Below, piece by piece: positions 1 through 64,000 of a stretch of DNA of 64,000 nucleotides. The translations under genes and the position numbers were made by a program. Under the pieces are notes generated by a model. That model saw only the letters and a program-made list of their open reading frames with translations, was not told the origin of the DNA and made no database searches. The stretch's first letter is position 1. Each line of letters begins with the position of its first letter. This DNA comes from Gammaproteobacteria bacterium (GTDB taxonomy: Bacteria > Pseudomonadota > Gammaproteobacteria > Pseudomonadales > Azotimanducaceae), in NCBI GenBank assembly GCA_026708185.1, contig JAPOVK010000034.1, forward strand, positions 124,001 to 188,000, written 5' to 3'.

Positions 1-2
1 GC

Positions 3-1064
3 GCGGCCAACGAGATCGCCGACACCGCCTTCGAACCGGAGGGACGCACGAGTGCCGAGGTACTCGACCACGCCGAACAGCTCGTTTTCGAGATCGGCGA
101 AGGCCGCATCAAGGACAGCATGCCGCAGCGCGTCGGGGACGTCACCGAGGCGGTCGCCCATCGACTCGACTTCCTGCGCAAGGCCGGCAGCTCCATCACC
201 GGTGTAGCAACCGGCTTCGACGATCTGGATCGGCGCACCGCCGGATTCCAGAAATCGGACCTGGTGATCGTCGCGGCGCGACCGTCCATGGGCAAGACGG
301 CGCTCATCGTCAACATGGCCGAGCACGCCGTGATGGGCGACCAGGGCGAGGACCACGAAGGCGCCGTCCTCATCTTCTCCCTCGAACAGCCCGCCGATCA
401 GTTGGTCATGCGGATGCTGTCCTCGCTCGGCCGGATCGACCAGACGCGCATGCGGACGGGACACCTGACCGCGGACGACTGGGACAGTTTCGCGAGCGCT
501 CGCCTACTGCTCAAGGACAAACCGCTCTACATCGACGATACGCCGGCGCTGACCCCCAACGCGATCCGAGCCCGCGCCCGGCGCGTGGCGCGGGACGCGG
601 GCGGGCTGAAGATGATCATGGTGGACTACCTGCAGCTCATGCGGCCGTCGACAAACCAGGAGAACCGGACCAACGAGATCGCCGAAATCTCGCGCTCGTT
701 GAAAGCGATCGCGAAGGAGATGCAGTGTCCCCTGGTCGCCTGCTCGCAGCTCAACCGCGCCCTCGAGAGTCGCTCGGACAAGCGCCCCTACATGTCGGAC
801 CTGCGCGAATCGGGCGCCATCGAGCAGGATGCCGACGTCATTCTGTTCATCTACCGGGACGAGGTCTACAACCCGGAGTCCGAGGACAAGGGGCTCGCCG
901 AGATCATCATCGGCAAGCAGCGCAACGGACCAATCGGCATGGTGAAGCTGACGTTCACGCCGGAACGGACGAAGTTCGACAACCACATTGACACCGACGC
1001 GTTTGGCTACAACCCACCCCCGGACTTCCCGATTGATCCGGGGGTGGACTTCGAGGCGCGCTGA
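3..1064 (+). CDS. dnaB: Replicative DNA helicase DnaB (C-terminal part, cut by window start)
   Basis: This is the RecA-like motor part of the hexameric helicase that unwinds DNA at the replication fork. The frame is open from base 3, so the start codon and the N-terminal primase-binding domain lie outside the window. The first visible residues (AANEIADTAF) belong to the linker before the motor domain. A Walker A (RPSMGKTA), a Walker B-like MVDYLQLM and the SDLRESGAIEQDAD segment are all present and are diagnostic of DnaB. The TGA stop shares one base with the radA ATG (TGATG), so the two genes are probably translationally coupled. An internal ATG at 120 is in frame but is not the true start, because homology continues upstream of it. 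Confidence 0.96.
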   Translation, partial: AANEIADTAFEPEGRTSAEVLDHAEQLVFEIGEGRIKDSMPQRVGDVTEAVAHRLDFLRKAGSSITGVATGFDDLDRRTAGFQKSDLVIVAARPSMGKTALIVNMAEHAVMGDQGEDHEGAVLIFSLEQPADQLVMRMLSSLGRIDQTRMRTGHLTADDWDSFASARLLLKDKPLYIDDTPALTPNAIRARARRVARDAGGLKMIMVDYLQLMRPSTNQENRTNEIAEISRSLKAIAKEMQCPLVACSQLNRALESRSDKRPYMSDLRESGAIEQDADVILFIYRDEVYNPESEDKGLAEIIIGKQRNGPIGMVKLTFTPERTKFDNHIDTDAFGYNPPPDFPIDPGVDFEAR

Positions 1065-2443
1065 TGGCCAAGGCCAAGGTCGCCTTCGTCTGCGCCGAGT
1101 GCGGTGCGGAGCACGGCAAGTGGCAAGGCCAGTGCACGGCCTGCGGGCGCTGGAACACGCTGCGCGAGTTCGCCTACGCCCCAGCCAAGGGGCGCACCGG
1201 CGGCGGCTACGCCGGCAGCGAACAGCGCACCGCCAGGCTCGCCGATATTGGCACGGCGGCCGAGACGCGTATCCCATCGGGCTTCGACGAGCTCGACCGG
1301 GTCCTCGGCGGTGGCTTCGTGGCGGGCTCCGTCGTGCTGCTCGGCGGCGACCCCGGAGCCGGAAAGAGCACGTTGCTGCTGCAGGTGTCGACCAAGCTGG
1401 CGCAATCGGCGCGGGTGCTGTACGTGAGCGGCGAGGAGTCGCTCGAACAGATCGCCGCCCGGGCGCGACGTCTGCGACTGCCTGGCGAGAAGCTCTCCCT
1501 GGCATCGGACACCGTGGTCGAACGCATCGCGGAACTCATCAGCCAGGAGCACCCGCACCTGGTCGTCGTCGACTCCATCCAGGTCATGCAGGTCCAAGCC
1601 TCGGACAGCCTGCCGGGCAGCGTCTCGCAGGTGCGCGAATCCGCGGCCGAACTGGTGCGCCTGGCTAAGCAGAACGGCGTCGCCATCGTGCTGGTCGGCC
1701 ACATCACCAAGGAAGGCAACCTGGCCGGTCCCAAGGTCCTCGAACACATGGTCGACTGCCTGGTGATGCTCGACGCCCCGGCCGGAAGCCGCTACCGCAC
1801 CTTGCGCAGCCAGAAGAACCGATTCGGGGCGGTGAACGAACTCGGCGTCTTCGCCATGACCGAGGACGGCATGAAGGAGGTCAGCAATCCGTCGGCGATC
1901 TTCCTCGAGCGGCCGCGCGACATTGCGCCCGGCAGCGTCGTCACGGTGACCTGGGAGGGAACGCGACCGCTGCTCGTGGAGATCCAGGCCCTGGTCGACA
2001 ACGTCCAGGGCGGCTATCCGCGACGCGTGGCCGTCGGCCTGGATCCGCAGCGTCTCGCCATGCACCTAGCCGTGATGCACCGCCACTGCGGCGTCTCGCT
2101 CGCCGACCAGGACGTCTTCGCCAACGTCGTGGGTGGTGTGCGGATCGCCGAGACCGGCGCGGACCTCGCCCTGCTCGCCGCAACGCTGTCGAGCTTCCGC
2201 GCACGCGCCCTGCCACGCGACCTCGTGGTCTTCGGGGAACTCGGCCTGACCGGCGAGGTGCGCCCGGTCGCGAACGGCCAGGACCGGCTCCGCGAGGCAG
2301 CCAAGCACGGGTTTACGCGGGCCATCCTGCCGCGCGCCAACAGACCCCGCGAGGCGATCGCAGGGACGAAAGCCTTTCCCGTGGCGTCGCTCGCCGAGGC
2401 CCTTGACGCGATCAGGGATTTGGCGGATGTCGATGGCGAGTAG
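1064..2443 (+). CDS. radA: DNA repair protein RadA (Sms)
   Basis: RadA is a DnaB-like ATPase that promotes branch migration during recombinational repair. The 459 residues match the usual family length. The N-terminus has a four-cysteine zinc finger (C10, C13, C24, C27). The Walker A GDPGAGKS is near residue 95, the family-specific KNRFG motif is in the middle, and a Lon-protease-like domain fills the last third (ALPRDLVVFGELGLTGEVRP). The ATG overlaps the dnaB stop, placing it in a dnaB-radA pair. Nothing in the sequence looks broken. Confidence 0.97.
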   Translation: MAKAKVAFVCAECGAEHGKWQGQCTACGRWNTLREFAYAPAKGRTGGGYAGSEQRTARLADIGTAAETRIPSGFDELDRVLGGGFVAGSVVLLGGDPGAGKSTLLLQVSTKLAQSARVLYVSGEESLEQIAARARRLRLPGEKLSLASDTVVERIAELISQEHPHLVVVDSIQVMQVQASDSLPGSVSQVRESAAELVRLAKQNGVAIVLVGHITKEGNLAGPKVLEHMVDCLVMLDAPAGSRYRTLRSQKNRFGAVNELGVFAMTEDGMKEVSNPSAIFLERPRDIAPGSVVTVTWEGTRPLLVEIQALVDNVQGGYPRRVAVGLDPQRLAMHLAVMHRHCGVSLADQDVFANVVGGVRIAETGADLALLAATLSSFRARALPRDLVVFGELGLTGEVRPVANGQDRLREAAKHGFTRAILPRANRPREAIAGTKAFPVASLAEALDAIRDLADVDGE

Positions 2444-2460
2444 AACGCCCTAAGGACGGA

Positions 2461-2946
2461 CTACGGCGACGGCGCCTGGTACAGCTCGATCTCGTAGCCG
2501 TCCGGATCGCGGAAGAACACGATTGTCGGCGGGCTGTCGCCGGGAATCGTGATGAACCGGGGCTCCGAACCTTCTCCGGACCGCTTGCGGTACGCATCGG
2601 CTTTCGCCGCCAGCGCCTTGGCGTTCGCGGTGTTGACGATGATCCGACCGTAGCGCCCCTTGCCCTCGGGCAGCGGGTCGTCATTGACCCGGGCGAGCAC
2701 CAGCCCCGCACCGCCGCCCGGTGCCGCCAATCCGATCTCGATCGGAGTCTCCGACTCGGGCGGGTACTGCCAGACGCGGACGAAGCCGAGCACGTCGCGG
2801 TAGTACTTCTCGGACCGGTCGAGGTCCTCCACGTTGATCGCCACCTGGGAGAGCGCCGCGTCCGATTTCTCGTCGTCCGCGGCGAGCGGCGCCGGTGCGA
2901 CCGCCAAAGCCGCAACGGTCAACACGTTAAGGAACTGCTTCGCCAT
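2461..2946 (-). CDS. Secreted VOC/glyoxalase-superfamily protein
   Basis: A 161-residue protein with a signal peptide (MAKQFLNVLTVAALAVAPAP, then an Ala-rich cleavage region) followed by one VOC domain (LSQVAINVEDLDRSEKYYRDVLGF to DGYEIELYQ). VOC enzymes bind a divalent metal in a paired beta-alpha-beta-beta-beta fold. Here the position where a first metal His is usual reads Gln (SQVAI), while the C-terminal Glu (YEIELY) is kept, so the substrate and even the metal dependence are unclear. I chose the ATG at 2946 because it begins the signal peptide; the longer upstream frame has no protein-like character. It converges with radA and has no operon partner. Confidence 0.85.
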   Translation of the reverse strand: MAKQFLNVLTVAALAVAPAPLAADDEKSDAALSQVAINVEDLDRSEKYYRDVLGFVRVWQYPPESETPIEIGLAAPGGGAGLVLARVNDDPLPEGKGRYGRIIVNTANAKALAAKADAYRKRSGEGSEPRFITIPGDSPPTIVFFRDPDGYEIELYQAPSP

Positions 2947-3034
2947 CTTCGCCTCCACAAGCCAAGGGACGCACTTTACCTGACCGCCGGCCGTGCGTGC
3001 CCACCGCGACCCGGCCACCAAGTACAATCCGCCG

Positions 3035-3538
3035 ATGCACTGCCCGTTCTGCGCCGAGGAAGACACCCGGGTCATCGACTCGCGCCTCGTTGCGGGCGGC
3101 GAACAGGTTCGCCGGCGCCGCGAATGCCAATCCTGCGGCGAGCGGTTCACCACCTACGAGACGGTCGAGCTGTGGATGCCCCACGTCGTCAAAAGCGACG
3201 GCGGCCGGGAGCCGTTCAACGAGGAGAAGCTGCGCTCGGGACTCGCCCGGGCCCTCGAGAAGCGGCCCGTGTCCGTGGAGGACCTGGAGACCATCGTCAA
3301 CCACGTGCTCCACGAACTGCGCGCCACGGGCGAGCGCGAACTGCCGTCGCGGGCCATCGGAGAAGCGGTCATGGCGCAACTCAAGAACGTCGACCAGGTC
3401 GCCTACGTTCGCTTCGCCTCCGTGTATCGCGACTTCCAGGACATCAGCGAGTTCCAGGATGAGATCGCGCGCCTCCGGACAGAGTCCGGCGGTCTGCCGC
3501 AGGGTCAGGACGCGCATGCGTCCACCGAGCGGTCGTGA
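3035..3538 (+). CDS. nrdR: Transcriptional repressor NrdR
   Basis: NrdR represses ribonucleotide reductase genes in response to ATP/dATP. The 167-residue product has the N-terminal zinc ribbon (CPFC at residues 3-6 and CQSCG at about 31-35, followed by RFTTYE) and a C-terminal ATP-cone ([16 protein letters not shown]). The ATG at 3035 starts MHCPFC, the invariant N-terminus; an upstream in-frame start at 2993 would add 14 unrelated residues. It overlaps the ribD GTG by four bases (GTGA), opening the nrdR-ribD-nusB-thiL-pgpA run. Confidence 0.96.
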
Positions 3539-4575
3539 TCGACTCACTTGACCGCCTGTTCCTGGAACGCGCGGTAGAACTCGCCGAACGCGGGATGTTC
3601 GGCGTCGCCGAGAATCCGCGCGTCGGTTGCATCCTGGTGCGCGACGGCGAAGTGATCGGCCGCGGCTGGCATGCGCGCACTGGTGGCCTGCACGCCGAGG
3701 CGAACGCCATCGCCGACGCCGGCGGCGACGTCGCCGGCGCGACCGCCTACGTCTCCCTGGAGCCCTGCTGCCACACCGGGCGTCAGCCGCCCTGCACCAA
3801 GGCCCTGATCGACCGGGGCGTCGCCCGCGTGGTCGGCGCGATGGACGACCCCGACCCGCGCGTTGCGGGCAGGGGCTACGAGACATTGCGCGCCGGCGGG
3901 GTGGCGGTCGATACAACGAACCTCTCAACCGCTCTGCACTTGAATGCCGGGTACGTATCCCGCGTGACGCGGGATGCGCCCTACGTGCGCGTCAAACTCG
4001 GCGCCTCGCTGGACGGGCGCACGGGAATGGCCAGCGGCGAGAGCCAATGGATCACCTCCGCCGCCGCGCGTGCGGACGTCCAGTACTGGCGGGCGCGCAG
4101 TTCCGCCATCGTCACCGGCGTCGGCACGGTGCTCGCCGACGATCCGGCGCTCACGGTCCGCGATGGACGTTTCGCCGCCGACGGCCACCTGCGCCAGCCG
4201 CTCGTCGCCATCGCCGACAGCAGGAATCGTACGCCGCCGTGCGCCAAGGTGTTCCAAGGCGCCGAGGTCCTGCTGTTCGCCGCCGAGCGCGGCGAGCGGG
4301 TGGACCTCGGGCAGATGCTCAAGGCGTTGGCCGCCCGCGGCTGCAACGAGGTGCTGGTCGAGGCGGGACCGACCCTGGCCGGCGCATTCCTGCGCGAACG
4401 GCTGTGGGACGAGGCGATCGTCTACGTGGCACCGAAGCTGCTCGGGCGCACGGCGCGACCGCTCGCCGAGATCGAATTCGAGCGCCTCGCCGATACCGTC
4501 GGCGGCCGCGTGGCCGCGTGCGACCGCATCGGCGACGACGTCCGGGTGATCCTCAAGCCCGACTGCCCGTCATGA
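3535..4575 (+). CDS. ribD: Riboflavin biosynthesis protein RibD (deaminase/reductase)
   Basis: A bifunctional enzyme for the second and third steps of riboflavin synthesis: deamination of the pyrimidine ring, then reduction of the ribosyl side chain. The N-terminal deaminase has the zinc motif HAEANAI and the [11 protein letters not shown] segment. The C-terminal reductase begins near residue 145 ([15 protein letters not shown]) and includes ESQWITS and [15 protein letters not shown]. The 346-residue length is normal. The start is a GTG overlapping the nrdR stop by four bases. The stop overlaps the nusB ATG, so ribE, ribBA and ribH, which often lie between ribD and nusB, are absent here. Confidence 0.95.
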
Positions 4576-5015
4576 GCAAGCGGTCGGTCAACCCGCAAGC
4601 GCGCCGGCGTGCGCGGCGCACGCTGCTTCAGGCTCTCTACGCTTGGCAGATGACGGCGGCGGAGCTCGGGGAACTCGGGAGCCACTTCGCGTCCTCCGAC
4701 GAGATGCGCAAGGGCGACACCGAGTACTTCCTGGCGTGCCTGCAGGGGGTCGTGAACTCCGTGGCCGACCTCGATCCCCTATTCGCGCCCTACCTCGACC
4801 GCACGATCGCCCAGCTCGACGGCGTCGAGCGCGCGATCCTCCGGGCGGGCGCCTATGAACTGCGCGAGCGGATCGACGTCCCCGTGCGCGTCGTGATCGA
4901 TGAATGGGTCGAACTCGCCAAGGGATTCGGGGCTACCGAGAGCTTTCGCTACGTCAACGGCGTCCTCGACCGGGTCGCCCGGGACGTGCGCAAGGCGGAG
5001 TTCGCCGACCGCTAG
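4572..5015 (+). CDS. nusB: Transcription antitermination factor NusB
   Basis: NusB joins NusE and boxA RNA in antitermination complexes on rRNA operons. The 147-residue all-helical protein shows the family landmarks ARRTLLQALYAWQMT at the N-terminus, DRTIAQLDGVERAILRAGAYEL in the middle and VIDEWVELAKGFGATESFRYVNGVLD near the end. The ATG overlaps the ribD stop by four bases (ATGA). The same frame continues far upstream only because the ribD shadow has no stops. Confidence 0.95.
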   Translation: MSKRSVNPQARRRARRTLLQALYAWQMTAAELGELGSHFASSDEMRKGDTEYFLACLQGVVNSVADLDPLFAPYLDRTIAQLDGVERAILRAGAYELRERIDVPVRVVIDEWVELAKGFGATESFRYVNGVLDRVARDVRKAEFADR

Positions 5016-5019
5016 GGCC

Positions 5020-5964
5020 ATGGACGAATTCGACCTGATCGACACGATGGTCGAGATCCTCGGCGACGTGGCCACGGGCACCGAGGTCGTGGTCGGGCCC
5101 GGGGACGACGCAGCGGTGCTCGAGGTGCCGACCGACCATCAGCTCGTCGTGTCCACCGACACGCTGGTCGCGGGGCGCCACTTCCCGGCGAACGGCCAAG
5201 CGGACGTGATCGGCTATCGCGGCATGGCCGTGGCCACATCCGACCTCGCCGCCATGGGCGCGACACCGGCCTACGCCACCGTCGCGTTGACCATCGAAAG
5301 CCTGCCCGAACACTGGGCCCGCCCGTACGCGGCCGGCATCGCCTGGGCGGCGCGGGATTTCCGCCTTGCCGTCGTCGGCGGCAATGTCGCAAGGGGCCCC
5401 TGCAGCATCACGGTCACCGTGCATGGCCACGTCCCCGCCGGACAGGCCATCACGCGTGCGGGGGCACAACCGGGCGATCGGGTCTACGTGACCGGCTCGC
5501 TGGGCGGCGCGAGCCTGGCCCTGGCCGAGCCTGGCCTCGAGAGCTGCGGCTTGCGCGACCTCAACGACGAAACGGCGCTGCGCCGCTACTGGATGCCAGC
5601 GCCGCGGCTCGCCTTCGCCCAAGCCTTGCGCGGCATCGCCAACGCCGCCATCGACATTTCGGACGGGCTGTCGTCCGACCTCGCCCACCTTTGCCAAGCA
5701 AGCGGCGTTGCCTGCCGGGTGGACCTTGCGCAACTCCCTCTTTTTGCAGGCTGCGAGGCACTCGCCGCAGCCACATCGGGCGACGACTACGAACTAGCCT
5801 TCACGGCACCAGCCGCGACCAGCGAGCGCATTGCGTCGCTCGCGCGGCAATCGGGAGTCGCCGTCCAGGACATCGGAACGGTGAGCACCGGCCAATCCGG
5901 GCGCATCGAATGGCTTCACGACGGTGCTCCCGTCGTCGTGCCGCGGGGCTATCGTCATTTCTAG
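5020..5964 (+). CDS. thiL: Thiamine-monophosphate kinase ThiL
   Basis: ThiL phosphorylates thiamine monophosphate to the active cofactor TPP. The 314-residue product has the PurM-like fold motifs: VGPGDDAAVL, STDTLVAGRHF, GYRGMAVATSDLAAMGATP, DISDGLSSDLAHL and SGDDYELAF. The ATG at 5020 lies four bases after the nusB stop and begins MDEFDLI, the typical start. It overlaps pgpA downstream. It is one of two thiamine-linked loci in the window, the other being the TPP riboswitch near 58.7 kb. Confidence 0.96.
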   Translation: MDEFDLIDTMVEILGDVATGTEVVVGPGDDAAVLEVPTDHQLVVSTDTLVAGRHFPANGQADVIGYRGMAVATSDLAAMGATPAYATVALTIESLPEHWARPYAAGIAWAARDFRLAVVGGNVARGPCSITVTVHGHVPAGQAITRAGAQPGDRVYVTGSLGGASLALAEPGLESCGLRDLNDETALRRYWMPAPRLAFAQALRGIANAAIDISDGLSSDLAHLCQASGVACRVDLAQLPLFAGCEALAAATSGDDYELAFTAPAATSERIASLARQSGVAVQDIGTVSTGQSGRIEWLHDGAPVVVPRGYRHF

Positions 5965-6445
5965 CGGCGGCGGCACGCTCAAAGCCAGCGACCTGCGCGA
6001 TCCGCTGGCGCTGCTGGCCACCGGGTTCGGCACAGGTCTGTCGCCCTACGCCCCGGGTACCGCGGGATCGTTGTTGGCGGTCTTGATCTGGTGGTTCGCG
6101 TTTGCCGAGTTGCCTTTGGTGGCCCGAGCCGCCATCGCTCTCGTTGCCTTCGGTCTCGGCGTGCTCCTAGTCGAGCGCGTGGTGCGCCGCCACGACTTGG
6201 GCGATGCGCCCGCCATCGTCTGGGACGAGATCGCCGGCTGCTGGCTGGCGTTGGCGGTGGTGCCCAAGTCCTGGCCGTGGGTCGTTGCCGCCTTCGTCCT
6301 GTTTCGGCTCGGCGACATCGCCAAGCCTTGGCCGGTGTCCTGGGCGGATCGCTCGGTCCACGGCGGACTCGGCATCATGCTCGATGACCTGATCGCGGGC
6401 GGCCTGGTTGCGGGCGGGCTGGCCGTGGTGCTACGCATCCTGTAG
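5924..6445 (+). CDS. pgpA: Phosphatidylglycerophosphatase A
   Basis: PgpA removes a phosphate from phosphatidylglycerophosphate to give phosphatidylglycerol at the inner membrane. The 173-residue frame carries GFGTGLSPYAPGTAGSLLAV at the N-terminus, AIVWDEIAGCWLAL in the middle and the conserved FRLGDIAKPWPVSWADR segment, between hydrophobic helices. The only plausible start in frame is the GTG at 5924, which overlaps thiL by 41 bases; the length then agrees with the E. coli protein. It ends the nrdR-ribD-nusB-thiL-pgpA run. Confidence 0.93.
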   Translation: MLPSSCRGAIVISSGGGTLKASDLRDPLALLATGFGTGLSPYAPGTAGSLLAVLIWWFAFAELPLVARAAIALVAFGLGVLLVERVVRRHDLGDAPAIVWDEIAGCWLALAVVPKSWPWVVAAFVLFRLGDIAKPWPVSWADRSVHGGLGIMLDDLIAGGLVAGGLAVVLRIL

Positions 6446-6464
6446 CACGGTCCGAAACTCTCCG

Positions 6465-6698
6465 CTAAGGGGCGTCCTCGCGCGGCGGCGTCAGATCGAC
6501 TTCGTCGCCGTCTTGCGTCAACGCCTTGACGCGCAGTTCGGCCTGCCGCAAGGCGGCCTGGCAGTCCCGCGTCAGCTTGATGCCGCGTTCAAACGCTTCG
6601 AGCGAGGCCTCGAGGCTGAGCGTACCGCCTTCCATGCGGCTGACGAGTTCCTCGAGTTCCGCGAGGGCCGCCTCGAAGTCGACCGGTTCGTCGCTCAT
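6465..6698 (-). CDS. xseB: Exodeoxyribonuclease VII small subunit
   Basis: XseB is the small subunit of the single-strand-specific exonuclease VII. The 77 residues have the family pattern [20 protein letters not shown] then [22 protein letters not shown] and [11 protein letters not shown]. The ATG at 6698 starts MSDEPVDFE. It overlaps by one base the stop of the small gene just upstream on the same strand, so the two are probably co-transcribed. The ispA and dxs genes that often follow xseB are not here. Confidence 0.92.
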
Positions 6699-6967
6699 CA
6701 GGCGCACCGAGGCAAAGTGCTGGCCTCCTCGATGGAGAACGACGCCCCATCGACGAGTTTCCAGGTCGCGGCGTCCTCGTCGAGGACGATGAGCCCCAGG
6801 CGTTCGAGGTTGCTGAGTTCCCCGCGCACTTCCCACGCACCGAACGGGCTCCCGTCGGCCCGCAGCCGAGCCGTGACGTCACCGGGGCGGAAAGTCGTCG
6901 CGCCGTCTTCACGCAACGCCATCGCGGCATCGAACACGGTTTTTGTCCGCCTCGCCTTCTCGCTCAC
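6698..6967 (-). CDS. Unknown small protein, winged-helix-like
   Basis: I do not recognise a family. The 89-residue frame starts at a GTG ([18 protein letters not shown]) and is coupled to xseB by a one-base overlap. It looks like a small helical domain followed by a beta-rich end. The segment [44 protein letters not shown] has the helix-turn-helix then wing rhythm of winged-helix proteins, but there is no decisive motif. The larger frame upstream (to 7138) is hydrophobic noise with no ribosome-binding site. Confidence 0.55.
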
Positions 6968-7102
6968 GCCGTGACCCCACGCCCCCCAATGGAATGAAGC
7001 GCGGCTTTGTACCAGAAATCCCGTCAGCGCCGCAAACGACACAGCGCGCCAAACCCTCCCCAGTGAAGTAAATTGCGGTGTTCGCAAGCGAATCCGAGCC
7101 CC

Positions 7103-8575
7103 ATGCCACCAGAGAAGACCTCCGACAGCGCCAGGCAACCCGGTCTCGCCGTGGCACTAGTGCCGGTCGCGCTGACCCTCGCGATTCTCGCCCTGCAGTT
7201 GTTCTACTTCGGCGACTTCACGCCGCACATCCCCCTCGCATTCGGGATCGCCATCACGGCGCTGCTCGGCGTCGCGCTTGGGCGGACCTGGCGAGACCTC
7301 GAAGGCGGCATCTTCCACGTGATCAACGTGTCCCTGCCGTCGGTGTCGATCCTGATCATCGTCGGCATGCTGATCGGGACCTGGATCGCCGGTGGCACCG
7401 TGCCGAGCCTCATCTACTACGGGTTGATCCTGCTGTCCCCGGAGGTCTTCCTCGCCGCGGCCATGATCCTTTGCGCGGTGGTCTCGGTGTCGCTGGGCAC
7501 GTCCTGGGGTACGGTCGGCACGGTCGGACTCGCGCTCATGGGAATCGGCGCCGGCTTCGGCATTCCGCCCTACTGGACCGCCGGCGCGGTGGTGTCGGGC
7601 GCCTTCTTCGGCGACAAGGTCTCGCCGCTGTCCGACACCACCAATCTCGCGCCCGCAGTCACGGGGGCCAAGCTCTTCGACCACATCCGCAACCTAATGC
7701 CGACGACCGTCCCGGCCATGCTCGTCGCCTTGGTCATCTACACCGCGGTCGGGTTCACGCTTGTGGACAGCGACCAAGCCTCCTTCGTCCGCATCCACGC
7801 CATCACCTCGGCACTCCAGGCCGGGTTCGACATCTCGCCGTGGATGCTCGCACCGGCGGCGCTTGTTATCGCCCTCGCGGTGACGAAGAACCCACCGATC
7901 CCGTCGCTCTTCGCCGGCGCGGTCGCCGGTGGGCTACTCGCCATCCTCGCCCAAAGCGAGGGCCTACACGACACGTTCACGTTCGCCAACGACGGCTACA
8001 CCATGGACACCGGTGTCGAAGAGATCGACACCTTGCTGAGCCGGGGAGGGATCCAATCCATGATGTGGACGATTTCGCTCGTTCTGCTCGCCCTCGGGTT
8101 CGGGGGCGCACTCGAGCGGACTGGCTGTTTGCAGGCGATCATCGGCGCTCTGATCAAACGGGTGAAAGGCTTCGCAGGAATTCAGACGTCGGCAACCGCC
8201 GCTGCAGTCTCAACGAATCTGGTCGCCGGCGACCCGTACCTGTCCATCGCCCTGCCGGGCCGGATGTTCGCCCCGGTGTACCGCGGCATGGGCTACTCGA
8301 CGCTGAACCTCTCGCGCGCGGTCGAGGAAGGCGGCACGCTAATCTCGCCGTTGGTCCCGTGGAATGCCGGGGGTGCCTTCGTCATCACGGCCTTAGCCCT
8401 CGGCATCCGCGAGGGCGAACTGATCAACCTGCTCTACATCCCTTTCGCGTTCGCCTGCTGGCTTTCGCCACTGATCGGCATCACCTACGCAGCGACCGGC
8501 AAGTTCTCGCCCAAGGCCAGTGCCGACGAGGAAGCGGAGTGGGCCCGCCAGGGCGAGGAGATCCGCGCGATTTAG
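7103..8575 (+). CDS. NhaC-family Na+/H+ antiporter
   Basis: A 490-residue polytopic inner-membrane protein with about eleven hydrophobic segments. The sequence SWGTVGTVGLALMGIGAGFG and the acidic GDKVSPLSDTTNLAPAVTGA are hallmarks of the NhaC family (Na+/H+ or malate/lactate exchange). The GDPYLSIALPGRMF and VPWNAGGAFV segments also fit. I chose the ATG at 7103 (MPPEKT); a start 30 bases upstream is in frame but adds an atypical leader. It is divergent from the small gene/xseB pair, across a 135-base gap that must hold both promoters. Confidence 0.9.
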   Translation: MPPEKTSDSARQPGLAVALVPVALTLAILALQLFYFGDFTPHIPLAFGIAITALLGVALGRTWRDLEGGIFHVINVSLPSVSILIIVGMLIGTWIAGGTVPSLIYYGLILLSPEVFLAAAMILCAVVSVSLGTSWGTVGTVGLALMGIGAGFGIPPYWTAGAVVSGAFFGDKVSPLSDTTNLAPAVTGAKLFDHIRNLMPTTVPAMLVALVIYTAVGFTLVDSDQASFVRIHAITSALQAGFDISPWMLAPAALVIALAVTKNPPIPSLFAGAVAGGLLAILAQSEGLHDTFTFANDGYTMDTGVEEIDTLLSRGGIQSMMWTISLVLLALGFGGALERTGCLQAIIGALIKRVKGFAGIQTSATAAAVSTNLVAGDPYLSIALPGRMFAPVYRGMGYSTLNLSRAVEEGGTLISPLVPWNAGGAFVITALALGIREGELINLLYIPFAFACWLSPLIGITYAATGKFSPKASADEEAEWARQGEEIRAI

Positions 8576-8660
8576 CGCTCGCCACCGGGTGCCACCACCC
8601 GACGTGGTAAACTCGCGCCATCAACGCCGAGTGGAGTTCTCTTCGCTTAGGCACCGCACG

Positions 8661-9037
8661 GGGGGCGACATGGCTTCGACGGCGGTGACGACATCGCGAG
8701 GTGCATGCCGAGAGGGTAGTGACTCTCGTTAATCAATCGCTGCAACTTCTTATAGTTGCCAACGACGAAAACTACGCACTAGCGGCTTAAACACCGCTTA
8801 CCTCGATGACTCGGTGTCCGTGACGACGAGTCGAGGGCAAAAGCTCACGGAATAGCGAGCAGCCGACGCGTCCAACGATGCGTTGCCTCGGAAGCTGACG
8901 CGAAACACAACGAGGCTCGCCCATCCGCGCCCTGACCGTCGGGCCGCTCATGGGCTAAAGCAATAGACGAAGCTAAGCATGTAGAGCTTCCGATGCCGTG
9001 CCGGCGGACGCGGGTTCGATTCCCGCCGCCTCCACCA
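8661..9037 (+). ncRNA. ssrA: tmRNA (transfer-messenger RNA)
   Basis: tmRNA rescues stalled ribosomes and tags the nascent peptide. The 5' end GGGGGCG pairs with CGCCTCC before the 3' ACCA (9034-9037), forming the acceptor stem, and the T-arm GGTTCGATTCC is present at 9013-9023. The tag frame runs from the GCC resume codon at 8758 to TAA at 8788-8790 and reads ANDENYALAA, the same peptide as in E. coli. The 3' CCA is encoded. tmRNA 3' ends are common integration sites, and accessory genes start about 100 bases downstream here. Confidence 0.97.
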
Positions 9038-9138
9038 ACGAATCACTAAAGCAAGTTAACGAGGTGGTACCACAGCCCCGCACGTCGAAGCGGCGGGCGC
9101 TGGCATCGCCCGGTTGGCCGTCCGCGAGCGCCTTCGAT

Positions 9139-9447
9139 TCAACCCGACGCCGACAAGCGGCTGTCGCCCGCCAGCGATGGCAAACGTCCGATCTCTGCGC
9201 CGTGATCGCGTTCGGCCAGCCTCAACTCGTACACCTTCTGCAGGTTGAGCCAGAACTCGCCCGATGTTCCGAAGAACTGTCCCAGACGCAGCGCGGTGTC
9301 GCCCGTGACGGCGCGCTGGCCGTTCAGGATCTGCGTGATGCGATTCACTGGCACCTCGATCCGCCGAGCCAGTTCCGCCGCGCTCATGCCGAGCGCTTCA
9401 AGGTCATCGCGCAGCGTCTCGCCGGGGTGTAACGGTTCCCGCGTCAT
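9139..9447 (-). CDS. higA: HigA-family antitoxin (copy 1)
   Basis: A 102-residue HigA-type antitoxin with a Cro/C1 helix-turn-helix: LHPGETLRDDLEALGMSAAE, then the recognition region VPVNRITQILNGQRAVTGDTA and RLGQFFGTSGEFWLNLQKVY. Such proteins bind the toxin HigB and repress their own operon. The ATG at 9447 begins MTREPLHPGE. The partner higB just upstream (9464-9665) is broken, so this antitoxin is an orphan. It is the closest gene to the tmRNA 3' end and is a diverged duplicate of the HigA part of the gene at 14411-15310. Confidence 0.9.
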   Translation of the reverse strand: MTREPLHPGETLRDDLEALGMSAAELARRIEVPVNRITQILNGQRAVTGDTALRLGQFFGTSGEFWLNLQKVYELRLAERDHGAEIGRLPSLAGDSRLSASG

Positions 9448-9662
9448 GTCCGGTCCTCCTCTATCAGTGGTAGTCGACGATCTGCACATTCGACGGGCCG
9501 GGGCTCCCGTCCCGCCACTCGAAGCAGAGTCGCCACTGATCGGTGATGCGTATGCTCCATTGATCCCTGCGATCGCCCTTCAACCTTACCAGGCGATTGC
9601 CCGGCCCGCGCCAAGTCGCGCAGTCCGGTCGCCGCGTCGACTTTGCGCGACGCAGTCCGCGC
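9146..9662. repeat. Direct repeat unit 1 (diverged higBA copy)
   Basis: This stretch aligns with 15006-15532 in the same orientation over about 500 bases. The identity looks like 80-85% by eye in the higA coding part and the higB C-terminal part, with small indels. The two copies are about 5.9 kb apart and bracket the accessory genes between the tmRNA and the GMC dehydrogenase. Confidence 0.75.
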
Positions 9663-9665
9663 CAA
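9464..9665 (-). pseudogene. Degenerate higB toxin (copy 1)
   Basis: Aligning this stretch with the intact higB at 15326-15607 shows the same gene in decay. The C-terminal half is preserved, ending at TGA 9464-9466 with VQIVDYH as in the intact copy. One extra C near 9601-9612 (CCCGGCCCGCGCC against CCCGGCCGCGCC) shifts the frame just after LRDLARAG. A further nine bases are missing before it, and the first 20 or so codons are not recognisable. The product would not fold as a RelE-like toxin. It sits immediately upstream of the intact higA copy 1. Confidence 0.75.
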
Positions 9666-9760
9666 GCCGCATGACCCCGTCGGGTTTCCCGATCTCCCTG
9701 CGGCGCTTCGTCCTCAATCAGCGTGCCGCAGTTCGTTCGGCGCTACCCGCGTGCCGAGCG

Positions 9761-10588
9761 CTACGAGGGCTGGCCCATGCTGGTCGTGCTTGACATGGAA
9801 GCAACCGTCGGGTCGTAGAATCCCAACCCGGCGTACATGTCGAAGGCAAGCAGACTCCTGACGTCCGGCGACAGCTCCGCGATGCGTTCCTGCGGCACGT
9901 CCAAATACTGGTTCTCCTCCTGCCGCACCCAGCCCAACGAATAGGTCAGGATCACGCCATAGCGCCACTCGTTTGACCTGTTCGCCCCCGCACCGTGCAG
10001 CGTTCCGCCCAGCCAGAACAGCACCGCGCCGGCCGGCATCTCGGCGCTCAGAATCTCGTCGGGCCTGGGCTTTCGGTCAGCAGGCCATTTATGACTCCCC
10101 GGCACCACCAGAGTGGCGCCGTTGTCCGCGCGGAACTCCGTCACCGCCCACATGCTGGCCACGATGATGTTGGGGCGCGGCAAGGGAAAGAAGGTGAACG
10201 AATCCTCCTCCCGATGCAGCACCTGCTCGCGCGCACCAGGACCGACTTCGACGGTAGCGGAGACATGCAACTGGTAGCCATGCTCGCCATTGGGCAGCAG
10301 GTGGGTGTCGCAGACGTGCCGGCTCAACGGGTGAGCGACGAGGCGGTCGGTGACGCTCGGGGAGCGCACGACCAGGGCGGAAACGCGTCGCGTGCGGCCG
10401 GGGTAGAACTTCGTCGGGTCATCCTCCTCAATCACCCGCGCGTTCGCCATGTGTGGCGCCAGCTCGTCCTTGATGGACTGCCGTAGTTGCGCGTCCATGA
10501 GTCCGGTGACTACGGCACATCCCGCTTCGCCCAACGCCTCGGCGATGTCGCTGGCGGACGTGCCGGCAGAAAACTGAGGTATAGACAT
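9761..10588 (-). CDS. Phytanoyl-CoA dioxygenase (PhyH) family protein 1
   Basis: A 275-residue member of the Fe(II)/2-oxoglutarate-dependent PhyH family. The jelly-roll core includes NGATLVVPGSHKWPADRKP and AVLFWLGGTLHGAGANRSNE, whose His would be the distal iron ligand. The first ligand site reads LHREED, so the usual HxD is HxE here (H125, E127). The C-terminal WVRQEENQYL segment is shared with the PhyH gene at 29087-30034, making the two paralogues. The ATG at 10588 has GAGAGAG upstream; the longer frame is noise. The substrate is unknown; this family hydroxylates many small molecules besides phytanoyl-CoA. Confidence 0.87.
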   Translation of the reverse strand: MSIPQFSAGTSASDIAEALGEAGCAVVTGLMDAQLRQSIKDELAPHMANARVIEEDDPTKFYPGRTRRVSALVVRSPSVTDRLVAHPLSRHVCDTHLLPNGEHGYQLHVSATVEVGPGAREQVLHREEDSFTFFPLPRPNIIVASMWAVTEFRADNGATLVVPGSHKWPADRKPRPDEILSAEMPAGAVLFWLGGTLHGAGANRSNEWRYGVILTYSLGWVRQEENQYLDVPQERIAELSPDVRSLLAFDMYAGLGFYDPTVASMSSTTSMGQPS

Positions 10589-10848
10589 CTGGTCTCTCTC
10601 CACTCTTCGAAACCGCGCCCGTCGCGGGCCCGTTGAAGGTCGGTGCACCACGCAAGCCGAAGCTGCTCTGAGCGGCGCGATAGCCTTGCTCGACACGCAT
10701 CATACCCGCCGGGTCCCCTAAAGAGCGGCCAGTGATGACGTCGGCGCGCATGAGATGTCGACGACCACGCCACGCCCGCTCGCGGCTCCCCAGCGCCCCA
10801 CCACGGCTGCGATCCAGTCGGTGCACTGCACATGCTGGCAGCGAGGAG

Positions 10849-10868
10849 GTATGTTATAACGTAACGTC
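10849..10868 (+). promoter_or_regulatory. Zur-like operator
   Basis: The segment GTATGTTATAACGTAACG contains the perfect palindrome GTTATAAC (10853-10860) with AT and GT flanks. It resembles the gammaproteobacterial Zur box, whose core is TGTTATAACATAACA. It lies 20-40 bases upstream of the zinc GTPase ATG, and the internal TATAAC could be the -10 element, so bound Zur would block RNA polymerase. Zur is the zinc-dependent repressor of zinc-scarcity genes. Confidence 0.6.
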
Positions 10869-10886
10869 CATTGGAGGCAGGCAGAC

Positions 10887-12104
10887 ATGGGATCACCTCT
10901 ACCCGTAACCGTACTGTCGGGGTTTCTCGGCGCCGGCAAGACGACGCTCATGAATCACGTGCTCAACAACCGTGAGGGGCTGCGGGTTGCGGTCATCGTG
11001 AACGACATGGGAGAGGTCAACATCGACGCCGACCTCCTCCGACAGGACGTGTCGCTCCAGCAAGTGGACGAGAAGCTTGTTGAGATGACCAACGGCTGCA
11101 TCTGCTGCACGCTTAGGGAGGACTTGCTCGTCGAGGTCGCGCGCCTCGCGGACGAGGGACGGTTCGACTACCTCCTCATCGAGTCGACCGGTGTCTCCGA
11201 GCCGTTGCCAGTGGCCGAGACATTCACGTTCGAGGATGAAATGGGCCGCTCGCTGTCTTCGGTGGCCAAGCTCGACACCATGGTGACCGTCGTCGACGCC
11301 TACAACTTCCCGCGGCTGATGGTCGAGGCCGAGAACCTCAAAGACAAGAACATGGAGGTCGGCGAGGACGACGAACGCAACATCGCCAATCTCCTCGTTG
11401 ACCAGGTCGAGTTCAGCAACGTCATCGTGGTGACGAAGACCGACTTGCTCAATGCCTCCCAAACTCGCGCCATGCTCGCCACACTCCGCCGCCTCAATCC
11501 CGGCGCCGAGGTGATCGTCGCGGACCACGGAAAGATCGAGCCAGCCGCCATTCTCGGCACAGCCAAGTTCGATATGGCCGAGGCCGCGAACGCGCCCGGC
11601 TGGCTGGCGGAACTCCGTGGCGAACACACGCCGGAGACCGAGGAATACGGTATCGGCAGCTTCGTCTACCAGGCGCGCCGGCCCTTCCACCCGCAGCGGC
11701 TCTACGACTTTCTCGTCGCGGGTTGGCGCCACGGCAACCTTGTTCGATCAAAGGGCTACTTCTGGTTAGCCTCGCGTTTCGATCAAGCGGGTTCATGGTC
11801 CCAGGCAGGCGGCATCATGAATCACGGATTCGCTGGCCTCTTCTGGTCAGCGGTGCCCGAGGATCAGTGGCCTGACGACACGGACCATAGAGTGCAGATT
11901 GAAAGCAAGTGCGAACCGCCATACGGCGACCGGCGTCAGGAGATCGTCTTCATCGGGCGAGGGCTCGACGAAGGGCAAGCAAGACGAGCACTGGATGCCT
12001 GCCTCCTCGATGAGAGAGAGCTTGGCGCCGGTCCGGATCGATGGAAACAGTTCCCCGATCCCTTCCCTCAATGGATCCGCGAAGTCGAGGAGGCAGGAGT
12101 CTGA
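10887..12104 (+). CDS. Zinc metallochaperone GTPase (COG0523, ZigA/YciC-like)
   Basis: A 405-residue GTPase of the CobW/COG0523 group, which delivers metal to client proteins at the cost of GTP. The Walker A GFLGAGKT is at residues 12-19, the metal-binding CXCC motif (C71-I-C-C74) follows, ESTGVSEP is present, and the CobW C-terminal domain starts near residue 250 ([20 protein letters not shown]). The SD GGAGG lies 10 bases before the ATG. The Zur-like palindrome upstream and the DUF1826 gene coupled downstream match the zinc-starvation pair of other Proteobacteria, so zinc is the likely metal. Confidence 0.9.
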
Positions 12105-12712
12105 TGCGACAAGTCACCGGTGGTCAGCTAGGCGACTTTGCAGCGATCTACGACGACGACGTGGAGATCGTCAGCGTGGCACGCCCAGAAGCGACAACTC
12201 ATGAAGCCTACGCTAGGCGTTTGATCAGTTCGCGTCACGTTCCGCAATTGCGGTGGGTCCAGGCTGCGGATGATCGCGAAGCCCCGGCGAGTGGGCTGCC
12301 AGCGACAATCGACGCCGACGTCCGTTCAGCGCTCGTCGATCAAATCGCTGAGGCGAGCGAGATGTTGGGCGAGCTGATCGGCTGTGAACGGGTCGGTGTT
12401 CGACTCGAGACGCTGAGCGCTCCCATGTGCCCGCGATTTCATGCGGACCATGTGCTCTGCCGGATGCTAATCACGCTCAGCGGAGCGGGCACGGAGTGGA
12501 TTCCCAACAGCGACGTCGACTGGGATGTTTTCTCCAATCTCGAAACCACCGCACCACCCGTCCAAGCGGACCGGCAGGTCCAGCATATGACCACGGGCCA
12601 CTGGTCGCTGCTGAAAGGTGGCGCGTGGACCGATGGCTTTCGCGGTGTCGTGCACAGGTCTCCCCATGGCGTTGGTGAACGATTGCTTCTAGCGCTTGAC
12701 CCGGTTTTTTGA
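12104..12712 (+). CDS. DUF1826 domain protein, probable Zur-regulon partner
   Basis: A 202-residue soluble protein of the DUF1826 type. The conserved part is RVGVRLETLSAPMCPRFHADHVLCRML and GAGTEWIPNSDVDWDVF, then HRSPHGVGERLLLALDP. Its biochemical function is not established. The ATG overlaps the stop of the COG0523 GTPase by one base (CTGATG), so both genes are made from one message and would share Zur control. The RFHADH segment has the look of a metal site, but that is inference. Confidence 0.8.
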   Translation: MRQVTGGQLGDFAAIYDDDVEIVSVARPEATTHEAYARRLISSRHVPQLRWVQAADDREAPASGLPATIDADVRSALVDQIAEASEMLGELIGCERVGVRLETLSAPMCPRFHADHVLCRMLITLSGAGTEWIPNSDVDWDVFSNLETTAPPVQADRQVQHMTTGHWSLLKGGAWTDGFRGVVHRSPHGVGERLLLALDPVF

Positions 12713-12769
12713 GCACCGACGTCGTTCGGGTTTCGTAACGGACGAGTGACCCCCGTTAGGGCGACGAGC

Positions 12770-13231
12770 CTATTGTCCGGGATACGGCGTCCCATCTTTG
12801 TGTACGAATCGACCGTCGCTGTTGGCACTCATCATGTCGACATCGGAGCACGTTGTCAGGTCTTCGGGTTGGCGCGAGCCAACTTCCAGGTAGCTGGCCA
12901 TGGCGGCGGATCTGTTGATCATGTGATGACCATTGCCAGTGCCCTTGGGAAAGGCAGCGCAATCGCCCGCGTGGAGCACGGTCTCGCCGCCGTCCTCGAC
13001 CAGCGTTAGCTCCCCCTCAAGGACGTAGACGAATTCGTCCTCATGCGAATGCCAATGGCGCTGGCTTGACCAGTTGCCGGGTGGCAGGTGCATGAGATTG
13101 ACCCCGAAGTCGCTGAGCCCGCCAGCTTCGCCGAGCCAGTGCCGTACGCGTTCCGAACATGGGGCATTGAACTCAGGTGGATAGATGGTCCCTACGCTTT
13201 TCGGTACGCGGGACATGTCGACCTTGGGCAT
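12770..13231 (-). CDS. Cupin-domain protein
   Basis: A 153-residue single cupin. Cupin motif 1 is HWHSHEDEFVYVLEGELTLV and motif 2 is HAGDCAAFPKGTGNGHHMIN, giving three His and one Glu for a metal. Single-domain cupins of this type (MPKVDMSRVPKSVGTIYPPE) are common in Proteobacteria but their substrates are unknown. I used the ATG at 13231, which starts MPKVDMS; the longer frame to 13339 runs into non-conserved sequence. It points away from the AlkD-like gene. Confidence 0.85.
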   Translation of the reverse strand: MPKVDMSRVPKSVGTIYPPEFNAPCSERVRHWLGEAGGLSDFGVNLMHLPPGNWSSQRHWHSHEDEFVYVLEGELTLVEDGGETVLHAGDCAAFPKGTGNGHHMINRSAAMASYLEVGSRQPEDLTTCSDVDMMSANSDGRFVHKDGTPYPGQ

Positions 13232-13378
13232 ATGAACCTCGCTCGATCGGGGGTTGTGAGCCCAATGAGCATAGCGTAGGGGCATGCGCGGGGCGGAAGA
13301 CATGCCATCTGCCAAGACGATGGACGCGTGCAAGGGCATCCCCTACGCTCATTATGTTGAGTTCGCCTTTTGAGCCCC

Positions 13379-14080
13379 ATGCGCGATGCGCTTCTCGAGG
13401 AGCTACGCGCCGCAGCCGATCCGGAACGGGCGCAGGGCCAGCAGGCCTACATGAAGTCCGCGATGCCGTTCTACGGCGTCACGGTGCCCCAGGTCAGGCG
13501 AATCGTCGCGTCGCTCGTGCGCGAACGTCCATTCGCGAACGCCGAAACCTGGCAAGCCACCGTGCTCGACATCTGGCGCGGGGCCGCCAAGCGTGAAGAG
13601 CGCTACGCAGCGGTCGAAGTCCTGAACCACGCCCGTTGCCGGCGCTGGTTGACACCTTCGGTGTTGCCGACCATCGAGGAAATCGTCGTCACCGGCGCGT
13701 GGTGGGACTTCGTTGACGCCATCGCCAGCCGTGCCGTCGGCACAGCGCTTGCGAACGACCCGGCCGAGGTCGGTAGCCTGCTTCGCACATGGTCGGTCGA
13801 TCCAAACATCTGGAAACGCCGCACCGCGATCCTGGCGCAGCTCAAACGAGGCCGGAACACCGACGAGGTGCTCCTGTTCGACCTCATCGAACCGTCCATC
13901 GGCGAGAGCGAGTTCTTCCTACGCAAGGCCATCGGCTGGGCGCTTCGCACGTACTCGAAGGTCGAGCCCGACGCCGTGGTGGGCTACGTGGCCGCGAACG
14001 CGGGGAGACTCTCGCCGTTGACGAAGCGGGAAGGGCTTAAGGCACTCCTGAAGTCCGGCCTGGTGGCGAGCCTTCCGTGA
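13379..14080 (+). CDS. DNA alkylation repair protein (AlkD-like HEAT-repeat glycosylase)
   Basis: A 233-residue all-helical protein of the AlkC/AlkD superfamily, which excises alkylated bases without base flipping. Landmarks are MKSAMPFYGVTVPQVRRIV near the N-terminus, KREERYAAVEVLNH, WWDFVDAIASRAVG, the conserved NIWKRRTAILAQL, and FLRKAIGWALRTYSKVEPD at the end. The ATG at 13379 is preferred over a TTG nine bases upstream. It stands alone, divergent from the cupin gene. Confidence 0.9.
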   Translation: MRDALLEELRAAADPERAQGQQAYMKSAMPFYGVTVPQVRRIVASLVRERPFANAETWQATVLDIWRGAAKREERYAAVEVLNHARCRRWLTPSVLPTIEEIVVTGAWWDFVDAIASRAVGTALANDPAEVGSLLRTWSVDPNIWKRRTAILAQLKRGRNTDEVLLFDLIEPSIGESEFFLRKAIGWALRTYSKVEPDAVVGYVAANAGRLSPLTKREGLKALLKSGLVASLP

Positions 14081-14117
14081 TCGAGGATCGCGCGAAGTCT
14101 GCCATGGGTCGCGGCGA

Positions 14118-14352
14118 TCATTCCGTCGCACGGGGGTCGACAACCTCGACTCCCGTGCCTCCGAAGCCCCAGCGTTCTGGTTGACGATGGTGGCATCGTG
14201 CGAGCCCGAGGTGGCCGCGATCTGACTGGGCGCCCCGCTGCTCGCCAATCCGCGGCGACCTCTGCGTAAGTCCGGGCCGCAGCGCTGTCGAACGAGAGAG
14301 TACGGTCGCGAAGCCGTAGTCCAGCCAACGGGCCATGGCGCAGCCTCAAGCG
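14118..14352 (-). pseudogene. Relic of a VapC-type PIN toxin
   Basis: No intact gene lies here, but pieces of a PIN-domain toxin can be read on the minus strand in three frames. RLRDRTLSFDSAAARTYAEVAADWRAAGR is in the first; a short PSQIAATSGSHDATIVNQNA is in a second, in the place of the usual AQIAAIARSRGATIATRN; and GFGGTGVEVVDPRAT closes it in a third, matching the common VapC end FEGTGVEVVDPW. At least two frameshifts separate them. The N-terminus is gone and no antitoxin is left beside it. The rest of the 330-base gap shows nothing else. Confidence 0.6.
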
Positions 14353-14410
14353 AGTTTCGTCGTATGTCGTCAGGCAGGGTCGCCGTGCCAGAGCACGGGA
14401 GGTTGCCCGT

Positions 14411-15310
14411 TCAGTCCAATGACACGCGACTAGCCCTAAAGGTAATGCTCGGTGGAAGCGATCCGACAAGGGAAGGCTGCGCGAAGGTATTGGCGATGAC
14501 GAGGTCGGTCGGCGGATGATCCCTACGGCCCGAGTCTCCGACGTGCTCGGGGACTCCGATGCCTAGGCGCTCCTTGACGCCCTCTTGGAGCACGTATTCG
14601 AGGTGCCCCAACGCGTGGCTGCTTCCTGTCAGGTCCGGTGTTGCGTACAAAAACCAGCTACGCTCGCGAACCTGGCGCATTACCTCGTTCCTGTTCGGCA
14701 GGTTGAGCGCGACGTCGTTGGCGTTGAAAACCGCGACAGGGTCGCGAAGGAAGGCGTCCGCATTTCTCGGAATCCAGTACCGTTCGTTCGGCGCGGTGAA
14801 CCATGTTTGGAGGTGAGAGCGTCCTCGCCGCCGGGTGTTGACCGACTTGCCGACATAGATCGGGATGTATCCGCGCTCGGTCGTGTCCAGCGCGATGGCA
14901 TACACGCCGCCGCAGGCGGGCACGGTCCTATCGATGCCGGGCATGGGTATACCGTGCCACTGGAGGTCGTACACAGGCATGTCGCTCATCCCCGACGTCG
15001 AGGTTCCCGGCGCCGACAAACGGCGGTCTCCCGCGATCGACGGCAGGCGCTCAATCTCGTCGCCGCGCTCGCGTCCCGCCAGTCTCAGGTCGTACAGCTT
15101 CTGCAGGTTGAGCCAGAACTCGCCGGTCGTGCCGAAGAACCGGCCCAGGCGCAGCGCGGTGTCGCCCGTGACGGCACGCTGGCCGTTCAGGATCTGCGTT
15201 ATCCGGTTCACCGGCACTTCGATCCGCCGTGCCAGCTCGGCCGCGCTCATCCCGAGCGCCTCGAGGTCATCCCGCAGCGTCTCGCCCGGATGTATCGGTT
15301 CACGCGCCAT
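14411..15310 (-). CDS. HigA antitoxin fused to a GIY-YIG nuclease-like domain
   Basis: Residues 1-100 are a HigA antitoxin almost the same as copy 1 (HPGETLRDDLEALGMSAAEL, VNRITQILNGQRAVTGDTAL). The frame then continues for about 190 residues with a GIY-YIG domain: GGVYAIA (134-140), YIPIYVGKS (148-156), R160-R164 and H166, and GHLEYVLQEG with E238 in the catalytic Glu place. Plain HigA copy 1 stops at residue 102, exactly where the fusion begins. M108 (14989) could be the old start of a separate nuclease gene. The ATG is 15 bases after the intact higB. Whether the extra domain cuts DNA is unknown. Confidence 0.85.
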   Translation of the reverse strand: MAREPIHPGETLRDDLEALGMSAAELARRIEVPVNRITQILNGQRAVTGDTALRLGRFFGTTGEFWLNLQKLYDLRLAGRERGDEIERLPSIAGDRRLSAPGTSTSGMSDMPVYDLQWHGIPMPGIDRTVPACGGVYAIALDTTERGYIPIYVGKSVNTRRRGRSHLQTWFTAPNERYWIPRNADAFLRDPVAVFNANDVALNLPNRNEVMRQVRERSWFLYATPDLTGSSHALGHLEYVLQEGVKERLGIGVPEHVGDSGRRDHPPTDLVIANTFAQPSLVGSLPPSITFRASRVSLD

Positions 15311-15532
15311 GCCTCTCTTCCTCGATCAGTGATAGTCGACGATCTGGACCCTCGTCGGGCCGGGGCTTCGGTCTCGCCACTCGAAACAGATTCGCCACTG
15401 GTCGTTGATGCGTATGCTCCATTGGCCCCTGCGATCGCCCTTCAACCCTTCCAAGCGATTACCCGGCCGCGCCAGATCGCGCAGGCCGGTCGCCGCATCG
15501 AGTTGGTCGAGCTTGCGCGACGCAGCCCGCGC
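15006..15532. repeat. Direct repeat unit 2 (diverged higBA copy)
   Basis: The partner of the repeat at 9146-9662, same orientation. It covers the higA part of the fused antitoxin and most of higB. Here higB is intact, so this copy preserves the ancestral module, while copy 1 has decayed. Confidence 0.75.
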
Positions 15533-15607
15533 GAACCCGGAGAACGCGGAAACCCGTCGTCCGTTGTAGAAGTCTTCCGTTCTCTTGTCTGCGAATCCCG
15601 CAATCAA
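15326..15607 (-). CDS. higB: HigB-type RelE/ParE-superfamily toxin
   Basis: A 93-residue toxin of the HigB group, which cleaves mRNA on the ribosome. The frame reads MIAGFADKRTEDFYNGRRV at the start, then LDQLDAATGLRDLARPGNRL, LKGDRRGQWSIRINDQWRIC and WRDRSPGPTRVQIVDYH; the RINDQWRICF strand is typical. The likely start is a TTG at 15607, since family members begin at this residue and no ATG is in frame. The toxin-first order is the usual one for higBA. It is followed after 15 bases by the HigA-GIY-YIG gene, its presumed antitoxin. Confidence 0.88.
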   Translation of the reverse strand: MIAGFADKRTEDFYNGRRVSAFSGFARAASRKLDQLDAATGLRDLARPGNRLEGLKGDRRGQWSIRINDQWRICFEWRDRSPGPTRVQIVDYH

Positions 15608-15637
15608 CGTCCATCCGACCGGCGCAACTCGCGTTCC

Positions 15638-15666
15638 AGCCTAGGCCCCGGTATGCGTTACGTCAA
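15638..15666 (-). promoter_or_regulatory. Predicted higB promoter
   Basis: On the minus strand TTGACG (15661-15666) is separated by 17 bases from TAGGCT (15638-15643), a fair sigma-70 pair ending about 30 bases before the higB start. The -35 lies inside an imperfect inverted repeat (GTTACG, five bases, CGTAAT) that could be the HigA operator. Confidence 0.4.
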
Positions 15667-15817
15667 GCGTAATCCTGCTGGCGCTCCGCTGCGGACAGTC
15701 GCGTCGATTGAAGGGGCAAAGCCAGCGTGTCGAGACCGATGTTAGTCTGACATGATCGCGGGCAGCGCTCAGTCAACCAGCGCATCCCCGACTACCACGC
15801 ACTTTCCGGAGAGATGA

Positions 15818-17434
15818 ATGCCAGCTACGCAAAATGATCCCGTCGACGTCCTGATCATCGGTGCCGGCGCCTCCGGTGCCGCGGTGGCGTGGAGCCTCGC
15901 CGAGACGCGCATGCACATCGTGTGCATGGAACAGGGGGACTGGACGAATCCCGCCGAGTACCCGACGAACTTTGCGGACTGGGAGCAGCGCCTCGGCGGA
16001 TCAGACAGCATCGACCCGAACGTGCGCGGACGCGAGACGGACTACCCGATCAACAACGACGAGTCGCCGATCTCCGTGGTGAACTTCAACGGCGTGGGCG
16101 GGAGCACGATCCTCTACGCCGCCCACTTTCCCCGACTGCATCCGTCCGACTTCCGGGTCAAGACCCTGGATGGCGTGGCGGACGACTGGCCGGTGAGCTA
16201 CGGCACTCTCGAACCGTACTTCGCCGAGAACGACCGCATGATGGGGGTTTCGGGCCTGGCCGGCGATCCCTCGTATCCGCCCAAGCAGCCGCCGCTGCCA
16301 CCGCTGCCGCTCGGGCTCCAGGGGGAAACGGTGGCGCGCGGTTTCAACCGGCTCGGCTGGCACTGGTGGCCTGCGGACAGCGCCATCATCTCCCGGCCCT
16401 ACGAGGGGCGGGACGAGTGCAAGAACCTCGGGCCCTGCACATCCGGCTGCGCGCAGGGGGCCAAGTCCAGCACGGACATCACGTACTGGCCCGTGGCACT
16501 GCGCAACGGCGTCGAGCTGCGCACGCGCTGCCGCGTCCGGGAAATCACGGTGAACGCCCAAGGTATGGCGGACGGGGTCGTCTACTACGATGCCGACGGC
16601 GAGGAACGCCACCAGCGCGCCGAGGTGGTCGTGCTCGCCTGCAACGGCGTGGGCACGCCGCGCATCCTTCTCAACTCGACCTCGGCACAGTTCCCGGACG
16701 GGTTGGCGAACAGTAGCGGCCTGGTCGGCAAGAACCTCATGTTCCACCCGGTCGGCTTCGTGCGGGGCCTCTTCGAGGAGCGGCTCGACAGCCACAAGGG
16801 CCCGCAAGGGTGCTGCATGCTGAGCAACCAGTTCTACGAGACCGACCCCGAACGGGACTTCGTACGCGGCTACATGATGCAGATCGTCCGCGGCGGCATC
16901 TGGCCGTGGACGACCGCGATGCTCGGGGCGTCGTCCGGGACCATTCCCTGGGGCCCCGGACACCACGAAGCGTTCGAGCGGCGATTCGACCACACCGCCA
17001 ACATCGGCATCCTCTGCGAGGACCTGCCCGAGGAGCACAACACCGTCACCCTCGACCCCGAACTCGTCGACTCGGACGGCATCCCGGCGCCAAAAATCAA
17101 CTACACCTTGAGCGAGAACAGCCGGCGGATGCTGGACCACGGTGTGGCGCGCGCGACCGAAGTCATGGAGGTGGCGGGCGCCATCGACGTCACGGGCGGC
17201 GGACCCGCCCGGGTCGCCGGGTGGCACCTGCTCGGCACGGCGCGGATGGGCAACGACCCGGAGACATCGGTGGTCAACTCCTGGGGCCGCAGCCACGACG
17301 TGAAGAACCTCTTCGTCGTCGACGGCAGCATCTTCGTGACGTCCGGCGGCGTGAACCCCACCAGCACGATCCAGGCGCTGGCGCTCTACGTCGCCGACAC
17401 GATGAAGAAGAACCTCGCCAACCTGTTCGATTGA
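15818..17434 (+). CDS. GMC-family FAD oxidoreductase (dehydrogenase flavoprotein subunit)
   Basis: A 538-residue flavoprotein related to gluconate/sorbitol-type dehydrogenases. The FAD-binding VLIIGAGASGAAVAWSLAE is at residues 8-26, and the C-terminal GMC signature is GWHLLGTARMGNDP with VVDGSIFVTSGGVNPTSTI. There is no signal peptide. The small-subunit gene follows after 11 bases, so the pair probably forms a heterodimer passing electrons to a cytochrome; no cytochrome subunit is directly adjacent. An SD-like CCGGAGAG precedes the ATG. The alcohol or sugar substrate cannot be read from the sequence. Confidence 0.92.
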   Translation: MPATQNDPVDVLIIGAGASGAAVAWSLAETRMHIVCMEQGDWTNPAEYPTNFADWEQRLGGSDSIDPNVRGRETDYPINNDESPISVVNFNGVGGSTILYAAHFPRLHPSDFRVKTLDGVADDWPVSYGTLEPYFAENDRMMGVSGLAGDPSYPPKQPPLPPLPLGLQGETVARGFNRLGWHWWPADSAIISRPYEGRDECKNLGPCTSGCAQGAKSSTDITYWPVALRNGVELRTRCRVREITVNAQGMADGVVYYDADGEERHQRAEVVVLACNGVGTPRILLNSTSAQFPDGLANSSGLVGKNLMFHPVGFVRGLFEERLDSHKGPQGCCMLSNQFYETDPERDFVRGYMMQIVRGGIWPWTTAMLGASSGTIPWGPGHHEAFERRFDHTANIGILCEDLPEEHNTVTLDPELVDSDGIPAPKINYTLSENSRRMLDHGVARATEVMEVAGAIDVTGGGPARVAGWHLLGTARMGNDPETSVVNSWGRSHDVKNLFVVDGSIFVTSGGVNPTSTIQALALYVADTMKKNLANLFD

Positions 17435-17445
17435 AGGGCTCAAGC

Positions 17446-17904
17446 ATGAACGACAAACTCATCGCCTCGGACGCGCCCTTCACGCCCGAGGAGCAAGCCA
17501 TCCTGGATGCGCTCGCCGACACGATCGTGCCGGCGAGCGAGGACGGCGTCATGCCGAGCGCGGGTGAACTGGACGTCGCGGGGTACGTTGCCCAGAACGC
17601 CACCGACTTCCTCACGGAACTGGGCGAGATCATCGAAGGGTTCGGCGCGGAGTTCGCGGGGGAGACGCTCGTGGTTCGCGTCGATCAGGTGAAGGCATTC
17701 AGCGAAGCGCGGCCGGAGGCGTTCCAGCGCCTGCTCGCCGAGGTGTACGGCTGCTATTACCAGGACGCGCGCGTGCTCGAGGGCATCGGCGTCGGCGCCG
17801 GACCGCCGTTCCCGCGGGGCAACACCGTGGAACCCGGCGACCTGTCGCTGCTCGACCCGGTGATGGCCAACCCGACGAAATGGCGCCGCGACGTGCCCGA
17901 GTAG
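17446..17904 (+). CDS. Gluconate 2-dehydrogenase subunit 3 family protein
   Basis: A 152-residue partner subunit of GMC dehydrogenases. It begins MNDKLIASDAPFTPEEQAIL followed by DALADTIVPASEDGVMPSAG, the recurring N-terminal pattern of this family, and ends after LLDPVMANPTKWR. Family members usually have a Tat signal, but none is present here, in keeping with the leaderless flavoprotein. It sits 11 bases after the flavoprotein gene in one operon. Confidence 0.85.
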   Translation: MNDKLIASDAPFTPEEQAILDALADTIVPASEDGVMPSAGELDVAGYVAQNATDFLTELGEIIEGFGAEFAGETLVVRVDQVKAFSEARPEAFQRLLAEVYGCYYQDARVLEGIGVGAGPPFPRGNTVEPGDLSLLDPVMANPTKWRRDVPE

Positions 17905-17950
17905 AAACCGCCGGTCTGTTGTCTCGATGACGTAGCGTTGGATCGCGTCG

Positions 17951-20900
17951 TCATTCCCCGACCGTCCGCCACCGCACAGCGTCGGCAACCACGTACGAAC
18001 CAGTTGTCCTGTTCGACACCAGCAAGGCCACCTCCCCCGCCGGCAGCGTGAACTCGCCGAGGTCGTTCCAGCCCACGGTGGCGGCGGCGGCGTCGAATTC
18101 CACGGGCGTCTCGGCACCGTCCGCGACGATCGTCATTTCGAGATCGCCCGTGTCCTGTTCGAGTATGTCCGATTGGACGCGGATGCTGAGGCCGGCCGCC
18201 GGGCCGCGTTGCCCCGATTCCACGTCGGGCAGGTGGTAGTCGAGACGCCAACGCCCGGTGCGCGGTAGTTCGGCTGCGAATCGCGCCGAGGCCCCGCCGC
18301 TGCCCGGGTAGGCCACGGCGGCGGCGTGCCGGTACCGGCCCCATGTGCCGGCCACCTCCGTGCGCATCCAGCCCGGCGCTGGTGGCACCGCCATGTCGAA
18401 CACCGGCAAACCCTGGTCGATGTCCTGGGTCTCGATCCACCAAGCGGTCGATCGAACGCCGTAGCGCCCTTCGTCCTCCGAGGTCGCGTAGACGACTGAG
18501 AATCCGTCGTCGAGGTCGTCGACGACGATGCCCGGTTCCGGTATCGGTTGCCAATCGCTGGGCCGGCTGCCGTTCAACGGCTCCGCATCCACGGCCTGTG
18601 TGGTGTCGTAGTCGGGCAGATTGAGCACGATGTCGCGCCGATTCAGGGAGAGGTACGGCGCGACCCACACCCTGGCCGGCGGCTCGTCCACAACCATGCC
18701 CATCTCGACGGAGGCATGGCCATCGACCCGAATGGGATCGCCTAGCGCGTTCGATGCACCGTCGCCGTCCGACACAGCACCGAGGCGGACGAGGCCCGGC
18801 GTCGGTTCGCCGTTGTGCACGTAGGCGCGGACTTGGTAGCGGGGCCCGCCGCGCTCGTCATCGACGAGACGGGCGACTGCGGCGTCCGAGGCCAGGAAGC
18901 CCGGCAACGACGCATCGTGCAGCCAATCGCCCAACAGGGCGTCGAGATCGGCGCCGGCGTCTTCGGCGGCCGCGTTGAAGTCGTCGATCGTGAACGTCGA
19001 TCCGGCGTGTCGTCGACGCAGTTCGGCGATCAGGGTCGCGACCGCATCACGGCCCAATCCGTCGACCATCGACCGCGCCAGGGCCGGCGCCTTGAGCGCG
19101 AGCACATCCAAGGCGTCCTCGCCGCCTTGCGACGGGTCGAGCTTCGCAAGCGGCGTGCCCAATGCCCGGTTCCAGACGGCAGCAGGCTGCGACTCGTTGC
19201 CGGACGAGTTGACGGAGATCGACAGGCTGCCCCCTCCCGACGCGAGTGCGCCGAAGAACTGCCCCAAGGTCGCGTTCATGCCTTGAGTAGTCGCGAAGTC
19301 CCGGGGCGAGAAGTAGCGGCCCGCCTGACGGTGATGGACGAGCGCAGTCGCGAGTTCGTGGCACAGGTAGTCCAGCGCGATCGCGCCTTCGCCCCGGGGA
19401 CCAGTCTGGAACCTGAAGACGCTGCGGGTGAATCCGTCGATGAGGCTGCCGCCGCTGAAGTCGATGGCCGAGTAGCTCCCCAGCAAACCGATCTTGGCGC
19501 GCGCCAGTTCGCGATCCGCGTCAGGGTCTTCGCCGGCCTCCACGCGCGCCAGGAGAGCGCCGACGGGGTGGCCGACTTGGCGGAGGAACTTGAGCAGCGT
19601 GTCGAACCGCGCAGTCGGCAACCCGTACTCGCGCAGCATCATGATGCCCGGCGCCGCCTGTACCGAGTCCATGCGCCAGCCGCCGCCGTAGACCCGGAGG
19701 CTGGCCGGGACTTCGACCAGGCTCAGTCCCTCGTAGGGATAGCCGAGTCCGGCCTTGCGGGCTTCGCCAAGCACCTCGCCGATGCGTTCTTCGAGCACGC
19801 CCGCGGAACCGGCAAGCGGCTCGAGGCTGTCGCCATGCCCGGGGTACAGGAGCATTTCGAACGTCACCCCGTCGACGGCCAGGTGGCGGCGCTCGAAAAC
19901 CGAGGCCAGAAGCGTGACACCCGGCACCGGCACTGGCGGCGCGAAGCGGAACCGGCCGGCGCCGGCGTCGCGACGCAACCCCGGGCCCGCGACCAACCAC
20001 CCGTCCGGCACGTCGACCTCGAGATCGACGGCGTAGTAGTCCCGCCCGTAGCGTTCAGGGTCGTCGTTGCCGGTCGCCGGGCCCGGCAGCGGGAGCCAGC
20101 GCACGCCCGGCATGAGCGCCACGTAGCGCCGATCGAACAACGATGCTTCGGTACCGAGGAGAGTCAGGTTGCGCGCCTCCCCCTTGGCATCCGCGAGGTC
20201 GACTTCGCTGTCGAGATAGCCGAAGGAGGCGTCGGGGATGCCCGTGGCGGCGATTTCCATGGTGAACCGTTCGCCCCGCTGCGCTGTCGCTGCAAGCGGC
20301 ACACGCAACAGGCCCAGTTCATGGCTGGACTCGACCAAAGCGCCGTTGAGACGCAGTTCGGACACTTCGAGGCCCGGGTTGAATCCGAACAGCAGTTCTT
20401 CTTCGAGGGGTTCCGTCGCCGTGATGGTGTATGTCAGGTCGAGTCCCAGCCGACGACCGGGTTCGATCACGACGCGTCCGTCGATCCTCTCGAGGTCGAC
20501 GCGTGGTTCGGACTCTACTGCCCGGTGGGCGGCGGCCCACTCGGCCCTTCGGGCACGATCACCGCTCACGTCCAGGATCAGGTACCCGATACCCGCGGCC
20601 GCGATCCCGACGAACGCAGTCGCCAAGGCGAAACGCTTGGCGTTGCCGTGGTCGTCGCGGCGTGGATGCAGCGCTGCCGCCAAGACGAGGAACGCCACGG
20701 CCAAGCTCAGCGTCGCGAGACGTTGCACTACCAGATCGGCGGTCGCGATGTCTGGCAGCACGTCCGATCCATTCACCTGGAACGCCTGCGATCCTCCAAC
20801 GGCCTTCATCAGGTCGAAGGGCGTCTCGAAGCCGGCCCACAGATACAGCCCGAGGAAGGCCAAGGCCGCGACGACGACGAGGCGATTGCGCACCGCCACC

Positions 20901-21436
20901 GCCAGCAGAACCACCAACGACCCCCACAAGGCGAGCGCCGGGATCGCGTCCCAGACGAGGAAGCTCACCATCGACAACGGCTCCAAGGTGTCGCCGACCC
21001 ACCAGTCGAGAGCCTGGGCGGTGACGCCGACGAGCTGCAGCAGCATCAACAAGGCGAGGACCACCAGCCATAGGATGAACACGAGACCGGCCAGCCGCCC
21101 GGCGACGAGGGCGAGGTTGCTGATCGGGCGCGCGTCGAGAACCTCCGCCATGCGGGCTCGTTGGTCCCGCGACCGGATGTCGAAGCCCAGGAAGAGGATG
21201 CCGACGATCAACACCAGGACCATCGCCATGCCGATGGAGGACACGAGCACACGCGGGGAGAACGCGCCGACGGTGGACGAGAGGCCCGAGAACACGCCGT
21301 GAATGCCAGCGTAGACCAGGTAGCTTCCGCCGCCTAGAAGCACCGCCAGGCCGACGAACAACCAGGTCCGCACCTGGCGCCGCGCCGCCCGCATCTCGGC
21401 CAGGGCTAGGGCAAGGAACACCTCGATCTGAACCAC
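17951..21436 (-). CDS. ABC-2 permease fused to a degenerate M1 aminopeptidase-like domain
   Basis: A 1161-residue membrane protein. Residues 1 to about 290 hold six or seven hydrophobic helices of an ABC-2 type permease (LFVGLAVLLGGGSYLVYAG, LVLIVGILFLGFDIRSRDQ, LVFILWLVVLALLMLLQLVG). The remaining 870 residues are soluble and follow the plan of the permease-M1 aminopeptidase fusions. The place of the zinc HEXXH motif reads CHELATALVHH, so the second His is lost and hydrolysis is unlikely. A beta-rich C-terminal end follows. No ATP-binding subunit lies beside it, which such a permease would need. The start at 21436 is a GTG before MVQIEVFLALAL. Confidence 0.82.
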   Translation of the reverse strand: MVQIEVFLALALAEMRAARRQVRTWLFVGLAVLLGGGSYLVYAGIHGVFSGLSSTVGAFSPRVLVSSIGMAMVLVLIVGILFLGFDIRSRDQRARMAEVLDARPISNLALVAGRLAGLVFILWLVVLALLMLLQLVGVTAQALDWWVGDTLEPLSMVSFLVWDAIPALALWGSLVVLLAVAVRNRLVVVAALAFLGLYLWAGFETPFDLMKAVGGSQAFQVNGSDVLPDIATADLVVQRLATLSLAVAFLVLAAALHPRRDDHGNAKRFALATAFVGIAAAGIGYLILDVSGDRARRAEWAAAHRAVESEPRVDLERIDGRVVIEPGRRLGLDLTYTITATEPLEEELLFGFNPGLEVSELRLNGALVESSHELGLLRVPLAATAQRGERFTMEIAATGIPDASFGYLDSEVDLADAKGEARNLTLLGTEASLFDRRYVALMPGVRWLPLPGPATGNDDPERYGRDYYAVDLEVDVPDGWLVAGPGLRRDAGAGRFRFAPPVPVPGVTLLASVFERRHLAVDGVTFEMLLYPGHGDSLEPLAGSAGVLEERIGEVLGEARKAGLGYPYEGLSLVEVPASLRVYGGGWRMDSVQAAPGIMMLREYGLPTARFDTLLKFLRQVGHPVGALLARVEAGEDPDADRELARAKIGLLGSYSAIDFSGGSLIDGFTRSVFRFQTGPRGEGAIALDYLCHELATALVHHRQAGRYFSPRDFATTQGMNATLGQFFGALASGGGSLSISVNSSGNESQPAAVWNRALGTPLAKLDPSQGGEDALDVLALKAPALARSMVDGLGRDAVATLIAELRRRHAGSTFTIDDFNAAAEDAGADLDALLGDWLHDASLPGFLASDAAVARLVDDERGGPRYQVRAYVHNGEPTPGLVRLGAVSDGDGASNALGDPIRVDGHASVEMGMVVDEPPARVWVAPYLSLNRRDIVLNLPDYDTTQAVDAEPLNGSRPSDWQPIPEPGIVVDDLDDGFSVVYATSEDEGRYGVRSTAWWIETQDIDQGLPVFDMAVPPAPGWMRTEVAGTWGRYRHAAAVAYPGSGGASARFAAELPRTGRWRLDYHLPDVESGQRGPAAGLSIRVQSDILEQDTGDLEMTIVADGAETPVEFDAAAATVGWNDLGEFTLPAGEVALLVSNRTTGSYVVADAVRWRTVGE

Positions 21437-21465
21437 GGGCTACTTCCCACCGGAACGCGCTGTTT

Positions 21466-22587
21466 CTAGCTGCTCGTTGGATTGGCGTACGGAGGGCGTT
21501 CGGTCCACTCGAGTTCTTTGCGGTTGGCTTGGTTGAAACGGCTCTTGTAGGGGTAGTCGTCCCCGACGACCTGGCTCGGACAGTCGCCGGCCGGCGGAAT
21601 CACCCAATCGCACCCGGGCGTATTTTCGGGCCCGTTGGTCCAGCAGGCCAAGAGCTCCTCGAAATGTGTCGTCAGGCTGCCGGGCTCATGCGGGGGCATG
21701 TGCTGATCGGGATGCCAGTGGTCGCCCATGAACTCCTCGACCGTCTTCATGCCGATGCGGTGGCAGCCCAAGCACTCGTTGCCCTCGATGTGAATTGTCC
21801 GCATGTCCCAGTCGCCACCGCCGATCACGTAGTACGGCGTGTTGCTCCTGCTCTTGCGGCCGCCGATTCGCGGGACGACGGTCTGATTGGGCGCGTGCGA
21901 TCGCTTGGCGCCGTCGATGAAGGGGTTGTGGACGAACGGATCGGCCTGATGGCAGGCCACGCACTGGGTCTGCGATCTCACATAGGCCCTATCGAAGGCC
22001 TCAGGATCGTCGATGCCCGGCAGCTTCCCCATCAGCCGGTTGGTTTCGGGGTCGACATAGGTCCACTCCCTGTTGTCCGCACTCTCGAAGAACGCCGTCG
22101 CCCCCGTCACCTTGTTGTAGCCGATCATCTGGACCGAATCGGGCATGTCAAATCCGGCCACGTCGTCGCGACCGTCGTGCCGGCAGAAGCTCACCCACAC
22201 GACCTCGTGACGGGTGGAGCCGTCGGCGTCCTTTCCGACATAGCGCTGAACGCTGGATCCCGACATGCAGTCCCCGATCTGCAGGCTCGGGTTGTCGCAC
22301 TGGTGGAGACCCGGGTCGCCGATGGTCGCAGCACCGTTGACATAGATGGGCAACTCGACGTTGGCACCGCAGTCAACCGTCGGCGGAACACCCAACTCGG
22401 CGTCGATCAGCCTAGCGTATTCGAAGGCGGACGAGGTCCCGCCGATATTGGTGTTCTCCGGTTGGCACCCTCGCCATGCCGCGCCACCATCCTCTTCGTA
22501 CTGCGCCGTGGGCGCATCGGCCTCGAGACCGACCGATGCCAGGCTGATGGCCACGGTAGCTGTGAGCGCCAGCTTGTTCTTCCCCAC
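21466..22587 (-). CDS. Secreted diheme c-type cytochrome-like protein
   Basis: The protein has a signal peptide (MGKNKLALTATVAISLASVG) and two heme-binding CXXCH motifs, QCVACHQ and ECLGCHR, so it is probably a periplasmic electron carrier. The region between them includes GGGDWDMRTIHIEGN and a His-rich GDHWHPDQHMPPHEPG. Several further cysteines could form disulfides. I know no named family. I chose the GTG at 22587, where the signal peptide begins; a TTG at 22656 is also in frame but would place 23 polar residues first. The nearby PQQ dehydrogenase is a possible partner. Confidence 0.72.
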   Translation of the reverse strand: MGKNKLALTATVAISLASVGLEADAPTAQYEEDGGAAWRGCQPENTNIGGTSSAFEYARLIDAELGVPPTVDCGANVELPIYVNGAATIGDPGLHQCDNPSLQIGDCMSGSSVQRYVGKDADGSTRHEVVWVSFCRHDGRDDVAGFDMPDSVQMIGYNKVTGATAFFESADNREWTYVDPETNRLMGKLPGIDDPEAFDRAYVRSQTQCVACHQADPFVHNPFIDGAKRSHAPNQTVVPRIGGRKSRSNTPYYVIGGGDWDMRTIHIEGNECLGCHRIGMKTVEEFMGDHWHPDQHMPPHEPGSLTTHFEELLACWTNGPENTPGCDWVIPPAGDCPSQVVGDDYPYKSRFNQANRKELEWTERPPYANPTSS

Positions 22588-22652
22588 CCCTGTCCCAACG
22601 TTGGTCAAGTTGACGAATGATGCCAATCGCGCGGACGGGCAGCAAACGGCTC

Positions 22653-23525
22653 TCAATTCTGGTCAAGTGAAACACCGCCCAGGACTTCCCGTTCCGGGGC
22701 ATCGGTTACCGGAGCGTATTCCTCAGTCTCGAAGCTGCGGCGCATTGGTGTCCGCAACGCAATGGCCGTGGTGTTGTCTTCCGCGATGCCGCCGGTGAGT
22801 ACGGACTCGACGCGGGAGAGGAACCCCCGAGGGCTCATGTCACGAAACGCTTTGTCCCATTCCGCAGCCAGATGCGCCTCTCCCCGCTCCGCCCAACCAC
22901 CCGGCGTACCTATGCGTTCGAGGACATCCATTCCGTCGCTACCCACGAGGATCAGCCGCCCAGGCGACAAGCGGAGAGGACCGGGGTGCAGGTCAATCTC
23001 GGCCACGCAGAATTCCGCCTCGACCGACCCGGCCCGAAGAGGCCTGGCCGTGGCCATCAAGCCGGAATCCACCCGATTGCCCTCGCCGTGCCGAGCGTTC
23101 AGACGGGTCGGGGCATAAGAGCCGAACGGGTCACTCGCCCAGATGCCGCTGTCGCCAACGCTCAGCCAACGCATTCCGTCCGGACCTGCCCAGACCGCCG
23201 CCAGCGTCGTCGCCATGCCGTCCGCACCGTCTCCCCGCGCCAACGCATCCGCCATCCCGTCGAGCGCGCCGCGCAGGCCATCGATGAAGCGGCTGGCCCA
23301 GCGCACGTTGTCCTCCGGTTCATCCAGTGGCACGCCGAACCCCCTCTCGAATCCAAGGACCGCGGCCATCGAGGCGACGTCTCCCGCCGGCTCGCCACCC
23401 ATGCCGTCGGCGACGACGAGCAGTCGGCCGCGACCATGACGGACGTGGAGCGCCGAGTCCTCCTGACGCCTTCTGGGACCGAGAATCTGAAACGCGGCAA
23501 CATCCGACATGGGCACCGTGGACAT
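22653..23525 (-). CDS. PP2C-family serine/threonine phosphatase
   Basis: A 290-residue protein phosphatase of the PPM/PP2C type, which uses two metal ions. The motifs are RRRQEDSALH (first acidic metal region), LLVVADGMGGEPAGD, LSVGDSGIWA and ILVGSDGMD, and the terminal EDNTTAIAL supplies the last Asp. It is full length and soluble. There are ATG starts at 23525 and 23510; either would serve. No kinase or FHA gene is adjacent, so its target is unknown. Confidence 0.88.
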   Translation of the reverse strand: MSTVPMSDVAAFQILGPRRRQEDSALHVRHGRGRLLVVADGMGGEPAGDVASMAAVLGFERGFGVPLDEPEDNVRWASRFIDGLRGALDGMADALARGDGADGMATTLAAVWAGPDGMRWLSVGDSGIWASDPFGSYAPTRLNARHGEGNRVDSGLMATARPLRAGSVEAEFCVAEIDLHPGPLRLSPGRLILVGSDGMDVLERIGTPGGWAERGEAHLAAEWDKAFRDMSPRGFLSRVESVLTGGIAEDNTTAIALRTPMRRSFETEEYAPVTDAPEREVLGGVSLDQN

Positions 23526-23632
23526 CGTGCATACCTCGAGATGGATGGCTGGAAGCCTACCTCCCCTATTTTACGAGGCGACCGTACTGTCGGGGTCCGA
23601 ACGAACCTGCAAACTGGACACGGCCCGCACGA

Positions 23633-25807
23633 CTAAGGCTCGAACACGCCAGCCAGCATCAACTCGACGACGGCCCGAATCTCCGCGTCGCTGCACTCGT
23701 TGCAGAGACCGCGGGCGGGCATATGGGGCGGCATCCCTGCGATCGTACGCGCGACTACGCTGTCGAACCCCCGCTCGAGCCGAAGCCTCCAGTCCCCGGG
23801 GCGACCGGGACGCGGCGCGCCTTGGATGGCCGTGTCGTGGCAGCGAACACAGATGGCGCTGTAGAGGTCCTCCGGCTCCCGCGAAGCCAGCACGGCCCTC
23901 GAAACGGTCTCGACTTCCGCCGCTGCGGAGTCGCCCATCAACGCCAGCGCCGTCAACCCCGTCTCGTTTCCCTCGCCCCAAGCGAACACGATGAACTGCC
24001 GGCCGTCCGCCAGGTAGGTCATGGGCGCGGCGTAGGAATACGGGATCGGCAGCCTGTGCACGAACTCGCCCGTGGCCTTGTCGATGGCGTTCAGGTAGTG
24101 AACGCCCCAGTCGGGCGCGTTGAGGAACAGCAGCGACTTGGTCAGGAGGGGGAAGGTGAGTGCAGGCTGGCCGATGGGTCCGGGATCCGGCGCGCCGAGA
24201 TCGATCACGTGCTGGCGCAGGCCATCGCCGTTCGGCACCACCCAGTCGTAGCTCCCGGAGGCGAGGTCCAGCGCGCTGACACGACCGTGCGGGGGCTTGG
24301 TGAGGGGCAGATATCCCGGTCCCTGGATCGACGTCGGCCCGGTGCGTTGGTAACGGAACTGCGTCGACGGGCCGGCTTTCTCCAGCTTGACCACGATGGC
24401 GTGGGACTGGGACGGGATGTAGAGACGTCCGGTCTCCGGGTCGTAGGCCGCACCGGACCACTCGCCACCCCCGCCGTCGCCGGGCTGCTGAATCGTGCCC
24501 TTGAGGCTCGGCGGCGTGTAGAGGGGTCCGTGGTCGAACTTCCGGACGATGGCGAGCGTCTCGGCGCGCAGCGCAGGCGAGTAGTCGATCAGGTTGTCCA
24601 GCGAGGTGCCCTGGTGCTCGAACGGCGCAGGCTGCGTTGGGAACGGCTGCGTCGGCGATGTGCGCTCGCCAGGCACGGTGCTCTGCGGCACGGCGCGTTC
24701 CTCGACGGGCCACACCGGCTCGCCGGTGACCCGGTCGAGCACGAACACGAAGCCCTGCTTGGTGACCTGCGCCACCGCCTTGATGTCCCGGCCGTCAACC
24801 GTGATGTCGACCAGGTTCGGCGCCGCTGGCAGGTCGTAGTCCCAGAGGCCATGGTGCACGGTCTGAAAGTGCCACACGAGCTCGCCGGTCGCGGCCTCGA
24901 GGCAAACCAGGCTGTCCGCGAACAGGTTGTCGCCGGGGCGGTGCCCGCCGTACCAGTCGTTGGAAGGCGTCCCGAAGGGCAGGTAGACATACCCGAGGTC
25001 GTAATCGGCGCTCATCAGCGTCCAGACGTTGACCGCGCCGGTCTCCCGCCAGGATTCCTCCAACCAGGTCTCGTGGCCAGTCTCGCCGGGACGCGGGATC
25101 GAGTGGAAGGTCCATCGCAGTTCGCCGGTGCGGATGTCGAAGGCGCGGACGTCGCCGGGCGGAAAGTCGGTCGGCCGTGGCATCGACCACTCGTCGGCAA
25201 TCACGGACCCGACGATCGCGAGGTCGCCCATGACCAGGGGCGGCGAGACCACCGAGTACATGCGCCGCTGGACGTCACGGCCCAAACCCTTGGTCAGGTC
25301 GACGCGCCCGTCCACACCGAAATCGCGGTCCGGCTCACCTGTCGCGGCGTCGAGCGACCAGAGGAAGCCGTCGTTGGTCGGCATCAGCACCCGACGTTCG
25401 CCCTCGCCCTCCCAATACGCGACGCCCCGGTGGTTGAACCCTAGGTTCGCCGGCTTCCCGCTTCGCCACGAGCCCGTGTCGAACGCCCACCGCTGGCGGC
25501 CGGTAACGGCGTCGATCGCCGCGACGTGACCGAGCGACGTGCTGACGTACACCGCTTCGCCGACCTTGATGGGCGTGCTCTTGAAGGGGCCGGGGAACAT
25601 CCCGAGGGCATTGTCCGGAGACGCCCACCACCACGCGGCAGCGAGCCGGTGCACGTTCCCTGCGTGGATTTCTTCGAGCGGCGCGTACTTGGTCGATGCG
25701 GCATCGTTGCCGTACGACGGCCAGTCCGTGTCGGACGCGACCACGGGCGCGGCCGCAAACGCAAAGCCGGGAAGAACCGCGAGCAGGAACCGGAGCCAGT
25801 CAGCCAT
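23633..25807 (-). CDS. PQQ-dependent dehydrogenase with fused cytochrome c domain
   Basis: A 724-residue periplasmic quinoprotein. After a signal peptide (LRFLLAVLPGFAFAAAPVVA) comes DTDWPSYGNDAASTKYAPLE, the typical opening of the eight-bladed propeller. The W-docking repeats are visible (TGRQRWAFDTGS, TGELVWHFQTVHHGLWDYD). The last 80 residues are a cytochrome c domain with CVRCH and a possible Met ligand in GMPPHMPARG. Such enzymes oxidise alcohols or sugars and pass electrons to the fused heme. The two adjacent Cys of methanol dehydrogenases were not seen. No pqq synthesis genes are in the window. Confidence 0.9.
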   Translation of the reverse strand: MADWLRFLLAVLPGFAFAAAPVVASDTDWPSYGNDAASTKYAPLEEIHAGNVHRLAAAWWWASPDNALGMFPGPFKSTPIKVGEAVYVSTSLGHVAAIDAVTGRQRWAFDTGSWRSGKPANLGFNHRGVAYWEGEGERRVLMPTNDGFLWSLDAATGEPDRDFGVDGRVDLTKGLGRDVQRRMYSVVSPPLVMGDLAIVGSVIADEWSMPRPTDFPPGDVRAFDIRTGELRWTFHSIPRPGETGHETWLEESWRETGAVNVWTLMSADYDLGYVYLPFGTPSNDWYGGHRPGDNLFADSLVCLEAATGELVWHFQTVHHGLWDYDLPAAPNLVDITVDGRDIKAVAQVTKQGFVFVLDRVTGEPVWPVEERAVPQSTVPGERTSPTQPFPTQPAPFEHQGTSLDNLIDYSPALRAETLAIVRKFDHGPLYTPPSLKGTIQQPGDGGGGEWSGAAYDPETGRLYIPSQSHAIVVKLEKAGPSTQFRYQRTGPTSIQGPGYLPLTKPPHGRVSALDLASGSYDWVVPNGDGLRQHVIDLGAPDPGPIGQPALTFPLLTKSLLFLNAPDWGVHYLNAIDKATGEFVHRLPIPYSYAAPMTYLADGRQFIVFAWGEGNETGLTALALMGDSAAAEVETVSRAVLASREPEDLYSAICVRCHDTAIQGAPRPGRPGDWRLRLERGFDSVVARTIAGMPPHMPARGLCNECSDAEIRAVVELMLAGVFEP

Positions 25808-25871
25808 AGGCGACCGTGGTGCGAAGCGACGGGCCTAGCGTACCCCCAACCGCAGGCGCGACGCGGGGCCG

Positions 25872-26504
25872 CTAATCGGCCCTGAGGGCGTCCTCCAGAA
25901 GGACCAGCCGGTCGTTGCCCCAATAGAGCTGGTCGCGGTAGAAGAACGTCGGCACGCCGAAGACGCCGCACGATTCCACTTCCAAGAGGCACCGCTCGTG
26001 CTCTTGTACGAGCTCCTCGGAGTCCAAGTCCGCCCGGAAACGCGCCACGTCCAGCCCCAGCGATGCGCCTTCGGCAATGACCTCCCTGGGTCCGAACGTG
26101 GTTCGATCATCGACGAAGATCAGGCGAAACAACCGGTGGCTCATCGCGTCAGTTCTCCCTTGGCGACCCGCGGCCAGCGCAGCCAAGGCCGGCAACATCG
26201 GTTCGTAAGCCAGTCGTCCAATGGGGTCGTTGAACGGTACGCCGTAGTGCCGAGCCCATGCTTCGGCATCCCGCCGCCGGTAGTCCCAGTCGTATTGCCC
26301 AACGGCACCCGGCGTGAACGGATCGTCCGCGCGCCGGGCCAGTAACGCGTGGGTGGAAATCGGTTGCCAACGGAACGTGACGCCGGTTTCCCGGGTGACT
26401 CGCGCGATCTGCGTCGAAGCCAAGTACGAGTACCGGCTTCCGAGGCCGTAGATGAAGTCGACGGTGGCCACGGCCTCCCCCGGTTTGGTGTTTTCGCGCG
26501 TCAC
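25872..26504 (-). CDS. DsbA-fold protein (2-hydroxychromene-2-carboxylate isomerase-like)
   Basis: A 210-residue thioredoxin-fold protein of the DSBA/HCCA isomerase family, glutathione-linked and cytoplasmic. The N-terminus is VATVDFIYGLGSRYSYLAST, with the Ser-containing site in place of CXXC, and the end ESCGVFGVPTFFYRDQLYWG carries the cis-Pro loop. The GTG at 26504 is preceded by AGGAGAAGG, a strong ribosome-binding site; the longer frame to 26600 lacks one. In aromatic catabolism such enzymes isomerise ring-cleavage products, but no such pathway is visible next to it. Confidence 0.85.
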   Translation of the reverse strand: MTRENTKPGEAVATVDFIYGLGSRYSYLASTQIARVTRETGVTFRWQPISTHALLARRADDPFTPGAVGQYDWDYRRRDAEAWARHYGVPFNDPIGRLAYEPMLPALAALAAGRQGRTDAMSHRLFRLIFVDDRTTFGPREVIAEGASLGLDVARFRADLDSEELVQEHERCLLEVESCGVFGVPTFFYRDQLYWGNDRLVLLEDALRAD

Positions 26505-26514
26505 AGGCCTTCTC

Positions 26515-27979
26515 CTAATCGTCCATCCACTCCGCCGGGCGGCGTAGCTCGCCGTCCTTGATGACCCACTCGAGTTCACGGAATGCCGAGATGTTCGCAA
26601 GGGGGTCGCCGCGCACGACGATCAGGTCCGCGCGCTTGCCGACCTCGACCGTCCCCGCGAGGTCCTCGATGCCCATCATCCGTGCCGGCGTCACGGTGGC
26701 GGCGCGAAGCACCTCCGCCGGCGTCATGCCAGCCTCCGCCATGAGCTCCATCTCGCGGAGTGCCGTGACCCCGTGGAACATGTTCGGCATGTGCGGCCAT
26801 CCGCCGCTGTCGGTCCCCATGGCGATGGGAACGCCGGCTTCGTGGTGCCGCATCAGGTTGTCCTGGAGGGTCGCTACCAAGGATCGCGTTCTGCTTTCCG
26901 TGAAGTACATGTCACCCCACCAGCCGGCGAGCCATTCGGGCATGTAGGGCGCGACGATCAGGATGAAGCTCTTGAGGTACTGGTCCCAAACTGCCGGATC
27001 CCGCGCCGTTTCCCGCAGAGCGGCGGGCCGTCAGGCGCGCCCTGGGCGCATCAAGCGAGGCGAGTTGGTAGCGCATGGCGAAGGACTCGTAGACGTACAG
27101 CGTCGGAATGACGTGCAGGTTGGTGCGATGCATCCGGTCCAGCCGTTCGTCGCTTGGACGTTCCAGAACAAGGTGCGTCAGCGCATGCGCGCCGAGGTCG
27201 AACGCGATGTCGACGCCGCGGTTGTCGTTGACGTGCACGTAGATCGCGCGTTCGTGGTCCCTGGCACGCTCCCGAATGACGACAAGCATTTCCGGCGAGT
27301 GCGTCTCGTAGATGTCGAACGGGCCGCCGAAGCCGTGCGTTGCCGCGACCTTCACGCCGACCAGGTCCTCGATGCCCTCGTACTCGCAATAAAGCGCCTC
27401 GACATCCTCTGGGGTCGCCGACGCGCGCGATCGCGGCGCCCAGTACGCCGAGAGCGCCGCGCCATCCATGTAGCCGCCGGGATTGTGGAACGTGGGGCCA
27501 AGCGCCATGACCCGCGGGCCGACGCCGCCGGCAGCGAGATAGGCCCGGATTTCGCGCAGCGCCTCGGACGCGATCGCGGCATCGAGCACCGTCGTCACCC
27601 CGTTGGCCACATGCGCCCGGAGGTGGTGGCGCATGAGCGTGCGCCGCGTCTCGGCGTCGTCCTGTCGATGGACCGCTCCCGGGACGGCCTGGAAGTGCAC
27701 ATGGCTGTCGATGAGCCCGGGCAGCACGGTCAGGCCCTGGGCATCGAAAACCCGGGCATCCCCCGATGGTGTGTCGCCGAGGGATACGATGACACCGTCC
27801 CGGATGCCGATCGACGTATGCCTTGCCGGCGCGCCGGTTCCATCGACAACCCTGGCGTTGATGATCGCGAGCGCATCGTCGCCCGCCGCTGGATCGTCGG
27901 CGGGCTGCGCGAACACCGCGTGCACCGCGAACACGACCGCCATAGAGAACATCAGCGACCGCACTCTCGCCAAGTTCAC
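26515..27979 (-). pseudogene. Secreted amidohydrolase interrupted by one frameshift
   Basis: Two overlapping frames together make one amidohydrolase. The first part (27979 down to about 27020) has a signal peptide (MFSMAVVFAVHAVFAQ), LTVLPGLIDSHVHF with the metal HxH, and DLGAHALTHLV. The second (to 26515) has the metal Asp in MGTDSGGWPHM and the closing GTVEVGKRADLIVVRGDP. They join if one base is removed near 27015-27025, where the minus strand reads CGCCGCTCTGCGG. This is either a real lesion or an assembly error. The GTG at 27979 overlaps the vapC stop by four bases, suggesting coupled translation. Confidence 0.75.
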
Positions 27980-28422
27980 TCCGGTGAACTTGCCGCTAGC
28001 GGGTTGATGACCGCGAGGTCCGGGAAGCGCGAGAAATCGCGGTCCGCAGACCAGAGCACACGCACGCCGTGGTACAGGCAAAGCGCCGCGATTCGGGCGT
28101 CGTGCACAACCGCCCCTTGCAGATGCGCCGCTCGCGCAATCCGATCAAGGACGCCAAGGTAGCCTTCCCCCTCGGCGAGAAAGCCACCGTCAATGCTGTC
28201 GAGAAGCCGGCTTACCGCGTCCAAGGCCACAGCAACCGGGGTTGGATCCTTGAAAATCCTCGGATTCGAGACGACCGCGAGAAACTCGTGGGCGCACGGC
28301 CACGGCACTGACACGGGCTCCGCTCCGGCCACCGCGCCGCTCAACACCGCCCGGGCGCGCTCGTGGAAAGGCATCTCCGGGCGATGCGCGTAAACCAGCA
28401 GGTTCGTGTCGATCGCAATCAC
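27976..28422 (-). CDS. vapC: VapC-type PIN-domain toxin
   Basis: A 148-residue PIN-domain ribonuclease toxin. The acidic site is visible as VIAIDTNLLVYAHR, the second acidic residue in AHEFLAVVSN, VVHDARIAALCLYHGV in the middle and WSADRDFSRFPDLAVINPL at the end. VapC toxins cut tRNA or rRNA. The GTG at 28422 overlaps the antitoxin stop by four bases (GTGA), the usual arrangement, and fits the family start; the longer frame adds 14 unlikely residues. The module is self-contained and appears intact. Confidence 0.9.
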   Translation of the reverse strand: MIAIDTNLLVYAHRPEMPFHERARAVLSGAVAGAEPVSVPWPCAHEFLAVVSNPRIFKDPTPVAVALDAVSRLLDSIDGGFLAEGEGYLGVLDRIARAAHLQGAVVHDARIAALCLYHGVRVLWSADRDFSRFPDLAVINPLAASSPE

Positions 28423-28664
28423 GCACCGTGCTCCCGGTAGATCTCGTCCCGGAGCCGGTTCCACGTTGCGCCCGCGAACTCGGTCGTAAGCCCACTCCCT
28501 CCGTAGCTCGGGAAGTCCAGGCTCCGTTGCACCGCCTTCCGCCGGGCCTCAAGGCTGCGCTGCAGGCCTTCCTCGACCAGCCCGCGGAGAGTCGTACCTT
28601 CCCTTCGGGCAACGCCCCTGACTTGTTCGAGCAACTCGTCGGGAAGTTCGATCGTGGTCTTCAT
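28419..28664 (-). CDS. vapB: Ribbon-helix-helix VapB-type antitoxin
   Basis: An 81-residue antitoxin. MKTTIELPDELLEQVRGVAR gives the DNA-binding beta strand and first helix of a ribbon-helix-helix domain; the C-terminal part (LDFPSYGGSGLTTEFAGATW) would wrap the toxin. It begins at the ATG 28664, which lies inside a perfect 17-base inverted repeat, the likely operator. It is coupled to the VapC toxin by a four-base overlap. The intact reading frame and motif suggest a working module. Confidence 0.88.
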   Translation of the reverse strand: MKTTIELPDELLEQVRGVARREGTTLRGLVEEGLQRSLEARRKAVQRSLDFPSYGGSGLTTEFAGATWNRLRDEIYREHGA

Positions 28665-28679
28665 ACGGGTCACCCGTAT
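28663..28679. promoter_or_regulatory. Palindromic operator of vapBC
   Basis: The sequence ATACGGG-TCA-CCCGTAT is a perfect seven-base inverted repeat with a three-base spacer. It overlaps the vapB start codon on the minus strand, where ribbon-helix-helix antitoxins commonly bind to repress their own operon. Confidence 0.6.
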
Positions 28680-28866
28680 AGCTGATGTTGTCGTACCGTA
28701 TCACCCACGCGTGCGCAAGAAAAGCGCGTTGGACCCCGCTGGTCGGACGATCCCCGCCCGGTTGGGCGATCTTCGTAGACCTCCGTCCTTTGGGTTGTGC
28801 GGGTGGCAACGCCGGTCAGATCGGCGCTACGCTGTAGGCAACAGCAGTGTGCGCTTCGTTGATCTG

Positions 28867-29085
28867 ATGGCCAAATGGTTGCTCTTCCTCTTCGCCGTGC
28901 TCGTACTCGCCCTCATCCCGTGGGTCCCCGAACTGGTGCGGCTCAGGATTCGCTTTCTGCGGTGGATCCATTGGACGTGGGCGGCGGACTTCCTCGACGA
29001 CCACTTCACGGGTTGGTGCTGGTTCTTTCGTGCGGCACTCGCCTCGGTGGCGATCGTGCTGTTCTACATTGGATGGGCACTGTGA
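28867..29085 (+). CDS. Small membrane protein of unknown function
   Basis: A 72-residue protein with two hydrophobic helices: WLLFLFAVLVLALIPWVPEL at the N-terminus and ASVAIVLFYIGWAL at the C-terminus. The middle is rich in Trp and Arg. I do not recognise a family. The ATG at 28867 begins MAKWLLF; the longer upstream frame is polar noise. It is one base upstream of the PhyH gene start and so probably in the same operon. Confidence 0.6.
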   Translation: MAKWLLFLFAVLVLALIPWVPELVRLRIRFLRWIHWTWAADFLDDHFTGWCWFFRAALASVAIVLFYIGWAL

Positions 29086-29086
29086 C

Positions 29087-30034
29087 ATGACGACCACCAC
29101 CATCGCGACCCACGACTCGAGTGAACCGGCGGAGGCCGTCGTCGCCACGTTGCGCCGCGACGGCGCCGTGGTGGTCGCCAACCTCGTCGCGCCCGAGGAC
29201 ATGGACCAACTCACGGCTGATCTCAAGTTCGGCGACGAGACCAAGGCCGGCAACGACTTCATCGGCGGTTCCGACAACCGGTCCATCGGTGCCGTGCTCC
29301 ACGCCAATCCCGAGCTATGCGAGACTCTGCTCGTCAACGAGCGCGTGCTGGAAGTCGCCGACAGCATCTTGCGGCCGGAGAAGCCGATGGCCGCATCGTC
29401 GCAACCGGTCAAGCGTGAGAAGACCCGACTCGCAACCTCGGACGACGGCTGCGCCCAATACTTAAGCGTGGCCGCGCCGCCCGAGAGCGGTCCCTACTGC
29501 CACCACTACCGCGTCGGGGCCTCGGTGTCGATCGAGGCGCGCACCGGCGGCGCGGTGCAGGTGCTGCACCGGGAGATGGCCATCTACGAGCCGTACGTCG
29601 CCCACGGCCCGAGCACCCGGGATTACATCCTGAACATGATGTGGGCGGGCTCCGACTTCACCATCGCCAACGGCGCCACGCGGCTCGTTCCAGGCAGCCA
29701 CCTGTGGCCCGCCGACCGAGTGGCCAACGAGAGCGAAGTGGCGCAGGCCGTCATGCCCAAGGGCTCCGTGCTCTTCTGGTTGTGCAGGACGCTCCACGGG
29801 CTGGGTGCCTGCAACAGCAAGACGAGCCGTACGGGCATATTCCACTCGCTCGTCGTCAACTGGCTCGCCCAGGAGGAGAACCAGTATCTCGCCTTCCCGC
29901 CCGAGGCCGCCTCACGGTTGTCCCTCAAGGCGCGCCAACTTCTGGGCTACCGTTCGAGCGGCACCTGCGGCTGGGTCAAGGGCCGCGATTCGTATGACCT
30001 CCTGGCGTCCGGAGCGAGCGGGCCGCTGGAATGA
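29087..30034 (+). CDS. Phytanoyl-CoA dioxygenase (PhyH) family protein 2
   Basis: A 315-residue PhyH-type Fe(II)/2-oxoglutarate oxygenase. The core includes NGATRLVPGSHLWPADRV and SVLFWLCRTLHGLGACNSKT. The first metal site reads VLHREM (H161, E163), an HxE instead of HxD, like its paralogue at 9761-10588. The C-terminal WLAQEENQYLAF is again shared. The ATG at 29087 begins MTTTTIATHD. Its stop overlaps the luciferase-like gene (ATGA), so both oxygenases are co-translated. The substrate is unknown. Confidence 0.9.
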   Translation: MTTTTIATHDSSEPAEAVVATLRRDGAVVVANLVAPEDMDQLTADLKFGDETKAGNDFIGGSDNRSIGAVLHANPELCETLLVNERVLEVADSILRPEKPMAASSQPVKREKTRLATSDDGCAQYLSVAAPPESGPYCHHYRVGASVSIEARTGGAVQVLHREMAIYEPYVAHGPSTRDYILNMMWAGSDFTIANGATRLVPGSHLWPADRVANESEVAQAVMPKGSVLFWLCRTLHGLGACNSKTSRTGIFHSLVVNWLAQEENQYLAFPPEAASRLSLKARQLLGYRSSGTCGWVKGRDSYDLLASGASGPLE

Positions 30035-30789
30035 GACTCGGTGCGCTACTCGGCCCCGTGACCGGGAACTCGCCACGGACTTTCCTCGCCGAGCAGGCGC
30101 GCGCTTACGCCGACGAGGGTTTCGACAGTCTCTGGTCGGCCCAGGCCCTGGGACGCGGCTTCATGTTGCCCGACCCGTTCGTCGCCTTGAGCGTCGCTGC
30201 AACCGCCGCGACCGACGTCGAAATCGGTACCGCTGTCGTCCAGGCACCCCTCTACGATCCGATGGACCTCGCCCACCGGATCTTCTCGCTGCAGCAGATC
30301 TGCGGCGACCGCCTGATCATGGGTCTTGGCGCGGGCTCGACGGATGCCGACTTCGCCGCCTTCTCGCGCCGGTTCGAGACGCGTTTCGAGGATTTCCGGA
30401 GGCTTGCCGCCACGCTGCGGCAGATCCTGGCCACGGGCGGCAGCGAGCATGGCGACCTCTCGCCCTGGCCGTCCGTGCAGGGCGGCCCGCCACTGTTCCT
30501 CGGGAGCTGGGGTCGAGGCGTCGAGCGCGCGGCCCGCGAGTTCGACGGATGGATCGCCTCGGCGCACTACCGAACGGCCGAGCAGGTCATCGCGGCGCTT
30601 GGCCGCTACCGACAAGCCGGTGGTGGGCGCGCCGTGGTCTCGACCATCCAGTTGCCCGCCGGCACTGATCCGGGGGAACTGCGCGACAGGCTCGCCCGGT
30701 TCGCCGAAGCGGGCTTCGACGATGCCGTCGTGCTCATCCTGCCGGGCGGTCCGGCCCCCGACGCGGTGCGGAGCCTAGTCGAGACGTAG
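30031..30789 (+). CDS. Luciferase-like (LLM-class) flavin-dependent oxidoreductase
   Basis: A 252-residue TIM-barrel flavoprotein of the bacterial luciferase/F420 reductase group. Landmarks are the opening MRLGALLGPVTG, YADEGFDSLWSAQALGRGF, VEIGTAVVQAPLYDPMDLA and GDRLIMGLGAGSTDADF. It is shorter than the usual 300 or more residues, lacking part of the insertion. It overlaps the PhyH gene by four bases. Whether FMN or F420 is used cannot be told. The pair might act in sequence on one substrate, which is inference from the overlap alone. Confidence 0.85.
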   Translation: MRLGALLGPVTGNSPRTFLAEQARAYADEGFDSLWSAQALGRGFMLPDPFVALSVAATAATDVEIGTAVVQAPLYDPMDLAHRIFSLQQICGDRLIMGLGAGSTDADFAAFSRRFETRFEDFRRLAATLRQILATGGSEHGDLSPWPSVQGGPPLFLGSWGRGVERAAREFDGWIASAHYRTAEQVIAALGRYRQAGGGRAVVSTIQLPAGTDPGELRDRLARFAEAGFDDAVVLILPGGPAPDAVRSLVET

Positions 30790-30807
30790 TCCCGAAGCCG
30801 AGAACCG

Positions 30808-31521
30808 CTAGAGCAACTCATCGAGCGACTCAACGATCCGGTTCGGCACGATGCCCTCGCTCGTATCGAGACCGCTGCCGTGGGGGTCGATCCAGATCGC
30901 TTGGATACCGACCCGTTGGGCACCCGCAATGTCGGCCAACAGGTTGTCACCCACCATCCAGGTCTCTTGCGGCCGCGCGTCCAGGGACGACAGCGCATGC
31001 TGGAACGCTTCCGCATCCGGCTTGCCGAAGCCGACGTCACCCTCGACCTGGATGTGGTCGAAGTAGCGTGCCAAGCCGAATCCGTGAATCTTGTGCCATT
31101 GCTTCTCCGAACTGCCGTTGGTCAGCAGAGCGAGCTGGATGCCGCTCCCCCGCAACCGATCGAGAGCCGTCAACGCACCTTGGAATGGCTTAACCGCCTC
31201 GTCCCGCAGCGCCGTGTAGCGCCGGGCCATCGCGGCGACCAAGCCGGGGTCTGGATCATCGAACCCAAGCGAGGAGAGTGCCCTCGTGAAGATCGTCCGC
31301 CGGGCCGCAAGGAGGTCCAAGCGGCCCTCGCGTGCCTGCACATGGTTACCCCAAAACCAGTCCCGCGCACAAATCAGAGCGTCGAAGAGACACCTAGGCG
31401 CTATGCCCAAGCCATCCGCGAACTCCGCACAAACCTGCCGCCACGAGACCGCGGGATCGCCAGAGTCGAGGATGGTGTCGTCAAGGTCGAGAATGATCGC
31501 TTTCGGGTGCCCCGCCGCCAT
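30808..31521 (-). CDS. HAD-family hydrolase
   Basis: A 237-residue haloacid dehalogenase-type phosphatase. Motif I is LDLDDTILDSGD (nucleophile D12, acid/base D14), motif II is LALLTNGSSEKQWHKI, the Lys is in VEGDVGFGKPDAEAF, and motif III is MVGDNLLADIAGAQRVG. A helical cap lies between motifs I and II. The ATG at 31521 shares a base with the stop of the dipeptidase upstream, so they form an operon. Small phosphorylated metabolites are the usual substrates. Confidence 0.9.
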   Translation of the reverse strand: MAAGHPKAIILDLDDTILDSGDPAVSWRQVCAEFADGLGIAPRCLFDALICARDWFWGNHVQAREGRLDLLAARRTIFTRALSSLGFDDPDPGLVAAMARRYTALRDEAVKPFQGALTALDRLRGSGIQLALLTNGSSEKQWHKIHGFGLARYFDHIQVEGDVGFGKPDAEAFQHALSSLDARPQETWMVGDNLLADIAGAQRVGIQAIWIDPHGSGLDTSEGIVPNRIVESLDELL

Positions 31522-32468
31522 CAAGCCCAAACCTGTTCCGCAACCCTGAGCCAATTGAGCCCCATGACGCTGTCGATCTCTTGGCGTCGGAAACCGCTCC
31601 GCCCCAGCTCATCGGCGATGGCAGGCATCGCTTCGGGTTCTACGTAGTCGAGCGTGTCACCGTACGCGTCGCTTGGAAACATCTCCCGACTGGCGACGAA
31701 GAATTCCTCAAGCTCGGTGCTGTCGAACGAGTAGTCCAAGGCAATCCCGACGTGCTCGACACCGACCAGGTCCGCCACGTACTTGACGTGTTCGACGAGC
31801 GTGTCGACCGGCCCGCCGTTCGGTCCGAGGAAAATGTCCACACCGTTGATGCCGACAACGCCGCCGCTCTGCGCGCAGAGCCTGATCAGTTCATCCGGGA
31901 TGTTCCGAGGGTGATCCCACATCCCGAGCGGATTGGAATGCGAGAAGACCACGGGGTTGGTGCTCATCTCGATGATGTCACGCGACGTCTTGTAGCCCGT
32001 GTGGCTGCAGCACACCACCATTCCCGCCTTCTCGGTCCGCCTGACGAATTCACGGCCAAGCGCGGTGAGACCTTCATCCGTGTCCAAACAACCGCCACCA
32101 ACCCTGTTCGGCAGGTTGTATGCAGCCGAGATCGTGCGCACGCCGAGGCGGGCGTACTCGTCCAAGACGGCAAGGTCATGCTCGACGGCGCGCGCCCCCT
32201 CGATATCGAAAACCACGCCGAGCCGGTCGGCATTGTCGGGTGCGGTCAAGTCGCTCAGGGTTTTCGCCACGTAGATGTCCAGGCGGGTTTCAATCCACTC
32301 GGAGAAGAACCGGGCCATCTCCACGCCGTGGCCTGGGGCCATCATGTCGAACGTCACGTTCACGGAAACCACGTCGACACCCGCGCGCTTGTATCGGTAC
32401 AACTCGGGAAGGAACTCGCCATCCGGGCGCAGTGGCAGGCATCCGTGGTTGTCCCAGACTAGCGGCAT
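31521..32468 (-). CDS. M19-family membrane-dipeptidase-like amidohydrolase
   Basis: A 315-residue TIM-barrel protein of the peptidase M19 group. Family segments are VVFDIEGARAVEHDLAVLDE with the bridging acidic residue, VVCCSHTGYKTSRDI and VVFSHSNPLGMWDHPRNI for the metal histidines, and VGIALDYSFD. The first metal motif, usually HxD (DGHNDLP), reads DNHGCLP, so Cys stands for Asp, a variant that may change the metal set. No signal peptide is present. It is coupled to the HAD gene by a one-base overlap. Confidence 0.85.
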   Translation of the reverse strand: MPLVWDNHGCLPLRPDGEFLPELYRYKRAGVDVVSVNVTFDMMAPGHGVEMARFFSEWIETRLDIYVAKTLSDLTAPDNADRLGVVFDIEGARAVEHDLAVLDEYARLGVRTISAAYNLPNRVGGGCLDTDEGLTALGREFVRRTEKAGMVVCCSHTGYKTSRDIIEMSTNPVVFSHSNPLGMWDHPRNIPDELIRLCAQSGGVVGINGVDIFLGPNGGPVDTLVEHVKYVADLVGVEHVGIALDYSFDSTELEEFFVASREMFPSDAYGDTLDYVEPEAMPAIADELGRSGFRRQEIDSVMGLNWLRVAEQVWA

Positions 32469-32475
32469 GGCAGGA

Positions 32476-32937
32476 CTAGGAAGCGTTCAACGCCGCGCGG
32501 AACGCCGCAACGTGCCCCGCGACCCCGTCGTCGTGCAAGGCCAAGATGTGGGCGGCGAAGAGAGCGGCGTTCTTGGGACCATGGTTCCCGAGGGGCATGC
32601 CAGCAAGCGGAATGCCGCTCGGCAACTGGACGATGGAGAGCAGCGCATCCATCCCTTGTAGCGGACCCACGGGTACGGGTATCCCCAAGACCGGGCGCAG
32701 TGTCTTGGCGGCGACGACACCAGGCAGCGCCGCGCTGAACCCTGCGGCCGCCAGGTAGATTGAAACGCCGCGCGCATCGGCGTCTTCGATGTACTCGAAA
32801 AGGCGTTCGGTGTTCCGATGGGCGGACAGCACCTTGAACTCAAACGTGATCGAGAAGTCGCGCAAAACGGCAAAGGCGGGCTCAAGAAACCCCTCGTCAT
32901 TCTTGCTGCCCGCAACTATGCTCACGAACGATGTCAT
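32476..32937 (-). CDS. PurE-like AIR carboxylase family protein (divergent)
   Basis: A 153-residue protein with the PurE fold. It keeps VLSAHRNTERLFEYIEDAD, ILALHD, and GMDALLSIVQLPSGIPLAG. Two active-site regions differ from normal PurE: the opening is AGSKND where GSxSD is usual, and AGGAAHLPG is AGFSAALPG, so the catalytic-loop His is Ala (position 70). It lies in a run with a dipeptidase and a HAD hydrolase rather than purK. It may be a paralogue with another role, or one of the less usual PurE classes. The start ATG 32937 begins MTSFVSIVAG. Confidence 0.82.
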   Translation of the reverse strand: MTSFVSIVAGSKNDEGFLEPAFAVLRDFSITFEFKVLSAHRNTERLFEYIEDADARGVSIYLAAAGFSAALPGVVAAKTLRPVLGIPVPVGPLQGMDALLSIVQLPSGIPLAGMPLGNHGPKNAALFAAHILALHDDGVAGHVAAFRAALNAS

Positions 32938-33033
32938 TCCTAATCTGACTCCTGGCTGATTGTGTCGCGCGAAGCCTACCCCGACCGCTGTGCGCAGCCA
33001 ATGTAGGATGGGGCGGGGGCCGTTTGCCCACAA

Positions 33034-33612
33034 GTGACCGCAGAACACCTCGAACAGACGCTACGACGGATCATCCGGGATACGCCATGGCTCATGGACG
33101 CATTGCGTGCCGTGCGCTCGGTCGGCCCGCCTGAAGCGTGCATCGGCAGCGGAGCGATTCGAAATGCCGTGTGGGACGCGTTGCACGACTACACAACGCC
33201 GTCATTTCTCGCGGATGTGGACGTGCCTTACTTCGACCCGAATGACCTCACGGAAACCACGGAGGAACGGTACGCGAAGCAACTCAAGGAGTTAATGCCC
33301 GAGCTGGCCTGGGACGTCAAGAACCAGGCCGCCGTACATCTGTGGTTCCACAAGGTGTTCGGCCACGAAGTCGAGGCCCTCCACTCGATGAGAGACGCCG
33401 TAGCGACCTGGCCGGAAACGGCACTGGCCGTGGCCGTCTCGCTACGGCCAGACGATGCAATCGCAGTGACCGCCCCGCTGGGGCTCGAGGATCTGTTCTC
33501 CATGGTGGTACGACGGAATCCCAGGCGGGTGAGCGTGGAGACCTACCGGAAGCGAATCGCCGAGAAGATGTACAAGAAGAGGTGGCCTAGGGTTCAGATC
33601 GTCGACGACTGA
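33034..33612 (+). CDS. Nucleotidyltransferase-fold protein (NTP_transf_6/DUF925)
   Basis: A 192-residue protein of the DUF925 group. It has GSGAIRNAVWDALHDY and the acidic pair DVDVPYFDPND typical of the minimal nucleotidyltransferase fold, then ELAWDVKNQAAVHLWFHKVF and the closing YRKRIAEKMYKKRWPRVQIV. Function is not established for this group. It starts at a GTG (33034) and is divergent from the PurE-like gene, with 96 bases between the two starts. Confidence 0.85.
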   Translation: MTAEHLEQTLRRIIRDTPWLMDALRAVRSVGPPEACIGSGAIRNAVWDALHDYTTPSFLADVDVPYFDPNDLTETTEERYAKQLKELMPELAWDVKNQAAVHLWFHKVFGHEVEALHSMRDAVATWPETALAVAVSLRPDDAIAVTAPLGLEDLFSMVVRRNPRRVSVETYRKRIAEKMYKKRWPRVQIVDD

Positions 33613-33626
33613 CCCACTGCGGCGCG

Positions 33627-34826
33627 TCAGTCCTTCGTCGGCACCCGGATATGTTCGTTCGCGTCCACCACCGTGTCGGCGTGCTTCTCGAGTTGCTCGA
33701 ACCCGTAGCGGTTGCGGCGGGCCGCGGCGGCCGCGCGGTCCAGTACGGCTGGGTGCAGCGTGTCGTGAACGTCGGGGCAGACGTGCCGGAAGAACGGCTG
33801 CACGTTCTCGGGCAGCGCGTTGTACTCGGCCAGCGACAAAGGTCGGCAGACGGTGTTGAAGACGCCGCCGGGCGCGTAGTCGTCCACGGACAGCCACCAC
33901 GGACACCAGCGGTTGACCACCGCGACGCGCTTGCGACCGGACGTATTGTGCATGGCGGAGGCGTGCCAGGTGCGCGAGTCCTGGATGAAGACGGAGCCTG
34001 CCTTGGCTGTGACCTGCATGTCGCCCGGGATCGGTGCCGTGACAGTGATGCCGTCGCTCGGCCCGCGCGGATTGCGCGGATCGCGATGGGAGCCGGGCAC
34101 GACCCAGGTGGCTGCCGAGTCCGCGTCCACGTCCGTGAGGTACCAGATCATCACCAGGCACATGGTGACGTCGGGGAACGGCTGGCGGATGCAACCGGCG
34201 TTCTGCAACGGCTGGTCCGAACCATAGGCGGAGAGGTCGTGGGGCCAGTCGGTGTGCCACTCCCGCGTGTCCGCGCGCCCGCGGTACTTCGCCCGGCCGA
34301 ATCCGCCGGGTTCTGCGTCCGAGCCCGCCGCGATCGGGCGCAGATGGAGTTGCGCGATCTTCAGGTGGTCATCCAGCACGCGGCGCGCCACGGCGGTGAT
34401 GACGGGGTGGGCGAGATACGGCGCATAGCGCGGTAGCCAGATGATGTCGTTCGGGGGCTTGGGTGGACGCCCGACGCGGCCCACGGGTCGCAGTTCGACT
34501 CCAGGCGGCGCCTTGTCGAGTACCGCTTTCATGGTCTCAACGGAAGGGCTCCCGTCCACGGCCGCGTCCAGGACTTCCCGGATGGCAGCCATGTTGCGCG
34601 AGATGGACGCTTCCGCGGCGTCGACCTCGTCGCGTATCAGCGGCACATCGTCGGGCGCGACAACGTCGTCGAGGACACAGAAGCCGTACCGGGCTAGCGC
34701 TTCCGCACAGCCAGCGACGGGGTCGGCGGCGGTCTCATGGGCGCTGAACGCGTACCCGCGCGTCCGGACGAGTTCGGCGGTGGCAGCGACCGGATCCACG
34801 GCGGCCGACTTATGTCCGCTCGACAT
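33627..34826 (-). CDS. Phytanoyl-CoA dioxygenase (PhyH) family protein 3
   Basis: A 399-residue PhyH member with a longer N-terminal part than its neighbours. The metal motif is EWHTDWPHD (HxD intact), the distal His lies in DSRTWHASAMHN, and ATWVVPGSHRDPRNPRGPSD is the core loop. An Arg for 2-oxoglutarate binding fits SGRKRVAVVNRW. I use the ATG at 34826 (MSSGHKS); the longer frame runs into a decayed vapBC module. The substrate is unknown. Confidence 0.88.
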   Translation of the reverse strand: MSSGHKSAAVDPVAATAELVRTRGYAFSAHETAADPVAGCAEALARYGFCVLDDVVAPDDVPLIRDEVDAAEASISRNMAAIREVLDAAVDGSPSVETMKAVLDKAPPGVELRPVGRVGRPPKPPNDIIWLPRYAPYLAHPVITAVARRVLDDHLKIAQLHLRPIAAGSDAEPGGFGRAKYRGRADTREWHTDWPHDLSAYGSDQPLQNAGCIRQPFPDVTMCLVMIWYLTDVDADSAATWVVPGSHRDPRNPRGPSDGITVTAPIPGDMQVTAKAGSVFIQDSRTWHASAMHNTSGRKRVAVVNRWCPWWLSVDDYAPGGVFNTVCRPLSLAEYNALPENVQPFFRHVCPDVHDTLHPAVLDRAAAAARRNRYGFEQLEKHADTVVDANEHIRVPTKD

Positions 34827-34834
34827 CCGGCGCG

Positions 34835-35107
34835 ACCGTCGCCCGGGACAAAGACCTGGTGCCACGACGTTCGTTGTCGACGACGAACCTCCTGGCGTCA
34901 TCGCTCACGTGCGGCACGCGTTTCCTCCACAGCGAGCTTGAGCGCATCGGCGGCGTCCAGTCGCGCATGGTCGCGAACTCCCGCAACCAACGAGCGTGAG
35001 CTGGCACGGGGCCTGAACTCGTGCAGGCGCAAGCTCTCGTCGATGATGGAACTTATCGAACGCTCTTGCCGGACCTGGCCGCCGAGCCGTCCCGTTCGTC
35101 GCCACAT
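34835..35107 (-). pseudogene. Relic of a vapBC-type toxin-antitoxin module
   Basis: A 69-codon frame (34898-35107) reads VRQERSISSIIDESLRLHEF then RSLVAGVRDHARLDAADALK, the helical part of an antitoxin, but its N-terminal strand is missing or shifted. Directly after it, near 34850-34905, removing one A would give RRFVVDTNVV, the invariant start of a VapC PIN toxin. In the present sequence it reads RRFVVDNERRG and then enters the PhyH gene. So the module looks frameshifted and truncated by the PhyH gene start. Confidence 0.5.
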
Positions 35108-35575
35108 TCAGATTCCCTCCGGCGCCATGCCCTTCCTAGCCAACTCGGCGAGCGCTTCGTCGGTCTTCTCAAGGTGCGCGAGACCCATGCCGCGCAGCAC
35201 GTGGTCGGCCTTCGTGTACTGGATCTTCGTGTACGTCGTGATCTCGACGCGGTTGCCCCAGGGATCGAGGAAGTCCATGAAGCGACCGTCGAGGAACTTG
35301 ACGCCCAATTCCTCGAGACGCTCGCGGGCGAGGTCCTTGTCGTCCACCGCGATTCCGAAATGGCGGCGGTCGTCCGGTCCTTGGCGGCGCCCCTTGGCGA
35401 AGTTGATGAACTGGTCGCCGAAGTAGACGAATGCCGCGGTGTCGCTGCGTCTCGCGATCTCGAAGGTAAGGAACGCGCCGTAGAAGTCGAGGGCGGCATC
35501 GATGTCGCCCACCTCCAGCGCGATGTGATTGATGCCCACGGCGCGGGCGCGCCGCGGTGTGGCTTCGTCGTTCAT
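35108..35575 (-). CDS. VOC/glyoxalase-family protein
   Basis: A 155-residue single-domain VOC protein. Metal ligands fit GINHIALEVGDI (His), DRRHFGIAVDDKDL (His) and GNRVEITTYT (Glu), so it probably binds a metal, unlike the secreted VOC at 2461. The ATG overlaps the stop of the GrdB-like selenoprotein gene by four bases, so it is translated with it. VOC proteins include isomerases, ring-cleaving dioxygenases and resistance proteins. Confidence 0.87.
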   Translation of the reverse strand: MNDEATPRRARAVGINHIALEVGDIDAALDFYGAFLTFEIARRSDTAAFVYFGDQFINFAKGRRQGPDDRRHFGIAVDDKDLARERLEELGVKFLDGRFMDFLDPWGNRVEITTYTKIQYTKADHVLRGMGLAHLEKTDEALAELARKGMAPEGI

Positions 35576-36804
35576 GACTCCTCCTGAACCCGGTCAAACC
35601 GGTGCAACTGGCGCCTAGGCACGAGAAGCGCGTTGCCGAGCATTCTGTATTCGCGGCCAGCCCGCCCCTGGCAGTGCTTGCGGATTTCGTTGAGCACGCG
35701 CGCCGCCACGGTTTCGCCCCAGAACCAGTCCTCCAGGCGAACCGGGTCCGTGGTCCCGCCCGGTTGCGCCGTTATGGACTCGTTGTAGTAGGCCTTCAAG
35801 TCCTCGCTCGCCATTTTCAGTGCGGCACCCAGCGATACGTCGGGCAGCGGATTGTCGGGCTCGCCGCCACGCGCGAACCCCGCGATGAAGTCGGCCACAG
35901 CCTCGGGAGTCAGACCCGTCGCGTCGGCCGTGGTGCGCCGCCTGCGCCACACGGCCTCGTCGTACCAGTTCCGCAACCCGTCCACCTCGGCCCGGAATGC
36001 GCGCAAGAGTTCGTCTTCAGCGTCGGCGGCGTCCGCGGCAAAGCGAACGGGGCAAGCCAGCGGCACATCCGGCGCGGCGCCGGTGGGTTCGTCGTCGGGA
36101 AAGTCCTCGAGTACCGGGCCTTCGGGGCGTTCCAGCAAGCCGAGGGCGGCCCGTAGTACGCGGGTTTGGAACACCGGGTTGCCGGGCGGACCCAGCGGTC
36201 GGCCCAGTTCGAACGGCACCCACAAGGCGCGCGGTGGCGCGATCCGTTCGGTATGGAGCCGGATCAGGCTGATCTGGGTCGTCGCGACGCCTTCCCGCTC
36301 AAGGTAGTGGCCGAGCGCGCCCACGGCACGCGTGCAGTTGGGTCAGACAGGAACCAGCAAGGCGGCATCGGCGCCCTCCTCGCGCATGATCCGCGCCAGG
36401 TCACGGGCCTGCGGCTCGAGGGCCAGAACGTCCGTCGCCCCCATGAACGAATAGTGGTGACGCGCCAAGCTGCCAATGTCTCCCGACGCGCACATTTCAC
36501 GCAGCCGGTCGAGCGGAAACACCACGTTCCAGTCCTGCTGAAAGCCGGTGCGGTCGTAGTTGGTCGACATGTGGCTCATCACCAGGTCGGCGGCGGGGGT
36601 GTCCTCCGGGATCAGCCGGTAATCCGCGGCACGCAGAGCGAAAGGCCTGTCGTCCCGCCGATGCAGACCCGCGGTCGAGATCAAAGCGACCTTTCGACGC
36701 GCGAGCGGCGGACCGACCACCCAAGGCGAGGCGTCGAACTTCGGACATGCCATGTCCACATAGTGCTTGCGCAACGCGGGTGTCATGCTGTCGAGGCGGG
36801 CCAC
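35572..36804 (-). CDS. GrdB-family selenoprotein (glycine/sarcosine/betaine reductase B-like), UGA read as Sec
   Basis: Two collinear frames in the same phase are separated by a single TGA (36343-36345) and no other stop over 410 codons. Read through, residues 150-160 are LVPV-U-PNCTRAV. This matches the UxxCTR active site of GrdB-type reductases, with U154 and C157. The first half has TPALRKHYVDMACPKFDASP and MSHMSTNYDRTGFQQDWNVV; the second has EREGVATTQISLIRLHTERI, PPRALWVPFELGRPLG, and the homology runs straight across the TGA. Downstream bases can fold into a hairpin (36320-36342). It overlaps the VOC gene. An ordinary gene caller would split it in two. The reaction is unknown; the glycine reductase system itself is not here. 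Confidence 0.85.
36320..36342 (-). promoter_or_regulatory. Candidate bacterial SECIS hairpin
   Basis: Directly after the UGA the message reads CCCAACUGCACGCGUGCC then GUGGG. CCCA plus C pairs with G plus UGGG, and inside it GCA pairs with UGC around a CGCG loop. A stem-loop just 3' of the UGA is what SelB needs to insert selenocysteine. The apical loop is somewhat nearer the UGA than in E. coli fdhF. Confidence 0.45.
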
Positions 36805-36912
36805 GCGGAATCTCCCACAAGCGTCGGGGCAATCCTACTTGTCTCCAGAGCCGGTGCCCACGATGCTATGTACCGATATCACCACCCCCCAAAGGCTGTA
36901 CTGGCTCAACGC

Positions 36913-37806
36913 ATGAACGACCACGAGAAATACCTCTTCGACCTTCGCGGCTACATCGTCGTGAAGGGCGCACTGACACCCGCGCAGGTGGAGGACCTGT
37001 CCGAACGGCTGGAGGCGCGCCGCAAGGCCAAGGGCCGCTTAGGCTCCGACCGCACCATCTTCGGGGCGGAGGTGGGCCCCGCCTGGTCCGCGCCGTCGCT
37101 ATTGGAATGGGGCGGCACCTACATCGATCTCATCGACCTGCCTACCATAGCGCCGTACCTCGAGGTGCTGCTCGGGGTCGGCTACCGGTTGGACCATGAC
37201 TACATCAACGTGGTCAACGCCGAGCACCCGAGCAAGCTCTACCTGCACGGCGGGGGTCAAGGTGCGGGAGGGCCCAGGGACGTGGTCGGGCCGACCGACG
37301 GCGGCCAATGCTACTACCGCTACAACAACGGCCAGTTCTTCAATGGCCTGCTCACCGTCGCGTTCGAGCTCAATGACGTGACCCCGTCAAGCGGAGGCTT
37401 TGCGTGCGTCGCCGGCAGCCACAAGGGGAACTTCGCGCTCCCGGACGAGTGGCGGATCAGCGACAAGCAGGCCGACATCCCCGCGTGCGTCGATCGAGTC
37501 ACGGCCAAGTCGGGTGACGCCATCATCTTCACCGAGGCGTGCGCCCACGGCACGGTTCCTTGGGACGGAGGCGGCGAGCGGCGAACGATTTTCTACAAGT
37601 ACTGCCCGCATGCCGTGGCATGGGGTCCTTGCTACTACAACGCCGACCAATACGGTGACCTGACCGACAACCAACGCGCGATCCTGCACCCGCCAAGCGC
37701 GTTCGGGCCACACAGTCGTACGCTGGCGATTTGGCAGCGAGCCCAGGCGGAACAGGCCGAGCTAGTCAGGCTGCGCAAGGAGGTGGCGGAACTGAAAGGT
37801 GCCTAG
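36913..37806 (+). CDS. PhyH family protein 4 with HxG metal site (halogenase-like)
   Basis: A 297-residue PhyH-type protein: LFDLRGYIVVKGALTPAQVE opens it, GGFACVAGSHKGNFALP is the core loop and TEACAHGTVPW carries the distal His (H212), followed by GERRTIFYKY with the likely 2-oxoglutarate Arg. At the first metal site its neighbour 37851-38675 has LHAD, but here the aligned residues are LHGG (H112, G114). Loss of the carboxylate leaves an iron site open to chloride in known halogenases. A coiled tail (RAQAEQAELVRLRKEVAELK) ends it. The ATG 36913 was chosen by family alignment. Function is inference. Confidence 0.87.
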   Translation: MNDHEKYLFDLRGYIVVKGALTPAQVEDLSERLEARRKAKGRLGSDRTIFGAEVGPAWSAPSLLEWGGTYIDLIDLPTIAPYLEVLLGVGYRLDHDYINVVNAEHPSKLYLHGGGQGAGGPRDVVGPTDGGQCYYRYNNGQFFNGLLTVAFELNDVTPSSGGFACVAGSHKGNFALPDEWRISDKQADIPACVDRVTAKSGDAIIFTEACAHGTVPWDGGGERRTIFYKYCPHAVAWGPCYYNADQYGDLTDNQRAILHPPSAFGPHSRTLAIWQRAQAEQAELVRLRKEVAELKGA

Positions 37807-37850
37807 GCGAATCGCCTAGCGCAGACTCGGCGTGCACCGGCCGCGCACTG

Positions 37851-38675
37851 TCAGCTCGCCGCGGCTTCGAACTCCTCCGAGAACAGCGATGGGAAATGCG
37901 TGAGCGGCTCTCCTGGATCCGCAAGAAGCTGGCGCTGCCGCGGGCTCAGTTCGATCCCCTCCGGCGGCGTCACCCGGGTGCTGCCCCAACTCATGCTGGA
38001 CACGCAGTACTTGTAGAGCAGCGTGCGCCGTTCGTAGTCGCCGTCCCATCGCGCGGTGCCGTGGGTGAGCGCCTCGGTGAAGACCAGCAGGCTGCCCGCC
38101 GGCGCCTCGACGATCCGCACCCACGGACTGTCCTGGTGTGCCGCGTGGATGCCGCGCGGGATGCGGTACGAGCTCTTGTGGCTGCCCGGGATGCAGCAGA
38201 AGCCACCCACGTCCGGGCCGGTGTCGCGCAGGTTCCACGCGCCGACCATGAACCCGGCCTGCATGCGATTGTCGCGGAAGGGGAAGAACTCGCCCGGTCC
38301 GTTGCTGGCGTGCGGTGAACTGGCCCCGTAGTCCGCGTGCAGACGTCCGGCGGGCGATCCCTTGCGCATGTACATGCCGTAGAGGCGTTCGAGACGGAAG
38401 GCCTCGCCCAAGCGGAAACGCAGGATCGGCAGCAGGGCCGGGTGGTCCAGTAGGCGGGCGAACGGCTTGCCCCATTGCAGGAAGCCTGACCCGGTCTGCC
38501 GGGCCGCGCCCGCAGCCGACCCGAAGCGCGGAAAGTTGTCCGGCGGCGCGGGTAGGTCCTGGGCGTCGATCAAGGCGTTGAGTTCGGCGACTTCGACCGC
38601 GCTCAAGACGTCCTTGATGACCATGTAGCCGTTCAGATCGAACAGGTACTGCTGTTCCTCGAGTTCCGCGTCCAC
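37851..38675 (-). CDS. Phytanoyl-CoA dioxygenase (PhyH) family protein 5
   Basis: A 274-residue PhyH member in the same subfamily as the gene at 36913, with which it converges. The metal site is normal: RLHADYG (H113, D115), then GGFCCIPGSHKSSYRIPRG and TEALTHGTARW with the distal His, and ERRTLLYKY. The start is a GTG at 38675 with a very strong AAGGAGG site seven bases upstream; the much longer frame into the GST gene is a shadow. It is 11 bases downstream of the GST gene, so probably in its operon. Confidence 0.9.
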   Translation of the reverse strand: MDAELEEQQYLFDLNGYMVIKDVLSAVEVAELNALIDAQDLPAPPDNFPRFGSAAGAARQTGSGFLQWGKPFARLLDHPALLPILRFRLGEAFRLERLYGMYMRKGSPAGRLHADYGASSPHASNGPGEFFPFRDNRMQAGFMVGAWNLRDTGPDVGGFCCIPGSHKSSYRIPRGIHAAHQDSPWVRIVEAPAGSLLVFTEALTHGTARWDGDYERRTLLYKYCVSSMSWGSTRVTPPEGIELSPRQRQLLADPGEPLTHFPSLFSEEFEAAAS

Positions 38676-38686
38676 GATTCCCTCCT

Positions 38687-39307
38687 TCAGCCCGCGTCCC
38701 GGGCCACCTGGAAGCCCGGTCGCTCGCTCAGCCGGTTGTAGTACGCCAGCGTTCGCGGGTAGTCGTCCGTCAGCACGCCGAAGTTCGACGCGAGGAGCAG
38801 CGAATAGCCCGTCATGATGTCGGCATAGGTGAACGCATCGCCGACCAGGTAGGACGACTCGGCGAGCGCTTCCTCGATGGCCGCGATGCAGATGCGTGCC
38901 CGATCCTTGCAGTCCTCGATGACGAAGTCGACGAGACCGCCTTCCGGCGCGACACGGTTGTGGTTGACGATCTCGCCCAACGGTCGCGCAAAGGTGGCCT
39001 CGGCGAACCAGGACCATTGCCGGCAGAGGGCGCTCGCCGACGTGCCGGGCTCCGGTGCCAGGCGGCCTTCGCCGTAGCGCTCGAGCAGGAAATCCACCAT
39101 GGCGCCGGACTCGAACATGGTCAGGTCGCCGTGCACCATCACGGGGACCTTGCCGGTCGGGCTCTTGCTGCGCCACTCTGCACTGGTCCGGTAGGCGGGC
39201 GAGAAGTCGATCACCTCCACCCGGTAAGGCAGGCCGAGTTCCTCGCAGAGCCAGATCGCGCGGGCCCCACGCGTCCCCTTGACGTGAAAGATCGTTGGCG
39301 TCGTCAT
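38687..39307 (-). CDS. Glutathione S-transferase
   Basis: A 206-residue GST. The thioredoxin-like N-terminal domain has GTRGARAIWLCEELGLPYRV, SPTGKVPVMVHGDLTMFESG (cis-Pro and the glutathione-binding ESGA), and the C-terminal helical domain has YLVGDAFTYADIMTGYSLLL. It follows the enoyl-CoA hydratase gene on the same strand with a 12-base gap. It probably conjugates or reduces an electrophilic intermediate of the local catabolic genes. Confidence 0.92.
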   Translation of the reverse strand: MTTPTIFHVKGTRGARAIWLCEELGLPYRVEVIDFSPAYRTSAEWRSKSPTGKVPVMVHGDLTMFESGAMVDFLLERYGEGRLAPEPGTSASALCRQWSWFAEATFARPLGEIVNHNRVAPEGGLVDFVIEDCKDRARICIAAIEEALAESSYLVGDAFTYADIMTGYSLLLASNFGVLTDDYPRTLAYYNRLSERPGFQVARDAG

Positions 39308-39318
39308 CGTGGTAAGTC

Positions 39319-40110
39319 CTACTGCTGGTTGAAGTTCGGTTCGCGCTTGGCGAGGAACGCGGACACCGCCTCGGCATGGTCCGGCAGCCGACGCGCGATC
39401 TGGTCGCGCAAGCCTTCCCGCTCCATGACCGCGTCGAGGTCGTCCTCCATCGGATTCTTGCGCAGCAGTTCCTTGATCATCATCACCGCCCGCGTCGGGT
39501 TGTTGGCGATCTCCTCGGCCTTGGCAAGCGCGGTCGGCATCAGTTCATCGGGCTCCGTCACCGCGGTCACCAAGCCCATGCGGTGCGCCTCGTCGGCCGG
39601 CACCATGCGGCCGGTCAGGCACATGTCCGTGGCGTTGCCGAGACCGATGAGCTGCGCGAGCAGGTGCGTCGAGCCGAGTTCCGGCATCAGGCCCATCTTG
39701 ATGAAGCGGATGCTCAAGTTGGCGTTGGTCGAGGCGATGCGGACGTCGCAGGGCAGGATCATGGTCAGCCCAACACCCACGGCGTAGCCGTTGATCGCGG
39801 CGATCGTCGGCTTCGAGCTGCGGATGGTGTGGGTCATGTTGTGACCGCCGCGGGCGAGCGACTCTCCCTCGCCCTTCTTGTTGGTCTCCACGCGTTCGGC
39901 GAAGTTGCCGATGTCCGCACCTGCGCAGAAGGCCCGGCCTTCGCCGGTGAAGACGATCGCGCCGATGCCGTCGTCGGCGTTCCAGGCCGCGAGCTGGTCG
40001 ACGATCTCCCGCGACATCGTGTCGGTCCAGGCGTTCAGCCGGTGCGGGCGGTTGAGGCGGATGATGCCGACCCGGCCCTGGGTTTCAGTCAGGATCTCTT
40101 CGTATGCCAT
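39319..40110 (-). CDS. Enoyl-CoA hydratase/isomerase
   Basis: A 263-residue crotonase-fold enzyme, acting on acyl-CoA double bonds. RVGIIRLNRPHRLNAW opens it, FTGEGRAFCAGADIGNF gives the first oxyanion-hole loop, and PTIAAINGYAVGVGLTMILP the second. The C-terminal KREPNF closes it. The ATG at 40110 fits the family; upstream codons are noise. It lies between the CoA-transferase and GST genes in one same-strand run. Confidence 0.93.
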   Translation of the reverse strand: MAYEEILTETQGRVGIIRLNRPHRLNAWTDTMSREIVDQLAAWNADDGIGAIVFTGEGRAFCAGADIGNFAERVETNKKGEGESLARGGHNMTHTIRSSKPTIAAINGYAVGVGLTMILPCDVRIASTNANLSIRFIKMGLMPELGSTHLLAQLIGLGNATDMCLTGRMVPADEAHRMGLVTAVTEPDELMPTALAKAEEIANNPTRAVMMIKELLRKNPMEDDLDAVMEREGLRDQIARRLPDHAEAVSAFLAKREPNFNQQ

Positions 40111-40138
40111 GTCGTCTCCTTTATGTGCAGTTCGTTCG

Positions 40139-41329
40139 TCAGATCGTGCCCTGTTTTCGCAAGGCGTCCATTTCGTCGGCCTCAATGCCAATCTCGCGCA
40201 GTACGTCCTCGGTATGCTCGCCCAGGGATGGCGCCTCGACACCGGGCGACAGCGGCGTGGCACCCATGCGGATCGGCGTGCCGACAACGCGTTGCGTTAG
40301 GCCCGCGTCATCGGCCACCTCGGCCAAGTAGCCGTTCTCCCATATGCCGGGATCCGCGGCGGCCGCCGCATAGTCCTGAACCGGCGCGTAGCGCACACCG
40401 GCCTCGCCGAGTACGGCGCCCCACGCCGCCGTCGTGCGGGTCCTGAAGGTTGCCGCGAGTTCTCCCTTGAACCAGGCGAGATCTTCGGGCGGCATCGCGA
40501 TGCCCTTCAGCCGCTCATCCAACGCCAAATCCGGCCGCTCGATGGCGACAAAGAACCCGTCGCGGGCATGCGGCGGCACGCCGACCAGGCCGATCCAGCC
40601 GTCAGCCGTCTCGAAGATGCCGTAGGCTGCCTTGATCATCGGATGGCCGAAGTTGGCACGCCCCGGGACACGGTCGGTCAGGAGAAAGTGGGTGTACTCG
40701 GTCGCCTGGGCCCAGATCTGGCCGCCGAGCAGGGAGACGTCGACGCGTTGACCTCGGCCGCTCGTTGATCGGGCGTGCAGGGCCGCCAGGATGCCGGCTA
40801 CCATGTTGAGCGAGCCGACGTGGTCCGCGATGAACACGCCCACCGGCGTCGGCGGGTCGCCGTCCCGCCCCGTCGTGCTGATTAGTCCTCCTGCGGCCTG
40901 CCCCGCAAGGTCAGCGCCCTTGCGCTCGGCGTCCGGACCGAGGGGACCGAAGGTGCTGCCCTGGGCGCAGATGATCCCGTCGTTGATCTCGACCAGATCC
41001 TCGTAGGCCAAGCCCCAGTTTTCGAGCGTTCCCGGCATGAAGTTGCTGACGAAGACGTCCGCCGTGCGAACGAGCGCCTTGAAGATGTCGGCGCCGCGGG
41101 CTTGGCGCAGATCCAGGGAGACGCTGCGCTTGCCGCGGTTGCAGGCCGTGAAAACGGCGCTGCGCGGGTCGTCCGGGGCCACCGTGATGTAGCGGCTCTG
41201 GTCACCGACCCCCGGCAACTCGATCTTGATCACGTCCGCGCCCATGTCGCCGAGCAACGCTGCAGCCTGCGGGCCCTGGATCAAGAGTCCTGCCTCCAGC
41301 ACACGGACGCCGTCGAGTGGGCCCGGCAT
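40139..41329 (-). CDS. CaiB/BaiF-family (class III) CoA-transferase
   Basis: A 396-residue CoA-transferase that moves CoA between carboxylic acids. It begins PLDGVRVLEAGLLIQGPQAA with LLGDMGADVIKIELPGVGD, keeps NRGKRSVSLDL and ADVFVSNFMPGTLENWGL, and the D in RKGADLAGQAAGG fits the catalytic Asp. The protein ends with PSLGEHTEDVLREIGIEADE. It heads, with the amidohydrolase 14 bases upstream, a run toward enoyl-CoA hydratase and GST, which suggests activation and breakdown of an organic acid. Confidence 0.93.
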   Translation of the reverse strand: MPGPLDGVRVLEAGLLIQGPQAAALLGDMGADVIKIELPGVGDQSRYITVAPDDPRSAVFTACNRGKRSVSLDLRQARGADIFKALVRTADVFVSNFMPGTLENWGLAYEDLVEINDGIICAQGSTFGPLGPDAERKGADLAGQAAGGLISTTGRDGDPPTPVGVFIADHVGSLNMVAGILAALHARSTSGRGQRVDVSLLGGQIWAQATEYTHFLLTDRVPGRANFGHPMIKAAYGIFETADGWIGLVGVPPHARDGFFVAIERPDLALDERLKGIAMPPEDLAWFKGELAATFRTRTTAAWGAVLGEAGVRYAPVQDYAAAAADPGIWENGYLAEVADDAGLTQRVVGTPIRMGATPLSPGVEAPSLGEHTEDVLREIGIEADEMDALRKQGTI

Positions 41330-41342
41330 GGCGTCTTGAGAC

Positions 41343-42353
41343 CTAGATCCGGTACACGCGCGCCGCCGTGCCGTAGAACATCGCGTCCTTCTCGTCTTCG
41401 GAGAAGTCGGCCACGATCTTCTTCATGCCATTCCACATCACATGGTAGGAAATCGACAGGCGATCGACGGGGAAGTTGCTCTCAAACATGCAACGGTCAG
41501 GGCCGAAGCACTCGATCGTATGCAGGTAGTAGCGCCGCTGCGCTGCGACGAACTCGTCCGACGTCGGCGGCTGTTCACGCCGCTCCCATCCGAACCCGTT
41601 ATCGGGCATGGCGAGGCCGCCGAGCTTGGCGACGACGTTCGGGCAACCGGCGATGGCCGCGATGTCGTCCTTCCACTGCGCGAAGATCTCCTCCTGCCTC
41701 CCGGCGTAGGCGCCGACGCCGAGCGGCGTGCCGAAGTGGTCGAGGATCATCGTCGTGTCCGGAACGGCTTGGGCCAGCGCGAGATAGTCCCGGTTCTGGT
41801 GGAAGAAGTGCCAGGTGTCGTAGGTGTAGCCAAGACGCCCTAGCGTCCGCACGCCGGTGCGGAACCTTCCCTCGCCGTAGGGGCACGGCCGGCCACGGCC
41901 AGCGTTGGTCAGCGTCCCCGTGGTGTCGTAGGGCCCCGCGTGCCGAATGCCTCGGAACAGACCTTGCCCGGCCGCTTCGTGTGCCTCGAGCACCTCCTGG
42001 ACGTCCTCGCCGAGGAGCATGTCGGCATGGCTCACGATCCCCGCGATGGTGGCCGTCCCCTCCCGCGTCGCGCTCATCGCGGCGACCCCCGCGACGAACT
42101 CGGTCTCGCCGACGGGCTTGAGGTGCTCCGGACCTTCCTGCCGATAGCCGGACCGGCAATCGATGAACACGGTCTTCTCGATGTTGTGGCCGGACTCGGT
42201 GTCCGCCCACAGGTCCTCGAGCACGTAGGTTCCCCACATGGACGTGGTTTCCCAGAGGTGATGGTGGGGATCGATGATGGGGCGTTCGGGATCGATGATC
42301 TCTTCGCGGACGGCGGCGTACCACTCCTCGGTGTTTGGCGTTGGCATCGGCAT
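41343..42353 (-). CDS. Amidohydrolase-family (TIM-barrel) protein
   Basis: A 336-residue amidohydrolase-2 type protein. The metal motif IIDPHHHLWE is near residue 27, the second region is TMILDHFGTPLGVG, and DRCMFESNFPVDRLS near the end carries the last Asp-type ligand position. Such enzymes hydrolyse lactones or decarboxylate aromatic acids. It is transcribed with the CoA-transferase that follows. Starts at 42353 and 42347 are both ATG; I use the first. Confidence 0.9.
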   Translation of the reverse strand: MPMPTPNTEEWYAAVREEIIDPERPIIDPHHHLWETTSMWGTYVLEDLWADTESGHNIEKTVFIDCRSGYRQEGPEHLKPVGETEFVAGVAAMSATREGTATIAGIVSHADMLLGEDVQEVLEAHEAAGQGLFRGIRHAGPYDTTGTLTNAGRGRPCPYGEGRFRTGVRTLGRLGYTYDTWHFFHQNRDYLALAQAVPDTTMILDHFGTPLGVGAYAGRQEEIFAQWKDDIAAIAGCPNVVAKLGGLAMPDNGFGWERREQPPTSDEFVAAQRRYYLHTIECFGPDRCMFESNFPVDRLSISYHVMWNGMKKIVADFSEDEKDAMFYGTAARVYRI

Positions 42354-42501
42354 CCCTTAAGCGTAACCGTGCCATTGTCGCCCATCCTCGTGGCCCGCAC
42401 AAAGCGCTGCGCCGTTCGTACCAGCAGCTTCCGGGCGTCTCCCGCGTGTCGCGCAACGCGGTAGACTCCGCCCGGGTCGGATCTGTCCTCGAAAACGGAC
42501 C

Positions 42502-42891
42502 ATGCGTATAAGCCGCTTCCATACGACAGCCGCAGGCGGTTCCGCCTTCGACGACGTCGAGATCGCCGTCGGGGTGGCGGCAACGGATGCCTGGGGCAAC
42601 GAGCTCAAGCATGGCGCCGTCTTCGCTTCCCCGGCCGTGCGGGTATTCGAGGCACCCGTCGGCGCCTTCCAGGATTGGCACAATGCGCCGCGGCGGCAGC
42701 TCTGCGTGATGTTGAAAGGCATATGGGAAGTCGGCACCACCGATGGCGAGAAGCGACGTTGGGGGCCTGGCGAGATGTTCCTGCCGGACGACGTCGAAGG
42801 CCGTGGCCACACGAGCGAAGTGATCGAGGGCCCGGTACGCATCCTTTTCGTGCCCCTGCCCGACGAACTCGACTTGGGCGACTTAGGCTGA
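42502..42891 (+). CDS. Cupin-fold protein
   Basis: A 129-residue single-domain cupin. FQDWHNAPRRQLCVMLKGIW is motif 1, with GPGEMFLPDD as motif 2 and GRGHTSEV with a His for the metal. It starts at the ATG 42502. It is divergent from the amidohydrolase and three bases before the TPR gene, so those two are probably co-transcribed. The substrate is unknown. Confidence 0.8.
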   Translation: MRISRFHTTAAGGSAFDDVEIAVGVAATDAWGNELKHGAVFASPAVRVFEAPVGAFQDWHNAPRRQLCVMLKGIWEVGTTDGEKRRWGPGEMFLPDDVEGRGHTSEVIEGPVRILFVPLPDELDLGDLG

Positions 42892-42894
42892 GCC

Positions 42895-43443
42895 ATGTTC
42901 GACCCGATCGCTTCGCGCATCGACCTGGTCCTGGCGGCGATGAACTCGTCGCTGCCAACGGACACGCCGGAGCTCGATGTCCTCTTCGAGCGGTTGCGCA
43001 CAACCACCGACAAGGGCGCGCGCAGCGAAGTCGAACAGCGAATCTGGGCCATCTGGTGTTCGCACGAGGACACCGTCGCTGCCACGTCGATGAAGAACGT
43101 CATGGACTCCTTCGAGGCTGGCGACCTCGAGGACGCCGGGCAGACTCTCGATACCCTGATCGACCGTTGGCCTCGCTGGGCGGAGGCGTGGAACAAGCGC
43201 GCCACACTGCGCTTCGCCCGTGAACACGATGCCGAGAGCCTGGACGACATAGCTCGCACGCTCGAACTCGAGCCGCGGCATTTCGGCGCGCTGAGCGGCT
43301 TCGGCCAGATCTGCCTGCGCGCAGGCGACTACACGTCGGCCCTACTCGCCTTCGAACGCGTGCTCGTCATCGATCCCAACCTGCCCGAGGTGCACAAGGC
43401 CGTCGAACTGCTGCGCAAGCAGGCCCAGCCGACGATCCACTGA
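42895..43443 (+). CDS. TPR-repeat protein
   Basis: A 182-residue soluble helical protein. The last 100 residues fit tetratricopeptide repeats: WPRWAEAWNKRATLRFAREH, ESLDDIARTLELEPRHFGAL and AGDYTSALLAFERVLVIDPN. The N-terminal 75 residues (LDVLFERLRTTTDKGARSEV) are helical but unlike a TPR. No signal peptide is seen. It would act as a protein-protein scaffold; no partner is evident. Confidence 0.82.
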   Translation: MFDPIASRIDLVLAAMNSSLPTDTPELDVLFERLRTTTDKGARSEVEQRIWAIWCSHEDTVAATSMKNVMDSFEAGDLEDAGQTLDTLIDRWPRWAEAWNKRATLRFAREHDAESLDDIARTLELEPRHFGALSGFGQICLRAGDYTSALLAFERVLVIDPNLPEVHKAVELLRKQAQPTIH

Positions 43444-43481
43444 CCGGAGGTTTGGGGCACGGCTTCGACGTGCCGTTGCCG

Positions 43482-45371
43482 TCAAGCACCCGTATTGTCG
43501 GCGAGGAAGGCGAGGATTCGCTGATACAGGTCCTCGTTGACCTCGTCGCCGATGAAGCCATGGCCCTGGTCGTGGTCGAAGAGCCAAGCCACCTCGTGGC
43601 CGGCCCCCTCCAACGCCTCGCGCATGCGCCGCGCATGCATGGGCGGCGCACGGCGGTCGATCCCGCCGTGGACCAGCATCACCTTGGCGCGGATGCGGTC
43701 GGCCAGGTGCGTCGGCGAGCGGGTGTCCAGGTCCACATCGCCGAGGATCTGGCGGATGTAGTGGACTCCGGACAGGCGTTCGCGGACATCGCCGGCACGT
43801 TCCATGATCGTGAGATCGTAGATGCCCGCACTGCCGACCGCGCACCGATAGAGGTCCGGCTCGCGGGCCACGCCCATGAGCGCCGCATAGGCGCCGTAGC
43901 TCGCGCCCATGATGCACACCCGCTTCGCATCCGCCAATCCGGTCTCTATCGCCCATCGCGTCGCGTCGGTAACGTCGTCTTGCATCAGGCCACCCCACTC
44001 ACCGAAGCCACGGCTCATGTAGGCGGGACCGTAGCCGTCTGACCCGCGGAAGTTCACCTGCAGGACGTGATAACCGCGGCTCGCAAGGAGCTGGACGACG
44101 GGGTCGAAACCCCAGTAGTCGCGGACCCCGTGCGGCCCACCGTGCACGAGCACGACCATGGGCCCGGGCCGCGGTGTCTTGGCGGCGCTGGTGACGTAGC
44201 CGTACACCGTCGCACCGTCCCGGACCTGGAACTCCACAGGTGCCATCGAGGCCAGACTCTCGGCCGGCAGATTCGGGTAGCGCGAGGCCAGGTGCTCGAC
44301 GTTGCGGTCGTCGACGTTCAGCAGGACGAAACGGCCCGGCTCACGGTCTCCCAACACCAGCGCCACGCTGACCTTGTAGTCGCGCGTCGCACTGGTGATG
44401 GTCACCGCGGCGTCCGGGTACATCTTGGCAAGCGCCGCATGCTGCTGTGCCAGCGGGTGCGCCGGGTTGAGGTACTGGTACGCCGGGTAGTGATGGTCGA
44501 AGCGCACGGCCCAAGGCCGGTTGTCGTCGTCGATCTGCACGGCGGTGATATCGACGTTGGGATGCCGGATGACGATGTCGTGGGTGGCGTCGTCGGTGTT
44601 GTAGATCCCGAAGCCCGTCGTAGCCGCATCGCGGCTGTCCAACGTGTACCAGAGTTCGGGTCTCGGGCCGTATATCAGCGGCGTCCATGCCTCGCCGCCG
44701 TAGCGCGACGTACCGAGCACGCGCCAATCGTCGCCTTTTGGCCGGTGGTGGACCTCGCTGACAAACTCGTCGTTGGTGCCCATGCTGAACTCCAGTCGGC
44801 CCTCGGCATTCGCCAGCAGGTTGCCGCCACGCGTCGCGGAACGGGCGATGCGCCGCAGGTGGCCATTCTTGACGTTCATCCGGTGCGCCTCAGCGAAGCG
44901 GTTCTGATAGCGCAGGATGAGGACGTGGTCGGGGTCGGCGGGCAACTGGTGCAGGAGCGCGCCGCCGCGAACCAGCAGGTCCATCTTGCCGGACTCCACC
45001 TCGACCACGTGGAGTTCCCCCGTGGGCACGCGCAGATCCAGCACCGGAACGAAGCGGACGCCGGTGATCAGCAGCCGGTCGTCGCCGATCCAGATCATGG
45101 CGCCCACCTCGGTGTGGCGACCGAGACCGTAGTTGATCTTCACCTCGCGCCCCGGGTAGGTCACCACCTGGAACGTGCCGAACTCGCCGTCGCGCTTCGA
45201 GCGGGCTAGGTAGTCGCCGTTCGGCGAGATGGAGATCATCCCGAGTTCGGGATCATTGGTGAAAGCGGACACGGGCAGGTCGTTGGCGGATGCGAGACAG
45301 GCCGCCACCGACAACGGCGCGAGCAGCCCGATCCACGGCGACCGACGGGCACATTTCCCGGAATCAGCCAC
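43482..45371 (-). CDS. S9-family alpha/beta-hydrolase peptidase (DPP/acyl-peptidase-like), exported
   Basis: A 629-residue serine peptidase. A hydrophobic N-terminal segment (IGLLAPLSVAACLASA) indicates export. The middle is a beta-propeller (MISISPNGDYLARSKRD). The catalytic domain begins near residue 400: VVLVHGGPHGVRDYWGFDPV, nucleophile Ser491 in GASYGA, Asp572 in HGGIDRRAP and His604 in DQGHGF, so the triad is complete. Such enzymes degrade short peptides in the periplasm. It converges with the TPR gene. Confidence 0.92.
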   Translation of the reverse strand: MADSGKCARRSPWIGLLAPLSVAACLASANDLPVSAFTNDPELGMISISPNGDYLARSKRDGEFGTFQVVTYPGREVKINYGLGRHTEVGAMIWIGDDRLLITGVRFVPVLDLRVPTGELHVVEVESGKMDLLVRGGALLHQLPADPDHVLILRYQNRFAEAHRMNVKNGHLRRIARSATRGGNLLANAEGRLEFSMGTNDEFVSEVHHRPKGDDWRVLGTSRYGGEAWTPLIYGPRPELWYTLDSRDAATTGFGIYNTDDATHDIVIRHPNVDITAVQIDDDNRPWAVRFDHHYPAYQYLNPAHPLAQQHAALAKMYPDAAVTITSATRDYKVSVALVLGDREPGRFVLLNVDDRNVEHLASRYPNLPAESLASMAPVEFQVRDGATVYGYVTSAAKTPRPGPMVVLVHGGPHGVRDYWGFDPVVQLLASRGYHVLQVNFRGSDGYGPAYMSRGFGEWGGLMQDDVTDATRWAIETGLADAKRVCIMGASYGAYAALMGVAREPDLYRCAVGSAGIYDLTIMERAGDVRERLSGVHYIRQILGDVDLDTRSPTHLADRIRAKVMLVHGGIDRRAPPMHARRMREALEGAGHEVAWLFDHDQGHGFIGDEVNEDLYQRILAFLADNTGA

Positions 45372-45490
45372 GACGCCACTCCTCCCTCGGCAGAATCGTC
45401 CCCGTCTGCACGGCGCGCGTCAAGCTACTGTCGCACGGTGACGGCGACGCGCATAGACTGTGCATCGTTCCTCGCTCACGAGAGTAGGCC

Positions 45491-46597
45491 ATGGCGCAAG
45501 CGGACTTGATCAAAACCATCGACGAATTCGAGGCGGAGTACAGGAAAGGCATTGGCACGGTGCTGCCCCACCGTCCGAGCAAAGAGGCCAACCTCGACAA
45601 CATCCGCCGCTTCGGCGACGGCGTTGGCGACTACAACCCGCTGTGGCGCGACGAAGCACACGCCGCGAGCAGTCGTTTCGGCATGATCACGGCCCCGCCG
45701 CCTTTCCTTTACGGCGTCACCCTCGGGGTCGTCGCCGGCGAAACCGGAGCCATCGATCGCCGCCGCGTGTCCACGCAGTACCTGCCGGTGAACTATGCGG
45801 GCGCCGAGATCGACTTCGTCCGCCCGATCTGGCTCAACGACCGCATTACGGCCTCGGAGCAGGTGGGCGAGACCATCCGCAAGCGCAGCCGCCGCATAGG
45901 TCCCATCAACTTCAACACGGGCCTCGTGACCTTCACCAACCAGCGACAAGAGGTGGTCGCCACGATCAAGACGACGATGGTGCGCTACGAGAACACGGGC
46001 CACACCCTCGAATACGACCGCACCGCCAAGGGGGAGAGCGGCGAAGCCGTCGAACCGATGGTCGAACCCGCCGATCCCTTGGTCTGGGAGCGTGATCGTC
46101 GCGGTGCCGAGACGCGCTATTTCGAGGACGTCGCCGAGGGCGACGCGATCCCGGCACTGCCCAAGGGGACCTACTCGGTCACCGAACTGTTCCTGTTCAC
46201 CCACGGCGTACTCGGCACCGGCCGCAGTCCGCGCGCGGCGTTGGCAGCGGAAGGTTCAGCCGACCTCGGCGGCGGCGGGCGCTTCGACTCGGAACACGCC
46301 CAGAAACGCCGCAACATGCCCGGCCAGTTCGACTACGGGCCGCAGCGGGTCTGCTGGCTCTCGCAGATCGTGACCGACTGGATGGGCGACGACGGCGTGC
46401 TGAAGGCGCTTTCCGCGTCGATTCGCCATCCCAACGTCGTCGGCGACACCAACACTCTGCATGGCGAAGTTTCGGGTAAGTCCGTGGTGGACGGCGAGCA
46501 TCTTGTCGAACTGCAGGTGCGCAACGTCAACCAGTCGGGGCTCGCCACGGCGCTGGGCTCTGCGGTCGTCGTCCTTCCGTCGCGGGTCAGCGCCTAG
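45491..46597 (+). CDS. Double-hotdog MaoC/FAS1-like dehydratase
   Basis: A 368-residue protein with two hotdog domains. The first (1-165) has RRFGDGVGDYNPLWRDEAHA and APPPFLYGVTLG, the hydratase signature D-x-N-P; the second has FEDVAEGDAIPALPKGTYSV and the end VGDTNTLHGEVSGKSVVDGE. Such proteins hydrate enoyl-CoA thioesters in acyl-CoA or mesaconyl-type pathways. It is divergent from the S9 peptidase and downstream of no other gene. It is consistent with the acyl-CoA genes at 39-41 kb. Confidence 0.88.
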   Translation: MAQADLIKTIDEFEAEYRKGIGTVLPHRPSKEANLDNIRRFGDGVGDYNPLWRDEAHAASSRFGMITAPPPFLYGVTLGVVAGETGAIDRRRVSTQYLPVNYAGAEIDFVRPIWLNDRITASEQVGETIRKRSRRIGPINFNTGLVTFTNQRQEVVATIKTTMVRYENTGHTLEYDRTAKGESGEAVEPMVEPADPLVWERDRRGAETRYFEDVAEGDAIPALPKGTYSVTELFLFTHGVLGTGRSPRAALAAEGSADLGGGGRFDSEHAQKRRNMPGQFDYGPQRVCWLSQIVTDWMGDDGVLKALSASIRHPNVVGDTNTLHGEVSGKSVVDGEHLVELQVRNVNQSGLATALGSAVVVLPSRVSA

Positions 46598-46603
46598 GCG
46601 CGT

Positions 46604-47527
46604 CTAGGCCGCCTTTTCTGCGGGCAGCTTGGGCTTGTCCCGGGCGGCCGCCTCCTCGCGTTCGAAGTAGCGGCCTGACAGCGTACGCTGGTTCTCGTAG
46701 ATCGAGCCCTGGTAGGGCGCGCGCGGCAAAGGCATGCGGACCGGCACGTCCTCGAGGCGCGGCTGCGTGGTCGGCTGGCCGTGCACCATGCGGCCGTTGA
46801 AGTCGTCGAGGTCGTTGAGGTTCTCGATCCCGGCAAGGGGCCATGCGTCCGCGGCGGCGTACTCGTAGAAGAGCACGCGGCGCTGGCGATTCGAGGTGTT
46901 CAGGGCGGAACCGTGCACCAGCCGCACATGGTGGATGCTTATGTCGCCGGCACGTCCGTACAGCTCGCGCGGACTCGAGACATCGAGGCTGCATTTGTCG
47001 ACGTCGATGGCGCCACAGAACGCCCCATAGCTGTGGTGATCGTACACCGGCCCCTTGTGCGAACCCGGCAGCACCATGAGCGGACCGTTGTCGGCATCCA
47101 TGTCATCGAGAAGGATGCCGACAGCGAGCACGTCCTGGTTGGTATGCGGGTAGAAGGCCCAGTCCTGGTGCCATTCGACCGGCGATCCGTACTCGGCGGC
47201 TTTCATGTTGATCTTGCCGCCGGCGCGCAGGCGGATGTTGGCGCCGATGAGTGGTTCAAGCGCGGCCATGATGCGCGGATACGCCGCCAAGTCACGGTAG
47301 AACGGGTGTGCGAGGTGGGGCTGCTTGATGCGGCGCACTCGAGGCGCCTCGGGGGTATGCGATGCCTCCAGGTCGAGGACGGGGGTGTGCTCGGTGAGGC
47401 CCGCGGCGCTGGCCACGACCTCGGCCGTGACGGCCCGAAGTTCGGCAAGGGTCTCCGGCAAGAGCGCACCTTCGACCACGACATAGCCGTCGGTGTCGTA
47501 TTGGGCGATCTGGGCTTCGGTCAGCAT
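46604..47527 (-). CDS. Phytanoyl-CoA dioxygenase (PhyH) family protein 6
   Basis: A 307-residue PhyH member: LTEAQIAQYDTDGYVVVEGA opens it, VEWHQDWAFYPHTNQDVLAV supplies the intact HxD, NGPLMVLPGSHKGPVYDHHS is the core loop, and HHVRLVHGSALNTSNRQRRV gives the distal His and Arg. This is the arrangement closest to ectoine hydroxylase and related enzymes. The ATG at 47527 begins MLTEAQ. It is divergent from the fused oxidoreductase gene, 65 bases away. Confidence 0.91.
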   Translation of the reverse strand: MLTEAQIAQYDTDGYVVVEGALLPETLAELRAVTAEVVASAAGLTEHTPVLDLEASHTPEAPRVRRIKQPHLAHPFYRDLAAYPRIMAALEPLIGANIRLRAGGKINMKAAEYGSPVEWHQDWAFYPHTNQDVLAVGILLDDMDADNGPLMVLPGSHKGPVYDHHSYGAFCGAIDVDKCSLDVSSPRELYGRAGDISIHHVRLVHGSALNTSNRQRRVLFYEYAAADAWPLAGIENLNDLDDFNGRMVHGQPTTQPRLEDVPVRMPLPRAPYQGSIYENQRTLSGRYFEREEAAARDKPKLPAEKAA

Positions 47528-47592
47528 GGACTCCCCTCGACCGGGCGATGCAGCGTATAGACTTGCCCGGTAGCTTACATCAAGGGAAGTCC

Positions 47593-49602
47593 ATGACGCG
47601 CTGGGGAATCCTCGCCACGGGCCGCATCGCCCGCAAGCTGGCCGATGCCGTGACCGAGTCGGAGACATCCGAACTCGTGGCAGTCGGCAGCCGCACGCAA
47701 GCTGCCGCGGACACGTTCGCCAAGGACTACGGCGGAATCACGGCACACGGCACCTACGACGCCCTGCTCGCCGACCCCGACGTGGACGCCGTCTACGTGT
47801 CAACGCCGCATCCGCAGCATGCCGAGTGGACGATCAAGGCCCTCGAAGCCGGCAAGGCCGTCCTGTGCGAAAAGCCCATGGGCGTGAACCACGCCGAAGT
47901 GATGGCGATGGTGGAGACGGCGGCGTTCCACGACACCTTCCTGATGGAAGCGTTCATGTACCGAACGCATCCGCAGACCGCCAAGATCGTCGAGTTGATC
48001 CGCGACGGCGCCATCGGCGAGGTGCGCCAGATCAACGCCAGCCACGGCTTCGCATCACCATTCAACCCGGAGAGCCGCCTGCACAACAACGACCTCGCGG
48101 GCGGCGGCATCATGGACGTCGGCTGCTATCCCGTGTCCATGGTGCGCCTGATCGCCGGCGAGGAGCCGGAGGCCGTCGCCGGCTTCGCCGCGCTTGGCAA
48201 GACCGGCGTGGACCAGTGGGCGTCGGGCCTCCTCGAGTTTCCCAGCGGCCTGATTGCCCGAGTGTCCACGGCTGTCTCGGTCTCACTGGACAACGCCGTG
48301 CAGGTCTTCGGTTCCGGTGGCTCGATGCACATCGCCGCGCCCTGGTTCGGGGACCGCGGCGACGGCAATTGGCGCTTCGATCTCGTTCGCCGCGGAGAAC
48401 GCGAAGTCGTCGGCGGCAAGACCAAGCCAACCTATGTTCTCGAAGTCGACGAAGTCGCGCGGGCCTTGGCCGCGGGAGAGAAGGCATCGCCCACCATGGA
48501 CTGGCAGGACAGTCTCGGCAACGCCAAGGCGCTCGACCGCTGGCGCGCCGAAGTCGGCCTCTCGTTCGACCTCGAGAAGCCGGAACGCCAGACCAAGCCG
48601 GTCCACGGGCGGCCGCTCTCGGTGCGGCGCAGGACCATGCGCCACGCCGAGATCACCGGCATCGCGAAACCGGTCTCCCGACTCGTGATGGGTTGCGACA
48701 ACCAGCCGAACGCACCGCACGCCGCCGTCATGTTCGACAACTACTTCGAGTACGGCGGCAATACGTTCGACACCGCGCACATCTACGGCGGTGGCCGTCA
48801 GGAGGCGCTTCTCGGCGGCTGGCTTGCGAACCGCGGAATCCGCGAGGACGTAGTCGTCATCGGCAAGGGCGCGCACACGCCGGCGAACTTCCCGGACCGG
48901 GTGGGGCCGCAACTCGACATCACGCTGGACCGGCTGCAGACCGACTACGTGGACCTCTACTTCCTGCACCGCGACAACGTCGACGTGCCGGTGGACGAGT
49001 GGCTCGACGTGCTGAACGCGGAGCAGGCGGCCGGCCGCATCCGCGTCTTCGGCGCATCGAACTGGTCGCTCGCGCGCGTGCAGGAAGCCAACGCCCACGC
49101 CGCCGCCAATACCCTGACGCCGTTCGGGGCCGTGTCCAACAACTTCAGCCTGGCCCGGATGGTCGATCCGGTGTGGCCGGGCTGCATCGCTGCCTCGGAT
49201 GCCGCGTGGCGGGCCTGGCTCACCGCCGAGCAGATGCCGCTCTTGCCTTGGTCGAGCCAGGCGCGCGGCTTCTTCACGCCTCGCTTCGATGCCGTCGCCG
49301 AAGCTCATGCGTCGAACGTCGATGCGGGGTTCGGCAATCAGCCGAGCGACGCCGAGATGCGCCGCTGCTGGTTCGCGGACGACAACTTCGAGCGCCGCAG
49401 GCGGGCCGTGCAATTGGCCGCCGAGAAAGCCGTCGCGCCGATCAATGTCGCGCTCGCTTACGTGCTCAGCCAGCCGTTCCCGTGCTTCGCCCTGTTCGGT
49501 CCGCGAACGCTCGATGAGACGCGCAGTTCACTCGCGGCCCTGAGCGTCGAGCTGAACGACGAGGAGCGCGCCTGGCTCAACCTGGAGGATGTCGACGCTT
49601 AA
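47593..49602 (+). CDS. Gfo/Idh/MocA dehydrogenase fused to an aldo/keto reductase
   Basis: A 669-residue fusion. Residues 1-330 are a Gfo/Idh/MocA oxidoreductase: RWGILATGRIARKLADAV for NAD(P), VYVSTPHPQHAEW and the catalytic CEKPMG. From about residue 345 an aldo/keto reductase begins (ISRLVMGC-like start SRLVMGCDNQPN) with the tetrad visible: Asp in TFDTAHIYGG, Tyr in the same motif, Lys in VVIGKGAHT and His in YFLHRDNVDV. No stop separates them. Both are NAD(P)-linked, so one protein could carry out two sugar or polyol redox steps. The ATG 47593 begins MTRWGIL. Confidence 0.9.
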   Translation: MTRWGILATGRIARKLADAVTESETSELVAVGSRTQAAADTFAKDYGGITAHGTYDALLADPDVDAVYVSTPHPQHAEWTIKALEAGKAVLCEKPMGVNHAEVMAMVETAAFHDTFLMEAFMYRTHPQTAKIVELIRDGAIGEVRQINASHGFASPFNPESRLHNNDLAGGGIMDVGCYPVSMVRLIAGEEPEAVAGFAALGKTGVDQWASGLLEFPSGLIARVSTAVSVSLDNAVQVFGSGGSMHIAAPWFGDRGDGNWRFDLVRRGEREVVGGKTKPTYVLEVDEVARALAAGEKASPTMDWQDSLGNAKALDRWRAEVGLSFDLEKPERQTKPVHGRPLSVRRRTMRHAEITGIAKPVSRLVMGCDNQPNAPHAAVMFDNYFEYGGNTFDTAHIYGGGRQEALLGGWLANRGIREDVVVIGKGAHTPANFPDRVGPQLDITLDRLQTDYVDLYFLHRDNVDVPVDEWLDVLNAEQAAGRIRVFGASNWSLARVQEANAHAAANTLTPFGAVSNNFSLARMVDPVWPGCIAASDAAWRAWLTAEQMPLLPWSSQARGFFTPRFDAVAEAHASNVDAGFGNQPSDAEMRRCWFADDNFERRRRAVQLAAEKAVAPINVALAYVLSQPFPCFALFGPRTLDETRSSLAALSVELNDEERAWLNLEDVDA

Positions 49603-50180
49603 GCCGACCCCGTCAGCAGCTTGTCGATGAAGTCCGTCGCCGAGTCGTCGCCCCACGCCGCGCTGCCGATGTGGGTATAGACGATCCGACGGTCGTCGTC
49701 GAGGATGAACGTCGACGGAATCGCCCGGGTCTGGAACATCGGCGGTCGCTCCTTCGTCACGTAGACCGGAAGCTCCCAGCCCTTGTCCTCGACGAAACCC
49801 TGCACCTTCTCCAGCGACTCGTCGGAGACGATGACAAAGGCCACGTCTTGCCCGTCGTAGTGGCCGACGAGTTCCTCGATGGCCGGCATCTCCCGTATGC
49901 ACGGGCCGCACCATGTCGCCCAGTTGTTGACGAACAGCACGCTGTGGTCGAGTTCCGCCACGTCGGCGGTGCGGCCGTCCATGCCGCGAACCTGCCACGA
50001 CAGCGCCGGCGCGACCTCGCTTGGGAACGACAGAGGCCGCAGACCCACTTCCGGCTGCGGGTTGCCGGATCCGCTGGCGAGGAACAGGCCGAAAATACCG
50101 AATCCCAATAGCGGCAACCCCACGGCAAGTATGGCGCCGGCCAGCATGCCGACAAAAAAGAACCGGTTGAGGAATCTCAT
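49599..50180 (-). CDS. TlpA-like membrane-anchored thioredoxin
   Basis: A 193-residue protein with one N-terminal membrane helix (VGMLAGAILAVGLPLLGFGI) and a periplasmic thioredoxin domain carrying WATWCGPC (C91, C94) and the cis-Pro loop IPSTFILDDD. It fits redoxins that reduce cytochrome apoproteins or other periplasmic thiols. It ends with a four-base convergent overlap with the fusion gene. It is 16 bases downstream of the SRAP gene. Confidence 0.91.
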   Translation of the reverse strand: MRFLNRFFFVGMLAGAILAVGLPLLGFGIFGLFLASGSGNPQPEVGLRPLSFPSEVAPALSWQVRGMDGRTADVAELDHSVLFVNNWATWCGPCIREMPAIEELVGHYDGQDVAFVIVSDESLEKVQGFVEDKGWELPVYVTKERPPMFQTRAIPSTFILDDDRRIVYTHIGSAAWGDDSATDFIDKLLTGSA

Positions 50181-50196
50181 GGCCGTCTCCTGGTAA

Positions 50197-50925
50197 TCAG
50201 AACAACTGCCCGGCTACGGGCGGGAGTGGTTCGTCGGCAAGCCGGACGGGCTTGCCCACGGGCTCGATGCACTGACTCTCCTTGTTGCGCGGATTGCCGA
50301 CGTAGGATGACACCGGCACGGCCAGCAGGTCGTCCGGCAAGCGGGGCTCGAACAACGCGCCAAGGTCGTCGGGAGACGACCCTCGGTCCATCCAAGTCCG
50401 GGCTCCATCCATCGACAGCATCACCGGCTGACGATTGTGTATCGGCTCGAATCCGGCGTGCGCTGCGGTCGTCACGATGGAGAAACTGTCCACTTTCTCC
50501 GACCGGTCGGCATTTCGCCACCGGTCCCAGACCCCGGCCAGCAGCATGCCGCCACTCTCGGGTTGGATGTAGAAGGGTCGACGAACCCCCGCCACCTTCT
50601 GCCACTCGTAGAAGCCGCTGATCGGCACGAGGCAGCGGCGCCGGCGGAACGGCTCGCGGAATGTGCTGGACTTCTCGAGGGTTTCCGACTTGGCGTTGAA
50701 GGTCGCGTAGTTCCTGCGCACACGCGTCTTCGACCAATACGGCGTCAGCCACCAGTCCGCCTCCGCGGCCACGAGGTCTGCGCTGTCGCGGCCATCGTGG
50801 CGGATGATCCACGCGGGCTCGGTGGGCGCCACGTTGAAGCTGCCCTCCCCTGGGACGGGCTTGCCGATCAATGCCAGGTAGAGCTTTTCCAGCCGTTCCT
50901 GGTCGGTGGCAAACCGCCCGCACAT
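50197..50925 (-). CDS. SRAP-family abasic-site protein (YedK/HMCES-like)
   Basis: A 242-residue SOS-response-associated peptidase-like protein that crosslinks to abasic sites in single-stranded DNA. Cys2 follows the initiator Met (MCGRFA), and NVAPTEPAWII, LVPISGFYEWQKV (catalytic Glu) and PIHNRQPVML (His) are all present in place. It is full length. It lies four bases downstream of the aldo/keto reductase gene on the same strand. Confidence 0.93.
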   Translation of the reverse strand: MCGRFATDQERLEKLYLALIGKPVPGEGSFNVAPTEPAWIIRHDGRDSADLVAAEADWWLTPYWSKTRVRRNYATFNAKSETLEKSSTFREPFRRRRCLVPISGFYEWQKVAGVRRPFYIQPESGGMLLAGVWDRWRNADRSEKVDSFSIVTTAAHAGFEPIHNRQPVMLSMDGARTWMDRGSSPDDLGALFEPRLPDDLLAVPVSSYVGNPRNKESQCIEPVGKPVRLADEPLPPVAGQLF

Positions 50926-50929
50926 CTCC

Positions 50930-51871
50930 TTACGACTCCACGGCCTCTAGTTGCGCCACGACGTCGCGCATCTCGGCTTCGTCGAGGCGCATGGTCGATG
51001 CCGCCACGTTGGCGCGCACCTGTTCCGGCGAGGTCGCCCCGGCGATCACCGACGACACCGCGGGCGTCGACAGCAGCCAACCGAAGGCCAACTCGAGGAG
51101 CGACCGACCACGCTCCTCGGCAAACGCGGCGAGCGCGTCGACGCGGTCGAAGTTACGCTCGCTCAAGGCCCTCGCGGCCCGCGCAGCGCGCAGCCGCGTG
51201 CCTTCCGGCGGCGCCTCGCCGCGGCGGTACTTGCCGGTGAGCAGGCCACTCGCCAACGGGAAGTACGGCAGCATGCCGAGCCCGAAGTGGTCGCACGCGG
51301 GGATCACCTCGCGCAGCACGTCGCGTTCGAGCAGGCTCATCAGGTTCTGCGCGGAGACGAACGGGTTCAGGTGGTCGCGAGCCGCTGTCCAGTGGGCGTC
51401 GGCGATCTGCCAGCCCGAGAAGTTTGAACAGCCGATGTAGCGCACCTTGCCGGCGCGCACGCAGTCGTCCAAGGCGCGCAGCGTCTCGTCGATCGGCGTA
51501 TGCGGATCGGGGAAGTGAAGCTGGTAGAGGTCGATGTAGTCGGTGTCGAGGCGGCGCAAGCTCGCTTCCAGCGCGCTGACGATGTAGCGCCGCGACGCCC
51601 CGCGCCGATGCGGACCCTCCCCCATGGCGAAGCCGAACTTGGTCGCAAGCACAACATCCTCGCGACGCCCTGCAAGCGCGCGCCCAAGATACTCTTCCGA
51701 GAGTGAGCCGCCGTACATGTCGGCAGTGTCTAGAAGGTTGATCCCGGCCTCGAGCGCCGCGTCGACGACCGCGCATGTGGCCGCCTCGTCCATCCGCCCG
51801 CCGAAGTTGTTGCAGCCCAAGCCCACTTCGGACACAAACAAACCGCTGTTGCCTAGTCGTCGTTGCTCCAT
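50930..51871 (-). CDS. Aldo/keto reductase
   Basis: A 313-residue NADPH-linked reductase. The tetrad is visible: Asp and Tyr in NLLDTADMYGGSLSEEYL, Lys in DVVLATKFGFAMG and His in IDLYQLHFPDPHTP. The NADP pocket is VSSVIAGATSPEQVRANV near the end. It is a different branch from the reductase domain at 48.6-49.6 kb. The start overlaps the small PH-like gene by 19 bases. Confidence 0.93.
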   Translation of the reverse strand: MEQRRLGNSGLFVSEVGLGCNNFGGRMDEAATCAVVDAALEAGINLLDTADMYGGSLSEEYLGRALAGRREDVVLATKFGFAMGEGPHRRGASRRYIVSALEASLRRLDTDYIDLYQLHFPDPHTPIDETLRALDDCVRAGKVRYIGCSNFSGWQIADAHWTAARDHLNPFVSAQNLMSLLERDVLREVIPACDHFGLGMLPYFPLASGLLTGKYRRGEAPPEGTRLRAARAARALSERNFDRVDALAAFAEERGRSLLELAFGWLLSTPAVSSVIAGATSPEQVRANVAASTMRLDEAEMRDVVAQLEAVES

Positions 51872-52383
51872 GTGCTACTTACGTCCGCCCGAGTCGAACG
51901 CAAGCTTACGACATGCGCGGACCGTTCCCTACTCGAAGGCACGGCATCGGCAAAGCCAAGAACCTCGAGGAACTCGCGCTCCAGCTTTGGGGACACCAAG
52001 GTCGTCCAGCCGGACTCTTCGATCGCCACGACCGCCGTGCCCATCGCGAAGTCGTCGATCGCGTAGAACGGGCCAGCGCGCAGGCAGCGCACAGCAGTGA
52101 TGCGGGCCAAGGGAATCCGCCGCTTCCGGAAGTTACTGGTCACCGTCAAGACGCCGTCCGCGATCCGATAGCGTGTGGTCGCGACTACGGCGAACATGGC
52201 GACGGCGAACGCGGCGCAAAGGCACACGCACGTCACGTTGAAAACGGTCGGGCCGTCGGACGTCAACCTAGTCGCCGTGATGGCGCCCAACACCAGAACT
52301 GGAAAGAACCGCCAAAGCGCGCGCCTGCCGAGCGCGGATCGGAACGACACCCCGCTTTGACCAGCGGCATCATCGGTCACCAC
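51853..52383 (-). CDS. Small membrane protein with PH-like domain
   Basis: A 176-residue protein with two membrane helices (ALWRFFPVLVLGAITATRLT and TVFNVTCVCLCAAFAVAMFA) followed by a beta-rich soluble part (TTRYRIADGVLTVTSNFRKR then IPLARITAVRCLRAGPFYAI). This resembles bacterial PH-domain proteins of the DUF304-like type, but the match is only by eye. It is located directly before the aldo/keto reductase, with which it overlaps. Confidence 0.65.
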   Translation of the reverse strand: MVTDDAAGQSGVSFRSALGRRALWRFFPVLVLGAITATRLTSDGPTVFNVTCVCLCAAFAVAMFAVVATTRYRIADGVLTVTSNFRKRRIPLARITAVRCLRAGPFYAIDDFAMGTAVVAIEESGWTTLVSPKLEREFLEVLGFADAVPSSRERSAHVVSLRSTRADVSSTWSNDD

Positions 52384-53811
52384 CTACACCTCCGCCGGGT
52401 CGACGCCCGACTCCAGGGGCAACGGCCGATAGTTCGGATTCGGTTTCGGCATCAGCGCCTCGATCTCGCGTCGCCAGGACGTGAGCAGGCCGTGGAGTTC
52501 CCGCTCGAGGCCGGGTTCATCCGATGCCCGGTTGGTGGTCTCGCTCTCGTCATCACGGAGGTTGAAGAGCTCCAGCCGGCCGTCCTCGAAGTGCTCGATC
52601 AGCTTCCAGTCGCCGCGCCGCACTGCGCCCGCGGGGCGGCCGCCCTGGTTCGCGTAGTGCGGGTAGTGCCAATAGATGGCCTCGCGCGGCAGCGAAGCCT
52701 CGCCGCGGAGCAGCGGCAGGAGGCTCGTGCCGTCGCGGTGCTGGTCCGGGCGCGGCGGGCAGCCGGCGATTTCCAGGAACGTCGGGTAGAGGTCCGTGCT
52801 GGTCACCGGGACCCGGCACACGCCGCCCGGCGCGATTACGCCCGGCAGGCGCGCCATCTGGCAGACCCGCGTGCCGCCCTCGTACATCCAACCCTTCCCC
52901 TCCGCGAGCGGCGCGTTGCTGGTGGGTACCCCTTCCCGTCGATTCGATGTCGCGAGCCCGCCGTTGTCCGACGTGAACAACACCAGCGTGTCGCCGTCCA
53001 GGCCTTGCTCCCCGAGGCAGTCCAGGACGCGGCCGACATTGGTGTCGAGGTTTTCGACCATGGCCGCATACGCGGCGTCGCTTTGCCGGATTCGCCTCAG
53101 CACGCGCTCCCCGCGCAGGTGCTGGCAGCCGAACGGTTCGCCCTCGACGATGACATCCTGCTTGTCGAGGCCCATGTCGACCGCGCGGCGCCGGTACTTT
53201 TCGACGAGCCCCGGCGGTGGCTGGATCGGGATGTGCACGGCGTAGTGAGCGAGATGCAGGAAGAAGGGCCGGTCCCGGTCCCGCGCCTCGATCAGGCGGA
53301 TGGCCTCGTCGGTCAGGCGGTCCGTCAGGTATTCGCCGTCCTCGCCATCCGGGAGATTGGCCATGCCATAGGGACTGAAATAGCCGTTCTGCGGCATGCC
53401 CCAGCCGAGGCCCGCGACGTTGACATCGAAACCGTGGCGCTCCGGCGTGGTCTGGGCGCCGCCCAAGTGCCACTTCCCGACGTGCCAGGTCTGGTAGCCC
53501 GCATCGCGCAAGGCGCTCGCGACGCTGTACTCGCTCATCGGCAAGGCATGAAAGTAGGGAACATCCTGCAACCGGCCGACGGTGTGGCCCGGGATGTACT
53601 GGGTGACGCCGACGCGTGCAGGATACTTGCCGCTCATGATGCTGGCGCGGGTCGGCGAACACACCGGGCATGACGAGTAGGCATCCGTGAAGAGCAGGCC
53701 TTCACCGGCCAGGCGGTCGAGGTTCGGGGTGTCGTAGAAGGCGCTGCCGTAGCACGCGAGATCCGTCCACCCGAGGTCGTCGATCAGGATCAGCAAGATG
53801 TTCGCCGGCAC
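52384..53811 (-). CDS. Sulfatase (type I arylsulfatase family)
   Basis: A 475-residue sulfatase. The formylglycine motif is CSPTR (C51), whose Cys is oxidised by a maturase; the calcium site begins with LILIDDLGWTDLACYG, and SGKYPARVGVT, WHVGKWHLGG, LVLFTSDNGG and a C-terminal subdomain (AVRRGDWKLIEHFEDG) follow. There is no signal peptide, so it may act in the cytoplasm or be exported unusually. No maturase gene is adjacent. The substrate may be an alkyl, aryl or carbohydrate sulfate. Confidence 0.92.
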   Translation of the reverse strand: MPANILLILIDDLGWTDLACYGSAFYDTPNLDRLAGEGLLFTDAYSSCPVCSPTRASIMSGKYPARVGVTQYIPGHTVGRLQDVPYFHALPMSEYSVASALRDAGYQTWHVGKWHLGGAQTTPERHGFDVNVAGLGWGMPQNGYFSPYGMANLPDGEDGEYLTDRLTDEAIRLIEARDRDRPFFLHLAHYAVHIPIQPPPGLVEKYRRRAVDMGLDKQDVIVEGEPFGCQHLRGERVLRRIRQSDAAYAAMVENLDTNVGRVLDCLGEQGLDGDTLVLFTSDNGGLATSNRREGVPTSNAPLAEGKGWMYEGGTRVCQMARLPGVIAPGGVCRVPVTSTDLYPTFLEIAGCPPRPDQHRDGTSLLPLLRGEASLPREAIYWHYPHYANQGGRPAGAVRRGDWKLIEHFEDGRLELFNLRDDESETTNRASDEPGLERELHGLLTSWRREIEALMPKPNPNYRPLPLESGVDPAEV

Positions 53812-53892
53812 GGTTACTCCGTTGTCTCAAGTTGAGTTTTAACACGGCTTCGTTGATGCTTGGTAAGGCAACGCCTGACGGAGATTTGACGC

Positions 53893-55050
53893 ATGCCCGC
53901 CATCGAAGACTTCCGCGCCGAAACCCGCGACTGGCTGGACGAATTCTGTCCTCCCGGCGCACGCGCCGGCGGCGGCGGGGACCGCACAGACATGCAGACC
54001 TGGCGCGAGCGGCTGATCGAGAAAGGCTGGTCCGCCCCGACCTGGCCCACCCAGTACGGCGGCGGCGGCCTCGACAACGAGCAGTACATGGTCCTGATCC
54101 AGGAGTTGCGCCGCGTCCGAGCGGGCGTCCCCTTCGGCGGCATGGGCCTGTCCCTCATCGGCCCGACGCTGCTCGAACTCGGCACGGAGGATCAGAAGGA
54201 GCGCCACATCCCGCCGATCGTGCGGGGCGAAGTGGCGTGGTGCCAGGGCTACAGCGAACCGAGCTCCGGTTCCGACCTCGCGAGCCTGCGTACCCGGGCG
54301 GTCGACAACGGCGACCATTTCGTGATCAACGGCCAGAAGATCTGGACCTCCGGCGCGCAGGTCGCGGACTGGATCTTCGCGCTCGTGCGCACCGACCCCG
54401 ACGTCCCCAAGCACGAGGGCATCAGTTTCGTCCTGATGACCATGCATCAGCCCGGCGTCACCGTGAAGCCCATCCGCCTGATCAGCGGCAGTTCGCCGTT
54501 CTGCGAGACCTTCTTCGACGACGCCATCGCCAGGAAGGAGGATCTGGTGGGCGAGATCAACAAGGGCTGGACGATCGGCAAGCGGCTCCTGCAGTTCGAA
54601 CGCGGCAGCATGGCGAGCCTGGTGGGCGGCGCGGCCGTCAAGGAAGCCGGCCCGACGCTGGAGGGAGAAGCCAAGAAGTACGCCGGCGAAGCCGACGGGC
54701 GGATTGCCGATGGCGATCTGCGCGAGCGCATCCTCACCCACAACATCAACAACCAGGCCTACCGTCTCACCCAGCGGCGCACCGTCGAGGAAGCCCGCGA
54801 CGGGCGCACACCCGGGCCCGCCACCTCGATTTTCAAGATGTACGGCACGGAGTTGCAGCAGGACAAGTCGTCGCTGTTCGTGGAGATGCGCGGCACCCAG
54901 GGCCTCGGCTGGGACGGCGACGGTTTCAGCCGGCGCGAGATCGAGGACACGCGGACCTTCCTCGCCAACCGCGCCGCTTCGATCTACAGCGGCAGCAACG
55001 AGATCCAGCGCAACATCATTGCCAAGCGCGTGCTCGGCCTGCCCGATTGA
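53893..55050 (+). CDS. Acyl-CoA dehydrogenase
   Basis: A 385-residue FAD enzyme that introduces a double bond into acyl-CoA. YGGGGLDNEQYMVLIQEL, AWCQGYSEPSSGSDLASLRT (FAD-binding), DHFVINGQKIWTSGAQVADW, and the end IYSGSNEIQRNIIAKRVLGL are family hallmarks. It overlaps the peptidase gene downstream by four bases (TTGA). It could feed the enoyl-CoA hydratase and MaoC steps encoded elsewhere in the window. Confidence 0.93.
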   Translation: MPAIEDFRAETRDWLDEFCPPGARAGGGGDRTDMQTWRERLIEKGWSAPTWPTQYGGGGLDNEQYMVLIQELRRVRAGVPFGGMGLSLIGPTLLELGTEDQKERHIPPIVRGEVAWCQGYSEPSSGSDLASLRTRAVDNGDHFVINGQKIWTSGAQVADWIFALVRTDPDVPKHEGISFVLMTMHQPGVTVKPIRLISGSSPFCETFFDDAIARKEDLVGEINKGWTIGKRLLQFERGSMASLVGGAAVKEAGPTLEGEAKKYAGEADGRIADGDLRERILTHNINNQAYRLTQRRTVEEARDGRTPGPATSIFKMYGTELQQDKSSLFVEMRGTQGLGWDGDGFSRREIEDTRTFLANRAASIYSGSNEIQRNIIAKRVLGLPD

Positions 55051-57209
55051 GCCTGAAACACGCGACCCTGGCGGCGGCGCTCACTGCCGCCAGCGTACTG
55101 GGCTGCCAAGGAGAGCAATCCGTGTCATCGCCTGACCACCCGGCACCGCCGGTTGCCGACGTGCGTCCCGCGTCCGTCACCCACCACGGCATCACGGTGG
55201 AAGACCCGTATCGTTGGCTGAAGGACGAGAGCTATCCGACCGTGGACGATGCCGACGTGCTGGCCTACCTCGAAGCGGAGAACGCCTATTTCGAGGCAGT
55301 CATGGCGCCGCACGAGCCCCGGGTCGAGAAGATCTTCGAGGAGATCAAGGCCCGCCAGCAACCGGACGACGCCAACGTACCGGTCATGGACGGCGACTAC
55401 TACTATCAGTGGCGGTTCGAAGAAGGTGGCCAGTACCGCATCTGGTCGCGCTGGCCGTCTGGGAGGGACGGCGCCGAGAACGGCCCCACCTCGGACGCGC
55501 AAGTGATCCTCGACGAACCAGCGCTGGCGAAGGACGTGGAGTACTTCCGCCTGGGCGCCTTGTCGGTGTCGAACGACGATGCGCTGCTGGCCTACAGCAC
55601 GGACACATCCGGGGCCGAACGTTTCACGCTCCGGATCAAGCGCCTGGCGGATGGCGAACACGCCGACGACGTGATAGAGAACACCACGGGCAGCCCGGTC
55701 TGGACGACCGACGACACCGCCTTCTTCTACACCGTCGTGGACGACCAGTGGCGACCGTACCAGGTGAGGCTGCACGTTCTCGGCGACTCGCCGGCCGACG
55801 ATGTCGCGATCTACGAGGAGGAGGATTCAGGCTTCTTCGTCGGCATCTCGCGCACGGCCTCGAAGGACTACATCGTCATCAGTACCGGCGACCACGTCAC
55901 CAGCGAGGTACGCCTCATTCCGGCGCACGACCCGGGGGCCGCGCCACTCCTCGTCGCCGCCCGCCGAACCGAGCACGAGTACGCCATCGACCATCAACGA
56001 GATCGGTTCGTCATCAAGACCAACGACACGCACAAGAACGCGCGCCTCGCAACGGCCCCGAACGACGATCCCACCGAATCCGCCTGGGAGACCCTGGTCG
56101 CGGGTTCGGACGAGCACTACATCCGCGACTTCGAGGTCTTCGCCGACTTCATCGCGGTCGAGGAGCGCGTCGAGGGCCTCGACCAGATCCGCCTGATCGA
56201 CCGGGCCGGAACGAGTTCCTACGTCGAGTTCCCGGAATCTGCCTACACCGTCGGCATCGGCGCCAACGAGGAGTTCGAGACGCGGACGCTGCGCCTCGGC
56301 TACACATCGATGGTCACACCCAGCACCGTGTTCGACTACGACCTCGATGCCGATTCGCTGCGCACGCGCAAGGTCCAGAAGATCCCGAGTGGATACGACG
56401 GCGGGGCGTATGTCACGGAGCGACGCATGGCACCGGCGCGCGACGGGGTACGCGTGCCGGTGTCGCTCGTCTATCGGCAGGGCACGCCGCTCGACGGCAG
56501 CGCGCCACTCTACCTCTACGGCTACGGTGCCTACGGAAGCGCGATGACGCCCGCGTTCTCGACCACGCGGCTGTCGCTCCTCGACCGCGGCTTCGTCTAC
56601 GCCATCGCCCACATCCGCGGCGGCGACGAACTCGGCTACCACTGGTACGAGGCCGGGAAGCTCGAGAGGCGGACCAACACGTTCAACGACTTCGTCGACG
56701 TGGCGCGCTTCCTCATCGCCGAGAAGGTCACCGCCGGCGGCCGCATTGCGATCGCCGGGGGCAGCGCCGGCGGCGAACTGATGGGCGCCGCCGTCAACCA
56801 GGCCCCGGAACTCTGGGGCGCCGTCGCGGCGCACGTCCCCTTCGTCGACGTGCTGAACACGATGCTCGACACGTCGCTGCCGCTGACGCCCATCGAGTGG
56901 CCGGAATGGGGCAACCCGATCGAGGACAAGGCGGCGTTCGAGTTGATCCGGTCCTACTCGCCCTACGACCAGCTCGAGCCCGGCGCCTATCCGCCCATGC
57001 TCGTGACGGCGGGCCTGAACGACCCGCGCGTCACCTATTGGGAACCCGCCAAGTACGTCGCCAAGCTGCGCACGCTGAAGACCGACGCCAACCCGCTGCT
57101 TCTGAAGACCAACATGGGCGCGGGCCACGGCGGCAAATCGGGACGTTTCGACTCGCTCTACGAGGTCGCCGAGGAGTACGCCTTCATCCTCTGGGCCCTA
57201 GGTCTATAG
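55047..57209 (+). CDS. Prolyl-oligopeptidase (S9A) lipoprotein
   Basis: A 720-residue serine peptidase. The start is a TTG at 55047 overlapping the acyl-CoA dehydrogenase stop; from there the frame gives a short lipoprotein signal, MSLKHATLAAALTAASVLGC, with lipobox V-L-G-C and Cys20. The propeller domain opens with GITVEDPYRWLKDE. The catalytic domain carries LYLYGYGAYG, RGGDELGYHWYEAGKLERR, Ser573 in GGSAGGELMG, and NMGAGHGGKSGR with the His. It cleaves after Pro or basic residues in small peptides. Confidence 0.92.
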   Translation: MSLKHATLAAALTAASVLGCQGEQSVSSPDHPAPPVADVRPASVTHHGITVEDPYRWLKDESYPTVDDADVLAYLEAENAYFEAVMAPHEPRVEKIFEEIKARQQPDDANVPVMDGDYYYQWRFEEGGQYRIWSRWPSGRDGAENGPTSDAQVILDEPALAKDVEYFRLGALSVSNDDALLAYSTDTSGAERFTLRIKRLADGEHADDVIENTTGSPVWTTDDTAFFYTVVDDQWRPYQVRLHVLGDSPADDVAIYEEEDSGFFVGISRTASKDYIVISTGDHVTSEVRLIPAHDPGAAPLLVAARRTEHEYAIDHQRDRFVIKTNDTHKNARLATAPNDDPTESAWETLVAGSDEHYIRDFEVFADFIAVEERVEGLDQIRLIDRAGTSSYVEFPESAYTVGIGANEEFETRTLRLGYTSMVTPSTVFDYDLDADSLRTRKVQKIPSGYDGGAYVTERRMAPARDGVRVPVSLVYRQGTPLDGSAPLYLYGYGAYGSAMTPAFSTTRLSLLDRGFVYAIAHIRGGDELGYHWYEAGKLERRTNTFNDFVDVARFLIAEKVTAGGRIAIAGGSAGGELMGAAVNQAPELWGAVAAHVPFVDVLNTMLDTSLPLTPIEWPEWGNPIEDKAAFELIRSYSPYDQLEPGAYPPMLVTAGLNDPRVTYWEPAKYVAKLRTLKTDANPLLLKTNMGAGHGGKSGRFDSLYEVAEEYAFILWALGL

Positions 57210-57303
57210 GCCGCCATCAGGAAAGCGGCCGGGCAAGGCCGCTATACTCGTCTGCGCGAGCAGTCCCGCAAACCATTCGCCACAAACAGAAGGAACCCTA
57301 CCC

Positions 57304-57957
57304 GTGCTGAGATTCGCCGAGGAAGTCATGCTGCTCCTGCTCCACGACGAGAACGGACGCTTCGAGCGCGTGCCGGACTGGTCGCTGGGCTACGCGCTGG
57401 GCGGGGGCGTCCTGATGGACCTCGCGCTCGAGAACCGCATCGACACCGACCTCGACAACCTGATCCTCGTCGACGACACGCCCCTCGGCGACAGCCTGCT
57501 CGACCCGACGCTGGCCGACATCGCGGCCGCCGAGGACAAGCGCGACGCCCGTTTCTGGGTCGAGCGTACCGCTGGCCGCGCCGACGAGATCCGCGAGGAG
57601 GCGTTGTCGCGCCTGGTCCACAGCGGCATCCTCGAGGAGCAGGAAGACCGCTTCCTTTGGGTGTTCCGGTCCCGCCGCTACCCCCTCGTCGACGGCACGG
57701 CCGAACGCGAGGTGAAGCTGCGCATCATGGAGGTTTTGTTCAGCGACGAGATCCCGGATCCGCGCGACGTGGTGATCATCTGCCTGGCCGACGCCTGCGC
57801 CCTGTTCCGGCAGCTTCTGTCCAAGCAGGAACTCGAACGCGCGTCGAAGCGCATCGAGCAGGTTACGCGACTTGATCTCATCGGCCAGGCGATGTCGCAG
57901 GCGATCCGGGACATCCAGCTCTCGATCGCGCTGCTGTCGCAGCCGCATACGTACTAA
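57304..57957 (+). CDS. GPP34 (GOLPH3-fold) family protein
   Basis: A 217-residue helical protein of the GPP34 family, better known from the eukaryotic PI4P-binding Golgi protein. The opening LRFAEEVMLLLLHDENGRF and GYALGGGVLMDLALENRIDT are typical, as is the end DLIGQAMSQAIRDIQLSIAL. Bacterial members are of unknown function and may bind membranes. The start is a GTG at 57304. It precedes the rhodanese gene by 37 bases, across a strong GC hairpin. Confidence 0.88.
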   Translation: MLRFAEEVMLLLLHDENGRFERVPDWSLGYALGGGVLMDLALENRIDTDLDNLILVDDTPLGDSLLDPTLADIAAAEDKRDARFWVERTAGRADEIREEALSRLVHSGILEEQEDRFLWVFRSRRYPLVDGTAEREVKLRIMEVLFSDEIPDPRDVVIICLADACALFRQLLSKQELERASKRIEQVTRLDLIGQAMSQAIRDIQLSIALLSQPHTY

Positions 57958-57967
57958 GGCTGGGTGC

Positions 57968-57983
57968 CGGGCCTCCCGGCCCG
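57968..57983 (+). terminator. GC hairpin, possible terminator or attenuator
   Basis: CGGGCC-TCCC-GGCCCG makes a six-pair GC stem with a four-base loop directly after the GPP34 stop. Only three T follow (CAGTTTG), so intrinsic termination is doubtful; it may instead mask the start of the rhodanese gene 12 bases on. Confidence 0.35.
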
Positions 57984-57994
57984 CAGTTTGCCCC

Positions 57995-58558
57995 ATGTGC
58001 CAAGCAGGAGTGCGAACGCGAACGGCAAGCCGGTCGCGGACGTCTGCTTACCGCGCAGCGCTCATCGCGATACTCGCGGCCGTTGCGGCATGGGCGAGTG
58101 CCGCAGCCGCCAAGGGCGAACGCTGGGACCGGACATTGGCCGAGATTCGCGAGGCCTTCCCCGACGCCCCGCACCTGACAACCCAGCAACTTGCCGAAAA
58201 GCGCAGCCGCGGCGAGCCCGTCCTGCTCCTCGATGCGCGCGAAGCCGAAGAGTTCCAGGTGAGCCACATCGACGGGGCCGTGCGTGCTGCGACTGTCCGC
58301 GCTGCGCTCAACGCCATCCAGGCCGACAGCCGGGAACCAACCGTGGTCGTGTACTGCTCGGTGGGCTACCGCTCGTCGCGGCTCGTCTCATGGCTCAAGG
58401 CACGCGGCGTCAAGAAGGTATTCAACCTCGAAGGCTCGCTGTTCCAGTGGGCCAACGAAGGACGACCGCTCGCACGGGGCGAACAGCCGGCCACGCGCGT
58501 TCATCCCTACGATGACGATTGGGGGGAGTTGCTGAACGAGGCGCTACGGGCCGAGTAG
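57995..58558 (+). CDS. Rhodanese-domain protein, exported or membrane-anchored
   Basis: A 187-residue protein with an N-terminal hydrophobic segment (LIAILAAVAAWASAAAAKGE) and one rhodanese domain. The active loop is YCSVGYRSSRL, with the catalytic Cys and the CxxGxR form; HLTTQQLAEKRSRGEPVLLL and FQVSHIDGAVRA frame it. It likely carries sulfur as a persulfide in the periplasm. The ATG 57995 begins MCQAGVRT; a shorter start before the hydrophobic segment is possible. Confidence 0.85.
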   Translation: MCQAGVRTRTASRSRTSAYRAALIAILAAVAAWASAAAAKGERWDRTLAEIREAFPDAPHLTTQQLAEKRSRGEPVLLLDAREAEEFQVSHIDGAVRAATVRAALNAIQADSREPTVVVYCSVGYRSSRLVSWLKARGVKKVFNLEGSLFQWANEGRPLARGEQPATRVHPYDDDWGELLNEALRAE

Positions 58559-58644
58559 CGAGGCGGCGCACCGCCCGCGCACCTTGACGGGGCGCAGCCC
58601 CGCCAGCGACCTTGATGCCTGTGCGTTCGTCGCGCACAATCGCC

Positions 58645-58738
58645 TCATCACCGGGGGTGGCCGATTCGGCCTGAGACGCTCCTTGCGGGCGGACCCTTCG
58701 AACCTGATCCGAGTCATGTCGGCGGAGGGATGCGTGAT
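58645..58738 (+). promoter_or_regulatory. TPP riboswitch (THI element)
   Basis: The conserved blocks are all present in order: GGGGGTGG (58653-58660), GGCCTGAGA (58668-58676), GACCCTTCGAACCTGATCC (58692-58710) and GTCGGCGGAGGGATG (58719-58732). It lies upstream of a TonB receptor. In the expression platform CTCCTCC (58751-58757) pairs perfectly with the ribosome-binding GGAGGAG (58768-58774). The core GGAGG (58724-58728) can pair with the same CCTCC, giving a translational switch that would shut the gene when TPP is bound. Confidence 0.9.
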
Positions 58739-58776
58739 CCTTTCAGGCGCCTCCTCCCGCAGACCAAGGAGGAGAG

Positions 58777-60861
58777 ATGCCAACCAACCTATTGACGCCG
58801 TCGTCCATTTGGGGCCTTGCCTTAGCGGTCGTGCCGTTGCACGCGGCCGATTCCGAAGAACCTAGCGAAGCCGACCCGACGGCCATCGAGGAGATCGTCG
58901 TCACCGCGACGCTGCGCGAGGACACCCTGGGCGCGACGGCGTCGAGCGTCGGCGTGGTCACCGCAGACGACATCTCGGCCCGCGGCGCCGCCCACCTCGA
59001 GGAGATCCTGTCCGCGGTGCCGAACGTGAACTACGCCAGCGGGGCGTCCCGGGCGCGCTACTACCAGATCCGCGGTATCGGCGAGCGCGGCCAGTTCGAC
59101 GAACCCCTGAACTCGTCCGTGGGCCTCGTGGTCGATGGTGTCGACCTGTCCGGGATCGGTACCGTGGCGACGCTCACGGACGTCGAACAGGTCGAGATCC
59201 TGCGCGGACCCCGGGGCACTCTCTACGGTGCCAACGCCCTGGCCGGGCTGATCAACGTGGTGACGCGCGCGCCGACGGCGGAGCCGGAAGGGCGGCTTGA
59301 ACTGTCGGCCGCGAACTACGGTGGGATGGGCGTCACAGGCGTCGTCTCGGGGCCCGTCGGCGAGTCGGCTCGGGGCCGACTGGTCGCCCGCGGCGGACGC
59401 GACAACGGCTTCGTCGAGAACGCCCACCTCGGGGTCGACGACACCGATGGTCACCGGGAGACGGCCGTCCGCGGACGTCTCTCGTTCGATACGGCCGACG
59501 ACGCGAGCATCGACCTGGCCGCCGGATTCCTGGACGCAGACAACGGCTACGACGCCTTCTCGCTGGACAACGTACGTACCACGCTGTCCGACCAGCCCGG
59601 CCACGACCGGCAGACGACAAGCTACGGTTCCATCACGGCGCGCTGGCAACGCGGCGGCGTCGACGGCATGGCGCAGGCCGGATTGGCCGCCTCCGACATC
59701 GCCTACGGCTACGACGAGGACTGGGTCTACGAGGGCTTCCACCCGTGGGGATACACGTCCACCGACGAGTACCTGCGCGACCGGACGACCGCGACCGCGG
59801 AGTTCCGGCTTGCGTCAACGGATGCGAGCCGCGTCGGCGACGCGACGGATTGGGTGGTCGGTGCCTATACGCTGCGCCAGGAAGTCGAGCTCAGACGCAT
59901 CTACACCTTCGCGGACGCCGATTTCACAAGCGCCTTCGACATTTCACGCATCGCCGTCTACGCACAGTCGGACACGCCCATCAGCGACCGTACGACGCTG
60001 ACCATAGGCGGCCGCCTCGAACGCCACACGGCATCCTACGACGACAGTGCCGGTGTCGGCTTCGACCCCGACGACGGCCTCGTCGGTGGCCGCGTTGCCG
60101 TCACCCGGGAGTTCGGTGGTGGTGCCTCGGCCTACTTAAGCGTGTCGCGCGGCTACAAGGCCGGCGGCTTCAACGCCAGCGGCACCCTCGATGAGGACCT
60201 GCGCGAGTTCGGGCCGGAGACGCTGTGGAACGCCGAAGCCGGCATCACCGCCGTAGGCCCCGGCTACAGCTTGCGGGCGGCCCTGTTCCACATGCAGCGG
60301 GAGGACGTGCAGATCTCGAGTTCGGTGGTACGTGTGCGCGGCGACGGCAGCGCGGAATTCATCCAGTACACCGGCAACGCCGCCGAGGGTTTCAACCAGG
60401 GGCTTGAACTCGACGTCGAGTGGAATGCCGGCGACCGGGCCCGCGCCTTCGTGCGCTTGGGTCTGCTGCGCACGGCGTATATCGACTTCGTGAGCGCCCG
60501 CGGCGAGGATCTCGACGGCCGCGACCAAGCCCAGGCGCCCCGCTACCAGGTACTGGCGGGCGCCGACGTTGACCTCCTCCCCGGCCTCGCACTGCGGATC
60601 GAGGCGGGCGCACGCGACGACTACCTGTTCTCCGACAGCCACGCGGTGAAATCGGTGGCCTACCAGGTGCTCAACGCGTCGCTCCACTATGCGAGCGGCC
60701 CCTGGTCTGCTCGGGCATGGGGCCGCAACCTGCTCGACGAGGACTACTACGTGCGCGGCTTCTCGTTCGGCAACGATCCCCGCGACGGCTACGTCGAACA
60801 CGGCTACTTCCAGCACGGCGAACCACTCCGTGTCGGCGTCTCGGTGTCGCGGTCCTGGTAG
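58777..60861 (+). CDS. TonB-dependent receptor, probably for thiamine
   Basis: A 694-residue outer-membrane transporter. A signal region (SIWGLALAVVPLHA) is followed by a TonB box (EEIVVTATL), a plug domain with DVEQVEILRGPRGTLYGANA and LAGLINVVTRAP, and a 22-strand-type barrel ending with the aromatic YFQHGEPLRVGVSVSRSW. The strong AAGGAGG site lies just before the ATG and is the target of the riboswitch upstream. TPP control points to uptake of thiamine or a precursor. ExbB/ExbD and a thiamine permease are not in the window. Confidence 0.92.
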   Translation: MPTNLLTPSSIWGLALAVVPLHAADSEEPSEADPTAIEEIVVTATLREDTLGATASSVGVVTADDISARGAAHLEEILSAVPNVNYASGASRARYYQIRGIGERGQFDEPLNSSVGLVVDGVDLSGIGTVATLTDVEQVEILRGPRGTLYGANALAGLINVVTRAPTAEPEGRLELSAANYGGMGVTGVVSGPVGESARGRLVARGGRDNGFVENAHLGVDDTDGHRETAVRGRLSFDTADDASIDLAAGFLDADNGYDAFSLDNVRTTLSDQPGHDRQTTSYGSITARWQRGGVDGMAQAGLAASDIAYGYDEDWVYEGFHPWGYTSTDEYLRDRTTATAEFRLASTDASRVGDATDWVVGAYTLRQEVELRRIYTFADADFTSAFDISRIAVYAQSDTPISDRTTLTIGGRLERHTASYDDSAGVGFDPDDGLVGGRVAVTREFGGGASAYLSVSRGYKAGGFNASGTLDEDLREFGPETLWNAEAGITAVGPGYSLRAALFHMQREDVQISSSVVRVRGDGSAEFIQYTGNAAEGFNQGLELDVEWNAGDRARAFVRLGLLRTAYIDFVSARGEDLDGRDQAQAPRYQVLAGADVDLLPGLALRIEAGARDDYLFSDSHAVKSVAYQVLNASLHYASGPWSARAWGRNLLDEDYYVRGFSFGNDPRDGYVEHGYFQHGEPLRVGVSVSRSW

Positions 60862-60957
60862 CCCCAACGCCGACAGCGTCGTTCTACGACGAGTGGAGAC
60901 AGTTGCCGACGCGCCGTTGCGGGCGTAATGACGAGTCCGGCGCCGGTACCACCTCAA

Positions 60958-61866
60958 CTACGCGCCGAGCGCGTCGAGCACCTGCGCCATGCCCTTCTCG
61001 GCATCGATGCCGTAGCCCACGAGCGCGTTGGGCGCGTTGGGACGACGCGTAATCCGCTGATCCACCACCGTCATACCCCGCGTCAACGTCCCATCCACCT
61101 CGACCGAGACCGCCCGCGCCTCGGTCTCGATCAAATCCGGATGGGTCACCGCGAGCACGGCACACGGATCATGCAGGGCTGCGGTGCGCCTACCCGTCAG
61201 CGACTCCATCCGGCCGTGGATGTCGTCGCAGATCTGCGCTGCGAACCGGGCGGTGGGCACGTCCGCGGCGCGCAACCGTTCCGCGATGCCGTCGTCGGTG
61301 AGGAACTGGTGGGTCAGGTTGAGGCCGCACATGACCACCTCGACGCCGGACTCGAAGACGCGGGCGGCGGCCTCGGGATCGGCGTAGATGTTGAACTCCG
61401 CCACGGGCGTTGCGTTGCCGACGCCCGCACTGCCGCCCATGATGGCGATGCCGGCGATGCGCTCTGTCCAGGTCGGATCGCGCTCGATGGCGTGCGCCAA
61501 GTTGGTCAGTGGGCCGATGGCGACGATCCAGATGTCCTCGGCCGCGGCATCGAGCAAGTAGCCGACGGCATCGTCGCTCGCAACGTGCCGCGAATGCGGG
61601 ATGCGGTCCACCGTGCCGAGGCCGGACTCCCCGTGGACCATCGCGGCGTGCACGGGTTCGCCGACGAGTGGGCCGGCGGCGCCGGCATGAACCGGGGTGT
61701 CGACCTCGAGGAGGGCGGTCAGCATCAGTGCGTTTTCGGTGGTCGCGGACAGCGGTGCGTTGCCGCTCACCGTCGTGATGCCGACCACGTCCGCAACGCG
61801 GTGCGCGAGGATCAGCGCGATCGCGTCGTCGTGGCCGGGGTCGCAGTCAATGATCATGCGTTTCAT
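60958..61866 (-). CDS. Inosine-uridine preferring nucleoside hydrolase
   Basis: A 302-residue calcium-dependent N-ribohydrolase. The metal motif is IIDCDPGHDDAIAL at the N-terminus, with VGITTVSGNAPLSATTENAL, VAIGPLTNLAHAI, VAEFNIYADPEAA and the terminal LHDPCAVLAV supplying the remaining substrate and metal contacts. It is full length. It converges with the TonB receptor. It may salvage bases from nucleosides; a link to thiamine salvage is possible only by position. Confidence 0.93.
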   Translation of the reverse strand: MKRMIIDCDPGHDDAIALILAHRVADVVGITTVSGNAPLSATTENALMLTALLEVDTPVHAGAAGPLVGEPVHAAMVHGESGLGTVDRIPHSRHVASDDAVGYLLDAAAEDIWIVAIGPLTNLAHAIERDPTWTERIAGIAIMGGSAGVGNATPVAEFNIYADPEAAARVFESGVEVVMCGLNLTHQFLTDDGIAERLRAADVPTARFAAQICDDIHGRMESLTGRRTAALHDPCAVLAVTHPDLIETEARAVSVEVDGTLTRGMTVVDQRITRRPNAPNALVGYGIDAEKGMAQVLDALGA

Positions 61867-61886
61867 GGCGTGACTATACTAGGCCG

Positions 61887-63344
61887 ATGCGCACCTACCC
61901 GACCGAAGCGCGCCGGCACAACGTCGGCCGGCCAAACGTTCCCTTGAGCGACAGCCAGTTGCAGGCGTTCGTCGCCAACGGCTTCCTGACCCTCAAGTCC
62001 TCGCTGCCCGAGACCTACCATCGACTGATCTTCGAGCGCTTCGACGAGGTGGCGACCGGCATCGGCCACTTCGGCAACAACCTGCTGCCGCTCATCCCCG
62101 AACTCGTCGAGTTCTTCGACGACCCGGTCGTCAAGGGTGCGCTGACCAGCGTTCTCGGCCGCGACTACTCCATGCATCCGCACCGCGCGCTGCACAAGAA
62201 CCCGCCCGGCAGCGACGAACAGCAGTTCCACAAGGACAGCTACTGGGGCTACACCCGGCGCGTGCGGAACCACCGCCCTTGGTGGGTGATGATCATGTAC
62301 TTCCCGCAGGACACCGAGTTGGAGAAGGGCCCAACCGCGGTCATGGCGGGCAGCCAGCATCTGAATCAACGGCCGGAGGGGTATTGCAACGAGGTGCCGA
62401 TCGCGGGCGATGCCGGTTCGTTCGTGCTGATCCACTACGACATCTGGCACCGCAAGATGAAGAACCTGACCGACCTCAACCGGTACATGTTCAAGTTCGA
62501 GTTCGCGCGCCTGGCGCCACCTGACGCCCGCTCAGTGACCAGGGCGTGGGAAAGGCCCGCAAGCGTGCCGACGCCGGACCTCTCTCCCGCCTGGCAGGCG
62601 ACTTGGGACTGGTTGACCGGCCAGCAACCGGAGCAGGCGCGCCACCAGGCCCACGTCGAGGAACTCGGAGCCGACGACGAGGCGATCGGCATCAACGCGG
62701 GCTACGCGCTCGGCTGCGACCCCGCCAACACCGCGCCCCTGCTCGAAGCTCTCGACAGCAATTCGTCCGCGCACGAAAACGAACGCCGGTACTCGGACAA
62801 CGGGCAGATCTGGCGCGAGGACGCCGTGGTCCGCAACGCCGCCCACGGGCTTGTGCGGACCGGGGATTGCGCCGTGCCCGGACTGCTCGACGTGCTCCGC
62901 GCGGGCACGGCGCGCGGGCGCAAGCACGCGGCGTTCGCGCTCGGCGAGATGGGCACGACGACCGCGCACCCGGCGCTCTGCGACGCGCTCGGCGATGAGG
63001 ACGTGCACGTGCGCATCGCCGCTGCCGAAGCCCTGGGGCTGGCGACGCCTTGCACGGATAGCCGCGATGCGCTGGTCGCGGCGATGCACGACGACCCGGC
63101 TTCCGAAGTTCGTTTCGACGCCGCGCTGTCGCTGGTGCGCGCCGCCGTGCAAGGCGATTCCGCGCTGATGGCCGAGGCGGTCGATCCACTCGCGAACGCC
63201 CTCTACGACACCAACCGTTATGTCAGCGGCTACGCGGCCGAGGCCCTCGAGCGCATCGGCACACCGGACGCGTTCGACGCGCTGGTACCGTTCCTGCGCA
63301 CTGCGCGGTGGTGCCCGCACACCGACAACCGCCGACCGTTCTGA
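61887..63344 (+). CDS. PhyH-type dioxygenase fused to HEAT repeats (PhyH 7)
   Basis: A 485-residue two-part protein. Residues 1-220 are a PhyH oxygenase: NGFLTLKSSLPETYHRLIFE, QQFHKDSYWGYTRR (H115, D117), TAVMAGSQHLNQRPEG and LIHYDIWHRKM with the distal His. The last 240 residues are helical repeats of the HEAT type, such as RKHAAFALGEMGTTTAHPAL, VHVRIAAAEALGL and SGYAAEALERIGTPDAFDAL. The repeats may bind a protein partner or substrate. It is divergent from the nucleoside hydrolase. Confidence 0.89.
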   Translation: MRTYPTEARRHNVGRPNVPLSDSQLQAFVANGFLTLKSSLPETYHRLIFERFDEVATGIGHFGNNLLPLIPELVEFFDDPVVKGALTSVLGRDYSMHPHRALHKNPPGSDEQQFHKDSYWGYTRRVRNHRPWWVMIMYFPQDTELEKGPTAVMAGSQHLNQRPEGYCNEVPIAGDAGSFVLIHYDIWHRKMKNLTDLNRYMFKFEFARLAPPDARSVTRAWERPASVPTPDLSPAWQATWDWLTGQQPEQARHQAHVEELGADDEAIGINAGYALGCDPANTAPLLEALDSNSSAHENERRYSDNGQIWREDAVVRNAAHGLVRTGDCAVPGLLDVLRAGTARGRKHAAFALGEMGTTTAHPALCDALGDEDVHVRIAAAEALGLATPCTDSRDALVAAMHDDPASEVRFDAALSLVRAAVQGDSALMAEAVDPLANALYDTNRYVSGYAAEALERIGTPDAFDALVPFLRTARWCPHTDNRRPF

Positions 63345-63365
63345 CGACCAAGCAGGGGCTCCGCC

Positions 63366-64000
63366 ATGATGAAGGCCGGATTCCTACCCTTTGTCGCGCT
63401 GGCCCTGGTGGTCGCTGCGCCGGTGGGCGTTAACGCGGGCGAGACGCGCCTTGAGTTCGAGAAAGGCGCGTTCCAGAAGATGGGCATCACCCCGGTGGGC
63501 CGCAAGACGCGGGGGTTGACGTTCGAACACACCGCACGCCGGGACACCGCCGGTACCCCGGACCTGCTCAGCGTCGAAACGATGACCGTCGTCGGCGGCG
63601 TCATCTTCGTCGAGGTGGCCCGCCCGGCCGCGCCGGAGTACGCCTGCCCGACCCTCGACATCGACCTCGCCGCGCCAACGGGCCAACGCCTGCGCGTCGC
63701 CTTCGACACCGCATCGGTGGCTGCGAACCTCCACGACTGGGAACTCGTCCCGCTCGCGGCCTTCGTCAAGAGCGGTTCCGATGCCCTGTTCACGTACATG
63801 GGCGTGCATGGCGAGTACCACGAGGCGTTCGCCGGCAACCTCGTCGGCTTCAACCTCTTCCTACTCGACACTTTCCGGTCGCTGAACAAGCCAAGCGAAG
63901 CGCACCGGATGGTCAAGACCGTGGTGCCCGGTTATACGCACGGCGTAGCGGAGCCGAGCGGCCAAGCGACACGGAAACTCACGCGGTGGATGCGGCGGAG
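63366..64000 (+). CDS. Secreted protein of unknown function (3' end beyond window)
   Basis: The frame opens at ATG 63366 and stays open to the window end for 211 codons. A signal peptide is clear (MMKAGFLPFVALALVVAAPV, cleavage near VNAGE). The mature part shows mixed sequence with LEFEKGAFQKMGITPVGRKT and DLHDWELVPLAAF-like elements, but I recognise no family. It is 21 bases downstream of the PhyH-HEAT gene and probably in its operon. Confidence 0.75.
   Translation, partial: MMKAGFLPFVALALVVAAPVGVNAGETRLEFEKGAFQKMGITPVGRKTRGLTFEHTARRDTAGTPDLLSVETMTVVGGVIFVEVARPAAPEYACPTLDIDLAAPTGQRLRVAFDTASVAANLHDWELVPLAAFVKSGSDALFTYMGVHGEYHEAFAGNLVGFNLFLLDTFRSLNKPSEAHRMVKTVVPGYTHGVAEPSGQATRKLTRWMRR

Follow-up and report, generated by a model that had tools for sequence, protein, structure and literature searches.

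In PrdB, the catalytic subunit of proline reductase, a selenocysteine (Sec) attacks a carbon with a leaving group, the cysteine of the UxxC motif resolves the product of this attack, and a dithiol reduces the bridge. Published records of PrdB-like selenoproteins go back to 2005, when a Sargasso Sea survey gave 42 Sec sequences, and the part of the 2008 GOS survey that deals with this family gave 235 Sec and 110 Cys PrdB sequences (PMC1088965, PMC2398784). In the same parts of these early marine surveys, PrdB-like genes were among the commonest selenoproteins and were named proline reductase (PMC1088965, PMC2398784). The likeness of these marine 'Proline reductase PrdB' selenoproteins to the protein described here lay in the PrdB name, the UxxC motif and the many marine Sec copies. 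The sections on PrdB in these surveys reported Cys homologues, whereas the long form described here had Sec in all of its 45 homologous loci; the survey sequences may include long forms. Another relative, FarB/FarE of Cloacibacillus, was a proposed fluoroacetate reductase according to the relevant part of its description (PMC10838667). There, FarB was GrdB-like with a predicted Sec, its proposed substrate was not an amine, and its partner was without cysteines for a pyruvoyl group (PMC10838667). As presented in that part, FarB kept FarE as a GrdE-like partner and its organism had glycine reductase, whereas the genome studied here gave no PF09338 match.

Here we describe a gene that, judging from its sequence and its relatives, almost certainly codes for a selenoprotein that belongs to the superfamily of PrdB/GrdB catalytic subunits. 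This kind of protein was already known, and the long, apparently partnerless, Sec-only form was a variant of it. The literature that we searched on PrdB-like and GrdB-like selenoproteins did not describe the long form.

The in-frame TGA and its conservation

The window, that is, the whole stretch of 64,000 nucleotides that was analyzed, contained two minus-strand frames in the same phase, one of 153 aa with a GTG start (36804-36343) and one of 250 aa (36324-35572). An ORF check confirmed the preliminary description in that a single TGA (36345-36343) separated them and that readthrough, which gave 410 aa, read LVPV-U-PNCTRAV with Sec as residue 154. The terminal stop of the gene was another TGA (35574-35572), and an in-phase GTG stood downstream of the in-frame TGA. 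The preliminary description had placed the gene at the correct interval and had given no strand; the gene was on the minus strand, and a plus-strand reading of the interval was not this protein. The coordinates of the features are collected in Table 1.

Table 1. Features of the PrdB-like selenoprotein locus and of the related genes in the same genome
Feature	Position	Strand	Details
PrdB-like selenoprotein gene	35572..36804	-	410 aa; GTG start at 36804; predicted Sec codon 154; C-terminal helical domain (long form)
In-frame TGA (predicted Sec154)	36343..36345	-	TGA in the window and in 45/45 homologous loci; same alignment position as the TGA in an annotated prdB
SECIS-like hairpin	36315..36331	-	starts 11 nt past the UGA; fold, pair counts, silent-site constraint
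C-terminal part	35575..36060	-	loop of low confidence with the invariant Cys251, followed by an all-helical domain; no family match
VOC (glyoxalase/FosA-like) gene	35108..35575	-	PF00903, 43.3 bits
PrdB-like selenoprotein gene L066	own genome, C8:6976-8070		one in-frame TGA
PrdB-like selenoprotein gene L065	own genome, C56:42573-43235		one in-frame TGA
PrdB-like selenoprotein gene L068	own genome, C47:114194-114814		one in-frame TGA

The G+C content was 66% over the 21 kb surrounding the gene. Counting this one, 15 TGA codons across the window's six frames were preceded by at least 140 open codons and followed by at least 240. Since comparable open frames around a TGA were that common, we rejected the two flanking frames as proof of Sec; the frame-phase argument alone was weak and homology was needed to decide. 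A claim that homology continued on both sides of the TGA was borne out by one alignment to the PrdB profile TIGR04483, which spanned the codon in one piece (residues 32-225, E 3.6e-29) and scored 101.9 bits, missing the cut-off of 300.

When one genome of each species was scanned with six search patterns, none of which covered the Sec site, 45 related loci were obtained. The motif scan showed the TGA in 42 of them, and a recount that added the other three (L034, L053, L063) placed a TGA at the aligned codon in 46 of 46 sequences, the window included. None of the 45 loci carried a long form with Cys; by their record titles they came from Pseudomonadota, Thermodesulfobacteriota, Chloroflexota and Actinomycetota among others. 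Selenium therefore seemed essential to the chemistry of the long form. The nearest relative, locus L020, was 89% identical, and together with the TGA in all 46 sequences this made a read-level error at the TGA, which the preliminary description had considered, very unlikely. The U-x-x-C-T-R motif named there was largely upheld: UPxCT was common to 39 aligned relatives, and the R was nearly, not fully, invariant. Many residues outside the motif were also invariant in these relatives.

Selenocysteine machinery

The genome of the window (5.13 Mb in 65 contigs, 97.08% complete) encoded the complete Sec machinery; all four genes for which the preliminary description had suggested a search (selA, selB, selD and tRNA-Sec) scored over their cut-offs. 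The tRNA-Sec (68.8 bits; ARAGORN anticodon tca) adjoined selB (385.1 bits), which in turn adjoined selA (544.6 bits), and selD (250.1 bits) was located elsewhere on the same contig (C3:379969-380874, locus L018). This selD was within a 775-aa open frame and may be fused to another domain. A second match to the selD profile in the window itself (about 5083-5772, plus strand; 64.7 bits) was under the cut-off and was perhaps another PurM-like protein. For 37 of the 45 loci, the genome was searched for selA, which was over the cut-off in 35, a fragment in one and absent from one; the corresponding figure was 52 of 398 genomes in a sample of the phylum, the window's own included, a comparison that was unmatched because the homologues spanned several phyla and the sample came from one.

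The hairpin that the preliminary description had noted just 3' of the UGA was present at 36331-36315, and its silent sites were frozen; its own stability was unremarkable. The 7-bp stem paired 36331-36325 with 36321-36315, and the 3-nt loop started 18 nt past the UGA. This position was judged against the usual spacing range of bacterial SECIS elements. The stability of the window's hairpin did not exceed that of dinucleotide shuffles (z +1.05) or of synonymous recodings (z +0.35), so it was rejected as proof of a SECIS, and the best fold of the hairpin differed when 51 nt instead of 48 nt were given. Across 44 sequences compared with synonymous recodings, the mean z was -1.06, with 38 values negative and 11 at p < 0.05.

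Base pairing was analyzed in an alignment of 43 sequences (42 distinct) covering 54 nt from the UGA, in which the stem was formed by columns 15-21 with 25-31. The 7-bp pairing held in 91.5% of the alignment cells, a value reached by 10 of 500 shuffles, and dropped to 30-61% when the partner strand was slid. Two-sided changes occurred at three of the seven pairs, in one sequence each (three such pairs were reached by 1/500 shuffles). The covariation score was likewise reached by one shuffle in 500, and the number of pair types by 115/500. Pair 17-29 failed in 15 of 42 sequences and pair 21-25 in 7 of 42; RNAalifold alone predicted five of the stem pairs, with a small covariation term (-0.16).

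Conservation of silent sites was a stronger sign of a SECIS than covariation. When third-base entropy was computed at the 137 four-fold codon columns of the gene, the three lowest values belonged to codons 162, 163 and 160, and codons 158 and 159 ranked fifth and seventh. The third bases of these five codons were all in the stem, and codons 161 (in the loop) and 164 (past the stem) varied freely at the third base. The mean entropy of codons 158-164 was 0.78 versus 1.54 over all 137 columns (p 0.0003). We considered it very likely that the SelA, SelB, SelC and SelD of this genome insert Sec at UGA 154, with the hairpin directly downstream acting as the SECIS element.

Relation to PrdB and GrdB

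The preliminary description had called the gene GrdB-like. This label held insofar as the protein passed the gathering score of the Pfam GRDB family (PF07355; 30.5 bits versus 22, residues 34-151). Its nearest named relative was PrdB, since the GrdB-type models gave 40.7-48 bits, the lowest being TIGR01917 with a cut-off of 602.2. All five matching NCBIfam models of the PrdB/GrdB type stayed under their cut-offs, and for this reason the long form may well be annotated as two fragments. In the GrdB/F/H group (PF07355, TIGR01917, TIGR01918, NF040794, NF040795), only the C-terminal part of the models aligned with the window protein.

The annotated PrdB of Peptoclostridium acidaminophilum was 37% identical over 195 aa and shared the UxxC site, with both TGA codons aligned. 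That protein had 237 aa, whereas the window protein had 410 aa with an extra helical domain. In addition, a PF09338 gene was located just upstream of the P. acidaminophilum prdB, whereas a profile search of the window's genome for this PrdA/GrdE-type partner gave no match. The clostridial record with prdB served as positive control and was matched by PF09338 three times (675, 673.5 and 78.2 bits), the weakest match being the prdA-like gene next to prdB. This agreed with an earlier statement that the gene was far from any glycine reductase operon. A diverged partner could be missed, since the prdA-like control itself scored so low and the genome was 97.08% complete. GrdA (PF04723) also gave no match in this genome, in a search without a positive control that matched. 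The window protein was apparently without a PrdA/GrdE-type partner.

An AlphaFold2 model built from 39 sequences (pLDDT 86.6) consisted of an alpha/beta part, in which Sec154 was placed between strand 147-151 and helix 155-170, and an all-helical part of about 150 extra residues from residue 262 onward. Modeled alone, the C-terminal part reached a pLDDT of 90.2. Foldseek searches of the PDB returned no match at E <= 0.001 for the whole protein (best 0.022) or for the C-terminal domain (best 0.73), no PDB entry reached an E below 0.7 in sequence searches, and the helical domain had no family match. The Sec site, Cys157 and Cys251 were identical in 39 of 39 rows of the alignment. Cys251 was inside the low-confidence segment 243-260 of the model, a loop that need not be mobile, and the equivalent position was not Cys in PrdB or in the three short forms of the alignment. 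The chemistry was probably similar to that of the proline reductase catalytic subunit; the C-terminal domain and Cys251, absent from PrdB, may point to a different one.

The short sister family

Four PrdB-like selenoprotein genes, the window's included, were found in the same genome. Of the three others, one was a long form (UPLCTR, 36% identical) and two were short forms (UPVCHQ). The proline reductase label did not fit here, where the genome had four genes of this kind and no PrdA-type partner could be detected. The short proteins of the window's phylum, mostly in frames of about 310-340 aa with the motif [U/C]P[V/I]CHQ, resembled the window protein in the N-terminal domain and the site, and often had Cys in place of Sec, whereas the long form had Sec only. 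One of them was labeled 'glycine/sarcosine/betaine reductase selenoprotein B family protein' (record H1).

In the sample of the phylum, the long-form profile matched 16 of 398 genomes. The window's own genome gave four matches with one TGA each, and genome G139, in which selA was present, gave a further two, each with TGA. In the other 14 genomes there were 15 matches, none with a TGA and every one with Cys at the Sec site; of these 14 genomes, one (G289) had selA and 13 had no selA match at E 1e-60. Short-form matches in the 15 genomes other than the window's own stopped at or before position 231 of the long-form profile. In a phylogenetic tree, the short form was a clade apart from the long form (support 100/97); this tree carried a long-branch warning, with L065, L066 and L068 among the long branches. 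Homologues thus had Cys or Sec at residue 154, as a preliminary test of the idea had called for, with Sec in the 45 long-form loci and Cys in the short sister family only. The earlier view of the gene as a probable selenoprotein was supported by the Sec machinery, the conserved Sec and the Cys of the sister family.

Genomic neighborhood

The ATG of the adjacent VOC gene overlapped the selenoprotein stop by 4 nt. The coupling of the two genes, noted in the preliminary description, was real but restricted to a single clade of gammaproteobacteria (7 of 46 loci). In this clade a close VOC homologue was downstream of the selenoprotein gene in 7/7 loci, and a profile of these homologues had no match among the ORFs of the 39 remaining loci, including two that ended just past the match. 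An operon partner conserved across phyla was not seen in the loci and was rejected, the VOC homologue being present in one clade only. Another VOC-type gene was located upstream in locus L032.

In the window, the setting was catabolic, with class III CoA-transferase, enoyl-CoA hydratase, GST and amidohydrolase genes near the selenoprotein gene. Four PhyH-type dioxygenase genes were within 10 kb (29030-30034 and 36913-37806 on the plus strand, 33627-34901 and 37854-38675 on the minus strand). In 8 loci of Desulfobacterota-type relatives (L036, L037, L040, L043, L061 and others), a helix-turn-helix gene of one cluster was near the selenoprotein gene. In L061 (region 9271-12263), the encoded helix-turn-helix protein included a MEDS domain (DcmR sensory), and its gene was followed by two others, for a membrane protein with a VTT domain and for a pyridine nucleotide-disulphide oxidoreductase. 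Redox genes near other relatives included an AhpD/CMD-like gene (L036) and an FMN reductase gene (L042).

Possible function

The best overall explanation was a selenoprotein of the PrdB/GrdB superfamily that performs a PrdB-like reduction of a carbon with a leaving group and has no PrdA/GrdE-type partner, to which we assigned a probability of roughly 0.6. In the corresponding scheme, the Sec154 selenolate would displace a leaving group from a small substrate by attack on an electrophilic carbon. Cys157 of the UxxC motif would then resolve the selenoether, giving the reduced product and a Se-S bridge, and Cys251 would feed electrons from a thioredoxin- or glutathione-like dithiol. The substrate would carry a good leaving group of its own or would be activated by other invariant residues; activation as an imine on a pyruvoyl-type partner was unlikely because no PrdA/GrdE-type subunit that would be the pyruvoyl precursor was found. 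As one reaction scheme, the attack by Sec, the resolution by Cys157 and the electron entry at Cys251 were given slightly less than even odds. The PrdB and GrdB descriptions used here come from the relevant parts of PMC13188914 and PMC10838667. We tentatively suggest that the VOC protein, which is co-made in one gammaproteobacterial clade, acts on the same substrate or product. A broader idea, somewhat more doubtful, was that the long forms make up a single-chain, Sec-only family of reductive-cleavage enzymes in several phyla, with no pyruvoyl partner, an added helical domain and a third redox-active Cys. The substrate could then be, for example, an organohalide, a sulfur compound or an amine; the organohalide was named because of the DcmR-like MEDS-type regulator near the gene in some relatives. 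Identification of the substrate would show the role of such Sec reductases where the partners of proline or glycine reductase are missing.

The main rival was a plain redox role, in which the selenoprotein would be a thiol-disulfide oxidoreductase or a peroxidase whose UxxC couple acts on a peroxide, a disulfide or an oxidised small molecule and cuts no carbon-heteroatom bond. Such a role would agree with the motif and its invariant resolving Cys, with the failure to find a pyruvoyl-type partner in the genome and with the AhpD/CMD-like, FMN reductase and pyridine nucleotide-disulphide oxidoreductase genes of some relatives. We regarded it as unlikely, since the homologues are subunits of substrate-cleaving reductases, many residues beyond the motif were invariant, and the Foldseek result left no thioredoxin-fold match.

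It was still less probable that the gene encodes a true subunit of D-proline (or glycine, sarcosine or betaine) reductase, with its partners located elsewhere or too diverged to be recognized. PrdB was the best named family, at 37% identity to an annotated member, and the 78.2 bits of the prdA-like control left room for such divergence. However, the curated cut-offs were far off (101.9 versus 300 for PrdB, 40.7 versus 602.2 for GrdB), the search for PF09338, whose control worked, had no match in a genome that was 97% complete, and the helical domain of about 150 residues was extra. A real stop at the TGA, which would leave a pseudogene or two separate proteins, was extremely improbable and already contradicted: the TGA was present in all 45 loci over several phyla, the Sec machinery was complete, silent sites beside the TGA were frozen, and UxxC was invariant in 39 rows. 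These observations outweighed the ordinary stability of the window's hairpin, the in-phase GTG past the TGA and the 15 TGA codons, this one counted, with comparable flanking frames.

Other observations

A PHROGs search with the protein gave no match, and 24 of 72,556 plasmid records matched it, none covering more than 80% of its length. Three of the 45 copies looked broken. L044 had an internal TAA near 8383; pyrrolysine had been suspected there on the assumption of a TAG and was rejected, since the codon was TAA and PylS was under its cut-off. L062 (6081-8696) consisted of two matched pieces about 1.4 kb apart, and the copy in L063 (5787-7259) was degenerate past the Sec site. In the short sister family, a class III CoA-transferase gene was downstream of a Sec copy (L095, 4843-7039; Pfam) and, as judged by eye from the translations, also beside the Cys copies in L071, L076 and L078, which may hint that the substrates are handled as CoA esters.
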